Shown: piece after piece, positions 1-64,000 of the stretch
Layout: the number at the start of each line of letters is the position of its first letter
Numbering within the stretch: the first letter of the stretch is position 1
From: Psychrobacillus sp. FSL H8-0483
GTDB taxonomy: Bacteria; Bacillota; Bacilli; Bacillales_A; Planococcaceae
Assembly: GCF_038637725.1 (NCBI RefSeq)
Contig: NZ_CP152052.1
Span: 3,355,001-3,419,000, forward strand
DNA: 64,000 nt
Reading direction: 5' to 3'
Made by a program: the position numbers and the translations under genes
Notes under the pieces: model-generated
Database searches by the model: none
What the model saw: the letters and a program-made list of their open reading frames with translations, nothing else
Told to the model about the DNA's origin: nothing

Positions 1-852
1 GTAGTATCTATGCATGATTTCATTACTTTTTGTTGGTTGTTTTTCGATTAAAATAAATCCTTTATCTACTAAAAACTCAATAAAAACCTCTAGATCTACA
101 GAATAATTCTTTAGTTCTTCTTGTTCATGTATTTCTTGGATAGTCCAAAATTCTTTTAAAGATAAAACCTCTAATATGTGTTGGGCTCCATCTTTAGTTC
201 TTGAATGAATTAAGAAATCACTAGCTAAAAATAATAACTCTAATCTTTTCTCTAATGATTCCTCACTAGAAATAAGTTCATCATATAACTTATAAATTGA
301 AGGATCTAATTGTTTTACTTGTTTCCAGACCATAATTTCCGGATGCATCCCATTCTCGAATACAGCTAAACGGGCTAAGTGGTGAAGAGAATCTATTATA
401 TGATTGTATGCATCAAGGAAATTCAACTGTTCGAAAAATAGTTTACCTTCTAAATATCTTCTAGAAAGCTTAGCGAATTCAATTCCCATTCTTGCTTTTC
501 TCCCGTTTATCGGAAATTCATATAACTCTTGTTTTAAGCCTTCTAAATATTCATTACGGTCAAAAACAACTCTCCCATTGATAAGCCAATCAACCATTTT
601 AGGGTTTGTACCAAGTATTAGCCATTTTCTTAATTGCTTCTGTGTAAAAATATGGAGAGCCGCTTTTTTATCGTTATACGTGTAATGCTTTGTATAAACA
701 GGCTGGTTTGACTCGCTCGTTATTATAAATAAGATGGAATCAAACGTATCTGTCATAGGGCTGACTTCTTCTCGCTTTTCCACTAATATAATTCCCAATG
801 TATTTGGATCACTTGCTCTTTCTTGATAAATCGGTCTCAATAACGCTTCCAA
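1..852 (-). CDS. ygxA: YgxA-like nucleotidyltransferase-like protein, 3' end outside window
   Basis: An open frame of 284 codons runs from a TTG at 852-850 to the window edge with no stop. The TTG follows the ribosome site GGAGG at a normal distance. The protein starts MEALLRPIYQERASDPNTLG and carries SPMTDTFDSIL, which match B. subtilis YgxA (about 290 residues), so only a few C-terminal residues should be missing. The family is called nucleotidyltransferase-like; I know of no proven reaction. The order ygxA-ygzB-perR matches B. subtilis and supports the call. The gene is easily missed because it has no ATG start. Confidence 0.85.
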   Translation of the reverse strand, partial: MEALLRPIYQERASDPNTLGIILVEKREEVSPMTDTFDSILFIITSESNQPVYTKHYTYNDKKAALHIFTQKQLRKWLILGTNPKMVDWLINGRVVFDRNEYLEGLKQELYEFPINGRKARMGIEFAKLSRRYLEGKLFFEQLNFLDAYNHIIDSLHHLARLAVFENGMHPEIMVWKQVKQLDPSIYKLYDELISSEESLEKRLELLFLASDFLIHSRTKDGAQHILEVLSLKEFWTIQEIHEQEELKNYSVDLEVFIEFLVDKGFILIEKQPTKSNEIMHRYY

Positions 853-983
853 AATGGAGCCTCCTTTGTTTCCTACAGTATAGATTTTCGACAACTATTC
901 AATATTTCCTTCTATATAAACTTCAAAATATTTCTTTATACCAAAATATGATATAGTGTATTTAGAAATTAGGAGGTTAAAAA

Positions 984-1328
984 ATGAAACCCTATAAAAA
1001 TAAAATAAATCGAATACGTTCCTTTGCATTAGGCCTAATATTCTTTGGATTTATTATAATGTATGGAGCCATATTTTTTAGAGAAAATGCTATATTAGTA
1101 ACTATCTTTATGACTCTAGGATTACTTTCCATTATCGGAAGTACTGCTGTATACGGTTGGATAGGTTTATTATCCACTAAAGCTGTACAAGTAGTCTGCC
1201 CAAATTGTGGGAAACACACTAAAGTTTTAGGTAGAGTAGATATGTGTATGTATTGTAAAGAACCTTTAACGCTTGATCCATCTCTTGAAGGACAAGAGTT
1301 CGATGCCAATTTAAATAGAAAGAAATAA
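984..1328 (+). CDS. ygzB: YgzB, UPF0295 family small membrane protein
   Basis: A protein of 114 residues with an AGGAGG ribosome site before the ATG. Two hydrophobic segments lie at about residues 12-32 and 38-62. They are followed by a cytosolic tail with a zinc-ribbon-like pattern, CPNCGK then CMYC (two CxxC pairs about 17 residues apart). In Bacillus the gene sits next to perR, as here, on the opposite strand. The family function is not known. Metal binding by the CxxC pairs is an inference. Confidence 0.85.
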
Positions 1329-1383
1329 TTTTGCACTTTGCTTTTTTATACTAACATAGTATACAAAAATATTGAGAAAATAA

Positions 1384-1451
1384 AGGAGGTCAATTTTGTG
1401 TTATTTCTAGCATTGATTGAGAGACTAGATATAAATAATAATTGACTTCCT
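1384..1451 (+). other. Hairpin enclosing a 15-codon mini-ORF
   Basis: A 12-nt arm at 1384-1395 (AGGAGGTCAATT) pairs fully, with one G-U pair, with 1440-1451 (AATTGACTTCCT). The left arm is a perfect Shine-Dalgarno sequence. The right arm contains the stop codon of the mini-ORF it encloses. Confidence 0.5.
1398..1445 (+). CDS. Possible 15-residue mini-ORF (leader peptide-like)
   Basis: A GTG codon 8 nt after a perfect AGGAGG opens a frame of 15 codons, VLFLALIERLDINNN, ending in TGA at 1443-1445. The ribosome site is paired in RNA with the segment holding the stop codon. A second hairpin (1472-1478 with 1505-1511, then a T-rich stretch) follows. I do not recognise the peptide. It may be a leader peptide, part of a small RNA, or chance. 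The distance to perR, which is on the other strand, argues against it being a leader for that gene. Confidence 0.3.
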   Translation: MLFLALIERLDINNN

Positions 1452-1536
1452 ATTAATACGGTTTTAAATTCTAGCGAAAATCATCTGATTACCAGACGAA
1501 CTTATTCGCTAATAAAATTTTTAAAAGAGCATATAA

Positions 1537-1568
1537 AAAACCGAGCGTAAACTTCTACGCTCGGTTTT
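1537..1568 (-). terminator. perR terminator
   Basis: The stem ACCGAGCGTA / TACGCTCGGT lies just past the perR stop, with a T-run on the minus strand. Confidence 0.85.
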
Positions 1569-1569
1569 C

Positions 1570-2013
1570 TTATTGAACTTTTGTTCCATGCTCTTTACAT
1601 GTAGGACAAGTTCCGTAAATCTCCATACGATGAGAACTTACATCAAAACCAGTTAAATGAGAAGCTAAATGTTCTACCTCATCTAATCCTGGATAGTGGA
1701 AGTCCACTATTTTACCGCATGCATTGCAAATCATATGATAATGATCATTCGTGATAAAGTCGAATCTACTAGATGAATCACCATACGTTAATTCTTTTAC
1801 TAAGCCAGCTTCTCTAAATACACGTAAGTTATTATATACAGTCGCAACGCTCATGCTTGGAAATTTTGTTTCAAGTGCTTTATATATATCGTCCGCAGTG
1901 GGATGTGACATGGATTGTATAATGAATTCCAATATCGCATGGCGCTGAGGTGTAATACGTACACCAGTTGATTTTAATGTATCTAAAGCATCTCTTAAAT
2001 GTACTTCCGTCAT
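1570..2013 (-). CDS. perR: Peroxide-responsive repressor PerR (Fur family)
   Basis: A metal-dependent repressor of the peroxide stress regulon; iron-catalysed histidine oxidation releases it from DNA. The N-terminal winged helix contains [11 protein letters not shown] and [13 protein letters not shown]. Counted from the ATG at 2013, the structural zinc cysteines are C96, C99, C136 and C139. The regulatory metal ligands are H37, D85, H91, H93 and D104. These are the numbers known for B. subtilis PerR. An ATG three codons upstream (2022) is too close to the AGAGG ribosome site, so the start at 2013 is preferred. A likely operator lies just upstream (2035-2058). Confidence 0.97.
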
Positions 2014-2034
2014 CGCATGCACCTCTCTTCATGT

Positions 2035-2058
2035 TTATTATAAGTTAATTTATAATAA
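2035..2058 (-). promoter_or_regulatory. Possible PerR operator (palindrome) upstream of perR
   Basis: A perfect inverted repeat of TTATTATAA and TTATAATAA is separated by 6 bp, 22 bp before the perR start. The arms resemble PerR box halves, but the spacing differs from the 7-1-7 consensus. Autoregulation is an inference from B. subtilis. Confidence 0.5.
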
Positions 2059-2120
2059 GTATAAATAAGAAAAGGCATGGCTGTCAAATTTATTAAGAGA
2101 GATGAAATGAAGAAATAGCC

Positions 2121-3065
2121 TTAATAACCTCTTTCCATATCAATTAAATTTTCCAAATGGTTACTACCGAGCATCCATTCTGTTAAATTTCTTGAAAAAA
2201 TCTCAAGAGCCCGCACAACATATTGAGAGGAGTGACTAGAAATATGAGGCGATACAATAACATTATTCATTTCCCAAAATGGATGACCTTCGTATAGCGG
2301 CTCTTTTTCAAAAACATCTAAGACTACAAAAGCGATACATTCCTCTCTTATTGCACGGAGTAGCACGTCTTCCTTGACAACATCTCCTCTACCAAAATTC
2401 ATAAATAGAGTAGTAGGCTTCATAGACTGAAAATGCTCATACGTCAACAATCCTTTAGTTAATTCTGTACTTGGTAATATGGAAATCACAAAATCTGCAA
2501 ATGGTAAGGCCTCAGTAAGATTTTCAAAAGAAGTCATTTCATCCATGTATGGTGCTGCTTGTCCACTACGATTGCACCCAATCGTCTGAACTCCAAAAGC
2601 TTGCAGTATCCTTCCTACCTCACCACCTATTGCACCAGGCCCTAAAATTAATGCTTTTGAGCCTAATAATTCAGAAGAAGGCACCCGCTTAGACCATTCA
2701 CCTTTACGTTGATTCTCTGCAACCAGTGGAAGTGATTTTTTTATAGAGAGAATATGTGCCAGTATTGACTCTGCCATAGGAGTTTTGTGAATCCCTCTGA
2801 CATTCGTTACAACAATTTGACGGTTAGCTATTTCCATTAAAGGCATTTTTTCCATTCCAGCCGATGCAACCATAATCCACTTCAACTCTTCAGCTGTTTC
2901 GATATCATTGGCATGTAAGTCTTCACCATACGTAACAAAAATATCAGCTGTTTTTAACGCTTCTTTATCTAAGCCTTTTTGAAAGGTAAATACCGCTTTT
3001 GGAAAATCATTTCTTAAATTAGCTTGCTGCTCTTCTTTAGGTAAAAAAGAAAATAATATATTCAT
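2121..3065 (-). CDS. D-2-hydroxyacid dehydrogenase (NAD-dependent)
   Basis: A cytosolic oxidoreductase of 314 residues that should interconvert 2-hydroxyacids and 2-oxoacids; the substrate cannot be read from sequence. The Rossmann fingerprint is ILGPGAIGGEVGRIL (about residues 140-154). The family catalytic set is visible as the R in NFGRGDV, E in EKEPLY and H in SPHISSHS. It starts 3 bp after the bcp stop, so the two genes form one unit with bcp first. Its place between perR and bcp is not the B. subtilis arrangement. Confidence 0.88.
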   Translation of the reverse strand: MNILFSFLPKEEQQANLRNDFPKAVFTFQKGLDKEALKTADIFVTYGEDLHANDIETAEELKWIMVASAGMEKMPLMEIANRQIVVTNVRGIHKTPMAESILAHILSIKKSLPLVAENQRKGEWSKRVPSSELLGSKALILGPGAIGGEVGRILQAFGVQTIGCNRSGQAAPYMDEMTSFENLTEALPFADFVISILPSTELTKGLLTYEHFQSMKPTTLFMNFGRGDVVKEDVLLRAIREECIAFVVLDVFEKEPLYEGHPFWEMNNVIVSPHISSHSSQYVVRALEIFSRNLTEWMLGSNHLENLIDMERGY

Positions 3066-3068
3066 CTT

Positions 3069-3551
3069 TTATTCTCCGTTATTTGCTATTGATTTTAATG
3101 TATGTAATGCTTCTTCTACATGGCCTTTTACTCTCACATTTCGCCATTCTTTTACGACTGTACCCGTAGGATCAATTAAAAACGTAGTTCGTTCAATACC
3201 CATATATTCTTTTCCAAAGTTCTTTTTCAACTTCCATACTCCATATGCTTCTGACACTTCATGCATATTATCAATTAATAATGAAAATGGAAGACCGTGT
3301 TTTTCAATAAATTTCGTATGTGCTTTTTCGTCATCTGCACTGACACCAAGTATAACTGCATTTAAATTAGCGAAGTCGGTATAAGCATTTCGAAAATCAC
3401 AGGCTTCTGTCGTACAACTTGGAGTTGAGTCTTTTGGATAAAAAAATAAAACCACATATCGCTTACCTGCAAAATCCTCTAATGATACAAACTCTCCTTT
3501 TTCATTTTTCAATGAAAACTTTGGCGCAACCATTCCTTCCAATATTTGCAT
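3069..3551 (-). CDS. bcp: Thioredoxin-dependent thiol peroxidase Bcp
   Basis: A peroxiredoxin that reduces hydrogen peroxide and alkyl peroxides with thioredoxin. It has 160 residues when started at the ATG at 3551, which follows GGAGGG at the right spacing; the frame is open further upstream without a good ribosome site. The active-site stretch STPSCTTEACDFR gives the peroxidatic C46 and the resolving C51, the atypical 2-Cys arrangement of BCP/PrxQ. In B. subtilis the homologue YgaF also neighbours hemL. Peroxide defence next to perR is consistent, but no clear PerR box was seen in front of it. Confidence 0.94.
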   Translation of the reverse strand: MQILEGMVAPKFSLKNEKGEFVSLEDFAGKRYVVLFFYPKDSTPSCTTEACDFRNAYTDFANLNAVILGVSADDEKAHTKFIEKHGLPFSLLIDNMHEVSEAYGVWKLKKNFGKEYMGIERTTFLIDPTGTVVKEWRNVRVKGHVEEALHTLKSIANNGE

Positions 3552-3734
3552 CAAAATCCCTCCTCTATTTACATCTATCGTAACGAACTTTATGTGTATG
3601 TTCAATTTTCTTTAGCCTTTTTCATAAATATTGTCTAAAATAAGAAAAGTGCAGGGCGAAACTAGACAGTACTATATAGAAAAGTTATACTTTCTTATCC
3701 TTACATAAAGAAATACTACACGGAGGTAATACAA

Positions 3735-5024
3735 TTGAAACAAACATTATCGGAACAAATACAAGTAGAAGCACTAGAACATATTGTAGGTGGAGTGAAT
3801 AGCCCATCGAGATCTTATAAAGCTGTCGGTGGCGGTGCACCAATCGTCATGGAAAGAGCGGAAGGTGCATACTTTTATGACGTGGATGGAAATAAATATA
3901 TCGATTATTTAGCTGCATACGGCCCGATCATTACTGGTCATGCGCATCCCCATATTACTGAGGCAATTACAAAAGCAGCGCAAACAGGCTTATTGTACGG
4001 TACTCCTACAAAACATGAAGTTACTTTTGCAAAAATGTTAAAAGATGCAATCCCTTCTATGGATAAAGTGCGTTTTGTAAACTCTGGAACAGAAGCTGTC
4101 ATGACTACAATTCGAGTTGCTCGTGCCTATACAGGAAGAACAAAGGTAATGAAATTTGCTGGATGTTATCATGGACACTCTGACTTAGTATTAGTTGCGG
4201 CTGGTTCAGGTCCGGCTACACTTGGAATACCAGATTCAGCAGGAGTTCCACAATCGATTGCAAAAGAAGTGATAACAATTCCATTTAATGATCCAAAAGC
4301 TTATCAAGAAGCGATGGAAAAATGGGGACATGAACTAGCTTGTATACTTGTAGAACCAATCGTTGGAAATTTCGGTATGGTAGAGCCAAATGAAGGATTC
4401 TTACCACTTGTTCATAAAATGGCAAAAGACAAAGGTGCACTAGTCATTTATGATGAAGTGATTACAGCATTCCGCTTCCATTATGGTGCAGCATCTACTA
4501 TGTTAGATGAAACACCAGATTTAACAGCTCTGGGTAAAATCATTGGTGGCGGTCTCCCAATCGGTGCATATGGTGGCAAAAAAGAAATAATGGAACAAGT
4601 TGCGCCACTAGGTCCGGCTTACCAAGCGGGAACTATGGCTGGTAATCCAGCATCTATGCAGGCTGGTATTGCTTGTTTAGAGGTTTTACAATCCCCTGGC
4701 TTATATGAAGAACTGGATAGACTTGGAGCTTTATTAGAAGCAGGAATTTTAGAAGCAGCGAAGAACAACAACATAACGATTACAATCAACCGTATTAAAG
4801 GTGCACTTTCTGTGTATTTTACCGATGTAAAAGTAGAGAACTATGAGCAAGCAGAAGAAAGTGACGGTCAAATGTTCGCTAAATTTTTCAAACTAATGCT
4901 GCAACAAGGTATTAATCTTGCTCCTTCCAAATATGAAGCTTGGTTTATTACAACTGCGCATACAGAAAATGATATTATAGAAACAATTACAGCTGTCAAT
5001 AAAGCTTTTGCTCAGCTTAAATAA
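3735..5024 (+). CDS. hemL: Glutamate-1-semialdehyde 2,1-aminomutase
   Basis: A PLP enzyme that converts glutamate-1-semialdehyde to 5-aminolevulinate, the first committed tetrapyrrole precursor. It has 429 residues and a TTG start 9 nt after GGAGG. The PLP lysine is K268 in [18 protein letters not shown], with D240-E241 in [13 protein letters not shown]-terminal VGGVNSPSR and CYHGHSD are family signatures. B. subtilis has a main copy in the hem operon and a second (gsaB) at this perR-proximal locus, so this is probably the second-copy type. It is divergent from bcp. Confidence 0.95.
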
Positions 5025-5066
5025 GAACGAGTTACTATGTAGAATAGTTATCCTTTCTTATTATTA

Positions 5067-5119
5067 GACTCCGTTAAATTAGGCTGTAGTTTTTTAGAAC
5101 ATGATCGTTTAACAGAGCC
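5067..5119. repeat. Family III repeat, short internally deleted copy
   Basis: The left end GACTCCGTTAAATTAGG and right end GATCGTTTAACAGAGCC are the two distinct ends of a repeat seen again near 26.2, 54.2 and 56.2 kb. Here they are only 19 bp apart, so the core is lost. It lies between hemL and the FUSC gene. Confidence 0.6.
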
Positions 5120-5166
5120 TATTATTAAAAACATGTATATCTCCGATGAGGAAAGGATAGGATTAA

Positions 5167-6249
5167 ATGAAATTGGGAGCACGAATATTTAAAACTGGAG
5201 TAGCTATAGTATTTTCATTATTTATGGCTGACTTACTTCAGCTACCTAGTCCTGTATTTGCAGGAATAGCCGCAATTTTTGCCATTCAGCCTTCGATTTA
5301 TAGATCCTATTTGACAGTTATCGAGCAAGTGCAATCCAATTTAATTGGCGCAGCAATTGCAGTGCTATTCGCTTTAGCTTTCGGCAATCATTATATTACT
5401 GTAGGATTCGCTGCAATTGTAGCCATTTCACTTATGCTTAAGTTTAAACTGGAAAAAACGATTTCTTTAGCACTTGTAACCGTTATTGCGATTATGGAAA
5501 TTCAAAGTGATGACTTTTTAATGTTCGCATTAATTCGTTTCTTAACTATTCTTGTTGGAGTTTTATCCGCATTCCTCGTTAACTTAGTGTTTTTACCACC
5601 TAAATTTGAAACAAAACTATTTAATGCTATTCACTATACACAAGATGAAATTATCCGTTGGATTCGAATTGCCGTTAGAAGTGCTTCGGATCATCAATCA
5701 ACAAAACAAGCTATTAATCAATTAAAAGACCGCCTTAGTCGAATAGATCAAATTTATTTGTTTTTTAAAGAAGAACGTGGTTATACCAAGAAATCAATGC
5801 ATACAAAGGGAAGAAAAATAGTTGTTTACCGGGAACTAATTTCTACTTCTTATAAAAGCTTAGACGTACTTAAAAGGCTCAACCTTCATGAAAATGAGCT
5901 GATGGAGCTACCAGAGCATTTTCGAATGATGATAAAAGAACGTTTGGATGCTCTTTTAACGTATCACGAACAGTTACATTTAAAATTCCTTGGAAAATTA
6001 AAACCCGAACATATGGAATGGGACGGTTCAGATGCCTTTCTTCAGAGACAAGAAGTAATGAACATATTTGTGCAACAAATAGCATTAACTCAAGAAGAAG
6101 AAGAGTTTTCAACCTATCACTTGCTTCACTTTTTATCATCCATACTGAAATACGAAGAACAATTAGAACATGTGGATACTCTAATTACTTCCTACCAAAA
6201 CTTCCACAGCAAAGAACTAACTGTAAAAATAGAAGAATCTCCTTACTAA
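5167..6249 (+). CDS. FUSC / aromatic acid exporter family membrane protein (YgaE-like)
   Basis: An integral membrane protein of 360 residues. The N-terminal half holds paired hydrophobic segments (about residues 8-40, 50-80, 88-100 and 115-140). The C-terminal half is a long soluble helical domain rich in charged residues. This layout, and AIFAIQPSIYRSYLTVIEQV, fits the DUF939/FUSC family annotated as aromatic acid exporters. B. subtilis has YgaE at the matching place beside hemL. The substrate is unknown. Its stop lies in the left arm of a terminator shared with the gene on the other strand. Confidence 0.82.
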   Translation: MKLGARIFKTGVAIVFSLFMADLLQLPSPVFAGIAAIFAIQPSIYRSYLTVIEQVQSNLIGAAIAVLFALAFGNHYITVGFAAIVAISLMLKFKLEKTISLALVTVIAIMEIQSDDFLMFALIRFLTILVGVLSAFLVNLVFLPPKFETKLFNAIHYTQDEIIRWIRIAVRSASDHQSTKQAINQLKDRLSRIDQIYLFFKEERGYTKKSMHTKGRKIVVYRELISTSYKSLDVLKRLNLHENELMELPEHFRMMIKERLDALLTYHEQLHLKFLGKLKPEHMEWDGSDAFLQRQEVMNIFVQQIALTQEEEEFSTYHLLHFLSSILKYEEQLEHVDTLITSYQNFHSKELTVKIEESPY

Positions 6250-6288
6250 AAAAACGTGCTACCTAGATAACTAGGCGGCACGTTTTTT
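6249..6288. terminator. Bidirectional terminator between FUSC gene and dppC
   Basis: An AACGTGC / GCACGTT hairpin with inner CCTAG / CTAGG, A-run on the left and T-run on the right, serves the converging genes. Confidence 0.85.
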
Positions 6289-7183
6289 AGTTTTTCATTC
6301 GTGGATCCAATGCATCTCGTAATCCGTCTCCCATTAAGTTAAACCCTAAAACCGTAAGCATAATTGCAAGCCCTGGAAAAATCATCGCCCACGGTGCATT
6401 CCGTAAAAACAGACGAGCATCTGCTAACATTTTACCCCACTCTGGTGCAGGTGCTTCTGCCCCAAGTCCAAGAAACCCTAAAGCAGCAGCTTCAATAATA
6501 GCAGAAGCGATTGCTAAAGTACCCGCAACAATCACAGGAGCCATTGAGTTCGGTAGAATATGAGAAAATAATATTCGAATATCTCTCATTCCAATTGCTT
6601 TCGCAGAAGTTATGTATTCCTCTTCTTTAATACTCAATACCTTTGAACGAATGAGACGACCAAAGTTAGGAATGTTGATAATAGCAATAGCAATTAAAGC
6701 ATTTTGTAAGGAAGGTCCTAAAACTGAGACAACAGCAATTGCCAATAAAATACTTGGAAAAGCTAACATGATATCAAAAATTCTAGATATAATCGTATCT
6801 ATCCACTTCCCATAATAGCCTGCAATAATACCTAAAATACTACCAACTACCACTGACCCAAGTACAGAGGAAGTACCTACCCAAAGAGATATCCGCGCCC
6901 CATGAATAATACGTGAAAAAACATCTCGCCCTAAGTCATCTGTTCCAAACCAATATTGACTTGATGGAGGCTTCAATCGATCCTTTAAAAGCTGATCATT
7001 TATTCCTTGCGGTGCAAATAGTGGACCAAAAATAGCTAAAAGGATGAAGAAAAGAACAATCACTGCTCCTACAAGCGCTAATTTATTTTTACGGAAGCTT
7101 CGCCATGCATCTCGCCAAGGACCGGTCGACTGATCTTTTACTGCAATTGTTTCATTTATCAAATTCGGAACTATTCCGGACAT
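6287..7183 (-). CDS. dppC: Di/oligopeptide ABC transporter permease (DppC/OppC type)
   Basis: The second permease subunit, 298 residues. The N-terminal OppC region contains WRDAWRSFRKNKLALVGAVI and the first membrane helix. The binding-protein-dependent transport domain follows, with five more helices and the coupling loop EAAALGFLGLGAEAP that docks on the ATPases. ATG follows AAAGGAGG. It is the last gene of the operon. The choice between dipeptide and oligopeptide use is not settled by sequence. Confidence 0.92.
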   Translation of the reverse strand: MSGIVPNLINETIAVKDQSTGPWRDAWRSFRKNKLALVGAVIVLFFILLAIFGPLFAPQGINDQLLKDRLKPPSSQYWFGTDDLGRDVFSRIIHGARISLWVGTSSVLGSVVVGSILGIIAGYYGKWIDTIISRIFDIMLAFPSILLAIAVVSVLGPSLQNALIAIAIINIPNFGRLIRSKVLSIKEEEYITSAKAIGMRDIRILFSHILPNSMAPVIVAGTLAIASAIIEAAALGFLGLGAEAPAPEWGKMLADARLFLRNAPWAMIFPGLAIMLTVLGFNLMGDGLRDALDPRMKN

Positions 7184-7197
7184 ATCTATTCCTCCTT

Positions 7198-8202
7198 TTA
7201 GTCGTATTTAATCCTAGGATCGATTAAACCATATAAAATATCAACGAATAAATTAATCATGACAAAAATAAACGCTACGATTAATATTCCTGATTGAATG
7301 ACTGGATAGTCTCGAAATTGAATGGCATCATAAATATATCTACCAATGCCTGGCCAACTAAATATTGTCTCTGTTAAGATCGCTCCACCTAATAACAGAC
7401 CCATTTGAAGCCCGATAACTGTTAATACAGGAATAATGGCATTTTTTAAAGCATGCTTATAAACAACCCAAAACATTTTTTGGCCCTTTGCTCTTGCAGT
7501 ACGAATGTAATCTGCTCTCATTACTTCTAACATACTGGATCTCGTCATTCGTGCAATAATGGCCATTGGAATGGTAGCAAGGGCAATCCCAGGTAACACT
7601 AAATGTTTTAACACTTGACCGAGTTGGTCAAACCTACCGTTTATAATCGTATCAAGTACATATAAATTCGTGACCGATGAAATAGGATTTCTCACATCTT
7701 CTCGACCACTCGTCGGTAACCATTGTAGTTCTATCCCAAAAATCCACTGCTCCATTAAACCTAACCAAAAAATTGGCATAGACACACCTATTAAAGCTAA
7801 CACCATCGCTAAATAGTCAAACCAGGAATTTTGGAACCAAGCAGATATAATACCTGCATTAACCCCAATAATGACTGCTATCAGAATGGCGAAAAATGCC
7901 AACTCGAAAGTAGCTGCTAAATACGGCCAAATCTCTTTCGATACAGGTTGAACCGTTCGCATCGATTCCCCTAGATCTCCTTTAAAAAGGCCAATTAAAT
8001 AATCAATGTATTGCGTATACCAAGGATTGTTTAATCCCAGCTTAATTTCTAGAGCTTTTATCGCTTCTTCCGATGCTAGCTGCCCTAATATAACTTGAGC
8101 TGGGTTACCAGGAATAGCACGTATAATCATAAAAACAAGAAATGTCATACCAAGTAAAACAGGGATAAGTTGTAATAATCTTTTTCCAATATAGTGAAGC
8201 AT
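7198..8202 (-). CDS. dppB: Di/oligopeptide ABC transporter permease (DppB/OppB type)
   Basis: The first permease subunit, 334 residues from the ATG at 8202, which lies 8 nt after GGAGAGG; a GTG three codons earlier is less well placed. N-terminal IGKRLLQLIPVLLGMTFLVF is the usual first helix, followed by IRAIPGNPA. The C-terminal half carries the EAA-type loop (ADYIRTARAKG) and VEIL-like final helices. It pairs with the dppC product to form the membrane channel. It is separated from the binding-protein gene by a hairpin. Confidence 0.92.
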   Translation of the reverse strand: MLHYIGKRLLQLIPVLLGMTFLVFMIIRAIPGNPAQVILGQLASEEAIKALEIKLGLNNPWYTQYIDYLIGLFKGDLGESMRTVQPVSKEIWPYLAATFELAFFAILIAVIIGVNAGIISAWFQNSWFDYLAMVLALIGVSMPIFWLGLMEQWIFGIELQWLPTSGREDVRNPISSVTNLYVLDTIINGRFDQLGQVLKHLVLPGIALATIPMAIIARMTRSSMLEVMRADYIRTARAKGQKMFWVVYKHALKNAIIPVLTVIGLQMGLLLGGAILTETIFSWPGIGRYIYDAIQFRDYPVIQSGILIVAFIFVMINLFVDILYGLIDPRIKYD

Positions 8203-8232
8203 TGTCTTCACCTCTCCATTATGAAATTAAGA

Positions 8233-8263
8233 AAGGGGAGAAATCTCGAAGACCTCTCCCCTT
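8233..8263 (-). terminator. Intra-operon hairpin between binding protein and dppB
   Basis: A 9-bp stem AAGGGGAGA / TCTCCCCTT lies between two genes of the same operon, with only a weak T-stretch. It may lower downstream expression or protect the upstream mRNA. Confidence 0.6.
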
Positions 8264-8271
8264 CAAGCTTT

Positions 8272-9924
8272 TTACTTAAAGTCTACGTTCGTTAATTTAT
8301 CAGATCCAGTCGGATGTGGTATGAAGCCAGTTATATTCGCTTTTCCAGCAAGTAATGGAGTTGAGTGTGCAAGTGGAACCCAAGGTGCATCTTCAAAAAT
8401 GATTTCTTGAGCTTGCTTATACAAATCATTACGTTTTTCTTCGTCCACTTCTGTTTGTGCTTCAATTAAGATTTTGTGAAGTTCATCGTTGCTATAGTAA
8501 GTGTAGTTATTGCTTCCAATATTGTCTTGATCTAATAATACATAGATAAAGTTATCAGCATCACCGTTATCACCAGTCCAACCTAACATGAATGCATCAG
8601 CTTCTCCGTTGCGTGCTTTTTCTAAATATGTCGCCCACTCGTAAGAAACAATTTTTGCTTTTACTCCTATATCCTCTAGGTTTTTTTGAATAACTTCTGC
8701 AACTTTTGCTCCATCTGGCATATATGGTCTTGGAACAGGCATTGCCCATAATTCCATTTCAAAGCCATCTGCAAATCCTGCTTCCGCTAAAAGTGCTTTT
8801 GCTTTTGCAGGATCGTATTCATACCCTGGAATATCATCATTGTATCCACTAATAGAAGGTGGCATTGGGTTTTTCGCAATCTGTGCACGACCCTCGAAGA
8901 ATGCATCTATAATCGCTTGTTTGTCAATTGCATAGTTCATTGCTTGACGTACTTTTACATTGTCAAACGGAGGGCGAGTAGTTGTTAAACCAAGGTATCC
9001 AACGTTCATAGATGGACGTTCAAATAATTGTAAGTTTGAATCTCCTTCTACTGTTACACCATCAGCAGGGTTTACACCGTCTGCTAAATCAATTCCACCA
9101 GCAAGTAATTCATTTAAACGAGCTGAATTATCTGGAATTGCACGGAAAACTACTTTATCAAGTTTTGGAAGACCATCAACCCAATAACCGTCAAATTTTT
9201 CGATAGTGATTGAATCATTACGTTTCCACTCTACAAATTTGAATGGTCCAGTACCTACTGGATTATCTCCAAATTTATCGCCAGCTGCTTCAAATGCAGT
9301 TGGGCTTGCAATTCCGAATGGACTCATAGCGATATTTTTTAAGAAAGGTGCTTGTGCACGTTTTAATTTGAATACAACTGTGTAATCTCCATCTGCAGTA
9401 ACAGATTCGATTACATGACCTTCATCAGCTTTAAATCCACCAAACATAGAAGCATAGTATGGGAATTTATCTTCAGATCCATTTGCCCAACGTTCGAAGT
9501 TTTTCACAACAGCCTCTGCATTGAAATCAGTATCGTCGTGAAATTTAACTCCTTCTTGAAGTTTAAATGTGTAAGTAAGTCCATCTTCAGACGCTTCCCA
9601 CTCTTTTGCTAAACCAGGGTTGATCGTTGTATCTTCATCACCAAAGTTTAGTAATGTTTCAAAAACGTTTTGCGTAACTTTGAAAGACTCGCCATCTGTT
9701 GCAGCAATAGGATCTAAGAATACAGAATCCCCACCGCGACCGAAGATAAGTACTTTTTCTCCAGTTTCTTCTGTTGCCCCTTCAGTTGTAGTGCCCTCGT
9801 TCTCTTTATCTGTGCTTGTTTCTTTGTCTCCACCTGTTTCTTTTTCAGATGAACATGCAGCAAGTGCAACAATTAAAGCTAATAACATCAAAAGCATAAA
9901 TGACCATATTTTCTTCGTCCCCAT
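8272..9924 (-). CDS. Peptide-binding lipoprotein of ABC transporter (SBP family 5)
   Basis: An extracellular solute receptor tethered to the membrane by lipid. From the ATG at 9924 (after GGAGGGG) it has 550 residues; the open frame extends further upstream without need. The signal peptide ends in the lipobox LAAC, with lipidated C24, followed by a low-complexity acidic Glu/Thr/Lys linker to about residue 60. The body is a family 5 binding protein (GLAKEWEASEDGLTYTFKL, NPVGTGPFKFVEWKR, VRQAMNYAIDKQAI) closest in style to DppA-type dipeptide receptors. It lies in the middle of the operon, between the ATPase and permease genes. Confidence 0.92.
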   Translation of the reverse strand: MGTKKIWSFMLLMLLALIVALAACSSEKETGGDKETSTDKENEGTTTEGATEETGEKVLIFGRGGDSVFLDPIAATDGESFKVTQNVFETLLNFGDEDTTINPGLAKEWEASEDGLTYTFKLQEGVKFHDDTDFNAEAVVKNFERWANGSEDKFPYYASMFGGFKADEGHVIESVTADGDYTVVFKLKRAQAPFLKNIAMSPFGIASPTAFEAAGDKFGDNPVGTGPFKFVEWKRNDSITIEKFDGYWVDGLPKLDKVVFRAIPDNSARLNELLAGGIDLADGVNPADGVTVEGDSNLQLFERPSMNVGYLGLTTTRPPFDNVKVRQAMNYAIDKQAIIDAFFEGRAQIAKNPMPPSISGYNDDIPGYEYDPAKAKALLAEAGFADGFEMELWAMPVPRPYMPDGAKVAEVIQKNLEDIGVKAKIVSYEWATYLEKARNGEADAFMLGWTGDNGDADNFIYVLLDQDNIGSNNYTYYSNDELHKILIEAQTEVDEEKRNDLYKQAQEIIFEDAPWVPLAHSTPLLAGKANITGFIPHPTGSDKLTNVDFK

Positions 9925-9949
9925 ATTTACCCCTCCGTAAAATATATTA

Positions 9950-10933
9950 TCAATGCTGCACTGCTTCACTATATAAATGGCAGGCAACAAAATGACTAGG
10001 TTTCACTTCTTCTAACTTCGGTACAACCGTTGTACAAACTTCCATTCTAAATGGACATCTCGTATGAAAAGTACAACCAGTTGGCGGATTTGAAGGACTA
10101 GGAATATCGCCTTCTAAAATAATCTGCTCCCTTTTAAATTCTGGATCGGGAACTGGAACTGCTGAAAGCAATGCTTTCGTGTACGGATGAAGTGGCTCTG
10201 CATAAAGAGATTCACTCGTAGCTAATTCAGCCATTCTACCTAAATACATAACGCCAACGCGGTCACTTATATGGCGCACCACCCCTAAATCATGCGCGAT
10301 AAAGATATACGTTAGCTTTAGTTCTTTTTGTAAGTCTTGCATCAAATTTAGTACTTGCGCTTGTATCGAAACATCGAGCGCAGAAACTGGCTCATCCGCA
10401 ATAATTAGTTTCGGATTCGTCATTAGTGCTCTAGCAATTCCAATACGTTGTCTCTGCCCTCCACTAAACTGATGTGGATAACGTTTCGCATGATAACTAC
10501 TAAGTCCTACAATTTCTAGAAAATCATATACTTTCTTTTTACGACTCTCTTTATCTCCAATATTATGAACAATGAGTGGCTCCATTAATATTTTCTCTAC
10601 TGTATGTCTTGGATTAAGTGAAGCATACGGATCTTGAAATACCATCTGAATTTCTCTTCTAGCTTTCCGCATAGCTGTATTAGAAACACTTGTAAGCTCT
10701 TTTCCATCAAAAGTTACTTTACCTTCTGTTGGCTCTAGCAACCTCATAAGCATTCGGCCAGTAGTAGATTTGCCACAACCAGACTCGCCCACAATCCCAA
10801 GTGTCTCTCCTTCATTGACATAAAAGGACACATCGTCCACTGCTTTTACATAACCAGATTGTTTTCCTAACACCCCTGAATGGATGGGAAAGTACTTTTT
10901 TAATCCTTCAACTTGTAGCAGCGGTTTTGTCAT
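9950..10933 (-). CDS. dppF: Di/oligopeptide ABC transporter ATPase (DppF/OppF type)
   Basis: The second ATPase subunit, 327 residues. Walker A is GESGCGKST, the ABC signature is [15 protein letters not shown], and Walker B ends [12 protein letters not shown]. The C-terminal oligopeptide/dipeptide extension contains [15 protein letters not shown], whose cysteines form the site reported to hold an iron-sulfur cluster in this subfamily. Its start overlaps the end of the upstream ATPase gene by 26 bp, which suggests coupled translation. Confidence 0.93.
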
Positions 10934-11927
10934 TAACTACAACCTCCTTCTCATCGTATAAGAAGCATCTCGTTTGATGACCTTTAGAGGTTTCATATAG
11001 CGGCGGGCTTTCTTCTGTACAACGTCCAAACATAAAGTCACAACGAGCTGCAAAGCGACATCCCTGTTTTATCATACCTGGCTTTGGGACATTTCCAGGA
11101 ATGGAATACAATCGCTGTTTTTTAAAGCGCATATCCGGTACAGAAGCAATTAAACCTTTTGTATATGGATGCTGCGGATTATTGAATATCGTTTCCACTG
11201 ATCCCTCTTCTACTACTTTTCCCGCATACATCACGACAACTCGTTCACAAGTTTCTGCGACAACCCCTAAATCATGCGTAATTAAAATAACTGCTGTATT
11301 TAATCGTTCATTCAGATCTCGCATAAGCTTGAGTATTTGAGCTTGAATTGTTACATCTAATGCTGTTGTTGGCTCATCAGCTATTAAAACTTGAGGATCG
11401 CATACAAGCGCCATTGCAATCATGACTCGCTGTCTCATTCCCCCTGAAAGTTGGTGAGGATAATCCTTCATCAATTCTTCTGCTCTAGGCAATCCAACCA
11501 ACTTCAACATTTCTATAGCTCTTGCTTTCACTTGTTTTTTACTCCAGTCTTTTTTATGGAGTGTTATTGCTTCTATTAGTTGATTACCAATTGTAAATAA
11601 AGGATTTAATGATGTCATAGGCTCTTGGAAAATCATTGCCACTTCATTTCCTCGAATGCTTCTCATTTCCCGTTCGGATAATTTTGTTAAGTCTTTTCCT
11701 CTAAACAATATCTGTCCATTCGTAATTTTACCTGGAGGACTAGGAACTAAGCCCATTATAGAAAGGGAAGTCACACTTTTACCACAGCCTGATTCTCCAA
11801 CGATCCCGAGTATTTCTCCTTCTCTAATGTGAAAGTCAATGTAATCTACGGATGGAATAACACCATCATCTGTGAAAAAGGAAGTTTGAAGGTCTTTCAC
11901 TTCTAAAATTATTTCACGTTCTGTCAT
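10908..11927 (-). CDS. dppD: Di/oligopeptide ABC transporter ATPase (DppD/OppD type)
   Basis: The first gene of the peptide uptake operon, 339 residues. Walker A GESGCGKS, signature LSGGMRQRVMIAMAL, Walker B VLIADEPTTALD and switch histidine ITHDLGVV are all intact. The C-terminal peptide-transporter extension holds GCRFAARCDFMFGRC. The order ATPase-ATPase-receptor-permease-permease differs from the E. coli dppABCDF order. The roughly 190-bp AT-rich region upstream should hold the promoter; no CodY-type box was assigned. Confidence 0.93.
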   Translation of the reverse strand: MTEREIILEVKDLQTSFFTDDGVIPSVDYIDFHIREGEILGIVGESGCGKSVTSLSIMGLVPSPPGKITNGQILFRGKDLTKLSEREMRSIRGNEVAMIFQEPMTSLNPLFTIGNQLIEAITLHKKDWSKKQVKARAIEMLKLVGLPRAEELMKDYPHQLSGGMRQRVMIAMALVCDPQVLIADEPTTALDVTIQAQILKLMRDLNERLNTAVILITHDLGVVAETCERVVVMYAGKVVEEGSVETIFNNPQHPYTKGLIASVPDMRFKKQRLYSIPGNVPKPGMIKQGCRFAARCDFMFGRCTEESPPLYETSKGHQTRCFLYDEKEVVVNDKTAATS

Positions 11928-12121
11928 GATGCTCCCTCATTTCATTTTCAATAATTAAAATTTTCTAACTTTTTAGTGTATATTGATATTCTACACAAAA
12001 AAATCCTATATGCAATACTTTCTTAAAACCTCATAAGTCTTTTTTCTTATTGAATATCCTTATTTAAGTATTTTTATACAATTAATTAATTAAAAATTCA
12101 GATATTATTCCACTAAAAAAA

Positions 12122-12154
12122 CACCCTATAAGTGTGTCGACAACTTATAGGGTG
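12122..12154 (-). terminator. Terminator of the ABC exporter gene
   Basis: A 12-bp stem CACCCTATAAGT / ACTTATAGGGTG follows the exporter stop, with a seven-base T-run on the minus strand. Confidence 0.85.
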
Positions 12155-12160
12155 CTTCTT

Positions 12161-13915
12161 TCAGTTTTCAGGATCTAATTGTTGAATTTGAAAAAGATTA
12201 TAATATACACCTTTACTGTTCATTAATTCGTGGTGATTTCCTTCTTCGGCTAGCTCCCCATTTTCAATAACAAATATTTTGTCTGCATGGGTAATAGTAG
12301 AAAGTCTATGAGCTACTATAATAGTCGTACGATTTTTTGCCAATCGCTCTAATGAATCTTGAATTAAAGATTCACTCTCTAAATCTAATGCTGAAGTAGC
12401 CTCATCTAGAACTAAAATAGTAGGATTTTTTAAAAAGACTCGTGCAATTGCTACACGCTGCTTTTGTCCTCCGGAAAGTTTTACTCCCCGTTCCCCGACC
12501 TTTGTTTCATATCCTTCTGGTAAATCCATAATAAAATCATGGGCATTAGCAGCTGTCGCAGCTTCGATAACTTCTTCGTCTGTCGCATCAGGTTTCCCCA
12601 TTAATATATTCGACTTCACGGAGTCACTGAATAATATATTATCTTGTAATACAATACCTATTTGTCTTCTTAATGACTCAATTGTAACATCACGTACATC
12701 TTTCCCATCTATTCGAACGCTACCATTAGTAGCATCATAAAACCGTGGAATCAGACTAATTATCGTTGATTTACCTCCGCCACTCATGCCGACAAACGCT
12801 ACTGTTTCGCCAGCTTTCACACGGAAATTCATATCTTTTAGAATGGTATGTCCGTCTTTTTCATACTGGAATGATACATTTGAAAACGTAACTTCTCCTG
12901 TTACATTTTTTAATGTAAATGCTCCGTTTTTATCGACAATGTCGTATTCTTCATCCATTAATTCAAAAACACGATCCATTGATGCAAATGATTGTACTAA
13001 CGTTGTAGAAGAATTAACCAAACGTCTTAAAGGACTATATAAACGTTCAATATATGCAATAAATGCAGCCATCGTTCCGACCGATAATCTTCCATTTATC
13101 GCTTCATATCCTGCATACGCTATAACGAGTAGTGGCGCGATATCCGTAATCGTATTGACAACTGCAAAGGCCTTCGCATTCCAAATAGTCTGATCGACTG
13201 CTTTATCTAAAAACTCACCGTTCGCTTCATTAAATAGTTTTTGTTCATGCTTCTCTAATGTGAACGTTTTAATAATGCTCATTCCCTGCACACGTTCATG
13301 TAAATAACTCTGAACACCCGCTAATGCTTGTGATCTTTTTTTCGTTAAATCGCGAAGTCTCCCAAAAAAGTACTTTACACTGAATGCGTAAAATGGAAAA
13401 GCAATTAGCGTAACGATTGTTAACTTCACATTCATGGTTAACATGATTCCAATTGCAATAAGAATGGTTGCTAAATCTAGCCACACATTCATTAACCCAA
13501 TCATTACAAAGTTCTTGGTTTGCTCTACATCATTGATTACCCTTGAAATAACTTCCCCTGCGCGAGTATTAGAATAATATTTTAAACTTAATTTTTGCAG
13601 ATGAATGTACATTTTTTGACGAATATCGTACAGTATTTTATTACTCACTAATTGTGCCAAATATTGTCGATAATACTCAATAGGTGGACGAACGATTAGA
13701 AAGACTAACGCCGTACCTCCTAACCAATACACTAATTGCTGTATCTTTTCTGCATCAGTTAACGCTTCTGCCCCAATAATATCGTCAATCACGATTTTAA
13801 TAAGGAGCGGTATAAATAAAGGTATTGCAAATTTTATGATACCTATGACAATTGTTAAAAATATTTGTAAGTTATATGGTTTAACAAATTGCATATATCG
13901 CTTCATCGAGCTCAT
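12161..13915 (-). CDS. ygaD: ABC transporter, fused permease and ATPase (YgaD-like exporter)
   Basis: A half-size exporter of 584 residues that should act as a homodimer. The N-terminal type I exporter domain has six helices (about residues 15-310). The nucleotide-binding domain has Walker [11 protein letters not shown]-loop [11 protein letters not shown], signature [15 protein letters not shown] and Walker [13 protein letters not shown]. The MsbA/LmrA-like group covers drug and lipid exporters, and the substrate is unknown. Its position near ntdP, sspE and fabL matches ygaD in B. subtilis. ATG follows AAAGGAAG. Confidence 0.92.
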
Positions 13916-13940
13916 ACATTTTCTTCCTTTCTAACACTGG

Positions 13941-13972
13941 AAAAACCTGTTGTATGTATTCAACAGGTTTTT
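13941..13972 (-). terminator. ntdP terminator
   Basis: The stem AAAAACCTGTTG / CAACAGGTTTTT follows the stop of ntdP on the minus strand. Confidence 0.85.
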
Positions 13973-13975
13973 CGT

Positions 13976-14515
13976 CTACTCATTCAGCTTTTTATAGAAA
14001 TGATAACGACTTGTCCATGCGTCTATAAAGTCAGGCGCGAACGGGCCTCTTCTTTGTTTTATCCAAGAAAGCAGTTTTTCAATATTCCGCTCTAGAATAC
14101 CGTCCATTTCATCTGGATATTTCATCTCTTTTTTATGTTGTTCATATTCGTCCTCATCCAAAATCGTGTAGGTCATATCTGGAAAAACCTTCACGTCTAA
14201 ATCATAATCAATGTATTTTAGCCTTTGATTATTATAGACAAATGGTGAGCTTATGTTGATGTAGTAATACACACCATCTTCACGTAACATACAAATAATA
14301 TTAAACCAATGTTCTGCATGAAAGTAACAAATAGAAGGCTCTCTTGTAATCCAGGTTCTACCATCTGCCTCTATTACAAGTGTACGTTCGTTTGCACCTA
14401 TAACAATATTTTTGGTGCCCTTTAAAACCATCGTCTCCTGCCAGACACGGTGGATACGGCCATTATGCTTATAGCTGTGAATTTGAATAATTTCTCCTTC
14501 TGTTGGAATCGCCAT
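13976..14515 (-). CDS. ntdP: Nucleoside tri-/diphosphate phosphatase NtdP (DUF402, YgaC)
   Basis: A small cytosolic enzyme of 179 residues, the usual length. The family hydrolyses nucleoside tri- and diphosphates with a divalent metal. Recognisable stretches are the N-terminal [20 protein letters not shown], the core YYYINISSP with [13 protein letters not shown] (acidic metal-binding segment), and the C-terminal [13 protein letters not shown] follows AAAAGGTGG. It lies between ygaD and sspE as in B. subtilis and has its own terminator. Confidence 0.9.
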
Positions 14516-14605
14516 GACTTAGCCACCTTTTTATCAAGCGCAAGATTGAATTTTATACTTATTTACTTATTATAGCAATCCATAGGAAAAAACTGTAGTA
14601 AAAAA

Positions 14606-14637
14606 ATCAGCGAAGGCATTTTGCCTTCGCTGACTTT
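14606..14637 (-). terminator. sspE terminator
   Basis: The stem TCAGCGAAGGCA / TGCCTTCGCTGA is followed on the minus strand by a run of T. Confidence 0.88.
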
Positions 14638-14653
14638 TGGTGAATCCATGTAA

Positions 14654-14905
14654 TTATTTCGATTGGTTAGAAGAACTATTTGCCCCGTTAGCTTGTTGTT
14701 GTTTTTTCATTTCAGCTTGACGGTTCTGTTGTCTCACTTCTGTAACATCAGTTTCAGATGCAAACTCAGTGTTTAGGGATTGCTTTTGGGATTTACCTAA
14801 CTGAGATTGGCGATTTTGTTCTCTTACCTCTTGAAGATTTGTTTCAGATGCAAACTCAGCATTTTTGGATGTAGAGTTTGGTCCTTTACCAAAATTCTTT
14901 TTCAT
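14654..14905 (-). CDS. sspE: Gamma-type small acid-soluble spore protein
   Basis: A spore-core protein that stores amino acids for germination. From the ATG at 14905 (after GCGGAGGTG) it has 83 residues; an upstream ATG in frame has no ribosome site. Two near-identical blocks are visible, each with EFASET followed by EVR and QNRQ, at about residues 17-34 and 47-64. The FASET sequences are where the germination protease would cut. The rest is rich in Gln, Asn, Ser and Lys. A sigma-G-like promoter lies upstream, as expected for forespore expression. Confidence 0.95.
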   Translation of the reverse strand: MKKNFGKGPNSTSKNAEFASETNLQEVREQNRQSQLGKSQKQSLNTEFASETDVTEVRQQNRQAEMKKQQQANGANSSSNQSK

Positions 14906-14927
14906 GGATTTCACCTCCGCACACATA

Positions 14928-14957
14928 TATCATGTGTACTTTAAGAAATATTATTCA
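14928..14957 (-). promoter_or_regulatory. Sigma-G-like promoter of sspE
   Basis: On the minus strand TGAATA (14957-14952) and CATGATA (14934-14928) are 17 bp apart and fit the sigma-G consensus GMATR / CATNHTA. Confidence 0.6.
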
Positions 14958-14965
14958 TTTTTTTT

Positions 14966-16779
<1,814 letters not shown>

Positions 16780-16903
16780 TTTAAGAACCTTCCTCACGAT
16801 TATTGTTAACAAATACGTGGTATATAATAATAAGTACTTTGTTATCTATCCATTTTATTTTATGATGAAGATAACTTGTTGTCCAAAAAGGAGCTGATGT
16901 AGC

Positions 16904-17884
16904 ATGGATACAGGTACACATATCGTTATGGGTATTGCGCTTGGAGGATTAGCGTTAGCAGACCCTGTCGTAGCAAGTAGTTCCCTTACTACTACTGCAG
17001 TTATTGCTGGCACAATCATTGGTTCTCAAGCACCTGACATAGATACCGTTTTAAAGTTACGTAACAATGCAGTTTATATTCGACATCATCGTGGTATTAC
17101 ACATTCTATCCCAGCTGTACTTTTATGGCCATTGCTTATTTCGGGTGTTTTATGGCTCATCATACCTGAAGCAAACTTTTTACACTTATGGCTTTGGACA
17201 TTTTTAGCTGTATTTTTACATGTTTTTGTAGACATTTTTAACTCGTATGGAACACAAGCTTTACGGCCATTTTCTAAAAAATGGGTTGCGCTTGGCGTTA
17301 TTAATACCTTTGATCCGATTATTTTCGGTATTCATGTAATAGGTTTATTATTGTGGATGTTTGGTTCTAATCCCGTTACGACCTTGCTTATTATGTACGT
17401 CGTAATAGTCGTCTATTACATTTCCCGATTTGCCGTTCAAAGTGCTGTAAAAAATTCTGTAAAACATACACTTCCGGATGCAGAGGAAATTATTGTAGCT
17501 CCAACCATGAAGTTTTTCCAATGGAGAGTTGCAGCTATTTCAGACAAACATCATTATGTCGGAAGGGCATACGGACGATCAATAACAATTTATGATAAAT
17601 TTGATCGAGTTCCCTTACCAGAGACCGCTCTAGTAAAAGCGGCATTAAAAGATAGAAACTTAAGCGCTTTTACATCCTTTTCCCCCATTTTCAGATGGGA
17701 AATTACGAAATTTGAGCATATACATGAAGTTCGATTAATTGATTTACGATATCGAAATAATGATTATTACCCCTTCGTTGCAGTTGTCCATTTAAATGAA
17801 GAACTTGAAATCCTTAACTCTTATACAGGTTGGATTTTTAGCGAGGACAAGCTTCGAAAAAAATTAGATTTTCTATCCAATTAA
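16904..17884 (+). CDS. yfhP: YfhP-like membrane-bound metal-dependent hydrolase family protein
   Basis: A membrane protein of 326 residues. It begins MDTGTHIVMGIALGG and has the histidine/aspartate signature of the YdjM/LexA-regulated hydrolase family: TH near the start, APDIDTV, RHHRGITHSI and HVFVDIFNSYGT. Three to four hydrophobic segments lie at about residues 65-95, 100-120 and 140-175, followed by a soluble C-terminal domain. In B. subtilis yfhP was reported to affect expression of the divergent yfhQ (mutY). A role in either hydrolysis or regulation is unproven here. Confidence 0.85.
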   Translation: MDTGTHIVMGIALGGLALADPVVASSSLTTTAVIAGTIIGSQAPDIDTVLKLRNNAVYIRHHRGITHSIPAVLLWPLLISGVLWLIIPEANFLHLWLWTFLAVFLHVFVDIFNSYGTQALRPFSKKWVALGVINTFDPIIFGIHVIGLLLWMFGSNPVTTLLIMYVVIVVYYISRFAVQSAVKNSVKHTLPDAEEIIVAPTMKFFQWRVAAISDKHHYVGRAYGRSITIYDKFDRVPLPETALVKAALKDRNLSAFTSFSPIFRWEITKFEHIHEVRLIDLRYRNNDYYPFVAVVHLNEELEILNSYTGWIFSEDKLRKKLDFLSN

Positions 17885-17894
17885 AATATAGAAA

Positions 17895-17926
17895 TGCTAG
17901 GACAAAAAAATGTCCTAGCTTTTTTA
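17895..17926 (+). terminator. yfhP terminator
   Basis: The stem GCTAGGACA / TGTCCTAGC is followed by seven T. It also lies at the end of the converging yfhJ gene. Confidence 0.85.
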
Positions 17927-18190
17927 CTGAAGAAAATCATCCACTTCAAGGAGATGTTTATACTTTTCATTTGTACTAGCAAATTCATGGAGCTGCCCGC
18001 CATAACCATCAATCCATTTTTTAATTACCATTTCGGTCACTGCTGCTCCTTTGTAATCGTAACCTGCACGCGCATAAGACGATTCAAAATCGGACCAAAG
18101 TAATTCAATCCATGCTCTAGCCTTTGATGCTGAAAGTTGCTCATTTTTTTCAAGTAATTGTTTTGTTAAAGCGTCTATTTTATGCTGCAT
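17924..18190 (-). CDS. yfhJ: YfhJ family (WVELL) small protein
   Basis: A protein of 88 residues with the family signature, here ARAWIELLWSDFESSYARAG, so the first letters of WVELL are WIELL. The C-terminal half contains VTEMVIKKWIDGYGGQLHEF. No membrane segment or known catalytic motif is present, and the function is unknown. It starts one base after the yfhH stop and is the third gene of recX-yfhH-yfhJ. Confidence 0.88.
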   Translation of the reverse strand: MQHKIDALTKQLLEKNEQLSASKARAWIELLWSDFESSYARAGYDYKGAAVTEMVIKKWIDGYGGQLHEFASTNEKYKHLLEVDDFLQ

Positions 18191-18191
18191 G

Positions 18192-18521
18192 TTATTTTCC
18201 TTCCTTAATTGTCTCTAATAATGAAATAGGTAATGCTTCCTCAAACTTGTCTCCACCTAGACGGTATCCCCATGCAAATTGACCTTTTAGATATTCTACC
18301 TGAAAAAACATACCTGGATCGCCGGTAATTCTATACATTTCTCCTGGCTTAATAGATGTAGGATCTATTAAAAACGCTTGTGCCATCGTTGCTTTCCGTT
18401 CATATACAGCATATTCATTTACAATGCCTAGCTGTTCCGCTTTTCGTGCTTTCTCTTTTAAATTAGCAATTTCTGTTCTAAGCTCTTGCTCAGTCATCTG
18501 ACTATATTTTTTTTCATTCAT
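18192..18521 (-). CDS. yfhH: YfhH family protein (DUF1811)
   Basis: A cytosolic protein of 109 residues. The N-terminal helical part (about residues 1-55) contains MTEQELRTEIANLKEKARKA. A small beta-rich part with GEMYRITGDPGMFFQVEYL and WGYRLGG follows. This is the DUF1811/YfhH family, of unknown function. It overlaps recX by 8 bp and sits where yfhH lies in B. subtilis. Confidence 0.9.
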   Translation of the reverse strand: MNEKKYSQMTEQELRTEIANLKEKARKAEQLGIVNEYAVYERKATMAQAFLIDPTSIKPGEMYRITGDPGMFFQVEYLKGQFAWGYRLGGDKFEEALPISLLETIKEGK

Positions 18522-19326
18522 CCTGTTGTTCCAGCTCCTTCTTTTCTATATAAAGATCGATATGCTCAGCAGGAAATCCTTTTAGATATAGTGCTTGTTT
18601 CACACGCCTTCTCAGATCATAACTGCTATATTTGGAAGCATACTTTCTCCATATTTTATCGCCTTGTATTGCAATGATTGCTTCCCATTCTTCCTCTTCT
18701 TTTTCCAGTTCAAATGAGTCAATTGCTTGGGAAATTATCGTAAAGTTATATCCTTTTCTTTGTAAAGTATCTTGTACTTTTTGTTTTATTTGTCTAGGAG
18801 TCTTACTCTGATATTGATTAATAATTTTTTCTGTTAGGGTTCGAGCAATAGTTAGCTGTTCTTCCTCCGAATAAGAAGCCAATACTTCTTCGGTCAAATC
18901 CTTTTCAATCCCTTTTTTCTTTAGTTCTTGTCGAATTGCTCCGGGACCTTTTTTGCTATTTTTCTTTTGAGTTTCTATTAATGCTTTTGAAAAGTTTTCG
19001 TCATTTAAAAAACCATGCTCATATAATTTTCGAATTGCCTCTAGAATGACGGCTTCTCCATATTCACTCATTAATAGTTTTTGTTTCACTTCATGTTCAC
19101 TTCTCATACGGTAACTCAAAAAGTTAATCGCTTTATTATAAGCCTTTCTCACTTCATCATCAAAAACGATTTCATCTAGTGTGAAAGCCTCTATTACTTT
19201 TCCTTTTGTAAGCTGATATTTTATTAATACTGCTTCATCCACACTAAACGCATACTTTTCATCTAAATATATATTATACCGTTCATTATTGTTTTTTTGA
19301 CGACCTATTCTTGTAATAATCGGCAT
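18514..19326 (-). CDS. recX: Regulatory protein RecX
   Basis: Binds RecA filaments and modulates recombination and SOS induction. At 270 residues it is the long Bacillus type. An N-terminal segment rich in KNNNERYNIYLDEKYAF precedes repeated three-helix units: SYRMRSEHEVKQKL, YEHGFLNDENFSKAL, QELKKKGIEKDL and LQRKGYNFTII. The final unit, ASKYSSYDLRRRVKQALYLK, repeats the pattern. It is the first gene of a three-gene unit with yfhH and yfhJ. Confidence 0.92.
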   Translation of the reverse strand: MPIITRIGRQKNNNERYNIYLDEKYAFSVDEAVLIKYQLTKGKVIEAFTLDEIVFDDEVRKAYNKAINFLSYRMRSEHEVKQKLLMSEYGEAVILEAIRKLYEHGFLNDENFSKALIETQKKNSKKGPGAIRQELKKKGIEKDLTEEVLASYSEEEQLTIARTLTEKIINQYQSKTPRQIKQKVQDTLQRKGYNFTIISQAIDSFELEKEEEEWEAIIAIQGDKIWRKYASKYSSYDLRRRVKQALYLKGFPAEHIDLYIEKKELEQQDE

Positions 19327-19427
19327 TTAGACATCTCCATTCATCTTTCTTCAATTATAACGTATATCTTCGTAGGTGATAAATGATTGGACTGCTATTA
19401 TATTGATAAAAGGGGAGGTTGGAAAAA

Positions 19428-20324
19428 ATGAAAATAGCAATTACAGGAGGAACTGGTTTTGTAGGAAGAGCATTAACGGAACTATTGAAGCAAAGAGGAC
19501 ACGACGTTTTTATTTTATCTCGGTCAGCTAATAAAAATACAGACAACGTAGCTATTATTAACTGGCTAACAAATGATGCTCACCCTGAAAAAAAGTTAGA
19601 AGGTATAGACGCCATTGTGAATTTAGCAGGAGAATCTATAAATAATGGTAGATGGACAGAAGCGCAAAAAAAGAAAATTTATGAGAGTCGTATGCAAGCA
19701 ACAGATGAGATTCTTCGAATAGTAAAAGCTTTACACCATAAACCGAAAGTTCTAGTGAACGCAAGCGCAATTGGCATTTATCCAGCCTCCAACGAGAGAA
19801 TATATACAGAACAATCTACGATTATTGGAACAGACTTTCTAGCAAAAACCGTAGATGATTGGGAACAAAAAGCAAAACTAGCAGAGCAATTAGGCATCCG
19901 CGTAGCTTTTGGTAGACTTGGAATCATTCTTGGAAAAAGCGAAGGCGCACTGCCTCTTATGGCTCTTCCATATAAAATGTTTTTTGGAGGTCCAGTGGGT
20001 TCCGGTCAAAACTGGATGTCGTGGGTTCATGTGGAAGATGTAGCGAATGCACTTCTTTTTGCAATTGAACACGATATACATGGCGCTTTTAATGTGGCTG
20101 CTCCCAATGCAAAAAAAATGAGTGATTTTGGTAAATCATTAGCTAAAGTTTTAAAACGCCCGCATTACTTCCCTGTTCCTTCTTTCGCCTTAAAGTTTGC
20201 ACTCGGCGAGAAAAGTCAACTCGTACTAGAGGGCCAGCATGTCATTCCAGAAGTGTTAAAAGAAAAAGGATTTACATTTAAATTTCCTGACCTAACTAGT
20301 GCTTTAACTGATATTTATACATGA
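19428..20324 (+). CDS. yfhF: TIGR01777 family epimerase (YfhF, SDR39U1-like)
   Basis: An atypical short-chain dehydrogenase/epimerase of 298 residues starting at the ATG at 19428, 9 nt after GGGGAGG. The N-terminal nucleotide-binding loop is ITGGTGFVGRAL, with VNLAGESINNGRW and the active-site region NASAIGIYP further on. The C-terminal half has GSGQNWMSWVHVEDVANALLF and a DUF1731 tail typical of the family. The substrate is unknown. It is divergent from recX, as in B. subtilis. Confidence 0.9.
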   Translation: MKIAITGGTGFVGRALTELLKQRGHDVFILSRSANKNTDNVAIINWLTNDAHPEKKLEGIDAIVNLAGESINNGRWTEAQKKKIYESRMQATDEILRIVKALHHKPKVLVNASAIGIYPASNERIYTEQSTIIGTDFLAKTVDDWEQKAKLAEQLGIRVAFGRLGIILGKSEGALPLMALPYKMFFGGPVGSGQNWMSWVHVEDVANALLFAIEHDIHGAFNVAAPNAKKMSDFGKSLAKVLKRPHYFPVPSFALKFALGEKSQLVLEGQHVIPEVLKEKGFTFKFPDLTSALTDIYT

Positions 20325-20342
20325 ATAAACAAGCCTTAATGG

Positions 20343-20376
20343 CGCAACCTACTAAAAAAAGAAAGGTTGCGTTTTT
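20343..20376 (+). terminator. yfhF terminator abutting pdaA start
   Basis: The stem CGCAACCT / AGGTTGCG is followed by five T that run into the pdaA ATG. The right arm contains the AAAGG that is the only ribosome site for pdaA. Confidence 0.7.
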
Positions 20377-21186
20377 ATGTGGAAACACCATATTGTGGGT
20401 ATCGTTTTAGCTGCATTAATAATAAGTATTGGTTTCTCGTATCAGCCGTTCTCAGCTCAAGGAAAAGAAATTCATTGGGGATTAAAAAGGGCTACGAATG
20501 AAAAACAAGCAGAAGCTGGTGCAGAGCTCGATGCTTTACTCGAAAAACATGGAGCTATTTACAAAGGACCTGCGGATAAAAAAGTACTCTACTTAACGTT
20601 TGATAATGGATACGAAAACGGTTATACGGAAAGCATTCTAGATACATTAAAGGCCGAGAAGATTAGAGCTACATTCTTTTTAACAGGTCATTATTTAGAA
20701 AGTGCAACTCCGCTTGTCAAACGGATGATAGAGGATGGGCACCAAATTGGCAACCATTCATATGGGCATCCCAATTTAGCGAGACTTTCTAAAGATGAAA
20801 TTAAAAAAGAACTGCAGAAATTTGATAATCGCTTAAAGGAGCTTACCTCATTAGAAAGAACAACCGTCACTCGACCACCTGAAGGTATTTTTAATGAGCA
20901 AGTGCTAGAGGCGGCAAATGAAATTGGGCACCAACACTTTTTTTGGTCAATTGCTTTTATTGATTGGCATAGAGATCAGAAAAAAGGTGGGAAATACGCC
21001 TATGATCAATTAATGTCACAAATTCACCCTGGAGCTATTATTTTAATGCATACTGTTTCACCTGATAATGCAGAAGGTCTACCTTCATTTATAAAAGATG
21101 CAAGAAAAATGGGATATACATTTGGAACACTAGATGATTTAAACATAAATAAACTGGATATTCCGCTTTCTTTTCTTCCTCGGTAA
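20377..21186 (+). CDS. pdaA: Peptidoglycan N-acetylmuramic acid deacetylase PdaA
   Basis: Needed to make muramic-delta-lactam in the spore cortex, which marks the cortex for lytic enzymes at germination. It has 269 residues with an N-terminal signal anchor (about residues 5-26). The NodB-type deacetylase domain carries TFDNGYENGYT; the second Asp of the usual TFDDG is Asn (N77), which is normal for PdaA. NHSYGHPN supplies H127 and H131, and PPEGIFNEQ and LMHTVS are the later motifs. The ribosome site lies in the 3' arm of the preceding hairpin. B. subtilis pdaA is forespore-specific, but I could not fix a sigma-G promoter here. Confidence 0.93.
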   Translation: MWKHHIVGIVLAALIISIGFSYQPFSAQGKEIHWGLKRATNEKQAEAGAELDALLEKHGAIYKGPADKKVLYLTFDNGYENGYTESILDTLKAEKIRATFFLTGHYLESATPLVKRMIEDGHQIGNHSYGHPNLARLSKDEIKKELQKFDNRLKELTSLERTTVTRPPEGIFNEQVLEAANEIGHQHFFWSIAFIDWHRDQKKGGKYAYDQLMSQIHPGAIILMHTVSPDNAEGLPSFIKDARKMGYTFGTLDDLNINKLDIPLSFLPR

Positions 21187-21228
21187 TGTCCTTTATAATA
21201 GAAAGATGATTGTAAAGGACGTGAAGGA

Positions 21229-22602
21229 ATGAAAGAACAAGAAGCAATTCAAGTGGGACAACAATTCCCTTTAACGATTAAAAGACTAGGAATTAATGGA
21301 GAAGGCGTTGGCTTTTTCAAGCGCAGTGCTGTATTTGTAAAAGGTGCATTACCTGGGGAGATAATTACTGCAGAGGTAACGGCAGCAAAACCAAAATACG
21401 CAGAAGCAACGATCAAAAAAATCCGACAAGCTTCTCCACACCGAGTAAATCCTCCATGCTCTATTTATGAAGCTTGTGGTGGTTGTCAACTTCAACATAT
21501 GACATACGAAAGACAACTTATTGAAAAGAGAGATTTGGTTATTCAAGCACTGGAACGTTATGTGAAAGATTTGGCTCCAACAATTGAAGTGAGACAAACA
21601 ATTGGCATGGACAATCCTTGGCATTATCGAAACAAAAGTCAATTCCAAGTAAGAGAACTAGGTGACAAAGTGATCGCAGGATTGTATGCAGAAGAATCGA
21701 ACATGTTAATCGACATTAACGAATGTTCCGTACAACATCCTGTCACAACACATATTACAAATGAAATAAAAAAACACTTACAAGAATTAAATATCTCCAT
21801 TTATGACGGAAGAAATTCTAAAGGTATTGTGCGCACGATTGTCGTTCGAACAGGTATGAAAACGGGGCAAATACAGGTTACATTAGTAACTACACAAAAG
21901 AAAATGCCACATAAAGAAGAACTAGTGCAAAAAATACGCGCGATAGACCCTAATATTGTGTCCATCAGTCAGAATATAAATGCGGAAGATACATCACTTA
22001 TTTTTGGTGACACTACATTTAACTTGCATGGGAAAGAAACAATTCATGAAAAACTTGGAGAGCTTGCTTTTGACTTATCGGCTCGAGCATTTTTCCAGTT
22101 GAATCCCGAGCAAACCGGGCATCTATATAGCGAAATCGAAAAAGCTGCAGCACTTACAGGACAAGAAACAGTAGTAGATGCTTATTGTGGAGTTGGTACC
22201 ATTGGACTTTGGCTTGCAAAAAATGCAAAAGAAGTTCGGGGTATGGATATTGTGGAAGAATCTATTAAAGATGCAAAAAGAAATGCAAAACGTAATGGAT
22301 TCAGCAATACAAAATATGTGCACGGTACTGCTAAGCAATGGCTACAAAAGTGGAAAAACGAAGGCTTTGTTCCAGATGTATTAACAGTAGATCCACCACG
22401 TGCTGGTCTAGATGATGAATTATTAAAAACAATCTTAGATATCAAGCCAAAACGTTTTGTTTACACATCTTGCAACCCTTCGACACTTGCAAAAGATTTA
22501 GAAGCCTTATCAAAAGTTTATGAAATAAAATACATTCAACCAGTAGATATGTTTCCTCAAACAGCTCATGTTGAAGCCGTTACCTTGTTGGAATTAAAAT
22601 AA
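21229..22602 (+). CDS. rlmD: 23S rRNA (uracil-5-)-methyltransferase, RlmD/RumA family (YefA/YfjO)
   Basis: An SAM-dependent methyltransferase of 457 residues that forms 5-methyluridine in RNA. An N-terminal TRAM domain (about residues 10-65) precedes the iron-sulfur ligands C77, C83 and C86, with C166 as the likely fourth. The methyltransferase domain has [15 protein letters not shown] and the nucleophile C415 in [13 protein letters not shown], with DPPRAGLD before it. B. subtilis has two paralogues, RlmCD (YefA) and YfjO. The neighbouring pdaA (yfjS) suggests the YfjO locus, so the exact target uridine is open. Confidence 0.9.
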
Positions 22603-22606
22603 TAAA

Positions 22607-22644
22607 GTCCCCCCTAAAATCAGAAATTGAATTTAGGGGGTCTC
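22607..22644. terminator. Terminator between rlmD and the GNAT gene
   Basis: The stem CCCCCTAAA / TTTAGGGGG with T-rich flanks serves the converging genes. Confidence 0.8.
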
Positions 22645-22661
22645 TTTTATTATTAATCCTA

Positions 22662-23117
22662 TTAACTTTGCAAATTCAAATAATGGGTAGAATTTGGGTA
22701 ATTATTTACATCCAAAAATCCAAAATGATGATAAAACGCAGCAGCTTGCACTGTATCTGTATGTAACACTAATACGTTAAAATATTTCACTGCTTCCGTA
22801 ATTATTTCATTTAACAATAATGTCCCTACAGCCCTTCTACGAAATTCTTTTGATACATAAAACCTTCTCAGTCTTCCAACTTTTTGATCCTCAGAAAAAG
22901 GGTCCAAATTAAGTCCACCTATAGCTATAAGTACTCCTTGCTTTGTATAAACACCAAATAAAGATTCCCCAGGCCTATGGAAAGTATTTGTACCATCTTC
23001 ATAATCATTCACTAGTCTTTCCAGAAAGCGAAACCCCTCCTTCTTACTTTCTTTTATTAAATGGAATAGATCTTTTGTAACTAAGGTATCTATTCTTCTC
23101 ACTTTAAATGTTTCCAT
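22662..23117 (-). CDS. GNAT family N-acetyltransferase
   Basis: An acetyl-CoA-dependent transferase of 151 residues with unknown acceptor. The acetyl-CoA loop region is VSKEFRRRAVGTLLLNEII (about residues 88-106), with the preceding strand AIGGLNLDPFS and the late VQAAAFYHHFGF where GNAT proteins place the catalytic Tyr region. A single gene between a terminator and the divergent SDR gene. The start ATG has a GAGGTG site a few bases upstream. Confidence 0.85.
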   Translation of the reverse strand: METFKVRRIDTLVTKDLFHLIKESKKEGFRFLERLVNDYEDGTNTFHRPGESLFGVYTKQGVLIAIGGLNLDPFSEDQKVGRLRRFYVSKEFRRRAVGTLLLNEIITEAVKYFNVLVLHTDTVQAAAFYHHFGFLDVNNYPNSTHYLNLQS

Positions 23118-23242
23118 TTTTTCACCTCGAAATGTAGAAATAATATACTTAAGGCGCTTTACCTTTATCCTCGATTCTCTCGTTTTTGTGCGTTATTATA
23201 TATTGATCAGCTAATATTCAAATAAGAGAGAATGGTGATGTC

Positions 23243-24010
23243 ATGTTTCAAGGAAAAGTTTTTGTCATAACTGGTGGAGCTAACGGGATTGGCAGATGTC
23301 TTGTTGAAGAGTTTTCTAAGCTTGGAGGCACCATTGCTTTTGTAGATAAAGATGAGGCCACTGGGCAAAAAGTACACGCTTCCTTATCTGGCAATCATTT
23401 ATTTTTCCCTGGAGATATTGCTAAAAAAGAAGATATCGAATTATTTGCAAATCAAGTGATACAACAATACGGCTCTATCGATTTCTTAATAAATAATGCG
23501 GGTTTCAGTAATAAAGGAATATTAAGCGATTGTAGCTATGAAGATTTTAATGAAATATTGCAAGTTGGAATAACTGCTCCCTATATGCTAACAAAGCTGT
23601 TCCAATCTCACTTTAACAAACATGCAGCTATCATCAATATGACGTCTACGAGAGCATTTATGTCTCAGGCAGATACAGAAAGTTACAGTGCAGCAAAGGG
23701 AGGCATATCTTCGCTAACCCATGCACTTTCAGTTAGCTTAGCAGGAAAAGTCAGAGTAAACGCTATTAGCCCTGGTTGGATTGACACGAGTGCTTATCAT
23801 GAAAATAAAGAAACCTATACACCTTCTGCAGAAGATCACCTACAACATCCTTCCAAGCGAATTGGGAATCCAACTGACATCGCAAGAGCTGCCATTTTCT
23901 TATGTGATCCAAACAATGATTTCATTAATGGTGAAACAATAACTATTGATGGAGGCCTGTCCAAACTAATGATTTATAACGATGATGGCGGCTGGAGCTA
24001 CAAAAAATAA
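23243..24010 (+). CDS. SDR family NAD(P)-dependent oxidoreductase
   Basis: A short-chain dehydrogenase of 255 residues. The cofactor loop is ITGGANGIGRCL, with INNAG further on. The catalytic Ser-Tyr-Lys set is in NMTSTR and YSAAKGG. The ending DFINGETITIDGGLSK is typical. An acidic residue after the second strand (VDKDE) suggests NAD rather than NADP. The substrate is unknown. A family II repeat begins 26 bp after its stop, with no clear terminator of its own. Confidence 0.87.
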   Translation: MFQGKVFVITGGANGIGRCLVEEFSKLGGTIAFVDKDEATGQKVHASLSGNHLFFPGDIAKKEDIELFANQVIQQYGSIDFLINNAGFSNKGILSDCSYEDFNEILQVGITAPYMLTKLFQSHFNKHAAIINMTSTRAFMSQADTESYSAAKGGISSLTHALSVSLAGKVRVNAISPGWIDTSAYHENKETYTPSAEDHLQHPSKRIGNPTDIARAAIFLCDPNNDFINGETITIDGGLSKLMIYNDDGGWSYKK

Positions 24011-24036
24011 TGGCTCTATTAAATGAGAGCACTACA

Positions 24037-24175
24037 AACATTTATCACTTTGTTGATTGAAGCGGCAGGCGGCGACTCCAGCGGGATGAGTGAGAAAGAT
24101 AAGACATCACAAACGACGCGTAGTGGCGGTGATGGCTTATCGCTCACCCCGCGGAAAGCGTCCGCCTATAGCGGA
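24037..24175. repeat. Family II structured repeat, copy 1
   Basis: 139 bp, matching 48251-48389 in inverted orientation with few differences. It contains GCGACTCCAGCGGGATGAG and, near the other end, ACCCCGCGGAAAGCGTCCG, which pair with each other. An inner pair, ATAAGACATCAC with GTGATGGCTTAT, extends the stem. No ORF. The rest of this gene-free stretch (24176-24304) shows nothing recognisable. Confidence 0.85.
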
Positions 24176-24304
24176 CACATGGGCTGAACTCTTTCTCCTT
24201 AATTTCTCTTAAAATACTGTAACCTATCCTCAACTATTTTAGCCCGCCTTTTTATATCCACTTCAATCTTTTGTAAATAGTAATGCAATAGGCCCTCTGA
24301 GTGT

Positions 24305-24742
24305 TTATTTATTCACTAGCTCTTTTTTATCCAATAAACCAACCATTAAAGTTAACCCTGCTACAATTGGAACAATTACATCAAAAGAAGAATTCATCCA
24401 AAATGGAATTGCTACGGAAAAAGAATTCGGATTAATAGTAGTATATTGAATGATTGTGAAAAGAACAGGAAAATAAAATGTCATGATGAGACTTGGAACT
24501 GTGATGCATAGAATGATTGCCGGATTCCACTTAATCGACCATCCTTTGACAAAGAGTAATGCTAGGTAAATGCCAAATACAAAAGGAGCGATGGATCGAA
24601 TCCAAATAACGGGTAGTATGGTAAAAGTGGTGGCTGAAATATTCCTTGCTCGCATTTCAATTTGGCTACTAATATATAAAAATACAAATAAACCGACAAG
24701 CCATAGTATTCTCCATACAAATTTCGAGTACTTTGAATCCAT
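24305..24742 (-). CDS. Hypothetical four-helix membrane protein
   Basis: Not recognised. 145 residues, ATG after GGAGGGG. Four hydrophobic segments are visible at about residues 9-25, 37-62, 74-98 and 112-138, with short charged loops and a C-terminal DKKELVNK. No catalytic motif. It lies alone between a family II repeat and a gap before the YfkF-like transporter, and the region looks like accessory DNA. Confidence 0.7.
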   Translation of the reverse strand: MDSKYSKFVWRILWLVGLFVFLYISSQIEMRARNISATTFTILPVIWIRSIAPFVFGIYLALLFVKGWSIKWNPAIILCITVPSLIMTFYFPVLFTIIQYTTINPNSFSVAIPFWMNSSFDVIVPIVAGLTLMVGLLDKKELVNK

Positions 24743-24861
24743 TTTAACTCCCCTCCATTTTTTACATTTTTATATCATTATAACCATAATATGTTAGGTG
24801 GTATATAATTGATTCAAAATTCAGTAATCCATAGAGTGCAGTTTTGTTTACCGATATCATT

Positions 24862-24900
24862 AAAAGAGAGCGAACCCCAATGAAGGACTCACTCTCTTTT
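24862..24900 (-). terminator. Terminator of the YfkF-like transporter gene
   Basis: The stem AAAAGAGAG / CTCTCTTTT lies about 40 bp past the stop on the minus strand. Confidence 0.7.
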
Positions 24901-24939
24901 AAATTATATTATTACAGTTATATGCACCGTGCGGTAACT

Positions 24940-26118
24940 TCAGATTAAACGTCTATTTTTATGAGGATTGGCAATAAAAATAATAATCGCTAGTATACCG
25001 AGAAGGATTGCGATCAGTACTAAAAAACTTATTCCTTCAAAAAACTGTATAAAAAGACCGCCTAAAAATGGTCCTGAAAGACTACCCATACTAAAAAAGA
25101 TACCACAAATTAAATTACCTGTTGGAAGAAGTTCTTTCGGTGTTAAGTCTGCCATATACGAAATTCCAAGAGAAAAAGTGGAACCAACAAATGTACCCGC
25201 AATAAAAAATAAAATACCGATTGCTAATGCAGATGTCTCAAAGAAACTTGCTGCTCCAAATGTTACTGCCCCTAGTCCTAACATGATGATAAGAACTTTT
25301 CTTCTCCCAATTTGGTCACTCAATATGCCAAGAGGTAGTTGAGAAACAACCCCTCCTATCGAAAAGGCTGCTAGTATATAGGACAAATCGGTGATTTCTA
25401 TTGCATTGCGCAATGCATATACCGGATAAATAGCGTTTAAAGATGACTCTAAAAAGCCATAACTAAATGGTGGAATAAAAGCGACCCAAGCTACAGTAAA
25501 AGCTGCACCAAATCGTTTCCACGCTCCTGAATAAGCCGTGTTCCCTTTTATGATTTCCGGTTTTTCATTTTTAATAAAAAATACAAGTATCCAAGCGCAT
25601 AAACAAAGAATACTGGATATAATAAAAGGTAACCCTTCAAAAATCTCGACGAGTTGAACAAATAAAGGTCCGACCGCAAACCCAACTCCAAATGATAATC
25701 CATAAATAGCTATATTTCGCCCTAATCGATTCTGAGGAGAAAAGCTCGTTATCCATGTTTGTGTAGAAAAATGCAACGCATGGTCACCGATTCCGATTAA
25801 TAAACGTAATATAAACCAGAACGCAACACTTTTCCAAAGAGGGAAAAGCATTAAGGATACAATAACAGTTAGTCCCCCTATAATGATAATGGGCTTATAG
25901 CCAAATTTTCGTAGAGGACGTTCTATAAATGGTGAAATTAATAATGTACCTATGTATAAACCAGTCGCGCTTAGCCCATTAATTGTCGCACTTACTCCGT
26001 CTTGCTCAAAGATGACAGAGATGAGCGGTAAAAGCATACCCTGTGAAAATCCAGATATTGATACAATCATAACTAAAATTCTAAAACGATTTCGTTCAAC
26101 TTTTGTAAACTGCTGCAT
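24940..26118 (-). CDS. yfkF: MFS transporter (YfkF-like)
   Basis: A major facilitator of 392 residues with twelve hydrophobic segments. The start is the ATG at 26118 after AGAGG, giving MQQFTKVERNRFRILV; an in-frame TTG upstream lacks a ribosome site. The loop between helices 2 and 3 (RPLRKFGYKP) and the equivalent in the second half (LSDQIGRRKVLII) carry the MFS basic signature. B. subtilis YfkF has a similar length and sits in the same broad neighbourhood as yfkH and yfkK, both present further on. The substrate is unknown; drug efflux is possible. Confidence 0.85.
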   Translation of the reverse strand: MQQFTKVERNRFRILVMIVSISGFSQGMLLPLISVIFEQDGVSATINGLSATGLYIGTLLISPFIERPLRKFGYKPIIIIGGLTVIVSLMLFPLWKSVAFWFILRLLIGIGDHALHFSTQTWITSFSPQNRLGRNIAIYGLSFGVGFAVGPLFVQLVEIFEGLPFIISSILCLCAWILVFFIKNEKPEIIKGNTAYSGAWKRFGAAFTVAWVAFIPPFSYGFLESSLNAIYPVYALRNAIEITDLSYILAAFSIGGVVSQLPLGILSDQIGRRKVLIIMLGLGAVTFGAASFFETSALAIGILFFIAGTFVGSTFSLGISYMADLTPKELLPTGNLICGIFFSMGSLSGPFLGGLFIQFFEGISFLVLIAILLGILAIIIFIANPHKNRRLI

Positions 26119-26191
26119 GGTAGCTACCTCTTCTGTTGTATTCAAAATTATTGATATTCTTTAGTTTATCAAAGGTTCTTCTTATTTAATA

Positions 26192-26459
26192 GGCTCTGTT
26201 AAACGATTATGATGTAACCTGCCGAAAAACCGCTCGCTTTTCCGCTAACCAATAGCCAAGCCTACTCCGGGAAACAGAATGTTGGTCACATCCCCTTCTG
26301 CATAGAATCGCGGTGCCAAGAGAAGCAAATCCGTTGCAACATGGATATGGAGGATTTAGGAATTGTTCCTAAGCTCGTTACAGGGTCTTTGCAACCCATT
26401 TTTCCGAAGGTGTCTAACAGATTTTCGTCACTAAAACGACAACCTAATTTAACAGGCGC
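26192..26459. repeat. Family III repeat, longest copy
   Basis: The left end GGCTCTGTTAAACGAT and right end CCTAATTTAACAGGCGC form imperfect terminal inverted repeats around 268 bp. The left part holds CCGCTCGCTTTTCCGC, a decayed form of a block shared with the other repeat families. ORFs inside it show no codon logic and are not called. Confidence 0.65.
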
Positions 26460-26484
26460 ATTTAATATATAAATTGACACAACA

Positions 26485-26526
26485 AAAGGCTCAGTCGATA
26501 TCTGTATAAGATAGGACTGAACCTTT
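26485..26526 (-). terminator. Terminator of the 36-residue gene
   Basis: AAAGGCTCAGTC pairs with GACTGAACCTTT (one mismatch). On the minus strand it follows the small gene and ends in TTTTG. It overlaps the stop codon. Confidence 0.6.
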
Positions 26527-26635
26527 AAATATAACTAATCTCCTTGTGAGTACTCATAATTGCATTTGCGGCTGTCTTGCCGGTGAAATGTCTGAACCCC
26601 CTCCTTCTACTGGTTGAATGGTTTCGACTATTCAC
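26525..26635 (-). CDS. Small basic protein of 36 residues, unrecognised
   Basis: A GTG at 26635 stands 5 nt after a perfect AGGAGG. The frame of 36 codons starts VNSRNHSTSRRRGFRHFTGK and ends in KEISYI, with TAA at 26525-26527. A terminator hairpin follows at once. The product is rich in Arg, Ser and His, has no hydrophobic segment, and is not one I recognise. The strong ribosome site and matched terminator support a real gene. The alternative is a small RNA with a chance frame. Confidence 0.5.
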   Translation of the reverse strand: MNSRNHSTSRRRGFRHFTGKTAANAIMSTHKEISYI

Positions 26636-26791
26636 TACGGCCTCCTTTCTATGTATGCGTTAAAGTAACTTTACCATATAAATAGAATAATGTAAATATT
26701 CTAAATACACGAATAAGTAAAATAACTCTTTGGACCTATCTTTTCTGTTTATTTTCCTTTATCCTTAACATATAAAGTGAGGTGTTTTTCT

Positions 26792-26977
26792 GTGGGTAAA
26801 CAAATTTCAAATCCAGAACAACAAGTATCTTATTTAAAAGATCGATTACAAATGTTTTTAGAAGTATTAGATACAATTGAACCTGAAACGACTGAATTAG
26901 AAGATATAGACCGCCTTATTCAAATGATGGATGATTTAGAACTTAAAATGGATCAATTTAAAAATTCAAAAGAATAG
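26792..26977 (+). CDS. SE1561 family small protein
   Basis: 61 residues from a GTG at 26792, after GTGAGGTG. The sequence is acidic and helical, with QQVSYLKDRLQMFLEVLDTI and EDIDRLIQMMDDLELKMDQF, a two-helix coiled-coil pattern. It matches the SE1561 family of Bacillales, of unknown function. A terminator follows at 27035. Confidence 0.8.
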   Translation: MGKQISNPEQQVSYLKDRLQMFLEVLDTIEPETTELEDIDRLIQMMDDLELKMDQFKNSKE

Positions 26978-27034
26978 ATCTCAGATCGTTTAAAAGTGTT
27001 TATAATTTTGTGACCAGTTTGAGAAGAAATCCTA

Positions 27035-27062
27035 GAGTGGCTTAAGAGCCACTCTTTTTTTC
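27035..27062 (+). terminator. Terminator after the SE1561 gene
   Basis: GAGTGGCT / AGCCACTC followed by seven T. Confidence 0.88.
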
Positions 27063-27124
27063 ATTTATAGAAAAGAGTATACTAATAGAGTTATTACTTA
27101 CAAAGCTAAAGGAGCACACATATA

Positions 27125-28654
27125 ATGCAATTGGACCAATTAGAAAAAAGTATTTATGAATTAGTGACTGAAACATCAACGAACTTACCAAAAGACGTTC
27201 GACGTGCAATTAAGAAAGCAAAAGCTGCAGAAAACGCTGGAACTCGCGCAGCGATGAGTTTAGATACGATCACAAATAATATACAAATGGCAGACGATAA
27301 TGTCTCTCCAATTTGCCAAGATACTGGCCTACCTACTTTCAAGATTAAAACACCAATTGGCGTCAATCAGCTTGAAATAAAAGCTGCGATTAAACGTGCA
27401 ATTGTCGCTGCTACTAAGGATGCGAAGCTTCGTCCGAACTCTGTTGACTCATTAACTGGAGCAAACAGTGGCGATAACCTAGGTGAAGGTGTCCCAGTAA
27501 TGAAATTTGAGCAATGGGAAAACGACTATATTGAAATGAAGCTTATTTTAAAGGGTGGCGGTTGTGAAAACAAAAATATTCAATATAGCTTACCAACTGA
27601 ACTGGAAGGCTTAGGTCGTGCAGGTCGTGACTTGGACGGGATTCGTAAATGTATTTTACACTCTGTCTACCAAGCGCAAGGGCAAGGTTGTTCTGCTGGG
27701 TTCATCGGAGTAGGTATTGGTGGAGATCGTTCTTCTGGATATGATTTAGCGAAAGAGCAATTATTCCGATCAGTTGAGGATATTAATCCAAATGTAGAAC
27801 TTGCAAAACTAGAAGAGTATATTGTAGAAAAAGCAAACACACTAGGAATAGGTACGATGGGATTCGGCGGAGAAGCAACTTTACTAGGTTGTAAGATTGG
27901 CGTTATGCACCGTATTCCAGCAAGCTTCTATGTGTCAGTAGCATACAACTGTTGGGCATACCGTCGTATGGCGATCAATATCAATCCAACTACTGGTGAA
28001 ATTATGGAATGGCATTACCAAGACGGAGAAAAAATTGAGTTTAAAGAAGACTCAAAAGAAGAAGCACCTAAAAAAGTGGTAGAACTTCAAGCTCCTATTA
28101 CCGAAGAACAAATTCGTGCGCTACAAGTTGGAGATGTTGTGTCGATCACAGGTCGCATGTATACTGGCCGTGATGCTATTCATCACCATTTAATGAGCCA
28201 TGATGCACCAGTTGATTTAAACGGACAAATTATCTATCACTGTGGTCCAGTTATGCAAAAAGATGATGAAGGCAATTGGCATGTACGCGCTGCTGGTCCA
28301 ACTACTTCTATTCGTGAGGAACCATATCAAGGAGATATTATGAAGAAATTCGGTATCCGTGCGGTTATTGGTAAAGGTGGTATGGGACCAAAAACACTTG
28401 CGGCACTTTCTGAACATGGTGGTGTTTACTTAAATGCAATCGGCGGCGCAGCTCAGTACTATGCAGACTGCATTAAAGGTGTAGAAGGCGTTGATTTAAT
28501 GGAATTTGGTATTCCAGAAGCAATGTGGCATTTACGAGTGGAGAAATTTACTGCAGTTGTAACGATGGACTCTCATGGTAACAGCTTACATGCTGATGTA
28601 GATAAATCTTCGTTAGAAAAATTATCTGCTTACAAAGAACGTGTATTTAATTAA
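27125..28654 (+). CDS. fumA: Fumarate hydratase, class I (iron-sulfur)
   Basis: Interconverts fumarate and malate in the citric acid cycle with an oxygen-sensitive 4Fe-4S cluster. It has 509 residues, the fused form with an alpha part (about residues 10-285) and a beta part (about 330-505). Cluster cysteines are likely those in ICQDTGLPTF, QGQGCSAGF and EATLLGCKIG. The beta part has RDAIHHHLM and GPTTSIR. B. subtilis uses the class II enzyme (FumC), so class I is a noteworthy variation. The 3' hairpin at 28718 lies beyond the pfeT promoter. Confidence 0.93.
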   Translation: MQLDQLEKSIYELVTETSTNLPKDVRRAIKKAKAAENAGTRAAMSLDTITNNIQMADDNVSPICQDTGLPTFKIKTPIGVNQLEIKAAIKRAIVAATKDAKLRPNSVDSLTGANSGDNLGEGVPVMKFEQWENDYIEMKLILKGGGCENKNIQYSLPTELEGLGRAGRDLDGIRKCILHSVYQAQGQGCSAGFIGVGIGGDRSSGYDLAKEQLFRSVEDINPNVELAKLEEYIVEKANTLGIGTMGFGGEATLLGCKIGVMHRIPASFYVSVAYNCWAYRRMAININPTTGEIMEWHYQDGEKIEFKEDSKEEAPKKVVELQAPITEEQIRALQVGDVVSITGRMYTGRDAIHHHLMSHDAPVDLNGQIIYHCGPVMQKDDEGNWHVRAAGPTTSIREEPYQGDIMKKFGIRAVIGKGGMGPKTLAALSEHGGVYLNAIGGAAQYYADCIKGVEGVDLMEFGIPEAMWHLRVEKFTAVVTMDSHGNSLHADVDKSSLEKLSAYKERVFN

Positions 28655-28664
28655 TTTTAATTTG

Positions 28665-28693
28665 TTGACGTAACAACTCCTCTAGATTATAAT
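28665..28693 (+). promoter_or_regulatory. Sigma-A promoter of pfeT
   Basis: TTGACG at 28665-28670 and TATAAT at 28688-28693 with an exact 17-bp spacer. Confidence 0.8.
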
Positions 28694-28701
28694 AATTATA
28701 A
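28687..28701 (+). promoter_or_regulatory. PerR box over the pfeT -10 element
   Basis: TTATAATAATTATAA is a perfect match to the PerR consensus TTATAATNATTATAA and covers the -10 hexamer, the position expected for repression. Confidence 0.85.
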
Positions 28702-28717
28702 ATTAATATTAACTATA

Positions 28718-28752
28718 AAAACTGGATCTTCTCTTGTAGAAATCCAGTTTTA
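28718..28752 (+). terminator. Hairpin between the pfeT promoter and pfeT
   Basis: A 10-bp perfect stem AAAACTGGAT / ATCCAGTTTT ending in T. It may terminate fumA transcripts, but it is also in the pfeT leader. Confidence 0.65.
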
Positions 28753-28776
28753 GTCTATTTTACCGAGTATTAATAG

Positions 28777-28791
28777 TGAATATCATTATCA
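28777..28791 (+). promoter_or_regulatory. Fur-like box next to the pfeT ribosome site
   Basis: TGAATATCATTATCA matches the 7-1-7 Fur consensus TGATAATNATTATCA at 13 of 15 positions (counting N as a match). Confidence 0.45.
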
Positions 28792-28804
28792 AGGAGGAAA
28801 TTAC

Positions 28805-30718
28805 ATGTCAACTATTCAAATACACGAAGATGAGAAACAATCATTTTTTAAATCGCTGCTTCCCCATATTGAATTATTCGCTGCACTTTTTTCTGGTGTA
28901 TTAATTTTAGTAGCATGGGGGCTTGGGAGATCCGATTATGAAACAGCCTCTACCATTTTTTATTTGTTAGCATTTGTTATTGGTGGATTTGCTAAGGCAA
29001 AAGAAGGTTTGGAGGCAACTATACAAGAAAAAGAGTTAAACGTAGAAATGCTTATGATATTAGCCGCTATTGGTTCATCCATTATAGGATACTGGACTGA
29101 AGGTGCTATATTAATCTTTATCTTTGCTTTAAGCGGTGCATTAGAGACGTATACAATGAATAAGAGCAGAAAAGAAATTTCATCACTGATGAAGCTTCAA
29201 CCCGAAGAGGCGTGGAGATTAAATAGTGATGGTTCCTCAACTCGTGTTTCAGTAAGCGACCTTTTTATAGGTGATCAATTAGTTGTGAGACCTGGAGAAA
29301 GAATTCCTGCGGACGGAAAAATTATTAGTGGCACTACAGCAATTGATGAATCCGCAATTAGCGGAGAGTCAATCCCAGTTTCTAAACAATCAACTGACGA
29401 GTTATTCGCTGGTACTGTAAACATTAGCGGTGCCATTACAATGGAAATGACAAAAGCAAATGAAGACACGCTTTTCCAAAAGATCATTAATCTTGTGCAA
29501 AGCGCACAAGATGAAAAATCACCAGCACAGCAATTCATCGAAAGATTTGAAGGTAGGTATGTAAAACTAGTCTTAGTTACAGTTGGTTTGATGATGTTCC
29601 TACCGCATTATTTGCTAGGATGGGACTGGAATACAACTTTCTATCGAGCAATGGTTTTATTAGTTGTTGCTTCGCCTTGTGCACTTGTCGCAGCTATTAT
29701 GCCAGCGACGCTAGCAGCCATTTCAAATGGTGCAAAAAGTGGTATTTTGTTTAAAGGTGGTATGCATTTAGAAAACGTAAGTGAAATGAAAGCAATTGCA
29801 TTTGATAAAACAGGTACTTTAACACGAGGAAAACCAATCGTAACCGATTTCTTTGTACGGGAAGATTTGGATTACTTAACTACATTAACAACGTTAGCTA
29901 CCATAGAAGCACAATCTAATCACCCACTTGCACAAGCAATCACTTCCTATGCTAAGTCGGAAGGTATTGATCAATTAGCACTTATTCATATAGAAGATAA
30001 ACCAGGATTTGGTTTACAAGCAATAATTGATGAACAAACGATTTTAGTCGGTAAACCTGAATTTGTAAATAAAGAGGATGCTTTCTCGTTCTATGATGGA
30101 ATTGCAGCAGCTCTTGCTGATGAAGGAAAAACGGTTATCTTTATGCGAGATGAAAAAGGAATTGCAGCTGCCGCAGCCTTAAAAGATACAGTGCGTGAAG
30201 AAGCTAAAGATGCGATTAAACTCTTGCAATCGTTAGGAATTAAAACCGTTATGCTTACTGGTGACAATGAAAAAACAGCCAAAGTAATTGCAAAAGAAGC
30301 GGGTATTGATCAATACATTGCAGAATGTCTTCCTGAAACAAAAGTGAAGCATATGAAAGAACTGTTGGAGGAGCATAAATTTGTAGGTATGGTCGGAGAT
30401 GGTATTAATGATGCTCCTGCACTTGCGACCGCTACGACAGGATTTGCAATGGGAGAAGGAACCGATGTAGCACTAGAAACTGCAGATGTCGTATTAATGA
30501 AGAACGATTTATCGAAAATTGCGTATGCAGTGAAAATGTCACGTAAAATGCAGCGTATAGTAAAACAAAATATCGTATTCTCTATTTCTATTATAGCCGT
30601 CTTAATCATTTCCAACTTCCTACAAGTCGTCGACTTACCACTAGGTGTTATTGGCCATGAAGGAAGTACAATCTTAGTTATTCTAAATGGTTTAAGAATG
30701 TTAAATAGAAATATATAA
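28805..30718 (+). CDS. pfeT: P1B-4-type iron-efflux ATPase PfeT (ZosA/YkvW type)
   Basis: A metal-exporting P-type ATPase of 637 residues. It lacks an N-terminal heavy-metal domain. The membrane metal site has SPC at residues 290-292 and HEGST from H618, the P1B-4 pair. The phosphorylated Asp is D334 in DKTGTLT, the actuator motif is SGES, and NHPLAQAI and GDGINDAPAL complete the ATPase core. In B. subtilis PfeT exports Fe(II) and is repressed by PerR, with Fur as activator. The upstream boxes here fit that. CadA-like zinc/cadmium pumps are the alternative but carry CPC rather than SPC. Confidence 0.9.
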   Translation: MSTIQIHEDEKQSFFKSLLPHIELFAALFSGVLILVAWGLGRSDYETASTIFYLLAFVIGGFAKAKEGLEATIQEKELNVEMLMILAAIGSSIIGYWTEGAILIFIFALSGALETYTMNKSRKEISSLMKLQPEEAWRLNSDGSSTRVSVSDLFIGDQLVVRPGERIPADGKIISGTTAIDESAISGESIPVSKQSTDELFAGTVNISGAITMEMTKANEDTLFQKIINLVQSAQDEKSPAQQFIERFEGRYVKLVLVTVGLMMFLPHYLLGWDWNTTFYRAMVLLVVASPCALVAAIMPATLAAISNGAKSGILFKGGMHLENVSEMKAIAFDKTGTLTRGKPIVTDFFVREDLDYLTTLTTLATIEAQSNHPLAQAITSYAKSEGIDQLALIHIEDKPGFGLQAIIDEQTILVGKPEFVNKEDAFSFYDGIAAALADEGKTVIFMRDEKGIAAAAALKDTVREEAKDAIKLLQSLGIKTVMLTGDNEKTAKVIAKEAGIDQYIAECLPETKVKHMKELLEEHKFVGMVGDGINDAPALATATTGFAMGEGTDVALETADVVLMKNDLSKIAYAVKMSRKMQRIVKQNIVFSISIIAVLIISNFLQVVDLPLGVIGHEGSTILVILNGLRMLNRNI

Positions 30719-30860
30719 AGGCTCTGACCCTAAAGTCATACACTGACTGAGAGATGGTCCCTTTTCCAATGTATTGATTTCCGTTCCAGACGGACGCTTT
30801 CCGCGGGCATGGCTTCAGTCTCCTCGTCGCTTTCGCTCCTGCGGGGCCTTCAGCTCATGC

Positions 30861-30896
30861 ACCTGCCGCTTCGCTAACGGTGCAGAAAACACCTGC
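30861..30896. repeat. 36-bp insertion inside the family I repeat
   Basis: Present only in this copy. It starts ACCTGC, ends ACCTGC, and with the preceding GC contains the self-complementary pair GCACC / GGTGC. It looks like a nested mini-element with a 6-bp direct repeat. Confidence 0.6.
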
Positions 30897-30971
30897 TATT
30901 CCCGCTGGAGTCGCCGTCCTTCACTACAATCAATTGCCTACAAAAAATAGTAGTTTTAATAAAAAGTATAC

Positions 30972-31011
30972 AAAAAACAGGTGTAGAAAAAGACTCGTTT
31001 TTCTACACCTG
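30972..31011 (-). terminator. Terminator of the YihY gene, inside the repeat
   Basis: CAGGTGTAGAAAAA pairs with TTTTTCTACACCTG and is followed on the minus strand by a run of T. It is part of the repeat and is also present in copy 2 (56255-56288). Confidence 0.8.
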
Positions 31012-31013
31012 CT

Positions 31014-31985
31014 TCAAATTATGGGCTTATTGGACAGCCCCTTTTTTTGTTTTAAAGCAATTCTTCTTTCGTGCATAACTGCATTTATTTGTCCGCCAAC
31101 TAATAAAATAATTCCTGAAAAATACAACCATAACATAAGGACGATGATTCCCCCAATACTTCCGTAAGTAGCAGAGTAGCTCTTGAAATTACTTACATAG
31201 TAGGAGAATAAGAGAGAAACTACAATCCAGCCAATTGCGGCAAAAGCCGCTCCTGGAATGACACTTCTTAAAAAGAGTTTTTTATTTGGAACAATCCAAT
31301 ATAGTGCAACTAACACAATAAACATGATGAGAGGACTAAATGTCCATCTTAAATTATTCCAAAATTCCACAAAACTCTTTTCAAATCCAAAATATGAAAA
31401 TAATATGGTACCGATTTGTTGACCAAACACAGGTAATACTAACGCAATTATTAACAACATGATCAGTAATAAGGTGAAAATAACCGACATTCCTCTAACG
31501 ATAAAAGATGGTCTAGATTCCACCAAATTATACGATCTATTTAATGATTTAACGATAGCATTCATACCGGTAGAAGCAGACCAAATTGTACCTATAAGCC
31601 CTAAGGATAATAGCCCACCATTTCGAGTGACTAATACATCAGAAATCGTTTTTTCTATAAGAATAAAAACGTCAATTGGAACATAGTTTTCTATAAGTCG
31701 AAAAACTTGTGCTTCGTCCAAATTTAAATAAGGTAATAACGTAACGATAAAAATAAGTAACGGGAATAAGGAGAGCAAGAAAAAGTATGCTAACTGCGCT
31801 CCAAATCCCGTTATATCCGTTTTTTGTATATTAAATAATAGTTGTTTGAAATATCCCATCCATGTCGTTAAATCATGAGATTCTTCCGTTACTATTTCTT
31901 TCTTTTTGATACTAAATAATTTTAACTTTTCAAACCAACTAGTAGAGGATGAAGCTTTTTTTTTTTTGGGTATTATCTTTTTCAT
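31014..31985 (-). CDS. yfkH: YihY/BrkB (virulence factor BrkB) family membrane protein, YfkH-like
   Basis: An integral membrane protein of 323 residues. A basic cytosolic N-terminus (KKIIPKKKK and onward to about residue 50) is followed by six hydrophobic segments. Family landmarks are GFGAQLAYFFLLSLFPLLIF, GTIWSASTGMNAIV and YYVSNFKSYSATYGSIGG. The family was once called RNase BN in error, and its transport role is unknown. The last residues, KGLSNKPII, and the stop are encoded by the end of the family I repeat, so the C-terminus has been replaced. It lies 36 bp after the YtxH-like gene, probably in one unit. Confidence 0.88.
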   Translation of the reverse strand: MKKIIPKKKKASSSTSWFEKLKLFSIKKKEIVTEESHDLTTWMGYFKQLLFNIQKTDITGFGAQLAYFFLLSLFPLLIFIVTLLPYLNLDEAQVFRLIENYVPIDVFILIEKTISDVLVTRNGGLLSLGLIGTIWSASTGMNAIVKSLNRSYNLVESRPSFIVRGMSVIFTLLLIMLLIIALVLPVFGQQIGTILFSYFGFEKSFVEFWNNLRWTFSPLIMFIVLVALYWIVPNKKLFLRSVIPGAAFAAIGWIVVSLLFSYYVSNFKSYSATYGSIGGIIVLMLWLYFSGIILLVGGQINAVMHERRIALKQKKGLSNKPII

Positions 31986-32021
31986 CTCTTTGACCCACCA
32001 CCTCTTCCTCTCCTTTCTTTT

Positions 32022-32411
32022 CTAGTTTTGCTTTTGGTGTTCAAAGATACTCATTTCATCTTGTTCGGTAACAACAATTGACTTGTACTCTTCTTTTGAA
32101 TGGGCAAATGTATCTTTCGTTTCTGTTACTAAGTTTTTCACTTGAGGCGTGATTTCCTTCGCTTCATTAACTTTCTGCGATATATAATTTACATCCGAAG
32201 CTAATTGTTCATATACCGATTTCCACTTTGTTATTTGTTCTTCAATAGTAGTTTTTAACTCTTCTTTATTTTTACTGTAATACTGAATTTCATTTCTTAC
32301 GTACCTAGTTTTATTCATTACAGAATCTCTTGTCTTTCTATCAAACATGGTTAATGCTCCACCAATTATAGCTCCAAAAATAATACCTTTAACAAATTTA
32401 TTTTCACTCAT
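32022..32411 (-). CDS. YtxH-like membrane-anchored coiled-coil protein
   Basis: 129 residues. A short glycine-rich N-terminal membrane segment (KFVKGIIFGAIIGGALTMF, about residues 5-23) is followed by a long charged helical tail with heptad-like patterning, as in YtxH-domain general stress proteins. ATG follows GGAGGT. It comes just before the YihY gene and probably shares its transcript. Functional assignment is by layout, so the family name is moderately sure. Confidence 0.65.
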   Translation of the reverse strand: MSENKFVKGIIFGAIIGGALTMFDRKTRDSVMNKTRYVRNEIQYYSKNKEELKTTIEEQITKWKSVYEQLASDVNYISQKVNEAKEITPQVKNLVTETKDTFAHSKEEYKSIVVTEQDEMSIFEHQKQN

Positions 32412-32585
32412 AAAATTACCTCCAAATTTAACATATACATGATTCCATTATACCCTCCACCAAAAAGAATCAAACTAATTATTTATATTTTTAAAAATTA
32501 CCTTGACTACCAGACTGAATTTTATGAATATTGTAATAAGAGGATTTAAATAGTAGGAGTAAAATTGAAATGGGGGTAAATTAAA

Positions 32586-33953
32586 ATGGAAAAATTGAAT
32601 GAGATCTTAGGTAGTATTTCAAGTGTTCTTTGGGGAATTCCTCTCCTAATCTTAATCGTTGGTACAGGTATATATTTAACAGTTCGTGTCGGTTTTTTAC
32701 AAGTTAGGCTTTTACCCGTTGCTTTAAGACTAGTATTCTCTAAAAAGCATGATAAATCTGCAGAAGGGGATATTTCTCAATTCCAAGCACTAACTACTGC
32801 ACTCGCTGCAACAGTGGGAACAGGAAATATTGTAGGGGTGGCTACAGCTGTTGTACTTGGTGGGCCAGGTGCAATATTTTGGATGTGGTTTTCTGCTTTC
32901 TTCGGAATGGTGACTAAATATAGTGAAGCTATTCTAGCAGTTAGATATCGTGTAAAAGATGCTAAAGGACAAATGGCTGGTGGTCCTATGTACTATCTTG
33001 AACATGGTTTAAAGCAAAAATGGTTGGCTGTTTTATTTGCAATCTTTGGTGCAATTGCTGCATTTGGTATTGGAAATGGGACTCAATCTAACTCTGTTGC
33101 TGGTGTAGTAAAGTCAACATTTGGACTAGATACTTGGATTACTGGTGTTGTACTAACAGTATTTACTGCACTAGTTATTCTAGGTGGTATTAAATCAATA
33201 GGTAATGTTACCGCTATATTCGTACCAGTTATGGCCATATTTTATTTACTAGCAGGATTAATCGTTATGGTTACGAACATAACTGCTGTACCTGACGCAT
33301 TTGCTACCATTTTTAAAATGGCATTTTCAGGTGAGGCTGCTGCTGGTGGTGCAATCGGTGCAGCAATCCGTTATGGTATCGCTCGAGGCGTATTCTCCAA
33401 CGAAGCTGGTCTTGGATCTGCTCCTATTGCCGCTGCTGCCGCAAAAACGGATCTGCCAGGGCGTCAGGCACTTGTTTCGATGACACAAGTATTTTTAGAT
33501 ACATTCCTAATATGCTCTATTACCGGTGTTACTATTGTAATGTCAGGTATGTATAAAAACACTAGCCTTGCAGCAAATGAGTTAACTTCAGCATCATTTG
33601 GTCACTTCCTAGGGGATTGGGGACCAATCGTTGTAGCAATTGGATTAATCTTCTTTGCTACTTCTACAATATTCGGATGGGCATATTACGGAGAAAAATG
33701 TTTCCAATACTTATTTAAAAACCCTTCTTTATTAATCGTTTACCGTATTGCGTTTGTCATCATGGTATATATCGGTTCAGTAGTTTCTCTAGATCTAATC
33801 TGGACTTTCTCTGATATTGCAAATGGATTAATGGCTATTCCAAACTTAATAGGACTTCTTGGTCTTTCTGGAGTAGTAATTTATGAAACAAAACGAATTC
33901 AAGAAAAATTGAAAGAAGAAAAAGAAGCAGCCAAAGCAGCAAAATCTATTTAG
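32586..33953 (+). CDS. Sodium:alanine/glycine symporter, AGCS family
   Basis: A secondary transporter of 455 residues with about eleven hydrophobic segments, taking up small neutral amino acids with sodium. Signatures are the N-terminal GTGNIVGVATAVVLGGPGAI, GGPMYYLEHGL and the later RGVFSNEAGLGSAPIAAA. The C-terminus is a charged cytosolic tail rich in Lys and Glu. It could use alanine, glycine or glutamine (AlsT/GlnT). No glycine riboswitch was seen upstream. Confidence 0.92.
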   Translation: MEKLNEILGSISSVLWGIPLLILIVGTGIYLTVRVGFLQVRLLPVALRLVFSKKHDKSAEGDISQFQALTTALAATVGTGNIVGVATAVVLGGPGAIFWMWFSAFFGMVTKYSEAILAVRYRVKDAKGQMAGGPMYYLEHGLKQKWLAVLFAIFGAIAAFGIGNGTQSNSVAGVVKSTFGLDTWITGVVLTVFTALVILGGIKSIGNVTAIFVPVMAIFYLLAGLIVMVTNITAVPDAFATIFKMAFSGEAAAGGAIGAAIRYGIARGVFSNEAGLGSAPIAAAAAKTDLPGRQALVSMTQVFLDTFLICSITGVTIVMSGMYKNTSLAANELTSASFGHFLGDWGPIVVAIGLIFFATSTIFGWAYYGEKCFQYLFKNPSLLIVYRIAFVIMVYIGSVVSLDLIWTFSDIANGLMAIPNLIGLLGLSGVVIYETKRIQEKLKEEKEAAKAAKSI

Positions 33954-34058
33954 TAATTGACAATCTATACGGAGCATGAAATGATAAAGTGAAACTTCAA
34001 TCAGTGACACCACTGATTGTTAGTTGAGGCTCTAAAGTTGAAAGGCAGGTACAAAACG

Positions 34059-34280
34059 ATGAATTTATCAGAACCTTCTGTTGAAAATGTAACGTATATG
34101 ATTGAAACAATAAAAGAAAAGCTTCGTATGGTGAACGTTGATGCCATGAAGCCAGAAAATTTTAATGCAACTGAATACGATGATCTAGTTTATTTATATG
34201 AAATGGTGAAAAAAAGAGATACATTCAGTCCAAGCGAAATGCAAGCAATTGCAGCTGAGCTAGGAAACTTGAGAAAATAG
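34059..34280 (+). CDS. yfkK: YfkK family protein (DUF1128, UPF0435)
   Basis: 73 residues from the ATG at 34059, after AAAGGCAGG; an upstream in-frame ATG at 34017 lies at the edge of a hairpin and is less likely. It is a small helical acidic protein containing [20 protein letters not shown] and [13 protein letters not shown], diagnostic of DUF1128. Function unknown. A strong terminator follows. Confidence 0.88.
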
Positions 34281-34286
34281 AAAAAG

Positions 34287-34321
34287 AAAATCCTTCCCCA
34301 ACTAAACTAGGGAAGGATTTT
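34287..34321. terminator. Terminator shared by yfkK and psuG
   Basis: AAAATCCTTCCC / GGGAAGGATTTT, with T on both sides, between converging genes. Confidence 0.9.
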
Positions 34322-34323
34322 TA

Positions 34324-35235
34324 TTATAGATTATTTAATTCTACAGCGATTTTAGCTCCAACTCTTGCATTGTTGTATACAAGTTCAATATTGGAATCTA
34401 ATGATTTACCTTCTGTTAATTCTTTTACTTTTCCAAGTAAGAATGGCGTAACATCCTTTCCTTTAATGTCGTTTTCTTCTGCTTCTTTTAAAGCAGTATG
34501 AATGATGTCATTGATATAAGCTTCATCTAATGAGAATTCTGCTGGAATTGGATTTGCAATAATAGCTCCTCCGTTTAACCCTAATTCCCATTTTGTTTTA
34601 AGCATTTCTGCAACTTCTTTTGGCTCGTCCAAACGGAAGTTAGCATCGAATGCGCTTGTTGATGTATAAAATGCTGGGAATGAATCCGTTTGGAAACCAA
34701 CTACTGGCACACCTTTTGTTTCTAAATACTCTAAAGTTAAGCCAATATCCAAGATAGATTTTGCTCCTGCACAAACTACTGCTACATTTGTAGAAGCAAG
34801 CTCTTCTAAGTCAGCTGAAATATCCATCGTCGTTTCAGCACCTCTATGCACACCACCAATACCACCAGTTACGAACATTTTAATACCAGCAAGCTCTGCA
34901 CAGATCATTGTTGTTGCAACTGTTGTAGCTCCAATTTCTTTAGAGGCAACTACATATGGAAGATCTCTTCTTGAAGTTTTTCTTGCATTTTTACTTGTAC
35001 CTAGCGTCTCCAGTTCTTCCTCTGACAGACCAATTTTAATCTTTCCGTCCATTATCGCAATAGTTGCTGGAACAGCACCGTTGTCACGAATAATCTGCTC
35101 CACTTTTCTTGCCATTTCTACGTTTTGTGGGTAAGGCATTCCGTGTGAGATAATAGTTGATTCTAAAGCAACGATCGCCTTTCCTGCTGCCAATCCTTGT
35201 TCTACCTCTTGTGAGTATGTTATATATTTTTTCAT
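34324..35235 (-). CDS. psuG: Pseudouridine-5'-phosphate glycosidase
   Basis: Cleaves the C-C glycosidic bond of pseudouridine 5'-phosphate to uracil and ribose 5-phosphate. It has 303 residues. Family stretches are [20 protein letters not shown], the catalytic lysine region [12 protein letters not shown], and the metal-site region [13 protein letters not shown]. The start ATG overlaps the stop of the kinase gene by ATGA, so the two steps of pseudouridine breakdown are translationally coupled. No dedicated transporter lies beside them. Confidence 0.94.
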
Positions 35236-36332
35236 CTTGTATATTCCTCCAATTCATTAATTAAACTTACTTTAGAAAGCTCTGTTCGAACTGTTTCCGC
35301 TGATTGTAAAGTTTTACTTGCGTTCACCATACCAGTACTTACTGCTTGATGAATCTCGGCACCTTCTAACCACGCGTGGAGTGTGGCTGATACAAATGCA
35401 TCTCCTGCTCCTGTTACATCTATTACATCATCCACCACTATAGCAGGAGCAAAAGCCGTCTCCATATCTCGTCCTGCCAAAACTACTCCTTTACTACCGT
35501 TTGTAATAACTACATGGTTAATACCTTTTTGAACAAATAGTTCGGCAGCCTTTTTCCAAGAGGCTTCATCCTCTATTTTCATTTCAAAATAAGTTTCTGC
35601 TTCATCCTTATTAGCAATTAACCACTCAATTCCTTCTAAGGATTGAGGCATCCTTTCCATCTTCGGTGACGATACAGGAATAATAGCTAATGGTATTTTA
35701 TGACCGCTAGAAAGTGCTTGTATATGTTCAATGACATCTTTAGGGCAGTTCATATCAATGATTAACAGCTGTGCATTTGTTAAATGAGCTTCTTGTTTTT
35801 TCAGATAGTCCACTGTAAATTGATCGTAAATATCCATGTTTGCTAATGCAAACAGCATTTCCCCTTGAGAATCTAATATGGCAGAATAAGTTCCCGTCGA
35901 ATGGTTCGGTATTTTTTCAACAGAAAATAAATTCATCCAGTGGCTAGAGGCTTTTTCAATAGACTCATACTCCATATCATTACCTACTACAGATAGTAAT
36001 CGAACTGTATGACCTAATCTCCCTAAATTTTCGGCGATATTCCTTGCAACTCCACCAATGCTTTGTAAGCTAGTAGTCGGATTAGAAGTACCCATTTGCA
36101 ATTTATTTTTTACAATGTATTTTCTATCTACATTTGCTCCACCAATACAAATAATTTCTTTTTTCTCGGGTAAAATATAAGCTCTCCCCGTTATTTTTCC
36201 AGTCTTAATGAGCTGAGAAATAATATTAGCTACAGCTGGTCTAGACATTTGCAGATCATTCGCAATTTCTAATTGAGATGCGTAAGGATTTTTTCTAAGG
36301 TACTTTAAGATTTTCATTTCCTTTGAGTCCAA
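35232..36332 (-). CDS. psuK: PfkB-family pseudouridine kinase with N-terminal winged helix
   Basis: 366 residues from a TTG at 36332, after GAGGAGGG; the longer in-frame ATG start has no ribosome site. Residues about 5-55 form a winged helix-turn-helix ([33 protein letters not shown]). Residues about 65-360 form a ribokinase-like kinase with [26 protein letters not shown] and the catalytic GAGD at 308-311. Coupling to psuG makes pseudouridine the likely substrate. The helix domain may make it its own regulator, as proposed for YeiI-like proteins; that is inference. Confidence 0.85.
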
Positions 36333-36403
36333 TCTAATTCCCTCCTCTCTTGAATGAACTTTTGTTTTAATTATAAACTTTTGTTTCAAAAAGTCAAAAG
36401 AAA

Positions 36404-36436
36404 AACTGACAACTATTTTTTTTATAGTTGTCAGCT
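36404..36436 (-). terminator. motB terminator
   Basis: CTGACAACTA / TAGTTGTCAG followed on the minus strand by TTTTTC. Confidence 0.85.
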
Positions 36437-36446
36437 TAAGTACGAG

Positions 36447-37214
36447 TTATTGTGGAGCGTCGTTTAAAGTGCCATCTTCTAGTACTCGTGGTTGGATTAA
36501 AACTTCTACACGTCTATTTTTAGCACGACCTTCTACCGTATCATTAGAAGCAACAGGCTTAAATTCTCCATAACCCTTTGCACTAAAATAAAGCGGGTCT
36601 ATTGAATTATCTCTTACAAGTATTTTCAAAAAATTGACAGAACGCATCACACTGAGCTCCCAGTTAGATGCAAATTCACTACTAGCTATCGGTATATTAT
36701 CCGTATGTCCAGTTATGACAACATTTCTAGGTGGATCAAATACTAATAGATCCGATATATCTTCTGCAATTTGTCTATATTCTGGATTCACTTCTGCTTT
36801 TCCAGTATCAAATAAAATACTATCTCGAATCGTTACAAGTAATCCCTCATCTGTTAGCTTAGTTGCAAATTGCTTCTCTAAAGCATTCACCGCAATATAT
36901 TCATCGACACTGTCTTGAATCTTCGACAAGGCTTGCTGATCCTCTACATAAGCTGAACTTTCACTATCCTCAGTAGAATCATTTGGTGTAACTGGTACAT
37001 TTACCGGTGAAGGCTGCTCCAATAAACCTGATCCACTATCAAATATTTGATTAAATACTTGAGACATTTGTTCTAATTTCGCTTGATCTACCGTACTAGA
37101 TGCAAAAAGAACAATAAACAGTGCTAATAATAAAGTTAGTATGTCTGCATAAGGAAGTAGCCATGATTCACTCATTTCCTCTTCTTCCTTATGTTTTTTA
37201 TGCTTCTTTGCCAA
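36447..37214 (-). CDS. motB: Flagellar motor stator protein MotB
   Basis: The peptidoglycan-anchored half of the stator, 255 residues. A basic N-terminus precedes one membrane helix with the proton-binding D24 in PYADILTLLLALFIVLFASS. A plug/linker region (about residues 60-110) is followed by the OmpA-like peptidoglycan-binding domain, with ITGHTDNIPI, NWELSVMRSVNFL and RAKNRRVEVLI. It overlaps motA by 17 bp. Whether the ion is H+ or Na+ cannot be proved, but the resemblance is to MotB rather than MotS. Confidence 0.93.
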   Translation of the reverse strand: MAKKHKKHKEEEEMSESWLLPYADILTLLLALFIVLFASSTVDQAKLEQMSQVFNQIFDSGSGLLEQPSPVNVPVTPNDSTEDSESSAYVEDQQALSKIQDSVDEYIAVNALEKQFATKLTDEGLLVTIRDSILFDTGKAEVNPEYRQIAEDISDLLVFDPPRNVVITGHTDNIPIASSEFASNWELSVMRSVNFLKILVRDNSIDPLYFSAKGYGEFKPVASNDTVEGRAKNRRVEVLIQPRVLEDGTLNDAPQ

Positions 37215-38001
37215 GGCCAGCCTCCCCGCTTTCGTTTAATACTTTTTTGCGTTCCGCCATTGATAGATAGGAAGCAAGCTTTTGTTCAATGACACGTGGT
37301 GCATCTCCTTCTAAAACAGATAGGATACCCTCTAACATCATCGTTTTTTGACGAATTTCTTGTTTAGACTTACGTTTTAATTTATTTGCAAATGGATGCC
37401 AAAGTACATATCCAGTAAAAATCCCAAGTAATGTAGCAACAAATGCTGCAGAAATGGCATGTCCTAATTTATCAATATCATTCATGTCACCTAAAGCAGC
37501 AATTAGACCAACTACAGCTCCAAGTACCCCTAGGGTTGGAGCATATGTACCAGCTTGTGAGAAAATATGTGCTCCACCTGCATGTCTCTCTTCTAATGCG
37601 TCTATCTCTTCTGTTAATACATCTCTAATGTAATCGGCATTTTGACCATCAATTGCTAATGTTAAACCATTTTTTAAAAATGGATCATTCACTTCAGATG
37701 TCTTACTTTCCAAAGCAAGTAATCCTTCTCTCCGAGCCAAATCCGCCCAGTTCGAGAACAGTTTAATAACTTCATGATCAGGCACTAGCTTAGTCTCTTT
37801 GAAAATTACTCCGAAAAGCTTTGGTACTCTTTTTAACTCATTCATTGGGAATCCGATAACAATTGTAGCGATTGTCCCGAAAACGATAATTAATATAGCA
37901 GCTGGATTTAACAGAACACTTAGTGTTACTCCTTTCATAACTATCCCAGATAATAAAGCAACAAACCCTACTATTAGACCGATTACTGTAGACTTATCCA
38001 T
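37198..38001 (-). CDS. motA: Flagellar motor stator protein MotA
   Basis: The membrane half of the stator, 267 residues. Four helices are visible (about residues 5-25, 32-52, 150-170 and 183-205). LARREGLLALE lies in the cytosolic loop that meets FliG. QAGTYAPTLGVLGAVVGLIAAL and GHAISAAFVATLLGIFTGY are nearly those of B. subtilis MotA. It is the first gene of motAB, with a sigma-D-like promoter just upstream. No other flagellar structural gene is present in the window. Confidence 0.94.
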   Translation of the reverse strand: MDKSTVIGLIVGFVALLSGIVMKGVTLSVLLNPAAILIIVFGTIATIVIGFPMNELKRVPKLFGVIFKETKLVPDHEVIKLFSNWADLARREGLLALESKTSEVNDPFLKNGLTLAIDGQNADYIRDVLTEEIDALEERHAGGAHIFSQAGTYAPTLGVLGAVVGLIAALGDMNDIDKLGHAISAAFVATLLGIFTGYVLWHPFANKLKRKSKQEIRQKTMMLEGILSVLEGDAPRVIEQKLASYLSMAERKKVLNESGEAGLGKEA

Positions 38002-38033
38002 TCACTTACCCCCACATTCTATTTCTGTATTTT

Positions 38034-38059
38034 ATTTCGGCTAAAAAAATTATTTCTTA
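38034..38059 (-). promoter_or_regulatory. Sigma-D-like promoter of motAB
   Basis: On the minus strand TAAG (38059-38056), 14 bp, then GCCGAAAT (38041-38034). The sigma-D consensus is TAAA-N15-GCCGATAT, so there is one mismatch in each box. Confidence 0.5.
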
Positions 38060-38194
38060 ATATAAAACTTTATCTCCTATAATATAAATTCACTAATAAA
38101 GGACAATATTTGACATATTTCTTTACATAAGAACATTGATTAAATAGCCTGAAAACTGATATTATTAAATTAATTACAGAAAGGAAGTATGAAT

Positions 38195-39427
38195 ATGTCA
38201 TCTTTTAATATGAAATTAGAAAAATATGCTGCATTGGCTGTACAAGTAGGGGTGAACATTCAACCTGGACAAAATTTATATATTGCTGCCACTATCGATA
38301 GTGTGGAACTTGTGCGTTTAGTTACAAAAAAAGCTTATGAAGTAGGAGCTAACCAAGTATTTGTAGACTTTTCTGATGATGAAATAACTCGTTTACGTTA
38401 TGATTTAGCACCAAAAGAATCCTTTGACTTTTTCCCTTCATGGAAAGTGCAAGAAAGAGAGCTTTTAGCAGAACAAGGTGCTGCATTTATGAGTATCATG
38501 AGTCAAAGTCCAGACCTTTTAAAAGGAATGGATCCATCAAAAATTGCAGCATTCCAAAAAGCAACTGGTCAAGCTTTGAGTAAATATCGTCAATATGTAC
38601 AATCTGATAAAATTAGTTGGACGGTTATTGCATCTCCTTCCAAAAATTGGGCACAAAAAGTGTTCCCTAATCTATCAGAAGAAGAACAAGTACCTGCACT
38701 TTGGGAGGCTATTTTCAAAGCAGTTCGTGCTGACTTAGAAGATCCGGTTGCTGCTTGGAAAGAGCATGATTCCCTTCTACATACAAAAGTAGATTATTTA
38801 AATGATAAAAACTACAAAAAATTGCACTATACTGCTCCTGGCACGGACTTAACAATTGAACTCCCTGTAGGACATTTATGGTGTGGTGCTAGCAGTGTGA
38901 ATGAAAAAGGCGAAGACTTCATGGCAAATATGCCAACAGAAGAAGTGTTTACTGTTCCTCTAAAAACAGGTGTAGATGGCTATGTAGCTAGTAGTAAGCC
39001 GCTTAGCTATGGTGGTAACATTATTGATAATTTCACTATTACTTTTGAAAATGGTCGCATTGTAAAAGTGGAGGCAGAGCAAGGTCAAGAAGTACTTGAA
39101 AATCTAGTTGCTACCGATGAAGGCTCACACTACTTAGGTGAAGTTGCTCTTGTACCACATGATTCACCAATCTCTAATTCTAATTTGTTATTTTACAACA
39201 CTTTGTTCGATGAAAATGCTTCTAATCACTTAGCTATTGGAAGTGCATATGCTTTCTGCTTAGAGGGTGGTAAGAAGATGAGTCGAGAAGAGCTAGCAGA
39301 AAATGGATTGAACGAAAGTATCACACATGTCGACTTTATGATTGGTTCCGATAAAATGAATATTGACGGAATTAAAGAAGATGGCACCACTGAACCTGTC
39401 TTCCGTAATGGAAACTGGGCATTTTAA
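38195..39427 (+). CDS. ampS: M29 family metalloaminopeptidase (AmpS-like), copy 1
   Basis: A cytosolic aminopeptidase of 410 residues with a two-metal site. The ATG at 38195 is 7 nt after AAGGAAG; another ATG two codons earlier is too close. Family motifs are VGVNIQPGQNLYI, NMPTEEVFTVPLKTGVDGY, GEVALVPHDSPIS and the C-terminal metal site region LFDENASNHLAIGSAYAFC with HVDFMIGS. A second related copy lies at 49504-50733 on the other strand. Confidence 0.93.
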   Translation: MSSFNMKLEKYAALAVQVGVNIQPGQNLYIAATIDSVELVRLVTKKAYEVGANQVFVDFSDDEITRLRYDLAPKESFDFFPSWKVQERELLAEQGAAFMSIMSQSPDLLKGMDPSKIAAFQKATGQALSKYRQYVQSDKISWTVIASPSKNWAQKVFPNLSEEEQVPALWEAIFKAVRADLEDPVAAWKEHDSLLHTKVDYLNDKNYKKLHYTAPGTDLTIELPVGHLWCGASSVNEKGEDFMANMPTEEVFTVPLKTGVDGYVASSKPLSYGGNIIDNFTITFENGRIVKVEAEQGQEVLENLVATDEGSHYLGEVALVPHDSPISNSNLLFYNTLFDENASNHLAIGSAYAFCLEGGKKMSREELAENGLNESITHVDFMIGSDKMNIDGIKEDGTTEPVFRNGNWAF

Positions 39428-39518
39428 TTCTAACTTAAGAGATTCTAAATTTTTCTACTTACTTTTCTACTTAGATTAAGCTATAATAACAGTAGCATAT
39501 CAAGTGAGGTGTATGATA

Positions 39519-39659
39519 ATGGGCTTATTTTTAGTTACAGTTCTTGGTTTTACAGCATGTTTGGGTATTGTTGGTTATGTCATTATGCATTACTTTGCTA
39601 AACCAATGAATACACATGATTCAATTATTATTGATCAAAAACCATCTGAAAAATATTAA
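39519..39659 (+). CDS. Small membrane protein, 46 residues, unrecognised
   Basis: ATG at 39519, 7 nt after GAGGTG. One hydrophobic helix fills residues 2-23 (LFLVTVLGFTACLGIVGYVI), followed by a short polar tail ending DQKPSEKY. The TAA is followed at once by a strong terminator (39667), which supports a real single-gene unit. It resembles the many small single-pass membrane proteins of Bacillales, and I assign no function. Confidence 0.6.
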   Translation: MGLFLVTVLGFTACLGIVGYVIMHYFAKPMNTHDSIIIDQKPSEKY

Positions 39660-39666
39660 TTCAAGG

Positions 39667-39697
39667 CAACCGCAAATTTTGCGGTTGTTTTTTTATT
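39667..39697 (+). terminator. Terminator of the small membrane protein gene
   Basis: CAACCGCAAA / TTTGCGGTTG followed by nine T. Confidence 0.92.
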
Positions 39698-39919
39698 TTC
39701 AGTTATTTGTCATGACATCTCTTTTTCCTTTCATTTATGGAACAAAAGTATTTCAAAAAGATTACGAGCAGGTACTATTGGATCATTTATCGAGTTATTC
39801 TTGAGAATATTTAACTGTATTAGCCTGAAACATACGTAAAGTTCCATTATGTTACATATGGCAAGTGGAGATTTTTCTATTATACTTACTTTGTATCATT
39901 GGAATGGAGGAAGACAAAA

Positions 39920-40927
39920 ATGTTTTCAAACTCACATATAGGAATAGATTTAGGAACAGCAAATACATTAGTCTATACTAAAAACAAAGGATTACTTATA
40001 GATGAACCAACAGTAGTAGCAGTAAATACCAAGACAAGAGAAATTATTGCTTTCGGTGAAGAAGCGAAAAAAATGATAGGTAAAACCCCTACTTCAATCG
40101 AAGTTATTCGCCCTTTAAAGGATGGGGTAATTGCTGATTTTGATATTACTACACAACTATTGAAACTAATCATGCAGAAAGCTAGTAAAAAACTCGGTAC
40201 AGCACTTCGAAAACCAACAGTGGTTGTATGTACTCCTTCTGGTGCAACATCAGTGGAACGTCGAGCAATTCAGGATGCTGTTCGCCAAAGTGGAGCAAAA
40301 GAAGTATATCTAATGGAAGAGCCCGTTGCGGCAGCAATTGGTGCTGGACTACCAGTTAATGAGCCAGTGGCAAGTATGATTATAGATATCGGCGGTGGTA
40401 CTACGGAAGTTGGGATTATCTCGTTTGGTGGTGTAGTTGCTTCCAATACTGTAAAAGCTGCGGGTGATCGAATGGATGAAGGCATTATTCATTTTGTTCG
40501 CAAAGAGTATAATGTCATAATAGGCGAACCTACTGCAGAATTAATTAAGAAAACGATAGGTCATGCTTTGGTACCACATGAAGTAGAACATATGGAGATC
40601 CGAGGAAGAGATCTTGTGACAGGCTTACCTAAAACGATTAGTCTTTCTTCTACACAAATTCAAGTGGTGTTGAAAGAATCTCTAGAAACTATTCTCGAAG
40701 CTATTCGTGCAACACTTGAAATATGTCCCCCGGAGCTTTCTGGAGATATTGTAGATCATGGAGTTGTCTTAACAGGTGGCGGAGCACTTTTGAAAGATTT
40801 TGAAGTGTGGCTTACGAATGTTATTGAGGTACCTGTTCATCTTGCACCTGAACCTTTACAATCTGTTGCAATTGGAACTGGTAAGTCACAATTTATTACT
40901 GGACGTAAGCAAAAAATAACTAAGTAA
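39920..40927 (+). CDS. mreBH: Rod shape-determining actin homologue MreBH
   Basis: 335 residues from the ATG at 39920 after GGAGG; the in-frame upstream ATG is not needed. Actin-fold nucleotide motifs are [13 protein letters not shown] (phosphate 1), [13 protein letters not shown] (phosphate 2) and [13 protein letters not shown] (adenosine). [17 protein letters not shown] is typical of MreB. The length and single-gene context, with no mreC or mreD beside it, match B. subtilis MreBH rather than MreB. It should form membrane-bound filaments that guide lateral wall synthesis. Confidence 0.9.
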
Positions 40928-40968
40928 TGAAAAAGAGTGAATAATCAATTTTACTTAACACATTATTT

Positions 40969-40992
40969 AAAAGAGGAAATCCTCTTTTATTT
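40969..40992 (+). terminator. mreBH terminator
   Basis: AAAAGAGG / CCTCTTTT with an AAAT loop; a short T-run follows. Confidence 0.7.
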
Positions 40993-41031
40993 CATATAAA
41001 ATAATATATAGAAAATGAAAGGGGAATTTCT

Positions 41032-41601
41032 TTGCCTAATTTAAATGAAATATTATCTTACAATGAATCATTTGTAAAAAATAAACTTTATGCTCCTTAT
41101 TTAACTACCAAGTTTCCTGATAAGCGTATAGTTATTCTCACATGCATGGATACTCGACTTGTTGAAATGCTTCCAAAATCGATGAATTTTAAAAACGGCG
41201 ATGTAAAAATTGTGAAAAGTGCTGGTGCTGTTATTAATCATCCATTTGGAGGTATTATGCGTAGTTTAATCGTTGCGGTCTATGAACTTCAAGCCGATGA
41301 AATTTATGTAATAGGACATCATGATTGTGGTATGAGTTCAATTCAAACAGATAAAATCTTGGAGAAGATGACTGCACGAGGTGTAGACCCTCGAATTTTT
41401 GATATTATGAAGTATTCTGGTGTCAACGTCGAAGAATGGCTTGAAGGCTTTTCAGATGTCGAAAAAAGCGTTTTACATAGCGTAGACATGATTCGAAATC
41501 ACCCACTTATGATTCCAGATGTTCATGTTCATGGATTAATTATTGACCCTAATACGGGTCGTTTGGACTTAGTGACAGATGGAAATATCGACAAAAAGTA
41601 A
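41032..41601 (+). CDS. Beta-type carbonic anhydrase (YtiB-like)
   Basis: Hydrates CO2 to bicarbonate with a zinc ion. It has 189 residues and a TTG start after AAAGGGG. The zinc ligands and dyad are C38, D40 and R42 in TCMDTR, and H96 and C99 in GHHDCGMS. B. subtilis YtiB is similar in length. A palindrome TTTCCCGGGAAA and then a strong terminator follow the stop. Confidence 0.9.
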   Translation: MPNLNEILSYNESFVKNKLYAPYLTTKFPDKRIVILTCMDTRLVEMLPKSMNFKNGDVKIVKSAGAVINHPFGGIMRSLIVAVYELQADEIYVIGHHDCGMSSIQTDKILEKMTARGVDPRIFDIMKYSGVNVEEWLEGFSDVEKSVLHSVDMIRNHPLMIPDVHVHGLIIDPNTGRLDLVTDGNIDKK

Positions 41602-41622
41602 AGTATTTCCCGGGAAATTGAC

Positions 41623-41668
41623 AAAAAGTTGGCTATTCATCACTGAATAACCAACTTTTTATTTTTTT
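41623..41668 (+). terminator. Carbonic anhydrase terminator
   Basis: A 17-bp perfect stem beginning AAAAAGTTGGCTATTCA, loop TCAC, then a T-run. Confidence 0.92.
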
Positions 41669-41686
41669 ATAAATACTCTTACCCTT

Positions 41687-42232
41687 TCAATGGTCTTCAC
41701 TTATGGAAGCGTACATATAGTGATCTTCCCATTTGCCGTTAATAAATAAGAGACTTCGAAGCAAACCTTCACGTAGAAAGCTATTCTTCTCTAATACTTT
41801 AATAGAACCGAAATTTCGTGGAGATACATACGCCTCTATTCGATTTAAATGGACATGTTCAAATCCAAACGCTTTAACTAGATGAACCGCCTCTGATGCA
41901 ATACCTTTCCCTACAAATTGTTGATCCATTGAATATCCAATAAGACCGCTGGAAAATGGCATTCGCTTTAAACTATATAAAGAAATATTGCCGATTATTT
42001 GATCTGTCTTATGCTCAAAGATACCAAAGCTAAACTCTCTTTTCTCTTCCATGAGCATAAGAGATTCTCTGATTTTTTCTCGTTGAACAGTTGTCGTATA
42101 ATAATCATCCCGATGTAATGGTTCAAAGATGGACCAATACATCTTATTTCGATACACAATATTTGCAAGGCTTGGTGCATCTTTTATGTTTAATGTCCGT
42201 AAATAACAAGTATCCCCTTCTAAATAAATCAA
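41687..42232 (-). CDS. GNAT N-acetyltransferase (RimJ/RimL-like)
   Basis: 181 residues from a TTG at 42232 that lies just past the pepF stop. The ribosome site AAGGGTGAAGG overlaps the end of pepF, so translation is probably coupled. The RimJ/RimL signs are LEGDTCYLRTLNIKDA at the start, the acetyl-CoA loop QQFVGKGIASEAVHL, and HLNRIEAYVSPRNFGSIKVL with the final FLREGLLR. Such enzymes acetylate N-termini of proteins or small amines; the target is unknown. Confidence 0.85.
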   Translation of the reverse strand: MIYLEGDTCYLRTLNIKDAPSLANIVYRNKMYWSIFEPLHRDDYYTTTVQREKIRESLMLMEEKREFSFGIFEHKTDQIIGNISLYSLKRMPFSSGLIGYSMDQQFVGKGIASEAVHLVKAFGFEHVHLNRIEAYVSPRNFGSIKVLEKNSFLREGLLRSLLFINGKWEDHYMYASISEDH

Positions 42233-42238
42233 ACACCT

Positions 42239-44041
42239 TCACCCTTTTGCATTAGTTAATTGCATAAACTCATTCACATCCTGAATGCAAAGGTCAATTC
42301 CTTTTATCCAAAACGCTTCTTTCGTAATATCTTCTTCTAAATGCTTCATGGCCAAATCTTCTACGGTCATAACTGCTGTATCTTGTAGTAAAGCAATATA
42401 TTTTTCTTCAAAATTAGTTCCTTCATTGATTGCTTTCGCATAAATGCTTAAGGAGAATAAATACCCAAATGTATATGGGAAGTTATAGAAAGGAACTTCC
42501 GTAATATAGAAGTGCAATTTAGATGCCCAAAAATGAGGATGCGTTGTTATTAAAGCATCACCATATGCCTCTTTTTGAGCAGTTTCCATTAATTCATTTA
42601 ATCTCGCTGCAGAAACTATTCCATTCTTACGTTCTTCGTAAAATCTAGTTTCAAATAGAAAACGTGCATGGATGTTCATGAAAAACGCAACACTTCGCTG
42701 AATTTTATCTTCTAGAAGAGCAATTTTCTCATCATTTGACTTCGCTTCTTTTACTGCTGCGTCAGCTACAATCATCTCAGCAAATGTAGAAGCTGTTTCG
42801 GCAACACCCATAGCGTACTGACGGTTCATCCAGTGTACCGGTCTTAAAGCATATGAATGGAAAGCATGTCCTAATTCATGAGCTAGTGTAGAAACATTGG
42901 ACATAGATCCACTATACGTCATGAAGATACGTGACTCTTCTGATGCCGGCATATCCGTACAAAATCCTCCTGGACGTTTATTCGGACGATCTTCAGCTTC
43001 TATCCAGCCTTGTTCAAATGCATTTCTTGAGAACGCTTCTAGCTTAGGACCAAATTCTTTAAAATGCTTTAAAATAAACGCTGCTCCTTGTTGGAAGTCC
43101 ATCTTCTCTGTTGACGCACTCACTGGCGCATCTAAGTCATACCAATGCATACCATCCTCGCCTAGCATAGCCGATTTTTTATTTAAATATTCGACAAATG
43201 GTCCTTTATTTTTGGAAATAGCTCCCCACATTGCATCCAGTGTTTCTTGTTTCATACGGTTTATTTGAAGTGGTTCTTGTAAGACAGAATCCCAACCTCT
43301 TTTTTCATAAATAGCTAATCGGAAACCGGCTAAGTGATTTAGCGTTTTTGCAAAGAACTCCTCTTTTTCAGTCCATGCAGCTTCTAACGCTTCGAAAGAT
43401 TCCTGGCGAATTGTTGCATCTTCATGAGAGCTTAAGTTATTTGCTTGACCAACAGAAAGCTCTTTCTTTTCTCCATCAATCGTTAATTTGATACGAATAT
43501 CACCAACAAGTAAATCATATAGTTGACCCCAAGCGTGATAGCCATCCACACCAAGTGTAGTAATCATATCTTCTTCTTTTTCTGAAAGCATTTTCTTTGC
43601 TTCTTCTCTCCATTCATTTAATACAAAAGCAAATGCCGAGAGTTCTTCTGTTTGCAGTAATTCTTGCCATATTGTTTCTTCCGTCTTACTAAAGACTTGT
43701 TGAATAACAAGCATTTGGGAAGAAAATTTTGCATACATGGAACCAACTTCTCCTTGCAGTAATGCAGCTTTTTTATCCGTTGTATCTTGAGCCAAGAAAC
43801 AGCCAATTACTGCTCCTCCTTCAGACAAATTCAACGCAATATCCTTCACTTCGTTTATTATATTTTCAATTTGGTGTACATCTTTTACGGAAGTTGGTAC
43901 AGAGAGTTCTTGTAGTATACTTTCGAAAGCAGTCAATTTAGCTTTCACTTCATCTAAATGTGTGCGAAGGGCAGGTGAACTACTCCCTCCTTTGAAAAAA
44001 CGGTCTAAGTCCCATACTAGTGGATAAGCTTGTTCAAGCAT
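42239..44041 (-). CDS. pepF: Oligoendopeptidase F family metallopeptidase (M3)
   Basis: A cytosolic zinc endopeptidase of 600 residues that cuts short peptides. The zinc site is HELGHAFHSY, with the downstream glutamate in ETASTFAEMIVAD. The N-terminal helical part (residues 1-200) is typical. PGGFCTDMP and TYSGSMSNVSTLAHE are family marks. It shares a transcript with the downstream GNAT gene. Peptide uptake (dpp operon), PepF and two M29 aminopeptidases in the same window form a full peptide-use set, though they are not one regulon by sequence. Confidence 0.93.
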   Translation of the reverse strand: MLEQAYPLVWDLDRFFKGGSSSPALRTHLDEVKAKLTAFESILQELSVPTSVKDVHQIENIINEVKDIALNLSEGGAVIGCFLAQDTTDKKAALLQGEVGSMYAKFSSQMLVIQQVFSKTEETIWQELLQTEELSAFAFVLNEWREEAKKMLSEKEEDMITTLGVDGYHAWGQLYDLLVGDIRIKLTIDGEKKELSVGQANNLSSHEDATIRQESFEALEAAWTEKEEFFAKTLNHLAGFRLAIYEKRGWDSVLQEPLQINRMKQETLDAMWGAISKNKGPFVEYLNKKSAMLGEDGMHWYDLDAPVSASTEKMDFQQGAAFILKHFKEFGPKLEAFSRNAFEQGWIEAEDRPNKRPGGFCTDMPASEESRIFMTYSGSMSNVSTLAHELGHAFHSYALRPVHWMNRQYAMGVAETASTFAEMIVADAAVKEAKSNDEKIALLEDKIQRSVAFFMNIHARFLFETRFYEERKNGIVSAARLNELMETAQKEAYGDALITTHPHFWASKLHFYITEVPFYNFPYTFGYLFSLSIYAKAINEGTNFEEKYIALLQDTAVMTVEDLAMKHLEEDITKEAFWIKGIDLCIQDVNEFMQLTNAKG

Positions 44042-44196
44042 GTGGATATTCCTCCTATAAAGATAGTTTAGAAGTCTATTATATCATGTTTTGTATAATT
44101 AGAATTATTCTGTTTTTAGTCACATAACATTCATAATTGTCATTTGTAGTAGGGATATTTCAAAGGTATACTTATTAAATAGAAGGAGGGGAATCC

Positions 44197-44925
44197 ATGG
44201 TAAAGATCATACTTTTGATTTTCAGTTTTATCTCTACTGTTACTGTGAATATACTCGCAGACACACTTCCTATAAACAATCAAACCTCTGAGGCTATATC
44301 AAATAGAATACCTGCATTATTCACGCCAGCTAATTATGCATTTTCCATTTTGATTCTTATCTATATCTTATTAGCATTTTGGTTATGGAATGTCATTCGT
44401 GAGTATAGAATTACGTCCAAAATTCCATGGAATCGCGTGTTATTATTCGTTGCTAGTTGTATTTTTAATATTGCGTGGATCTTTTTCTGGCATTATGAAC
44501 TATTTAGTTATTCTCTCATTACGATCATTGCCTTACTTTGGACTTTTTTTATTCTTTATATGACTTATTCTACAGAAGAAGAAAACTGGAAGAGTAGAGT
44601 ACCTATTTCTATTTACTTAGGTTGGACTTTTGTTGCTACAATTACCAATCTTGACTTTGTTTTAACCTATTATGAGTTTGGTGGATTTGGAATGACGACA
44701 TCACTATGGGTTGTTATTTTCATGACCATAGCTACAGCCATCGCTCTTCATTTCCGCTATCATTACAATGATCGGGCTATTGTCCTCGTTTTCATCTGGG
44801 CTTTTATTGGAATTGCTGCTCGTCACAAATTTGATGATTTATTAATTACATCGGCTTCTTTATTCTTAAGTAGTGTACTCCTAGTAGGAATATTAGTTAT
44901 CAAAAAAACGCCTTCGAAACGTTAA
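44197..44925 (+). CDS. TspO/MBR-related (tryptophan-rich sensory) membrane protein
   Basis: A membrane protein of 242 residues with about seven hydrophobic helices. FTPANYAFSILILIYILLAF (about residues 42-61) is the form seen in TspO/MBR-related proteins of Bacillales, and aromatic residues are frequent in the helices. It is longer than classical five-helix TspO (about 160). ATG follows AGAAGGAGG. The ligand is unknown; TspO proteins bind porphyrins. The stop lies in the loop of the terminator shared with map. Confidence 0.7.
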   Translation: MVKIILLIFSFISTVTVNILADTLPINNQTSEAISNRIPALFTPANYAFSILILIYILLAFWLWNVIREYRITSKIPWNRVLLFVASCIFNIAWIFFWHYELFSYSLITIIALLWTFFILYMTYSTEEENWKSRVPISIYLGWTFVATITNLDFVLTYYEFGGFGMTTSLWVVIFMTIATAIALHFRYHYNDRAIVLVFIWAFIGIAARHKFDDLLITSASLFLSSVLLVGILVIKKTPSKR

Positions 44926-44941
44926 AGTTCGAAGGCGTTTT
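44905..44941. terminator. Terminator shared by the TspO-like gene and map
   Basis: A 14-bp stem AAAACGCCTTCGAA / TTCGAAGGCGTTTT with flanking A and T runs. Confidence 0.92.
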
Positions 44942-44946
44942 TCTAT

Positions 44947-45717
<771 letters not shown>

Positions 45718-45743
45718 TTAACTGTACAATAATCATATCATAT

Positions 45744-46325
45744 TTATGCTTTATTCGGCAGTACAAGGCGTGGAGCTTTTACAAACAAAATCACACAGAT
45801 AAATGCCGCCAGTAAAAATACTGGAATCATATAGGTAGAATTATATATTAGCGAATATAAAATTACATTTTGATCACCAGCAAATTCTCCAAAGAACAGT
45901 ATTCCAGAAAGTACATGTGCAAGGTAACGAAGAAATGCTGCAATGAATGCCCCAGTAATTACAGCAGTAGCCATCTTCATCTTATCCTTCTGTTCAAACG
46001 CTTTCATAAATGCAGGTCTTAATAATCCAGCAAATCCTGCTACCATAAATGCAATAAAGTAGTCAATTGCTACTTGTATAATAACGATTTCAAATGACAA
46101 CGGTGCAGCATAAAAACGCCCTGTAACTACTTGTAGTAATCCAATTAAAAAACCAGTAATAAGGCCAGCTACTATTCCACGACGAAAAGCTATTAATATA
46201 ACTGGAACAAGTACAAAGGTAACAGTCCCACCTTGTGGCATTCCAAATCCTAACATATCTAATACATATCCAAGTGCTGCAAAAATAGCTATTTCCACCA
46301 ATAACAATACACGTTGATTTTTCAT
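45744..46325 (-). CDS. thiT: Energy-coupled thiamine transporter ThiT
   Basis: The substrate-binding S component of an ECF transporter for thiamine, 193 residues from the ATG at 46325 after AAAGGAG. Six hydrophobic helices are visible. MLGFGMPQGGTVTFVLVPVI contains the conserved loop-1 sequence of ThiT (YuaJ), and the C-terminal half has aromatic residues of the ligand pocket (GRFYAAPLSFE). The shared ATPase/T module is elsewhere. The TPP riboswitch upstream fixes the substrate with good confidence. Confidence 0.94.
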   Translation of the reverse strand: MKNQRVLLLVEIAIFAALGYVLDMLGFGMPQGGTVTFVLVPVILIAFRRGIVAGLITGFLIGLLQVVTGRFYAAPLSFEIVIIQVAIDYFIAFMVAGFAGLLRPAFMKAFEQKDKMKMATAVITGAFIAAFLRYLAHVLSGILFFGEFAGDQNVILYSLIYNSTYMIPVFLLAAFICVILFVKAPRLVLPNKA

Positions 46326-46346
46326 TGTAATCTCCTTTTTTGACCA

Positions 46347-46380
46347 CAAAAAAACGACACCGGGATAGACCCAGACATCG
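46347..46380 (-). terminator. Riboswitch expression-platform terminator for thiT
   Basis: A CGATGTCTGGG / CCCGGTGTCG hairpin (with G-U pairs) followed by eight T, between the TPP aptamer and the thiT ribosome site. Confidence 0.88.
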
Positions 46381-46395
46381 CGCGATTGTCAGTTT

Positions 46396-46476
46396 CCATC
46401 CACATCCCTACGCAAGCATGAACTTACAGGTTCTAAGGGTACTATCTCAGCCGCTTAAGCGACGCCCCTTGTGGTT
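46396..46476 (-). ncRNA. TPP riboswitch (THI element) of thiT
   Basis: The minus strand reads ACAAGGGGCGTC, then GCTGAGATAGTACCC, AGAACCTG and finally CGTAGGGATGTGG. The CTGAGA core and the closing GTAGGGA are the conserved TPP aptamer parts. Thiamine pyrophosphate should favour the adjacent terminator and switch thiT off. Confidence 0.95.
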
Positions 46477-46582
46477 ATGAATTATTTAGTTCGAGTTCAT
46501 TGTAGCTGAATGAAGTAAGCAATGCAACCCCTTATGTTATCATTGTAATAATATTGGGAATTTAATATAAGGGGTGTTTGGA

Positions 46583-47647
46583 ATGATTAACTTATTGAAA
46601 AATCTAATTCGCATAAAGAGTGACGACGTACAAGGAGCAAACGAAGCACTATTATTTTGTAAAGCATGGCTCGAGGAAAGAGAAATCGTTCCAATAATAT
46701 ATGAGCATGAATCTCAGCTTATGCTTATTGCGGAGATAGGAAGCGGTGACGAATGTATCGTTTGGAATGGTCATGTGGATGTAGTCCCTGGAAATCCAAC
46801 ACAATTTCAACCATATGTAGAGGGAGATTATTTATATGGACGTGGCTCTGCAGATATGAAAGCTGGGGTAGCTGCTATGATGGATGCATTTTATGAGCTC
46901 TCCAAAAATCCTCTGAAGTTATCCAAAAAAATTCAACTTCATCTAGTAACAGATGAAGAAACAGGCGGAAATACTTCTCACTATCTAGTAAGCAAAGGTT
47001 ATAACGGTAATTTTGTTATTTGCGGAGAGCCTACGCATTTACATATCGGACTTCAAGCAAAAGGGATTATACAATTAGATATCGTGCTTAAAGGAAAATC
47101 CAGTCATGGAAGTCGTCCTTGGGAAGGGGTCAATGCAATTGAAAAAGCATTTGCATTTGATCAAGAAATGCGAAAACTATCCTTTTTAACGGCAAGTAGT
47201 GCGTTTTATGATTATCCCTCACTAAATTTGGCAAAAATACATGCAGGAGACCGTTATAATGTTGTTCCAGATAAATGTGTACTAAGCTATGACATTCGCT
47301 ATGTTCCAGGACAAAATCAAGATGCTATTATTGATGAGATACAAAATGCTGCTAATCATTTTTTTGAAAGTGAAGTGGTTATTCATTCTACTGCTCCTGC
47401 AGTAACGACAGAGGATAATAATAGCTATGTAGAAAAGCTACAAGGCATTACTTCTAAAATTATGGACAGACCTACTAATCTATTTGGGCAGCATGGTTCA
47501 GCGGATACTCGTTTCTATGCAGAGCAAGGTGCTGGTGCAATTGAGTTTGGACCAAGCGGAGCAGATTGGCATGGAGAAAATGAATATGTGTCTATTTCTT
47601 CAGTGGAAAAATATAAGAACATCTTAGTTTCTTTTGCGTTAGCATGA
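46583..47647 (+). CDS. M20 family metallopeptidase (ArgE/DapE-type deacylase)
   Basis: A zinc amidohydrolase of 354 residues starting at the ATG at 46583, 8 nt after AAGGGG. Metal-site motifs are GHVDVVPG, GRGSADMKAG, the catalytic Glu pair in TDEETGG, and the final HGSADTRFYAEQGA with WHGENEYV. The dimerisation domain starts at SSHGSRPWEGVNAIEKA. Acetylornithine deacetylase, succinyl-diaminopimelate desuccinylase and peptidase activities share this plan and cannot be told apart from the sequence. Confidence 0.88.
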   Translation: MINLLKNLIRIKSDDVQGANEALLFCKAWLEEREIVPIIYEHESQLMLIAEIGSGDECIVWNGHVDVVPGNPTQFQPYVEGDYLYGRGSADMKAGVAAMMDAFYELSKNPLKLSKKIQLHLVTDEETGGNTSHYLVSKGYNGNFVICGEPTHLHIGLQAKGIIQLDIVLKGKSSHGSRPWEGVNAIEKAFAFDQEMRKLSFLTASSAFYDYPSLNLAKIHAGDRYNVVPDKCVLSYDIRYVPGQNQDAIIDEIQNAANHFFESEVVIHSTAPAVTTEDNNSYVEKLQGITSKIMDRPTNLFGQHGSADTRFYAEQGAGAIEFGPSGADWHGENEYVSISSVEKYKNILVSFALA

Positions 47648-47703
47648 AACTATCAATGCCCGTATATATAGTAAATCACAAGCTAGAAAGGAGATTTATT
47701 TGA

Positions 47704-48039
47704 ATGAATAACAACAAATTACTAAGCGCACTATCTTATTTTAGTGTACTATTTGCGCCATTTATACTTCCCATCATTGTTTATTTTATTACACAAGAAA
47801 AAGAAGTAAAGTATCATGCGAAAAAGTCATTAATCTCACATGTTGTCCCAGTTATTCTCCTTATTATTTTATTTATAAGTATATTTGCAAACTTTTTCCC
47901 ATTATTTAATGCTCTACCGTATGAAGAACCTTCATTATGGACAGTATCCGCACCGATATTATTTATTTTCTTGTATATGATTGTTTATATAATCATTCTC
48001 ATATGGAACATTATTCAAGGCATTAAAGTGTTACGATAA
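47704..48039 (+). CDS. DUF4870 membrane protein
   Basis: 111 residues with three hydrophobic segments (about 10-30, 44-66 and 80-105). The signature is the stretch FITQEKEVKYHAKKSLISH between the first two, as in DUF4870 proteins. Function unknown. ATG follows AAAGGAGAT. The next small gene starts 64 bp later and may be co-transcribed. Confidence 0.8.
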   Translation: MNNNKLLSALSYFSVLFAPFILPIIVYFITQEKEVKYHAKKSLISHVVPVILLIILFISIFANFFPLFNALPYEEPSLWTVSAPILFIFLYMIVYIIILIWNIIQGIKVLR

Positions 48040-48102
48040 TGTTTATTCATATGTAATTGAGGGAATAAAATAATATAGAGATTTAAACGAGGAGCGATAG
48101 CA

Positions 48103-48201
48103 ATGAAAGTAAAAAACTTAGTTAAAATTGCGATTAAATGGGCACCAATTGTGTATCCGATCGTTCGTAAAGTATTAAAATCTAAAAAAACGGTAAAATA
48201 A
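48103..48201 (+). CDS. Cationic small peptide gene, 32 residues
   Basis: ATG at 48103, 8 nt after GAGGAG. The product starts MKVKNLVKIAIKWAPIVYPI and ends RKVLKSKKTVK. It has nine Lys or Arg flanking a short hydrophobic core and no acidic residue, and could form an amphipathic helix. I do not recognise a family. Membrane association is likely from composition; any toxic or signalling activity would be speculation. Confidence 0.55.
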   Translation: MKVKNLVKIAIKWAPIVYPIVRKVLKSKKTVK

Positions 48202-48250
48202 AAAAGCGCTAATCAATATGTATCTTACACGGAATAAAGTATAGTTGATT

Positions 48251-48389
48251 TCCGCTATAGGCGGACGCTTTCCGCGGGGTGAGCGATAAGCCATCACCGC
48301 CGCTATGCGTCGTTTGTGATGTCTTATCTGTCTCACTCATCCCGCTGGAGTCGCCGCCTGCCGCTTCAATCAACAAAGTAATAAATGTT
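48251..48389. repeat. Family II structured repeat, copy 2
   Basis: The inverted counterpart of 24037-24175, also 139 bp. It starts TCCGCTATAGGCGGACGC and ends with ACTTTGTTGATTGAAGCGG in the other orientation. The remaining gene-free DNA to 48580 shows no clear gene or family member. Confidence 0.85.
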
Positions 48390-48580
48390 CGTAATTGAAT
48401 GACAAAGTACTATTTATAAAATTAACTCAGTTATCAACTTATTAGAGGGTTTTTCGGAGCAACTTGTTCTAATGGTTTCGGGAATGCTTAGTGCAGACTC
48501 TTCCACTTCATTACCGAAAGGTCCTAACAGACTAATACTCTGCTTCCAATGTAATCCATTGGAGTTCTTATTCAATCAAT

Positions 48581-48618
48581 AAAAAAGCTGTCTTCGGTTT
48601 ATTGAAGACAGCTTTTTT
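48581..48618 (-). terminator. SGNH hydrolase terminator
   Basis: AAAAAAGCTGTCTTC / GAAGACAGCTTTTTT, just past the stop on the minus strand. Confidence 0.9.
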
Positions 48619-48620
48619 GC

Positions 48621-49490
48621 TTAGATATATGCTTTTAATTCGGTTAATGATAAATAGTGATCAAGGCCTTCAATCTTCGAAACTGGAGATTTAGAGTCCT
48701 TTTTTTCTTTGTTTATTAGTTGCTCAAATGTTAAAGGATTTGGAGCTGGTAATTCATATGGATAGACTTGTAAGCCTTTATTGTATTGTGAAAAGAATGC
48801 ATTTGCCATCAGACGGTAACCTTCCAATGAAGGATGAACATCAGCAGCATTTGGTAACAATTCTTTTGCTTGAGCTTCAAATATCTCTGCAACGGATATA
48901 AAAGTCGCACCATTTGCTTCTGCTTCCGCTTTTAAAATAGTATGCAATGTGTCTAACTCTTTACGCACGCCTTCCTGTTGGGACTCGTGAACATGTGGAT
49001 AAGCAAAATAATAGCCCATTACATAGACTTTGGCTTTCGGTGCTATTACTTTTACTTCCTTAATGATTTCTTCTACATTTTTTCTAGCGCTATTCAATGC
49101 AAAATCTACAGGAACTTTTTGATAGGCAACTGAACCGTTTGATGGATTCACTTGTACAAGTCGAAGTAAATCATTGGCACCAACAGAAATGGTTACAAGC
49201 GTTGCATTTTTCAATAATTCTTTCGCTTCTTTCGTCCGAACAGTTGATAGCACATCTGCAGTTGTATAACCGGGAAATGCTAATGCTTTCGAATAGAGAG
49301 CAAGCTGATTAGAGCGAGTCAATTCTTGCGCAATTAAATCCGTATAACCAGCATCAATCGCACGATAAGGCGTTTGCCCTGCTGCTAATGAATCTCCAAG
49401 CGCAATATATACTTCCTTCCCTTTTGCTTCTGCTGACATAGTTGTAAATGGCAGCAACGAGATAACCAGTAAGACAATCCACTTCTTCAT
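48621..49490 (-). CDS. Secreted SGNH/GDSL family lipase/esterase
   Basis: 289 residues from the ATG at 49490 after AAGGAG. A signal peptide (MKKWIVLLVISLLPFTTMSA) ends near residue 22, with AEAKG as the likely cleavage region. Block I is ALGDSLAAGQTP with the catalytic Ser, block III is VGANDLL, and block V is DVHPSLEGY with the catalytic Asp-His. The substrate may be a lipid or a cell-wall ester. It follows the M29 gene closely, so the two probably share a transcript. Confidence 0.88.
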   Translation of the reverse strand: MKKWIVLLVISLLPFTTMSAEAKGKEVYIALGDSLAAGQTPYRAIDAGYTDLIAQELTRSNQLALYSKALAFPGYTTADVLSTVRTKEAKELLKNATLVTISVGANDLLRLVQVNPSNGSVAYQKVPVDFALNSARKNVEEIIKEVKVIAPKAKVYVMGYYFAYPHVHESQQEGVRKELDTLHTILKAEAEANGATFISVAEIFEAQAKELLPNAADVHPSLEGYRLMANAFFSQYNKGLQVYPYELPAPNPLTFEQLINKEKKDSKSPVSKIEGLDHYLSLTELKAYI

Positions 49491-49503
49491 GCAGATCAAC
49501 TCC

Positions 49504-50733
49504 TTAAAATGCCCATGCACCTTTACAAAATATAGGCTCTATTGTTCCGTCTTCTAATTCACCCATTATATCCATGAGAGCACTACCAATCATAAAATCT
49601 TCATGTACAATCGATGTATTGATACCTAGTTGTTCAAGTTCTGTATGAGATAAACCACGAGCACCTTCTACACATGTAGGATAAGCTTCACCTATAGCAA
49701 AATGGTTAGATGCATTTTCATCAAATAACGTGTTAAAGAATAATACGTTGGATGCAGAAATCGGTGATTCATGAGGAACTAATGCAATTTCCCCTAAATA
49801 TTTTGCTCCATCGTCTGTTTGAATCAATTCTTGTAGCAGTTTCTCACCAGTAGCAGCTTGTACTTTAGTTATCGCACCATCTTCAAATGTTAAGGTAAAG
49901 TCGTCAATCACATTTCCTTGATATACTAATGGCTTTGTATTCTTTACATAGCCATTTACCCCTGATTTAAGTGGTGCAGTATATACCTCTTCTGTTGGCA
50001 TATTTGCTACGAAAGGAACAGATTGAGCATTTTTACTAGCTCCAGAAAGCCATATATGTTCTTTAGGCAACTCTACTTGAATATCCGTACCCTCTGCTGT
50101 ATAGTGTAGCTTTTTAAATCGTTTAGCATTTAAAAGAGCAGCTCGACTTTCTAAATGATCAATATGCTCTTTCCATTTTTGAACTGCTGTACCTTCTCCA
50201 ATTCTTACTACTTGGAAAATGAGGTCCCACAGTGCTTGCATTTGATATTCACCTTCTAAATGAGGGAATACCTTTGCTGCCCATTTCTCTGAAGGCATTG
50301 CAACAATTGACCATGTAATAACATCATTCATCACTGCTTTGCGATACCCTTCCAATGCTTTACCACTTGCTTTTTGAAAGTTAGAAATGCGGTCGATTGC
50401 AACTCCCTCTAGTAAATCTGGATTGTCCGCATCAATCCATAATAAAGCACCCTTATTTTCAATTAGCTCGTCACGTTGTACAGCAGACCATTTTGGAAAT
50501 TCATGAAACGCTTCATCTGGAGCTAAGTCGTAAAACAAACGAGCGTTTACTTCATCTGTATAATTTACATCCACTCGTTTTGCCCCTGCTTCGTACGCTT
50601 TCTTTACAATAAGTCTTGTAAAGTCAATTGTATCCGTTGTTGTATTAATTAAGAGTGGTTGATTCTTTTGTATATTTAAGCCAACCTTCACAATTAATTC
50701 TGCATATTCCTCTAGCTTTTGTTGAAAATCCAT
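49504..50733 (-). CDS. M29 family metalloaminopeptidase, copy 2
   Basis: 409 residues, clearly related along its length to the protein at 38195-39427: VGLNIQKNQPLLI, NMPTEEVYTAPLKSGVNGYV, GEIALVPHESPIS and LFDENASNHFAIGEAYPTC. The metal ligands are kept in both, so both should be active. ATG follows AAAAAGGGG and lies 3 bp after the stop of the helicase gene. The order is helicase, peptidase, SGNH hydrolase. Confidence 0.92.
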   Translation of the reverse strand: MDFQQKLEEYAELIVKVGLNIQKNQPLLINTTTDTIDFTRLIVKKAYEAGAKRVDVNYTDEVNARLFYDLAPDEAFHEFPKWSAVQRDELIENKGALLWIDADNPDLLEGVAIDRISNFQKASGKALEGYRKAVMNDVITWSIVAMPSEKWAAKVFPHLEGEYQMQALWDLIFQVVRIGEGTAVQKWKEHIDHLESRAALLNAKRFKKLHYTAEGTDIQVELPKEHIWLSGASKNAQSVPFVANMPTEEVYTAPLKSGVNGYVKNTKPLVYQGNVIDDFTLTFEDGAITKVQAATGEKLLQELIQTDDGAKYLGEIALVPHESPISASNVLFFNTLFDENASNHFAIGEAYPTCVEGARGLSHTELEQLGINTSIVHEDFMIGSALMDIMGELEDGTIEPIFCKGAWAF

Positions 50734-50736
50734 GCT

Positions 50737-51888
50737 TTATTTCCCCTTTTTATCAATCGTTTTCGAAGATCCTTCGATCAATTCTCCTCGATACCAAACT
50801 TTCTGAACTGGCTTACTTGGAAGCTCTTTCGTCCATTTTTTATATGTTTTTTCATCTGAATAGGTTAATAACGTTAATACTTCACCATCTTTTCCAGCAC
50901 GACCTGTTCGCCCAGAACGGTGTAAATATGGCTCAATGGAATGAGGTACGTCTACATGGATGACATGTGTTAAACCCGAAATATCTAGTCCTCTTGCAGC
51001 AACATCTGTAGCAATTAGTATACTCACTTTTCCATTTTTGAAATCGTCTAATGCCTGTTTACGCTCTTCTTTCTTCATTTCAGAATGAAGAGATACAATT
51101 GGAGCATTTCGATAAGCAAGTTTCGAATCCTTCATTAATAGCTGATCCAGACTATTTACAAAAGCTAGCCCTTTCATTCCTTCCAGATGGGAAAGTCTTC
51201 TTAAGAGCTCCGTTTTATCCCGTGGTTCAGTTTTCACAAAACTATGAATAACTTTACCTTTCATAGGAATATCTTCGGCCGATACTTGAATACGCACAGG
51301 ATTTTTCATCATTCTTTCAGCAACTAACTCAATTTCCTCCGTAATCGTAGCAGATACAACAACAAGCTGTCTTTCAACAGTAGCGTCGATTAATCCTTTT
51401 ACAGTCGTACGATGTTCTCTGCTTAACAGCTGATCTCCTTCATCTAAAACAACTATGTTAATCTCGTGCATTTTAATTTTTTTAACTTTTACAAGCTCTT
51501 GTAATCGCCCTGGAGTTCCCACAACAATTGTAGGTTTCTTTTTCAGCACTTCTATTTGTCTGTTAATATTTGCTCCACCAATTAACTGTGCAACGGTAAT
51601 ATCAGTACCTGATACCCAATCCCGAAATACTTCTACGATTTGCATCCCAAGTTCTTGCGAAGGAACAATAACTAATGCTTGTGTTTGCTTTTTAGTAGGG
51701 TCAACTTTCTGCAACAATGGTAGAACATAAGCAAGTGTTTTTCCTGTTCCAGTTGGTGATTCTGCTACTATATCTGAACCATCTAGCATATGTGGGATTA
51801 ATTTAGATTGAATTGGCATTTCAAAAGCAAAATTTGCTTTCGCCCATTTCTCTTGTAGTGTTTCATTTAAATTTTGTATAAAAGTCAA
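50737..51888 (-). CDS. yfmL: DEAD-box-type RNA helicase (YfmL-like)
   Basis: 383 residues from a TTG at 51888, 8 nt after GAGGTGG; a GTG four codons upstream overlaps the ribosome site. Motif I is ESPTGTGKTLAY (near residue 45), Ia PSQELGMQI, Ib VGTPGRLQEL, II LDEGDQLL, III SAT, V ATDVAARGLDIS and VI HRSGRTGRAG. Motif II reads DEGD rather than DEAD; B. subtilis YfmL also departs from DEAD (DETD). YfmL is linked to ribosome assembly at low temperature. The short length fits YfmL rather than CshA/CshB. Confidence 0.9.
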   Translation of the reverse strand: MTFIQNLNETLQEKWAKANFAFEMPIQSKLIPHMLDGSDIVAESPTGTGKTLAYVLPLLQKVDPTKKQTQALVIVPSQELGMQIVEVFRDWVSGTDITVAQLIGGANINRQIEVLKKKPTIVVGTPGRLQELVKVKKIKMHEINIVVLDEGDQLLSREHRTTVKGLIDATVERQLVVVSATITEEIELVAERMMKNPVRIQVSAEDIPMKGKVIHSFVKTEPRDKTELLRRLSHLEGMKGLAFVNSLDQLLMKDSKLAYRNAPIVSLHSEMKKEERKQALDDFKNGKVSILIATDVAARGLDISGLTHVIHVDVPHSIEPYLHRSGRTGRAGKDGEVLTLLTYSDEKTYKKWTKELPSKPVQKVWYRGELIEGSSKTIDKKGK

Positions 51889-51974
51889 GTTATTTTCCAC
51901 CTCATCTGTGTTTGAGTCAAGTGTACCACATTTTTCTTATCGACCATTACATATACAAAATTGATAGAAAATAC

Positions 51975-52003
51975 TAAAAAAAGTACCTTAAACAAAAGGC
52001 ACT
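51975..52003 (-). terminator. Terminator of the FbpA-like small gene
   Basis: AGTACCTT / AAGGCACT with seven T on the minus strand; it overlaps the stop codon. Confidence 0.8.
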
Positions 52004-52163
52004 AGTTTGTTTGTTTTTCTTCAGTTGTATATTCCTTCATTAATTCATAAAAATTTAGTTCATATAATTGTCTTCCATCAATTTTAAATACACCTTTATT
52101 TACAAGGTCTTCTATCATATCATCTCGTCTTTGTTCCGTTTTCGAATCTTTGTATATCATCAT
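52002..52163 (-). CDS. Small FbpA-like (Fur-regulated basic protein family) protein, 53 residues
   Basis: ATG at 52163, 9 nt after AAGGAG, and its own terminator. The protein holds RRDDMIEDLVNKGVFKIDGR then QLYELNFYELMKEY, the pattern of the FbpA family: a helix, then a loop ending in QLYEL. In B. subtilis FbpA is a Fur-controlled helper of the iron-sparing RNA FsrA. This protein is more acidic than its name implies, and I saw no convincing Fur box upstream, so control by iron is not established. Confidence 0.6.
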   Translation of the reverse strand: MMIYKDSKTEQRRDDMIEDLVNKGVFKIDGRQLYELNFYELMKEYTTEEKQTN

Positions 52164-52217
52164 TCTAGCTGTCTCCTTACATTGTTATTCCACTATATGT
52201 TTACCCAATGTCGGAAA

Positions 52218-52799
52218 TTATAAACTAGACTTTTCTACTTTTTTAAAAGCCATGCAGAAACCAGGAAAACGTTTTCGAATGAATAAATACAATAAATACC
52301 CCACCAAAGCACCAAGTGTATTTAACCAAAGATCATCCACATCACTACTTCTATTTTGAGGAAGCTGAACAATTTCAATGAAGAATGAAGTACCTAATCC
52401 AATGATTACGGTATTCGGAAAAAACTCCATTCTTTTAAAGAGCAACGGCAATAAGAAACCTATTGGTATAAAAAGCAGGATATTACCAAGAAAGTTAATA
52501 TAAAAAGGCTGCCAAAACCCTAAATAAACAATTGCATTATACGTTTCTTTTACAACTCGGAATAACTCTAAATTTAAACCCGTTCCAAACACTTTAGCAG
52601 CACCAGGTTTAGGAATAATAGTTTGAGAAAATAATCCGATGAATATAGATATTAGAATAAGTATGCCTAACTCATGCAAGCCTTCTTTCAGCTGAAACCC
52701 TCTCTTTTTCCAACGGATTAGACGCCAAATAATAAGGATCGGAAGTGCTAGACAAATAAAAAAGAACATGTCATCCAAATAGTTGATAATTACATGCAT
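52218..52799 (-). CDS. VanZ family membrane protein
   Basis: 193 residues with about five hydrophobic helices. The VanZ fold signs are NFLGNILLFIPIGFLLPLL, the following GLGTSFFIEIVQL and the Asp-rich RSSDVDDLWLNTLGALVGY. The first VanZ gives low-level teicoplanin resistance, but most chromosomal members have no known role. It starts directly after the stop of the ATPase gene, so the two are one unit. Confidence 0.88.
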   Translation of the reverse strand: MHVIINYLDDMFFFICLALPILIIWRLIRWKKRGFQLKEGLHELGILILISIFIGLFSQTIIPKPGAAKVFGTGLNLELFRVVKETYNAIVYLGFWQPFYINFLGNILLFIPIGFLLPLLFKRMEFFPNTVIIGLGTSFFIEIVQLPQNRSSDVDDLWLNTLGALVGYLLYLFIRKRFPGFCMAFKKVEKSSL

Positions 52800-53516
52800 T
52801 TATTCACCTTCCAATAATTCTTGTAAGAATTTTTCTCGATGATCAAGAAAATACTTTGTAATTTGATAATGACCGGTCATTTCATACTCCAATTCCTCAA
52901 TTTCGCCATTGTCAAAACTAAGGATTGTCGCATTGGGGTAGCCTAAAATAATTGGTGAGTGTGTTGCAATTATAAACTGGCAATCCTCTTCTTTTACTAA
53001 ATCATGCATAATGCGCAGAAAAGATAGTTGCCTTTGAGGAGAAAGTGCAGCTTCTGGCTCATCGAGTAAATAGATAGCCCGCCCATTAAAGCGATTTAAA
53101 AATAAGGATAAAAAGGATTCCCCGTGCGATTGTTCATGAAGCGATTTTCCACCATAATGTCGGGTGCTCTCACTATCATCAACATGTGATGCAAATTGAT
53201 AAAATGTTTCTGCTCGTAAAAAGAAACCATTTGTCACCTTTGGCATCCAGGATAAACGAAGATGTTTTCCAAGTGCACTTTCGGAAGCATCTACTTCATA
53301 TAAATTGTTTCTACTTCCACCTGCTGTATTGAACTCACAATTATCTGCAATTCCTTCTAATAAGGTTGACTTGCCTGTCCCATTTTCTCCTACTAAGAAC
53401 GTGACACGATTGGTTAATTCAAGCTCAGTTAATTTATTAATTGTCGGTATTGTAAAAGGATACTCGTCCTCTATATCCGACTCGTTTCTTAAAAGCGTTA
53501 TTTTTTTCAAAAACAT
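52800..53516 (-). CDS. Stand-alone AAA/ABC-type ATPase
   Basis: 238 residues of the AAA_21/predicted ABC-ATPase group. Walker A is GENGTGKST (near residue 43), a signature-like HGESFLSLF sits near 131, Walker B is IYLLDEPEAALSP and the switch histidine is ATHSPIIL. The insert between them is short, so it is not an SMC or RecF protein. ATG follows a run of nine G. It is abutted by VanZ; the link between the two is only positional. Members of this group occur alone in many Bacillales with unknown role. Confidence 0.82.
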   Translation of the reverse strand: MFLKKITLLRNESDIEDEYPFTIPTINKLTELELTNRVTFLVGENGTGKSTLLEGIADNCEFNTAGGSRNNLYEVDASESALGKHLRLSWMPKVTNGFFLRAETFYQFASHVDDSESTRHYGGKSLHEQSHGESFLSLFLNRFNGRAIYLLDEPEAALSPQRQLSFLRIMHDLVKEEDCQFIIATHSPIILGYPNATILSFDNGEIEELEYEMTGHYQITKYFLDHREKFLQELLEGE

Positions 53517-53570
53517 ATGAATCCCCCCCCACTCATACTATCTACTATTGACTATGAAAGGTTGTGAACC

Positions 53571-54179
53571 ATGGATCTCCCCGTTCGATTGGAAACAAAG
53601 CGAATCCAAAAATCCTCACCTAAATTAAATGTTCTTTATCCTATAGTAACTAACTTACCTTATCCGGCAATAGAAAAAAAGATTAATGGAGATATTATTA
53701 CACATCTAAATAAAATGCTAATAGAACAAGGCCTCTACAATGAGAACTTAGTGGAGATAATAGGAAACTATGAAGTGAAGACAAATGAAAGAGGAATATT
53801 AAGTTTAACATTAACCGTCTATTCTTTTAGTGGGGGGGCTCATGGTTTAACAATCATTCAATCTTTAACATTTGATGTAACTACCGGAAAGCAATATGCC
53901 TTAAAAGATTTATTTAAACCAAGTAGTAACTACGTTGATGTCTTGTCTAAAATTATTTCTAAGAAAATAGTAGAGTGGGATGTCCCCCTATTAATAGAGT
54001 TTACCGGTATACGTCCAGACCAAGATTTTTACATTGCGGATCATAGCCTCATTATTTATTTTCAATTATATGAATGGACTCCTTATGTATATGGATTCCC
54101 TTATTTTCCGATTGCGATTAAAGACATCGAGCATATCATTCGACAGGACGGGCCTCTAAAAAAGATGCTTCCTTTTTAG
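53571..54179 (+). CDS. DUF3298/DUF4163 domain protein (RsiV-like sensor domain, no anchor)
   Basis: 202 residues with no signal peptide or membrane segment. The first part (about 15-85) is DUF4163-like, with LYPIVTNLPYPAIEKKINGD. The second part (85-190) is DUF3298-like, with YSFSGGAHGLTIIQSLTFDV, LKDLFKP and the acidic DQDFYIADHSLIIYFQLYEW. These domains form the extracellular lysozyme-binding part of RsiV. Without an export signal this one may be cytosolic or its start may be wrong. A family III fragment begins directly after its stop. Confidence 0.75.
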   Translation: MDLPVRLETKRIQKSSPKLNVLYPIVTNLPYPAIEKKINGDIITHLNKMLIEQGLYNENLVEIIGNYEVKTNERGILSLTLTVYSFSGGAHGLTIIQSLTFDVTTGKQYALKDLFKPSSNYVDVLSKIISKKIVEWDVPLLIEFTGIRPDQDFYIADHSLIIYFQLYEWTPYVYGFPYFPIAIKDIEHIIRQDGPLKKMLPF

Positions 54180-54181
54180 TA

Positions 54182-54275
54182 GGTTCTGTTAAACGATCAA
54201 GTTGTTATGTACGAAAATCCGCTCGCTTTCCGCGAACGAACTGCCAAGTCTCCTCGGGCAGATCCTTTTAGTAAA
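54182..54275. repeat. Family III repeat, left-end fragment
   Basis: GGTTCTGTTAAACGATCAAG followed by CCGCTCGCTTTCCGCG and CTCCTCGGGCAG. The right end is missing. Confidence 0.6.
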
Positions 54276-54331
54276 TAAAATTTATTCTTTATCATTTATA
54301 CTCTCCTAGTCGAATACTGTAGAATAAAGGA

Positions 54332-55135
54332 GTGATTTCAGTCAATCTATTTGTGGCAAGGTCATTGGATGAGATTCGTTTTTGGTCCAGGATTATGAAA
54401 GAACATGCATTGTTTTTAAGTCTTGGTTTTAGTTTCGATGACAAAAAACTCATTCAAGAAGCACTAGGTTTTGTTACTTTATTTGAGAAAATTGAAGAAA
54501 AATTAAGTACTTATTCCCTTCAATCAGATCCCGAGGAAATAAAAAGATTTAATGTTCAAGTATATCAAGCTGCTACGGCGATATGGGCCTATAAAAGAAA
54601 AGTGCTAGGACTAATTTTACGGTGTGAAATTCAATCAAATAACTATGCCTTATTAGTAGATCATACAAGTAGAGAAGCTGCTTATTTTGTAAACCGATTA
54701 AAAGAGTTAAATGCAGGAAAGTTAGAACCAGAAGCTGACGACATTATTAAAGAAAATGTCTTCTTTCTTAGAATTATGGCAGACCATTCAAAATTTATCG
54801 GTCACCTATTAGACCCTTCCGAAAGAAAACTTGTCGATCAAGCTCGTGAATTCAGTCAAGACTTTGACCAGCTTGTTTTTCAAGCAATCGATTTAGATTC
54901 TATGAGCCCACAATCTGAAACTGTACCAATTTTGGATCAATTTCTTGATCAAAACCGAGTATCCGTTGTATCCCTTCGAGACTTTAAAAAAGCAGCAAGA
55001 GATCTAATAGAAGCTTGTCGGATTAAAAGTAATATTCATCCTCTTCTTGCCGACCATGTTTTTAGAGAAGCAGAAAGGTTTATTCATATTATTGACATGT
55101 TTGAAGAGACACTCGTATCAAACCAAGGTAAGTAA
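54332..55135 (+). CDS. DUF2935 domain protein
   Basis: 267 residues of two related four-helix units (about 1-130 and 140-265). Each has an EIRFWSRIMKEHALFL-like opening and a HTSREAAYFVNRL or HVFREAERFIHII helix. The regularly placed His and Glu suggest a metal-binding, hemerythrin-like bundle, as proposed for DUF2935. The start is uncertain: GTG at 54332 directly abuts AAAGGAG, while the next GTG at 54353 is far from it. Homology begins around RSLDEIRF, so the true start is one of these. Confidence 0.78.
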   Translation: MISVNLFVARSLDEIRFWSRIMKEHALFLSLGFSFDDKKLIQEALGFVTLFEKIEEKLSTYSLQSDPEEIKRFNVQVYQAATAIWAYKRKVLGLILRCEIQSNNYALLVDHTSREAAYFVNRLKELNAGKLEPEADDIIKENVFFLRIMADHSKFIGHLLDPSERKLVDQAREFSQDFDQLVFQAIDLDSMSPQSETVPILDQFLDQNRVSVVSLRDFKKAARDLIEACRIKSNIHPLLADHVFREAERFIHIIDMFEETLVSNQGK

Positions 55136-55195
55136 ACTTGTATAATAGTACATTTACTATTTTTTTAATTGAGATCTGTTAACTCTAGTGACAGC

Positions 55196-55239
55196 CTCCC
55201 TTCACTGAGGTAAAGTAATAGTTAAGTTAGTGAAGGGAG
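55196..55239 (+). promoter_or_regulatory. Hairpin that hides the ribosome site of the HAD gene
   Basis: CTCCCTTCACT (55196-55206) pairs perfectly with AGTGAAGGGAG (55229-55239). The right arm contains the GAAGGGAG ribosome site 9 nt before the ATG. Confidence 0.55.
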
Positions 55240-55248
55240 CATATAAAA

Positions 55249-56028
55249 ATGAAGGCTATTTTTTTTGATTTAGATGATACATTATTATGGGACAAAAAAA
55301 GTGTTGAGGCTGCTTTTCAAAAAACATGTGCATATGCAGCAACAAAAGCAACTATTGATCCAAATGAGTTGGAACAAGCCGTACGTGCAGAAGCTAGTGC
55401 ATTGTATGATACATATGAAACACGTCCATTTACACAAATGATTGGGATTAACCCTTTTGAAGGACTATGGGGAACTTTTGATGATCCAGGTGAAGGTTTT
55501 CAGAAGATGAAAGCAATTATTTCGGAGTACCAACGAGAAGCATGGATAAGAGGACTAAAAAACCTAGGCATTGATGATACGGTTTTAGGAAGTGAGCTTG
55601 CACTGTACTTCCCACAAATGCGAAAAGAAAGCCCATTTGTATATGAAGAAACATTTGAAGTGCTAGATCAATTAAAAGGGAAATATACACTACTCTTAAT
55701 GACTAATGGATCACCAAGCCTACAAAATATCAAACTGGAAATTACACCAGAGATTACTCCCTATTTCGATCATATTATTATTTCAGGGACATTTGGTAAA
55801 GGAAAACCAGACCCTTCTATTTTCGAGCATGCATTAGACATAGTCGGATTGGATGCAGAAGAAGTATTAATGGTTGGAGATAACTTAATGACAGACATTC
55901 TTGGTTCTTCAAAAGTAGGCATTCAATCTATTTGGATCAACCGAGAAGAGAAACCTGTGATTGAAGAAGTTATTCCTACTTATACAATTGAAAATTTAAG
56001 AGAATTGCTGCCAATCCTACTTAAGTAA
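55249..56028 (+). CDS. HAD family hydrolase (YfnB/YjjG-like phosphatase)
   Basis: A phosphatase of 259 residues. Motif I is FFDLDDTLLWD with the nucleophile Asp, motif II MTNGSP, motif III the Lys in FGKGKPDPSIF, and motif IV MVGDNLMTDILGS. A helical cap lies between motifs I and II (about residues 16-115), the C1 type. YjjG-like members dephosphorylate pyrimidine nucleotides; the true substrate is not evident. The ribosome site lies in a hairpin. The remnant of a START-like gene begins 11 bp later and was probably co-transcribed. Confidence 0.88.
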   Translation: MKAIFFDLDDTLLWDKKSVEAAFQKTCAYAATKATIDPNELEQAVRAEASALYDTYETRPFTQMIGINPFEGLWGTFDDPGEGFQKMKAIISEYQREAWIRGLKNLGIDDTVLGSELALYFPQMRKESPFVYEETFEVLDQLKGKYTLLLMTNGSPSLQNIKLEITPEITPYFDHIIISGTFGKGKPDPSIFEHALDIVGLDAEEVLMVGDNLMTDILGSSKVGIQSIWINREEKPVIEEVIPTYTIENLRELLPILLK

Positions 56029-56039
56029 GGTGGAAACTA

Positions 56040-56186
56040 GTGACTAACACAGTGTTAATAAATGAAGACTTAGAAACCGTTTGGGATGCGATTACGGACG
56101 AAAAAAAACTCTCTGAATGGTATGTTCCTGGTTCCTTTTGGGTTATTCCAAAACGCGGATTTTCGTCACAAAATATCTTCTTCTAG
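56040..56186 (+). pseudogene. Truncated SRPBCC/AHSA1 (START-like) gene
   Basis: A GTG at 56040 after AAGGTGG opens a frame reading VLINEDLETVWDAITDEKKL and then SEWYVPGSFWVIP. This is the N-terminal strand-helix part of an SRPBCC/AHSA1 domain, which normally needs about 140 residues. Homology stops near residue 37, where the right-end half of a family III repeat begins. The frame ends in TAG at 56184-56186 after 48 codons. The rest of the gene is not found in the following DNA, so it is a 3'-truncated remnant. Confidence 0.75.
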
Positions 56187-56212
56187 AAAGCAATTGCCTA
56201 ATTTAACAGAGC
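56151..56212. repeat. Family III repeat, right-end fragment
   Basis: GATTTTCGTCAC, shared with 26421-26432, and the end CCTAATTTAACAGAGC. It joins the broken START-like gene on its left. Confidence 0.6.
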
Positions 56213-56224
56213 TATAAAAAAGAA

Positions 56225-56510
56225 GGGGCTGTCCAATAAGCCCATAAATTGAAGCAGGTGTAGAAAAACGAGTCTTTTTCTACACCTGACTTTTGTATAC
56301 TTTTTATTTATACTACTATTTTTTGTAGGCAATTGATTGTAGTGAAAGACGGCGACTCCAGCGGGAATAGCATGAGCTGATGGCCCCGCAGGAGCGAAAG
56401 CGACGAGGAGACTGAAGCCATGCCCGCGGAAAGCGTCCGTCTGGAACGGAAATCAATACATTGGTAAAGGGACCATCTCTCAGTCACTAAATGACTTTAG
56501 GGACAGCCCC
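56225..56510. repeat. Family I MITE-like repeat, copy 2 (286 bp)
   Basis: Terminal inverted repeats GGGGCTGTCC (56225-56234) and GGACAGCCCC (56501-56510). Same sequence as 30720-31041 in the other orientation, without the 36-bp insertion. It contains the terminator-like hairpin 56255-56288 and the frame GGCGACTCCAGCGGG ... CCCGCGGAAAGCGTCCG. No transposase gene. Confidence 0.9.
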
Positions 56511-56523
56511 TCCTTTATTATGA

Positions 56524-56623
56524 CACTGTTAAACTAAATATAGTTATTTAGTAGAATCCACTAACTTCCCGCAGGAATCTACCGCAAATTATCTGCTAAA
56601 AAACAGTACAAGAAAACAGAGCC
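56524..56623. repeat. Family III repeat, decayed copy
   Basis: CACTGTTAAACT at the left and AAAACAGAGCC at the right, about 100 bp apart, just before the serA stop. Internal CCCGCAGGAATC recalls the core of the other families. Confidence 0.4.
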
Positions 56624-56625
56624 TT

Positions 56626-58212
56626 TTATAGAGCTATCGGCGTTGCATCATAGATATCAGCTAATCCTTTTAACTTTTCGATGCCAGTATCTTCTACATG
56701 CTTATCAATAGAAAGCATCATAATTGCATCTCCACCTACTTCAGAACGTCCCACTTGCATCGCTGCGATATTGATTCCTTCTTCCGCAAGAAGTGTTCCT
56801 ACGCGTCCGATTGCCCCTGGTTGATCTTTATGTCGGATGAATAATAAATATCCAGTAGGTACAACGTCTACGATAAAGTTATCAACACGTACAATTCGAC
56901 CTCCTAGTCCATTTAATAACGTACCAGACACTTTTCTTGTTCCTGTTGAAGTTTTCACTTCCACTGTTATTAAACTAGTAAATCCTTTTGATTTCGGTGT
57001 TTTCAGTTCATTTACTGTAATACCAAGGCGGTCTGCAAGGAATTTAGCATTTACATCGTTTACAGATTCCCCTAGCTTACTTTTCAGAAGGCCTTTTACT
57101 GCATTACGTGACAATGGACGTGTATCTAAATTTGCTAGCTCTCCAGAATAGGTAATGTTTACTTCTTCTGGTACTCCGTCCGCTAAATCGCTTAAAAATG
57201 AACCTAACTGTTCTCCTAAATTAAAGAAAGGTTCAATTTTAGCTAAAACATCTTTTGGCACAGATGAAAGGTTAACTGGATTTTTTACGACTCCATTTTG
57301 TAGGAAGCTAACTACATCATAAGAAACATCGATTGCAACTATTTCTTGTGCTTCTACAGTACTTGCACCTAAGTGAGGTGTAGCAATCACTTGTGGCAAT
57401 TCCAGTAACTTATGCTCAACAAATGGCTCTTCTTCAAATACATCAAGTGCTGCTCCAGCAACTTTACCAGAAACAATCGCATCGTATAGTGCATCCTCAT
57501 CGATAATCCCACCACGGGCACAGTTGATAATTTGAACGCCGTCTTTCATTTTTTCAAATGCTTCTTTATTAATTAAATGACGAGTTTCTTTTAAAAGTGG
57601 TGTATGCACAGTGATAAAATCTGCTGCTTTGATTACGTCTTCCACCGTACCGAATTGAACACCTAATTTTTCTGCTTTCTCTGCTGTTAAGAATGGGTCG
57701 TAAGCAATAACATTCATACGTTGACCTTTTGCACGAGCAGCTACTTCCTGTCCAATTCTACCAAAACCAACAACACCTAATGTTTTGTTCTTCACTTCTA
57801 CCCCAATAAATGTTTTACGGTCCCATATTTTATGTTTCAATGCATGGAAAGCTTGAGGGATATTACGAGCAAGGGACATCAGCATCGCAATTGTATGTTC
57901 TGCAGCAGAGTTAGTGTTACCGTCTGGTGCATTTACAACAATAATTCCACGTTCAGTGGCAGCAGGTATATCAATATTATCTACCCCTACTCCTGCCCGA
58001 CCAATGATTTTTAAGTTCGTTCCTTTTTCAATAATTTCACGAGTTACTTGTGTTTGACTACGTACTAGTAAAGCATCAAATTCACCAATTTTTTCTGCAA
58101 GTTCCTCTGGTGTTAAGTTTGTATCTACAACAATGTTAAAACCTTCTGCTTGTCTTAAAGGGAAAATACCATCTTCACTTAGTGGATCGCTGATTAAAAT
58201 ATTATATGCCAT
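56626..58212 (-). CDS. serA: D-3-phosphoglycerate dehydrogenase
   Basis: The first enzyme of serine synthesis, 528 residues, the long type. The substrate and NAD domains hold [11 protein letters not shown] and [12 protein letters not shown], with catalytic Arg in CARGGIID, Glu in FEEEPF and His in ATPHLGAST. The intervening domain (about 320-445) and the C-terminal ACT domain (from about 455, [15 protein letters not shown]) allow serine feedback. ATG follows GGAGAG. A T-box leader precedes it, so expression should respond to uncharged tRNA as well. Confidence 0.96.
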
Positions 58213-58309
58213 TATTATTCTCTCCTTCTGTTGTTGTTTTACTATTGATACTTTGCCTATTTCATTTTCTAGACAACCCCAACTTGTTCATCCTTATTTT
58301 GGAAAAACA

Positions 58310-58356
58310 AAAAAAGCCCTTCGCTCCCTACATAAATGTAAGGGGCGAAGAGCTTG
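58310..58356 (-). terminator. T-box terminator of serA
   Basis: AAGCTCTTCGCCCCTTAC pairs with GTAGGGAGCGAAGGGCTT and is followed by seven T on the minus strand. Confidence 0.92.
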
Positions 58357-58555
58357 TAAAAAACTCACGCGGTACCACCCAAATTTACTGCAAATAATCT
58401 GCAGCTTCTTATTTCATATGCTTAACGCGCATTTACGAATGAACCTACTTAGTTATTCAGCTCACCAATTCAAGAGTGCTACTTCACATGTAAAATCACT
58501 GATTTGCACCATCCATCAGCTCTCTTTAGATTTCAAAATGTAAGCCTATCTCCGT
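58310..58555 (-). ncRNA. T-box riboswitch leader of serA
   Basis: The minus strand contains the conserved T-box TGGGTGGTACCGCG (58381-58368) in the antiterminator, followed by the terminator. The upstream stem I has GAGAGCTGATGG and GGTGCAAATCAG. An AGC (serine) codon at 58462-58460 in the 3' side of stem I is a candidate specifier, not proven. Uncharged tRNA should stabilise the antiterminator and turn serA on. Confidence 0.93.
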
Positions 58556-58599
58556 CAAAATTGTTTAAGTTTTATTTGATTAAATTCATCATACGCACT

Positions 58600-58880
58600 G
58601 TCTTTTTAATTGTCAATATAGTTAAAAAACTTGAAAACGCTATCATTATTTTAGAATCAAAAAAAAGCCTGATATTACGCAGTTTCGGTTAATTATATTT
58701 ATTTTTTTAAAAATATCATTCGTGTTTTTATTGTAATTTCGAATAATTAAATAGATAATATTTATAAACGAGTAGTAATTCACGAACTTTAATCTATTTT
58801 TTAAAAAAATCATCCATAATAACTGCAAATATCTTTTAACTATTTATGAAAAAATATTGACGTCAACCTTTATAATTTGT
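58600..58880. other. AT-rich gene-free stretch between the serA leader and aspartokinase
   Basis: Very AT-rich, with only low-complexity ORFs that have no ribosome site. No lysine riboswitch features were found in it. Confidence 0.6.
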
Positions 58881-58885
58881 ACACT
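58857..58885 (+). promoter_or_regulatory. Possible sigma-A promoter of aspartokinase
   Basis: TTGACG (58857-58862), 17 bp, TACACT (58880-58885). Confidence 0.4.
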
Positions 58886-58947
58886 GTATAAAATCATTTG
58901 TTTTTCCCAGGAATACATCAACAATCTAAAAGTAAGGATATGATGAG

Positions 58948-60312
58948 ATGAAAGTGAGTAAATTTGGTGGAACATCGGTGGCAAATGCAGAACAAATAAA
59001 AAAGGTAGCTGCAATTATCCAAGCGGATCCAACTAGAAAGTTTGTTGTTGTTTCTGCCCCAGGTAAACGATTTGACTCAGATAAAAAAGTGACGGATTTA
59101 TTAATCGACCTTGCTGATGCGGTACTAAATGAGAAAGAAGTTGAATCAAAGCTAGATCATGTATTAAATCGGTACAAGGAGATTGCAGCAGGACTTAATT
59201 TAGATCAAACGATCAGTGACGTAATTGAGGAAGACTTACGAGTGCGTATTTCAAAAGATCAGTCAAACATGGAATTATTTATTGATTCTATTAAAGCAAG
59301 TGGCGAAGATAATAACGCGAAGCTTATCTCTACATATTTTACAAGCATTGGATTATCCGCTCAGTATGTTAGTCCACAGGCTGCCGGACTCGTAGTAAAT
59401 GACTATCCAGAACGAGCAATGGCATTACCCGAAGCATATGAAAACCTTAGTAACTTAAAGAAAACTTCTGAAATTGTCGTTTTTCCAGGATTTTTTGGAT
59501 ATACAAAGGATGGTTTGCTTCGTACATTTGATAGAGGTGGATCAGACATCACTGGCTCTATTTTAGCAGCGTCCGTTCAAGCTGATCTATATGAAAACTT
59601 CACAGATGTAGACTCTGTTTTTTCTGCAAATCCTAAAGTTGTAAACAGTCCATTAGAAATTGAAGAAATAACTTATCGCGAAATGCGAGAGCTTTCCTAT
59701 GCGGGATTCACTGTTTTTCACGATGAAGCACTAATGCCTGTTTACAAAAAAGGAATTCCAGTTTGTATTAAAAACACAAATAACCCTTCTTCACCTGGGA
59801 CTAGAATTGTCGCAGAAAGAAAAGGGAAACACCGACCTATTACCGGAATAGCTGCTGATAGTGGTTTCTCTATTCTTTATGTGAGTAAATATTTGATGAA
59901 CCGAGAAATTGGGTTTGGCAGAAAGCTACTACAAATTTTAGAAGAAGAACACATTTCCTATGAGCACACACCTTCAGGATTAGATGATATTTCCGTTATT
60001 TTTAGAAGTCATCAGCTTAACCCAGAAAAAGAACAAAGAATTTTAACTCGCGTGATAGAAGAATTACATGCAGAGGATGTTCATTTCCGTCATGATTTTT
60101 CAATGATTGTTTTAGTAGGGGAAGGGATGAATAATAACACAGGACTTGCTGCTCGTGCAGCGACAGCAATTTCTAGAACTGGTGCAAACATAGAAATGAT
60201 CAACCAAGGTTCCTCGGAAGCAAGCTTAGCTTTTGGTGTTCATAAAAGTAGTGAAAATAAAATATTGCGAGAGCTTTATAACGAATTTTTTGCACCTGCT
60301 ACAGTGAGATAA
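58948..60312 (+). CDS. Aspartate kinase (ThrD/YclM type)
   Basis: Phosphorylates aspartate at the entry to lysine, threonine and methionine synthesis. It has 454 residues, the length of B. subtilis aspartokinase III (YclM/ThrD). The kinase domain begins VSKFGGTSVANAEQIKKVA, with FDRGGSDITGSILAAS and YTDVD-like FTDVDSVFSANP later. The tandem ACT domains at the C-terminus (about residues 310-450) end with NQGSSEASLAFGV. Feedback by threonine is known for ThrD, but the effector here is not shown. It is divergent from serA. Confidence 0.93.
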   Translation: MKVSKFGGTSVANAEQIKKVAAIIQADPTRKFVVVSAPGKRFDSDKKVTDLLIDLADAVLNEKEVESKLDHVLNRYKEIAAGLNLDQTISDVIEEDLRVRISKDQSNMELFIDSIKASGEDNNAKLISTYFTSIGLSAQYVSPQAAGLVVNDYPERAMALPEAYENLSNLKKTSEIVVFPGFFGYTKDGLLRTFDRGGSDITGSILAASVQADLYENFTDVDSVFSANPKVVNSPLEIEEITYREMRELSYAGFTVFHDEALMPVYKKGIPVCIKNTNNPSSPGTRIVAERKGKHRPITGIAADSGFSILYVSKYLMNREIGFGRKLLQILEEEHISYEHTPSGLDDISVIFRSHQLNPEKEQRILTRVIEELHAEDVHFRHDFSMIVLVGEGMNNNTGLAARAATAISRTGANIEMINQGSSEASLAFGVHKSSENKILRELYNEFFAPATVR

Positions 60313-60395
60313 TAGAAAACGCATAAGTGCAATTATTAAAACACCTTGTTCTTATTTGTTTCCGAAGGGTTTTGGACTGAAAATACTCATTTAGT

Positions 60396-60430
60396 AGCTC
60401 CCGAAGATACAATTTCGGGAGCTCCAGTGC
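60396..60430 (+). terminator. Possible terminator after aspartokinase
   Basis: AGCTCCCGAA / TTCGGGAGCT stem; the T-run is weak and set back. Confidence 0.5.
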
Positions 60431-60474
60431 TTTTCTATAATATACATTCTTCTTCCTTTTCCGTCGTAATCTGT

Positions 60475-61452
60475 TTACAATGCTTTCAATTGATTCAAAT
60501 TAGTTTTTTTAATGTAGTGAACAATGGACATTTTATTATTTATTTTCTTTGGGTCGTTCATTTGAACATAGCCCATTTTTTCATATATATAACAGTTCTT
60601 TTCTTCCTGTAATATGGTGTCCAATTCCCAACTATTCGCTTCAGGGTACATAATTTCAAGTCGGCTCATCACCTTTTGGGCAATACCTTTCCCTTGAAAC
60701 TCATCTAAAATATTTATCATATGTAATCGCATGAATCCAGACGATTTACGATATACATGGACACTTCCAGCTAAAGAATCTCCCTCATATATTTTAAAGA
60801 AATCCCCAGTTTGCAATCGTTCGGTAAACCTTTCAAACGATTGTAATACAGGACTTGTTTCATGGTCCTCGTATTTTTCATAAAGCGGCATGAACACTTT
60901 TTTCTGAAGTGCATATAATTCTTCTGCATCTTGCGTCGTTGCTTTTTTCAATGAGATTTTTGACTGTATAATTTCAAACAGTGTGTCCAGTATATGATAC
61001 GGAATAAATTCTCCACTTTGAACTAGCGCTCTAATTTCATCCATTGTCGCCCATTTAGCATCAGCAACTTCTTCATATTGAAGCTTCCATTCAGAAGCAT
61101 CTACGTTTTGTTTCACAAGGAAATTATCATCAAACCCTCTTGAAAACTTGACTGTAAATAATATTTCCGCTTTTTCCATCTGCAAATCGATGCCAAGCTC
61201 TTCTTTCGTCTCTCGTATTGCTGCCATTTCAGTTGTTTCCCCTGTAAGGGTAGAACCTGCAGCAGCACAATCCCACATATTAGGCCACCCTTTCTTCCAA
61301 GGCTGTCGTTGCTGGATTAATAATTGCCCTTCTTCATTCATAATCCAAACATGCACAACTTGATGAAAATCACCTTGTAGCATATCCTCTCCCCTAATAT
61401 GAGTCTTCCCTGTCTTTTCTCGATTTTCATTAAAAATATCCCAAACTTCCAT
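60475..61452 (-). CDS. NUDIX hydrolase fused to a GNAT acetyltransferase
   Basis: One frame of 325 residues with two domains. Residues 1-165 are an isopentenyl-isomerase-like NUDIX hydrolase (YfcD type): MEVWDIFNENREKTG, then a complete NUDIX box at 66-87 with G66, E72, R80-E81, E84-E85 and G87. Residues 170-320 are a GNAT domain with the acetyl-CoA loop DEFQGKGIAQKVM and the late NCYIYEKMGYVQ. The join is seamless, with no stop or shift. The substrates are unknown. ATG follows GAGGGTGAGAG. Confidence 0.85.
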   Translation of the reverse strand: MEVWDIFNENREKTGKTHIRGEDMLQGDFHQVVHVWIMNEEGQLLIQQRQPWKKGWPNMWDCAAAGSTLTGETTEMAAIRETKEELGIDLQMEKAEILFTVKFSRGFDDNFLVKQNVDASEWKLQYEEVADAKWATMDEIRALVQSGEFIPYHILDTLFEIIQSKISLKKATTQDAEELYALQKKVFMPLYEKYEDHETSPVLQSFERFTERLQTGDFFKIYEGDSLAGSVHVYRKSSGFMRLHMINILDEFQGKGIAQKVMSRLEIMYPEANSWELDTILQEEKNCYIYEKMGYVQMNDPKKINNKMSIVHYIKKTNLNQLKAL

Positions 61453-61597
61453 TCTCTCACCCTCTTTATTTCATTTTGGTTGAGTTAGTATATCATAAAA
61501 TTATTGACAATACCTTAATAATATGAGAAGATAAAGGATGTTAACAATTTTGGTAGTGCATAAATTAAGAATTTTGGCATTCTGCTTTATGTGTTTT

Positions 61598-61770
61598 TGA
61601 ACATACTTATTCACACTGGAGCGACTACAGGGTCGCAAGGACGTAAAAGAAGGTAGGGTTTACGTTGCTTAGGTTAGAAGGCAACCAGTGGAACAATTTA
61701 CCGCGGCATTGAAAGATGAGTCTTTCATGGATAATTATTCTCCGATTTTTTCGGAATGATATTTGACTTC
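61598..61770. ncRNA. Unassigned structured RNA-like segment
   Basis: Read on the + strand, CACTGG pairs with CCAGTG about 75 nt later and encloses three hairpins: GCGAC/GTCGC, ACGTAAA/TTTACGT and GTTGCTT/AAGGCAAC (one bulge). Then come GAAAGA/TCTTTC and TCCGA/TCGGA. The pattern resembles a multi-branched RNA. It matches no class I know, and the transcribed strand is uncertain. The rest of 61453-61800 shows no gene. Confidence 0.4.
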
Positions 61771-61792
61771 AAAACTTATGCGTTACCATATA

Positions 61793-61831
61793 AAAAAATC
61801 AAGGGGTGATCTCGTTATGAGATCACCCCTT
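61793..61831 (-). terminator. Terminator of the MFS gene
   Basis: AAGGGGTGATCTC / GAGATCACCCCTT with a seven-base T-run on the minus strand. Confidence 0.92.
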
Positions 61832-61838
61832 GTCCAAT

Positions 61839-63116
61839 TTAAGTGGTTAGTTCTTTTTGTCTTTTATTATATTCTTTAAACGTTAGTAAATAAATAAATC
61901 CACTTATTAACGCTAACACAGCCAAAATTACAAAGGTCCAAGTAAAACCAATCCACGTGACAAGCGGGAACACGAGTGGAGCTATTGTGCGTCCAATTGT
62001 ATAACGCAAGCTGGCTGCAGCAAAATACTGTCCTCTCATATCCTCCGGCGCTAATTTAGAAACAAAACTTTCTTGTAAACCAACCGTCGCTAATTCTCCA
62101 AATGTAAATACCACCATGGCAATAAGGAAAACCCAAAAGTTTGCGGTCATTGGAAAAATAAGCATCGCAATCGCATATAAAAACGAGGAGAAGAAAAACA
62201 CCCATTTCTCTGGATACTTGGACATCCATCTTGTAACAAAAACAGTAAACAATACGACTAACAAACCATTCTCTGATAATAAAATACCAAATGAGCCTTC
62301 CCCCGTAACTGCCCATTCCCGATTAAATAATTCTCCTAAAACCTGACGATCAATTACATCTTTCATATAGACAGGTATTAACATATCCAACTGCATATAC
62401 GTTTGGGCAAGTAATATCCCGGCAATGACAAATAGAAAAAACACCTTATCCTTTACTATTAAGCCGTATGCTTTTACTTGCTTCACAACTACTTGCATCC
62501 AATTATTCGTTCCATTATTAGCAAGCTGCTTCTTCACATCTTCTGGTAATGTTTCTTCGGTCATCAATCGGATGGCTAGCCCAACCAAACAGAAAATAAT
62601 ACCAGAAACTAATAAAAGTAGGAAGCGATGATTGAAGAATAAAACTGCTCCAACAATCGGACCAATCACAACCGAAATATTGATAGATGTGTAAAATACC
62701 GAAAACACGGTACTTCTTTCATTCTCTGGAACTACATCCGCTACAATCGCTTGACTTGCTGGATGATAAAATGATCCGCACATGCCGGCTATCGTAAACG
62801 CCACAAAACTTAACATCGGCGAATCCAACCATGGGGAATTAGCAAAAGCGAATAAAACAAACGCTAACCCTTCAGCAGTCGCCGAAAAGAATAGCATTGT
62901 TCGACGGCCAAATCTATCTGCACAATATCCTCCAATTAAGTTAGCGCCAACCGAGAACACCTGTGATATAACTAGTAATATCCCGGCCATACTCGTTCCA
63001 AATTCATCCGCAAAATATATTGCGAGAAAAGGAAACACCATCCAAAAACTTAAATTACTAAAAAACTCTCCAAATAAGCGGACCTTTAAACTTCGATCCC
63101 AATCTCTAATTCTCAT
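61839..63116 (-). CDS. MFS transporter (multidrug-type)
   Basis: 425 residues with twelve hydrophobic segments. It starts MRIRDWDRSLKVRLFGEFFS, and the MFS signature lies between helices 2 and 3 as GGYCADRFGRRTMLF. A second basic motif is weak in the other half, as is common. A larger cytosolic stretch lies around residues 195-225. It looks like the drug-efflux group (DHA1), with no proof of substrate. It stands alone, with a terminator after it. Confidence 0.87.
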   Translation of the reverse strand: MRIRDWDRSLKVRLFGEFFSNLSFWMVFPFLAIYFADEFGTSMAGILLVISQVFSVGANLIGGYCADRFGRRTMLFFSATAEGLAFVLFAFANSPWLDSPMLSFVAFTIAGMCGSFYHPASQAIVADVVPENERSTVFSVFYTSINISVVIGPIVGAVLFFNHRFLLLLVSGIIFCLVGLAIRLMTEETLPEDVKKQLANNGTNNWMQVVVKQVKAYGLIVKDKVFFLFVIAGILLAQTYMQLDMLIPVYMKDVIDRQVLGELFNREWAVTGEGSFGILLSENGLLVVLFTVFVTRWMSKYPEKWVFFFSSFLYAIAMLIFPMTANFWVFLIAMVVFTFGELATVGLQESFVSKLAPEDMRGQYFAAASLRYTIGRTIAPLVFPLVTWIGFTWTFVILAVLALISGFIYLLTFKEYNKRQKELTT

Positions 63117-63321
63117 AAGCTTGTCCTCACATCTCTAGATTCAACTATCCTACCATATTAATTCGTTATACGAAATAGAATATTTAAAAATTTACAAACA
63201 TTTTACTGGGAATATTGCCTTTTCATTTTAAATATATGGATCAAAGAGACTAAATTTGCTTATTATCGCGACCGCTTTTCAATAACTGAGAACATTTCCT
63301 ACACAATCGAGAAAAATAAAA

Positions 63322-63356
63322 AAAGTCGAACACCTTAACTAGGTTTACGACTTTTC
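63322..63356 (-). terminator. Chemoreceptor gene terminator
   Basis: AAAAGTCG / CGACTTTT stem with inner CCT/AGG, T-run on the minus strand, 45 bp past the stop. Confidence 0.7.
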
Positions 63357-63400
63357 GGTTTCATTTAATTAAACAATTAGGATTTGTAATGGCAGTCTTG

Positions 63401-64000
63401 TTATATCTCCTTGATGGTATCATCTAATAACTTAGCGGATTCTAAAACATGCAGAGATGCTTCTCCGATTGACTTCATTGCAACAGTTAAGTCATTTATT
63501 TCTGTTCCCACAACTTTTGAATCAGTAGCTATTTCTTGTATCATGGTAGAAATATTGGAAAAGGCTTGTGCAGTCTGTTCACTTTCTATTAAACCAAGAT
63601 TGGCCAATTCCTGCACAATATGAATTGCTCCTACAACTTCTTTTTGTGCTTCATTAGATTCTCCAACTAGTTGATCTATTTGTTCAACGGAGCTTTTTGT
63701 TTGTACTGCTAGTTTACGCACTTCATCAGCTACGACGGCAAAACCTTTTCCGTATTCACCTGCTCTTGCGGCTTCAATCGCAGAGTTTAGTGCAAGCAAG
63801 TTTGTTTTTATAGCAATATCTTTCACAATATTAACTACATTTAATATTTCATCGGATGATTGATTTAATTTTTTTATCATACCAGACATAGAGGATGTTC
63901 TATTATATATTTCCTTTGTATTATCAGTTAGAATCTGTACGGTTTCTTTACCCTGTTCAGAAGTTGAAATAGTTCGGATAGAAGCTTCAATTCCGTTTGA
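63401..64000 (-). CDS. Methyl-accepting chemotaxis protein signalling domain, 5' end outside window
   Basis: The frame is open from 64000 to the stop at 63401, giving 199 residues of the C-terminal part. The hairpin tip that binds CheA and CheW reads [20 protein letters not shown] then [17 protein letters not shown]. Long alpha-helical coiled-coil stretches flank it. The short arm after the tip and the ending DDTIKEI suggest a small receptor, like the soluble B. subtilis YfmS. The N-terminal sensor is not in the window, so membrane or soluble type is open. Confidence 0.9.

Follow-up and report, generated by a model that had tools for sequence, protein, structure and literature searches.

We describe a hairpin repeat whose unpaired joints are conserved while the helices between them vary in sequence yet stay paired. 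Four copies are found in a stretch of 64,000 nucleotides (hereafter the window), which covers positions 3355001-3419000 of the 4.14-Mb genome of Psychrobacillus sp. FSL H8-0483. The repeat is one of the extragenic palindromic repeats carried by MITEs, and has an unusual modular fold. On balance, we regard it as probably a modular non-coding hairpin that hitch-hikes as MITE cargo and is under selection for its fold.

Copies in the window and in the genome

A preliminary description of the window had proposed that two repeat families, I and II, share one frame around self-complementary cores, and this was confirmed. One arm of the frame, GGCGACTCCAGCGGG, occurs exactly four times within the window (24071, 56351 and, on the reverse strand, 30901 and 48341), and the other, CCGCGGAAAGCGTCCG, has four exact matches and one with three mismatches at 54220, compared with means of 0.19 and 0.04 matches, respectively, in shuffled windows at no more than three mismatches. 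The cores fold, with z of -3.1 for 56333-56456 and -6.1 for 48245-48373. The stretch first noted, 56340-56450, is part of a larger unit, since the hairpin occupies 56326-56463 and lies within a 286-bp MITE at 56225-56510. The features are as follows, where R1 denotes the covariance model of the element.

56326..56463, + strand: frame hairpin of family I with short core, the copy noted first (R1 match of 123.6 bits, E 9.7e-32; fold)
56225..56510, + strand: MITE I around the 56326..56463 hairpin, with ends GGGGCTGTCC and GGACAGCCCC, both exact
30767..30940, - strand: frame hairpin of family I with an additional hairpin inserted at the core base (R1 E 9.7e-21; sequence)
30720..31041, - strand: MITE I around the 30767..30940 hairpin, left end exact, right end decayed to GGGTCAGAGCC
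48238..48380, - strand: frame hairpin of family II (R1 E 6.1e-25; fold z -6.1)
48414..48429, - strand: left end of MITE II, TGAGTTAATTTTATAA, one mismatch (sequence)
24046..24188, + strand: frame hairpin of family II with truncated outer flanks (R1 E 3.2e-22; sequence)
54195..54278, - strand: possible decayed relative, "family III" (exact string at 54219; R1 8.8 bits, E 1)

No right end of MITE II was seen at the 48238..48380 copy. As for the third family that had been suggested, its string CCGCTCGCTTTCCGCG is indeed present exactly at 54219, but the covariance model reaches only E = 1 there, and we do not regard this place as an established member. Another dispersed repeat, resembling AATAGGCTCTGTTAAACGAT, is located at 5094, 26187 and 54177 of the window, and adjoins the string at 54219. 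In addition, a BrkB-family ORF (31014-31985, - strand) runs into a MITE I end, from which it takes its final codons and its stop (31014-31041).

Genome-wide, 136 places match the first arm with no more than two mismatches (two for the reversed control), from which 101 frame copies were fetched and read; exact matches to the second arm number 95, compared with none for the control.

In Rfam 15, the frame has no match at the gathering score within the window, and only the 56326..56463 copy gives sub-threshold matches, with a best E of 0.024. This best match, which spans MITE I at 56219-56473, is to the tsr24 RNA of S. aureus; tsr24 was rejected as the Rfam family of the frame, being below its cut-off, and our guess is that a similar MITE end may be present in both. 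Other Rfam matches in the window are a T-box leader preceding serA (58338-58567), a TPP riboswitch (46388-46479) and the BsrC small RNA (61591-61678), all on the - strand. Among the open-access papers listed by string and topic searches, none describes the frame; as string searches miss supplements, we consider the element undescribed only provisionally.

Architecture and covariation

The element is an imperfect hairpin of about 110-140 nt, in which variable helices alternate with conserved unpaired joints. From the outside inwards, the order is the outer helix P0, the joint AGCGGA/AGCGG, P1, the joint GACTCC(A/T)/GGAAAGC, P2, the joint GACCCC/GAGGAGGCT and the tip P3. The joint GACTCC/GGAAAGC is unpaired and nearly invariant, with GACTCC and GGAAAGCG as its near-invariant strings; GACCCC/GAGGAGGCT is likewise unpaired and mostly conserved, and the conservation of AGCGGA/AGCGG was judged by eye. 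On the + strand, the joints are rich in purines.

Covariation was evaluated on copies outside the window's genome. Among 211 matches, 160 have the canonical core, 140 of which are distinct, and 62 were kept after near-duplicates and odd lengths had been removed; core II is absent from this test, because only canonical-core copies were taken. RNAalifold gives 22 consensus pairs, 16 of them changed on both sides. For example, one column pair in P2 is AU in 14 copies, UA in 13, GC in 13 and CG in 12. Since the outer parts align poorly, an alignment-free test of arm pairing was added, based on 60 shuffles. The two arms of P1 pair at -12.9 kcal/mol within a copy and at -7.7 kcal/mol with the arms of other copies (z -17.3), and the corresponding z values are -10.1 for P0, -13.2 for P2 and -8.8 for P3. 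These results support the earlier suggestion that selection acts on the frame and on core pairing instead of core sequence, and a lack of covariation, which had been named as evidence against it, did not appear. Covarying helices of this kind are expected of a structured RNA, and a DNA hairpin is also compatible with them.

Carrier MITEs

Two unrelated carriers have been identified. The family I unit is about 285 bp or more, with the ends GGGGCTGTCC and GGACAGCCCC, and the family II unit is about 280 bp, with the ends TGARTYAATTTCATAA. For MITE I, 12 exact facing end pairs are found 204-479 bp apart, and the units show terminal inverted repeats, no coding content and an insertion signature, as MITEs do; MITE II shows the terminal inverted repeats TGARTYAATTTCATAA with a 2-bp duplication and is likewise a MITE. 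When two and three mismatches are allowed in the ends, respectively, 33 of the 101 copies lie between both ends of MITE I and 12 between both ends of MITE II, and the other 56 copies in the window's genome have no two recognisable ends of either MITE around them. The mobile nature that had been proposed is supported for the two carriers and not for the hairpin alone.

The flanks of the two MITEs differ. For MITE I (26 copies), the mutual complementarity of the flanks over the inner 3-6 bases exceeds that in all 500 shuffles, and at 8 and 10 bases it is equalled in 4 and 8 of the 500; their direct identity is at the shuffled level, marginally higher only at 8 bases, and there is no clear direct duplication. 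The complementary flanks point to insertion into palindromes. For MITE II, the identity over 2 bp is 0.80, against 0.35 (maximum 0.59) after shuffling, in a test of 23 rows that counts some copies on both strands. Facing ends 0.6-3 kb apart, which a full-length partner would give, were not seen in the genome with exact ends for MITE I and up to one mismatch for MITE II, and the one end pair separated by 4.7 kb (1798206/1802878) consists of two like ends.

Internal deletions of the hairpin are tolerated in the MITE copies L272-L276. Short MITE copies without the hairpin, considered as "empty" ancestors, were rejected as such, since they resemble internal deletions. At the other extreme, a 479-bp MITE I copy (genome 1089811-1090289) has a core with several nested hairpin inserts, including repeated CTCCTGCGCAAAGCTCGTCGCAAAAG units.

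Exchange of cores and nested modules

The cores had been described as exchangeable, and this stands only in part. Besides families I and II, we distinguish "IIb", the family II core in other flanks, and "V", which has its own flanks. Among the 111 classified copies, 79 are pure I, II or V, so that the cores are mostly linked to the outer family, and those beyond IIb and the mosaics had at least one part unscored. Exchange is represented by the core common to two carriers, II and IIb (four IIb copies with core II, one with the right flank unscored), and by two cross-family mosaics joined at the frame, V-I-V near 961519 and I-II-II near 1672163. With two mosaics among the classified copies, cores do cross frames, but rarely.

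Longer cores carry inserts, one of which is the Rfam Bacillaceae-1 RNA (RF01690), matched over all 67 model positions. In four of eight frame-bearing loci searched, the best match scores 74.5-77.8 bits (gathering score 35), and one locus (L092) has a second match of 45.5 bits; at the element, nothing else exceeds an Rfam gathering score in these eight loci, and it is the nested module that does so, not the frame. Of 78 genome-wide matches, 77 over the cut-off, 18 fall in the 101 fetched frame copies, where 0.76 would be expected. Two of these 18 (577812, 3818808) are reversed and lie near the base of core II. Around other Bacillaceae-1 matches, the module was recognised by pattern in eight of 20 loci fetched. 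By eye, joints similar to GACTCC and GGAAAGCG flank it in seven of the eight, the exception being L310 without the left joint, and the outer helix differs from the frame in L301, L307, L311 and L320. Six of the eight carry the module at the tip, and L302 and L303 have it reversed and close to the base. It lies in the right arm in two congeners, and was also seen by eye in a further genome, G604 (L231). In the copies at 1581923 and 3500789, the first insert itself contains another one, which follows the same design but has other stems. Here Bacillaceae-1 looks like an inserting module.

The junction between a HAD hydrolase gene and serA, as assigned from domains, can be compared across the genus. 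MITE I ends are found there in the window's genome only and are absent in all 18 congeners. Inspection by eye revealed other hairpins of this class in five of the 18 (G002, G003, G006, G007, G013), unrelated repeats in five, a short gap with an inverted repeat in six, and neither in the stretch shown for two, giving a recognisable copy in six of 19 genomes. G007 and G013 have common flanks and an identical Bacillaceae-1 insertion with differing cores. At this orthologous site, core replacement and drift are both possible explanations, since the two cores still align partly. This convergent junction is also a hotspot for unrelated short repeats in other species, such as CTCTCAGTTCCACACAAA and CTCGGGCG units (L253, L254, L257, L260, L270).

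Distribution and genomic context

Every one of the 19 congeners has an exact 16-base arm, in 1 to 98 copies, as do 186 of 261 genomes from the order (12 of 19 genera), and the reversed control gives no match in either set. The 13-base core CCCGCGGAAAGCG occurs in 77 of the 398 genomes sampled from the class, with up to 167 copies (G612); single matches of it are not taken as evidence, because the reversed control, mostly 0, reaches 1-3 in some genomes. Among the matches listed are Planococcus, Sporosarcina, Paenisporosarcina, Evansella, Alteribacter, Virgibacillus, Jeotgalibacillus, Lysinibacillus and Lederbergia. Copies in the congeners can be arranged in tandem, with units of about 200-240 bp. 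In G604, which has 154 copies, 64 of 100 listed copies are in inverted pairs 237-477 bp apart, and seven of the eight pairs read join hairpins with differing P1 helices. The bases just outside the left arm are nearly identical in Sporosarcina luteola (L110, L113) and Lederbergia galactosidilytica (L131), hinting that a larger unit may have been transferred between genera. Four plasmid records, from Priestia and Planococcus, contain the element, one "plasmid" of 1566 bp being a linear entry that carries a single enzyme gene; phages gave no match, and viral contigs no exact one.

The copies had been expected to lie preferentially between convergent genes. In the window, all four copies are in convergent gaps, and in the whole genome the bias is strong: 37 gaps with a copy are convergent, 6 divergent and 47 tandem, compared with 16, 41 and 69 without one (P = 2e-6 and 4e-6; 90 gaps, after nine copies sharing a gap and three at an edge had been dropped). 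In the named genera the bias is weak, with 23, 13 and 63 gaps against 38, 59 and 162 (P = 0.06 and 0.055; 99 gaps, 16 and 42 copies dropped, and one genome may contribute several copies). Ten congener loci chosen for their arrays give 6, 1 and 4 against 6, 8 and 17 (P = 0.049 for convergent gaps). Scattering in all contexts including genes, the opposite pattern, did not appear: with a simple ORF caller, none of the 102 copies in the window's genome and none of the 157 in the named genera overlaps an ORF of at least 300 aa. This cut-off was set because short ORFs consisted largely of the element; the apparent copies inside ORFs (18/102 and 19/157) were dismissed, as these ORFs are all shorter than 210 aa and mostly element sequence. 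A replication-strand bias of the copies was likewise rejected as an artefact of the order in the first listing.

Proposed mechanism and alternative explanations

The anatomy of the copies is observed directly, and from it we infer that in the window's genome the hairpin multiplies mainly as cargo of unrelated MITEs. MITE I inserts into palindromes, probably terminator hairpins, and would do so through an IS1182-like reaction; such targeting would explain the convergent intergenic pattern in this genome. MITE II leaves 2-bp duplications. New cores would come from compensatory drift, from inserted modules such as Bacillaceae-1, and from occasional recombination between copies across the frame. 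As the joints are unpaired yet conserved, a conserved factor, either of the host or of transposition, presumably recognises the folded strand.

Of the natures suggested earlier, namely a structured RNA, a protein-binding repeat or a mobile element, the last holds for the MITE carriers, and between a structured RNA and a DNA hairpin the strand evidence is mixed. A structured RNA that acts in cis in 3' UTRs or as a small RNA, with the + strand transcribed from the gene upstream and the joints binding a protein so that mRNA ends are protected or processed, is possible, though we think it unlikely. In tandem gaps, the copies follow the gene strand in the named genera (45 vs. 18, P = 0.0009) and in the window's genome (29 vs. 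18, P = 0.14), but the counts are reversed in two smaller sets, the array loci (1 vs. 3) and G604 (11 vs. 17), the latter obtained with a cruder ORF rule and blurred by the inverted pairs. In 51 of the 62 copies the + strand, with its purine-rich joints, has the better fold of the two strands, and the 22 consensus pairs have 33 GU cells compared with 19 AC cells; the fold asymmetry and these counts favour RNA or one DNA strand without proving either. Against an RNA stand the copy number, which ranges from 1 to 98 within the genus, and the serA copy, recognisable in 6 of 19 genomes, a turnover that fits a repeat better than an essential RNA. Could the fold instead be passive, that is, an old hairpin trapped in MITEs whose pairing is kept by template switching and not by selection? 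The hairpin deletions tolerated in L272-L276 agree with such passenger DNA, quasi-palindromes self-correct, and the covariation could stem from this process, although conserved mismatches should then be erased. What is seen is the opposite of self-correction alone, since the joints are conserved across genera while the helices change, and different carriers hold the same frame; hence we find this explanation rather improbable.

The ends of the repeat had also been supposed to be recognised by a resident enzyme, which found no support: none of the 11 Y1 loci examined has an adjacent copy, and no full-length MITE partner was seen. We judge it very unlikely that the repeat is a palindrome of the REP/BIME type, moved in trans when a resident Y1 transposase (RAYT) cuts the single-stranded hairpin. 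Y1_Tnp matches do occur in 18 of 19 congeners, and the element is extragenic, palindromic and frequently arranged in inverted pairs in G604. However, no frame copy lies within about 1.5 kb of a Y1 gene in the 11 loci examined out of 27 places listed. Nor does copy number track Y1 presence, as G004 contains copies but no Y1 match and the 98 copies of G017 accompany a single one. The element is also much longer than REPs of 20-40 bp (PMC3733652). Two of the Y1 (RAYT-like) genes are at 770034 (L031) and 927235 (L032), the latter beside a GGTGCC/GGCACC palindrome that is perhaps its cognate repeat.

We thus favour the selected, MITE-borne hairpin. More broadly, and tentatively, it may represent a large undescribed class of folded nucleic acids in Bacillales, with three conserved joints set among freely covarying helices and recognised by a conserved cellular factor, in which Bacillaceae-1 is a mere extension and which unrelated MITEs have repeatedly acquired as an advantageous fold. 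If such a class is real, the advantage to the MITEs would lie in protected insertion sites or in stabilised or terminated transcripts, and the orphan Rfam family Bacillaceae-1 would gain a place within a larger repeat. One hairpin as cargo of MITEs with different ends also suggests that extragenic palindromes could spread without a transposase of their own, and the natural compensatory variants are at hand to ask what keeps bacterial palindromic repeats folded.

Comparison with known systems

The frame element resembles REPs, BIMEs and REPINs in being extragenic, palindromic, of high copy number and, in one genome, arranged in inverted pairs. It differs from them in the length of the hairpin (about 110-140 nt, compared with the 20-40 bp given for REPs in PMC3733652) and in its several conserved joints, and from RAYT-linked REPs in the lack of a neighbouring Y1 gene (0/11 loci) and in being partly MITE-borne. 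Among the interspersed stem-loop repeats of Bacillus, which include bcr1, Bant-1, Bhal-1 and Bhal-2 and measure 72-167 nt according to PMC2267715, Bhal-1 and Bhal-2 of B. halodurans might be relatives of the frame, as judged from their description there and not from sequence.

Bacillaceae-1 is listed as a candidate RNA by Weinberg et al. 2010 (PMC2864571; Rfam RF01690). The common ground is this 67-nt structured module, which frame hairpins carry either at the tip or, in reversed orientation, close to the base; it is the nested part only, and the Rfam model does not cover the frame, P1 or P2. For the carriers, the closest parallel is IS1272 of the IS1182 family, which is reported to insert into hairpins without duplication (PMC4923244). 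MITE I similarly has palindromic targets and no clear direct duplication, as well as terminal inverted repeats, and by this analogy it may belong to the IS1182 family. The difference is that the frame hairpin is internal cargo, shared by at least two unrelated carriers.
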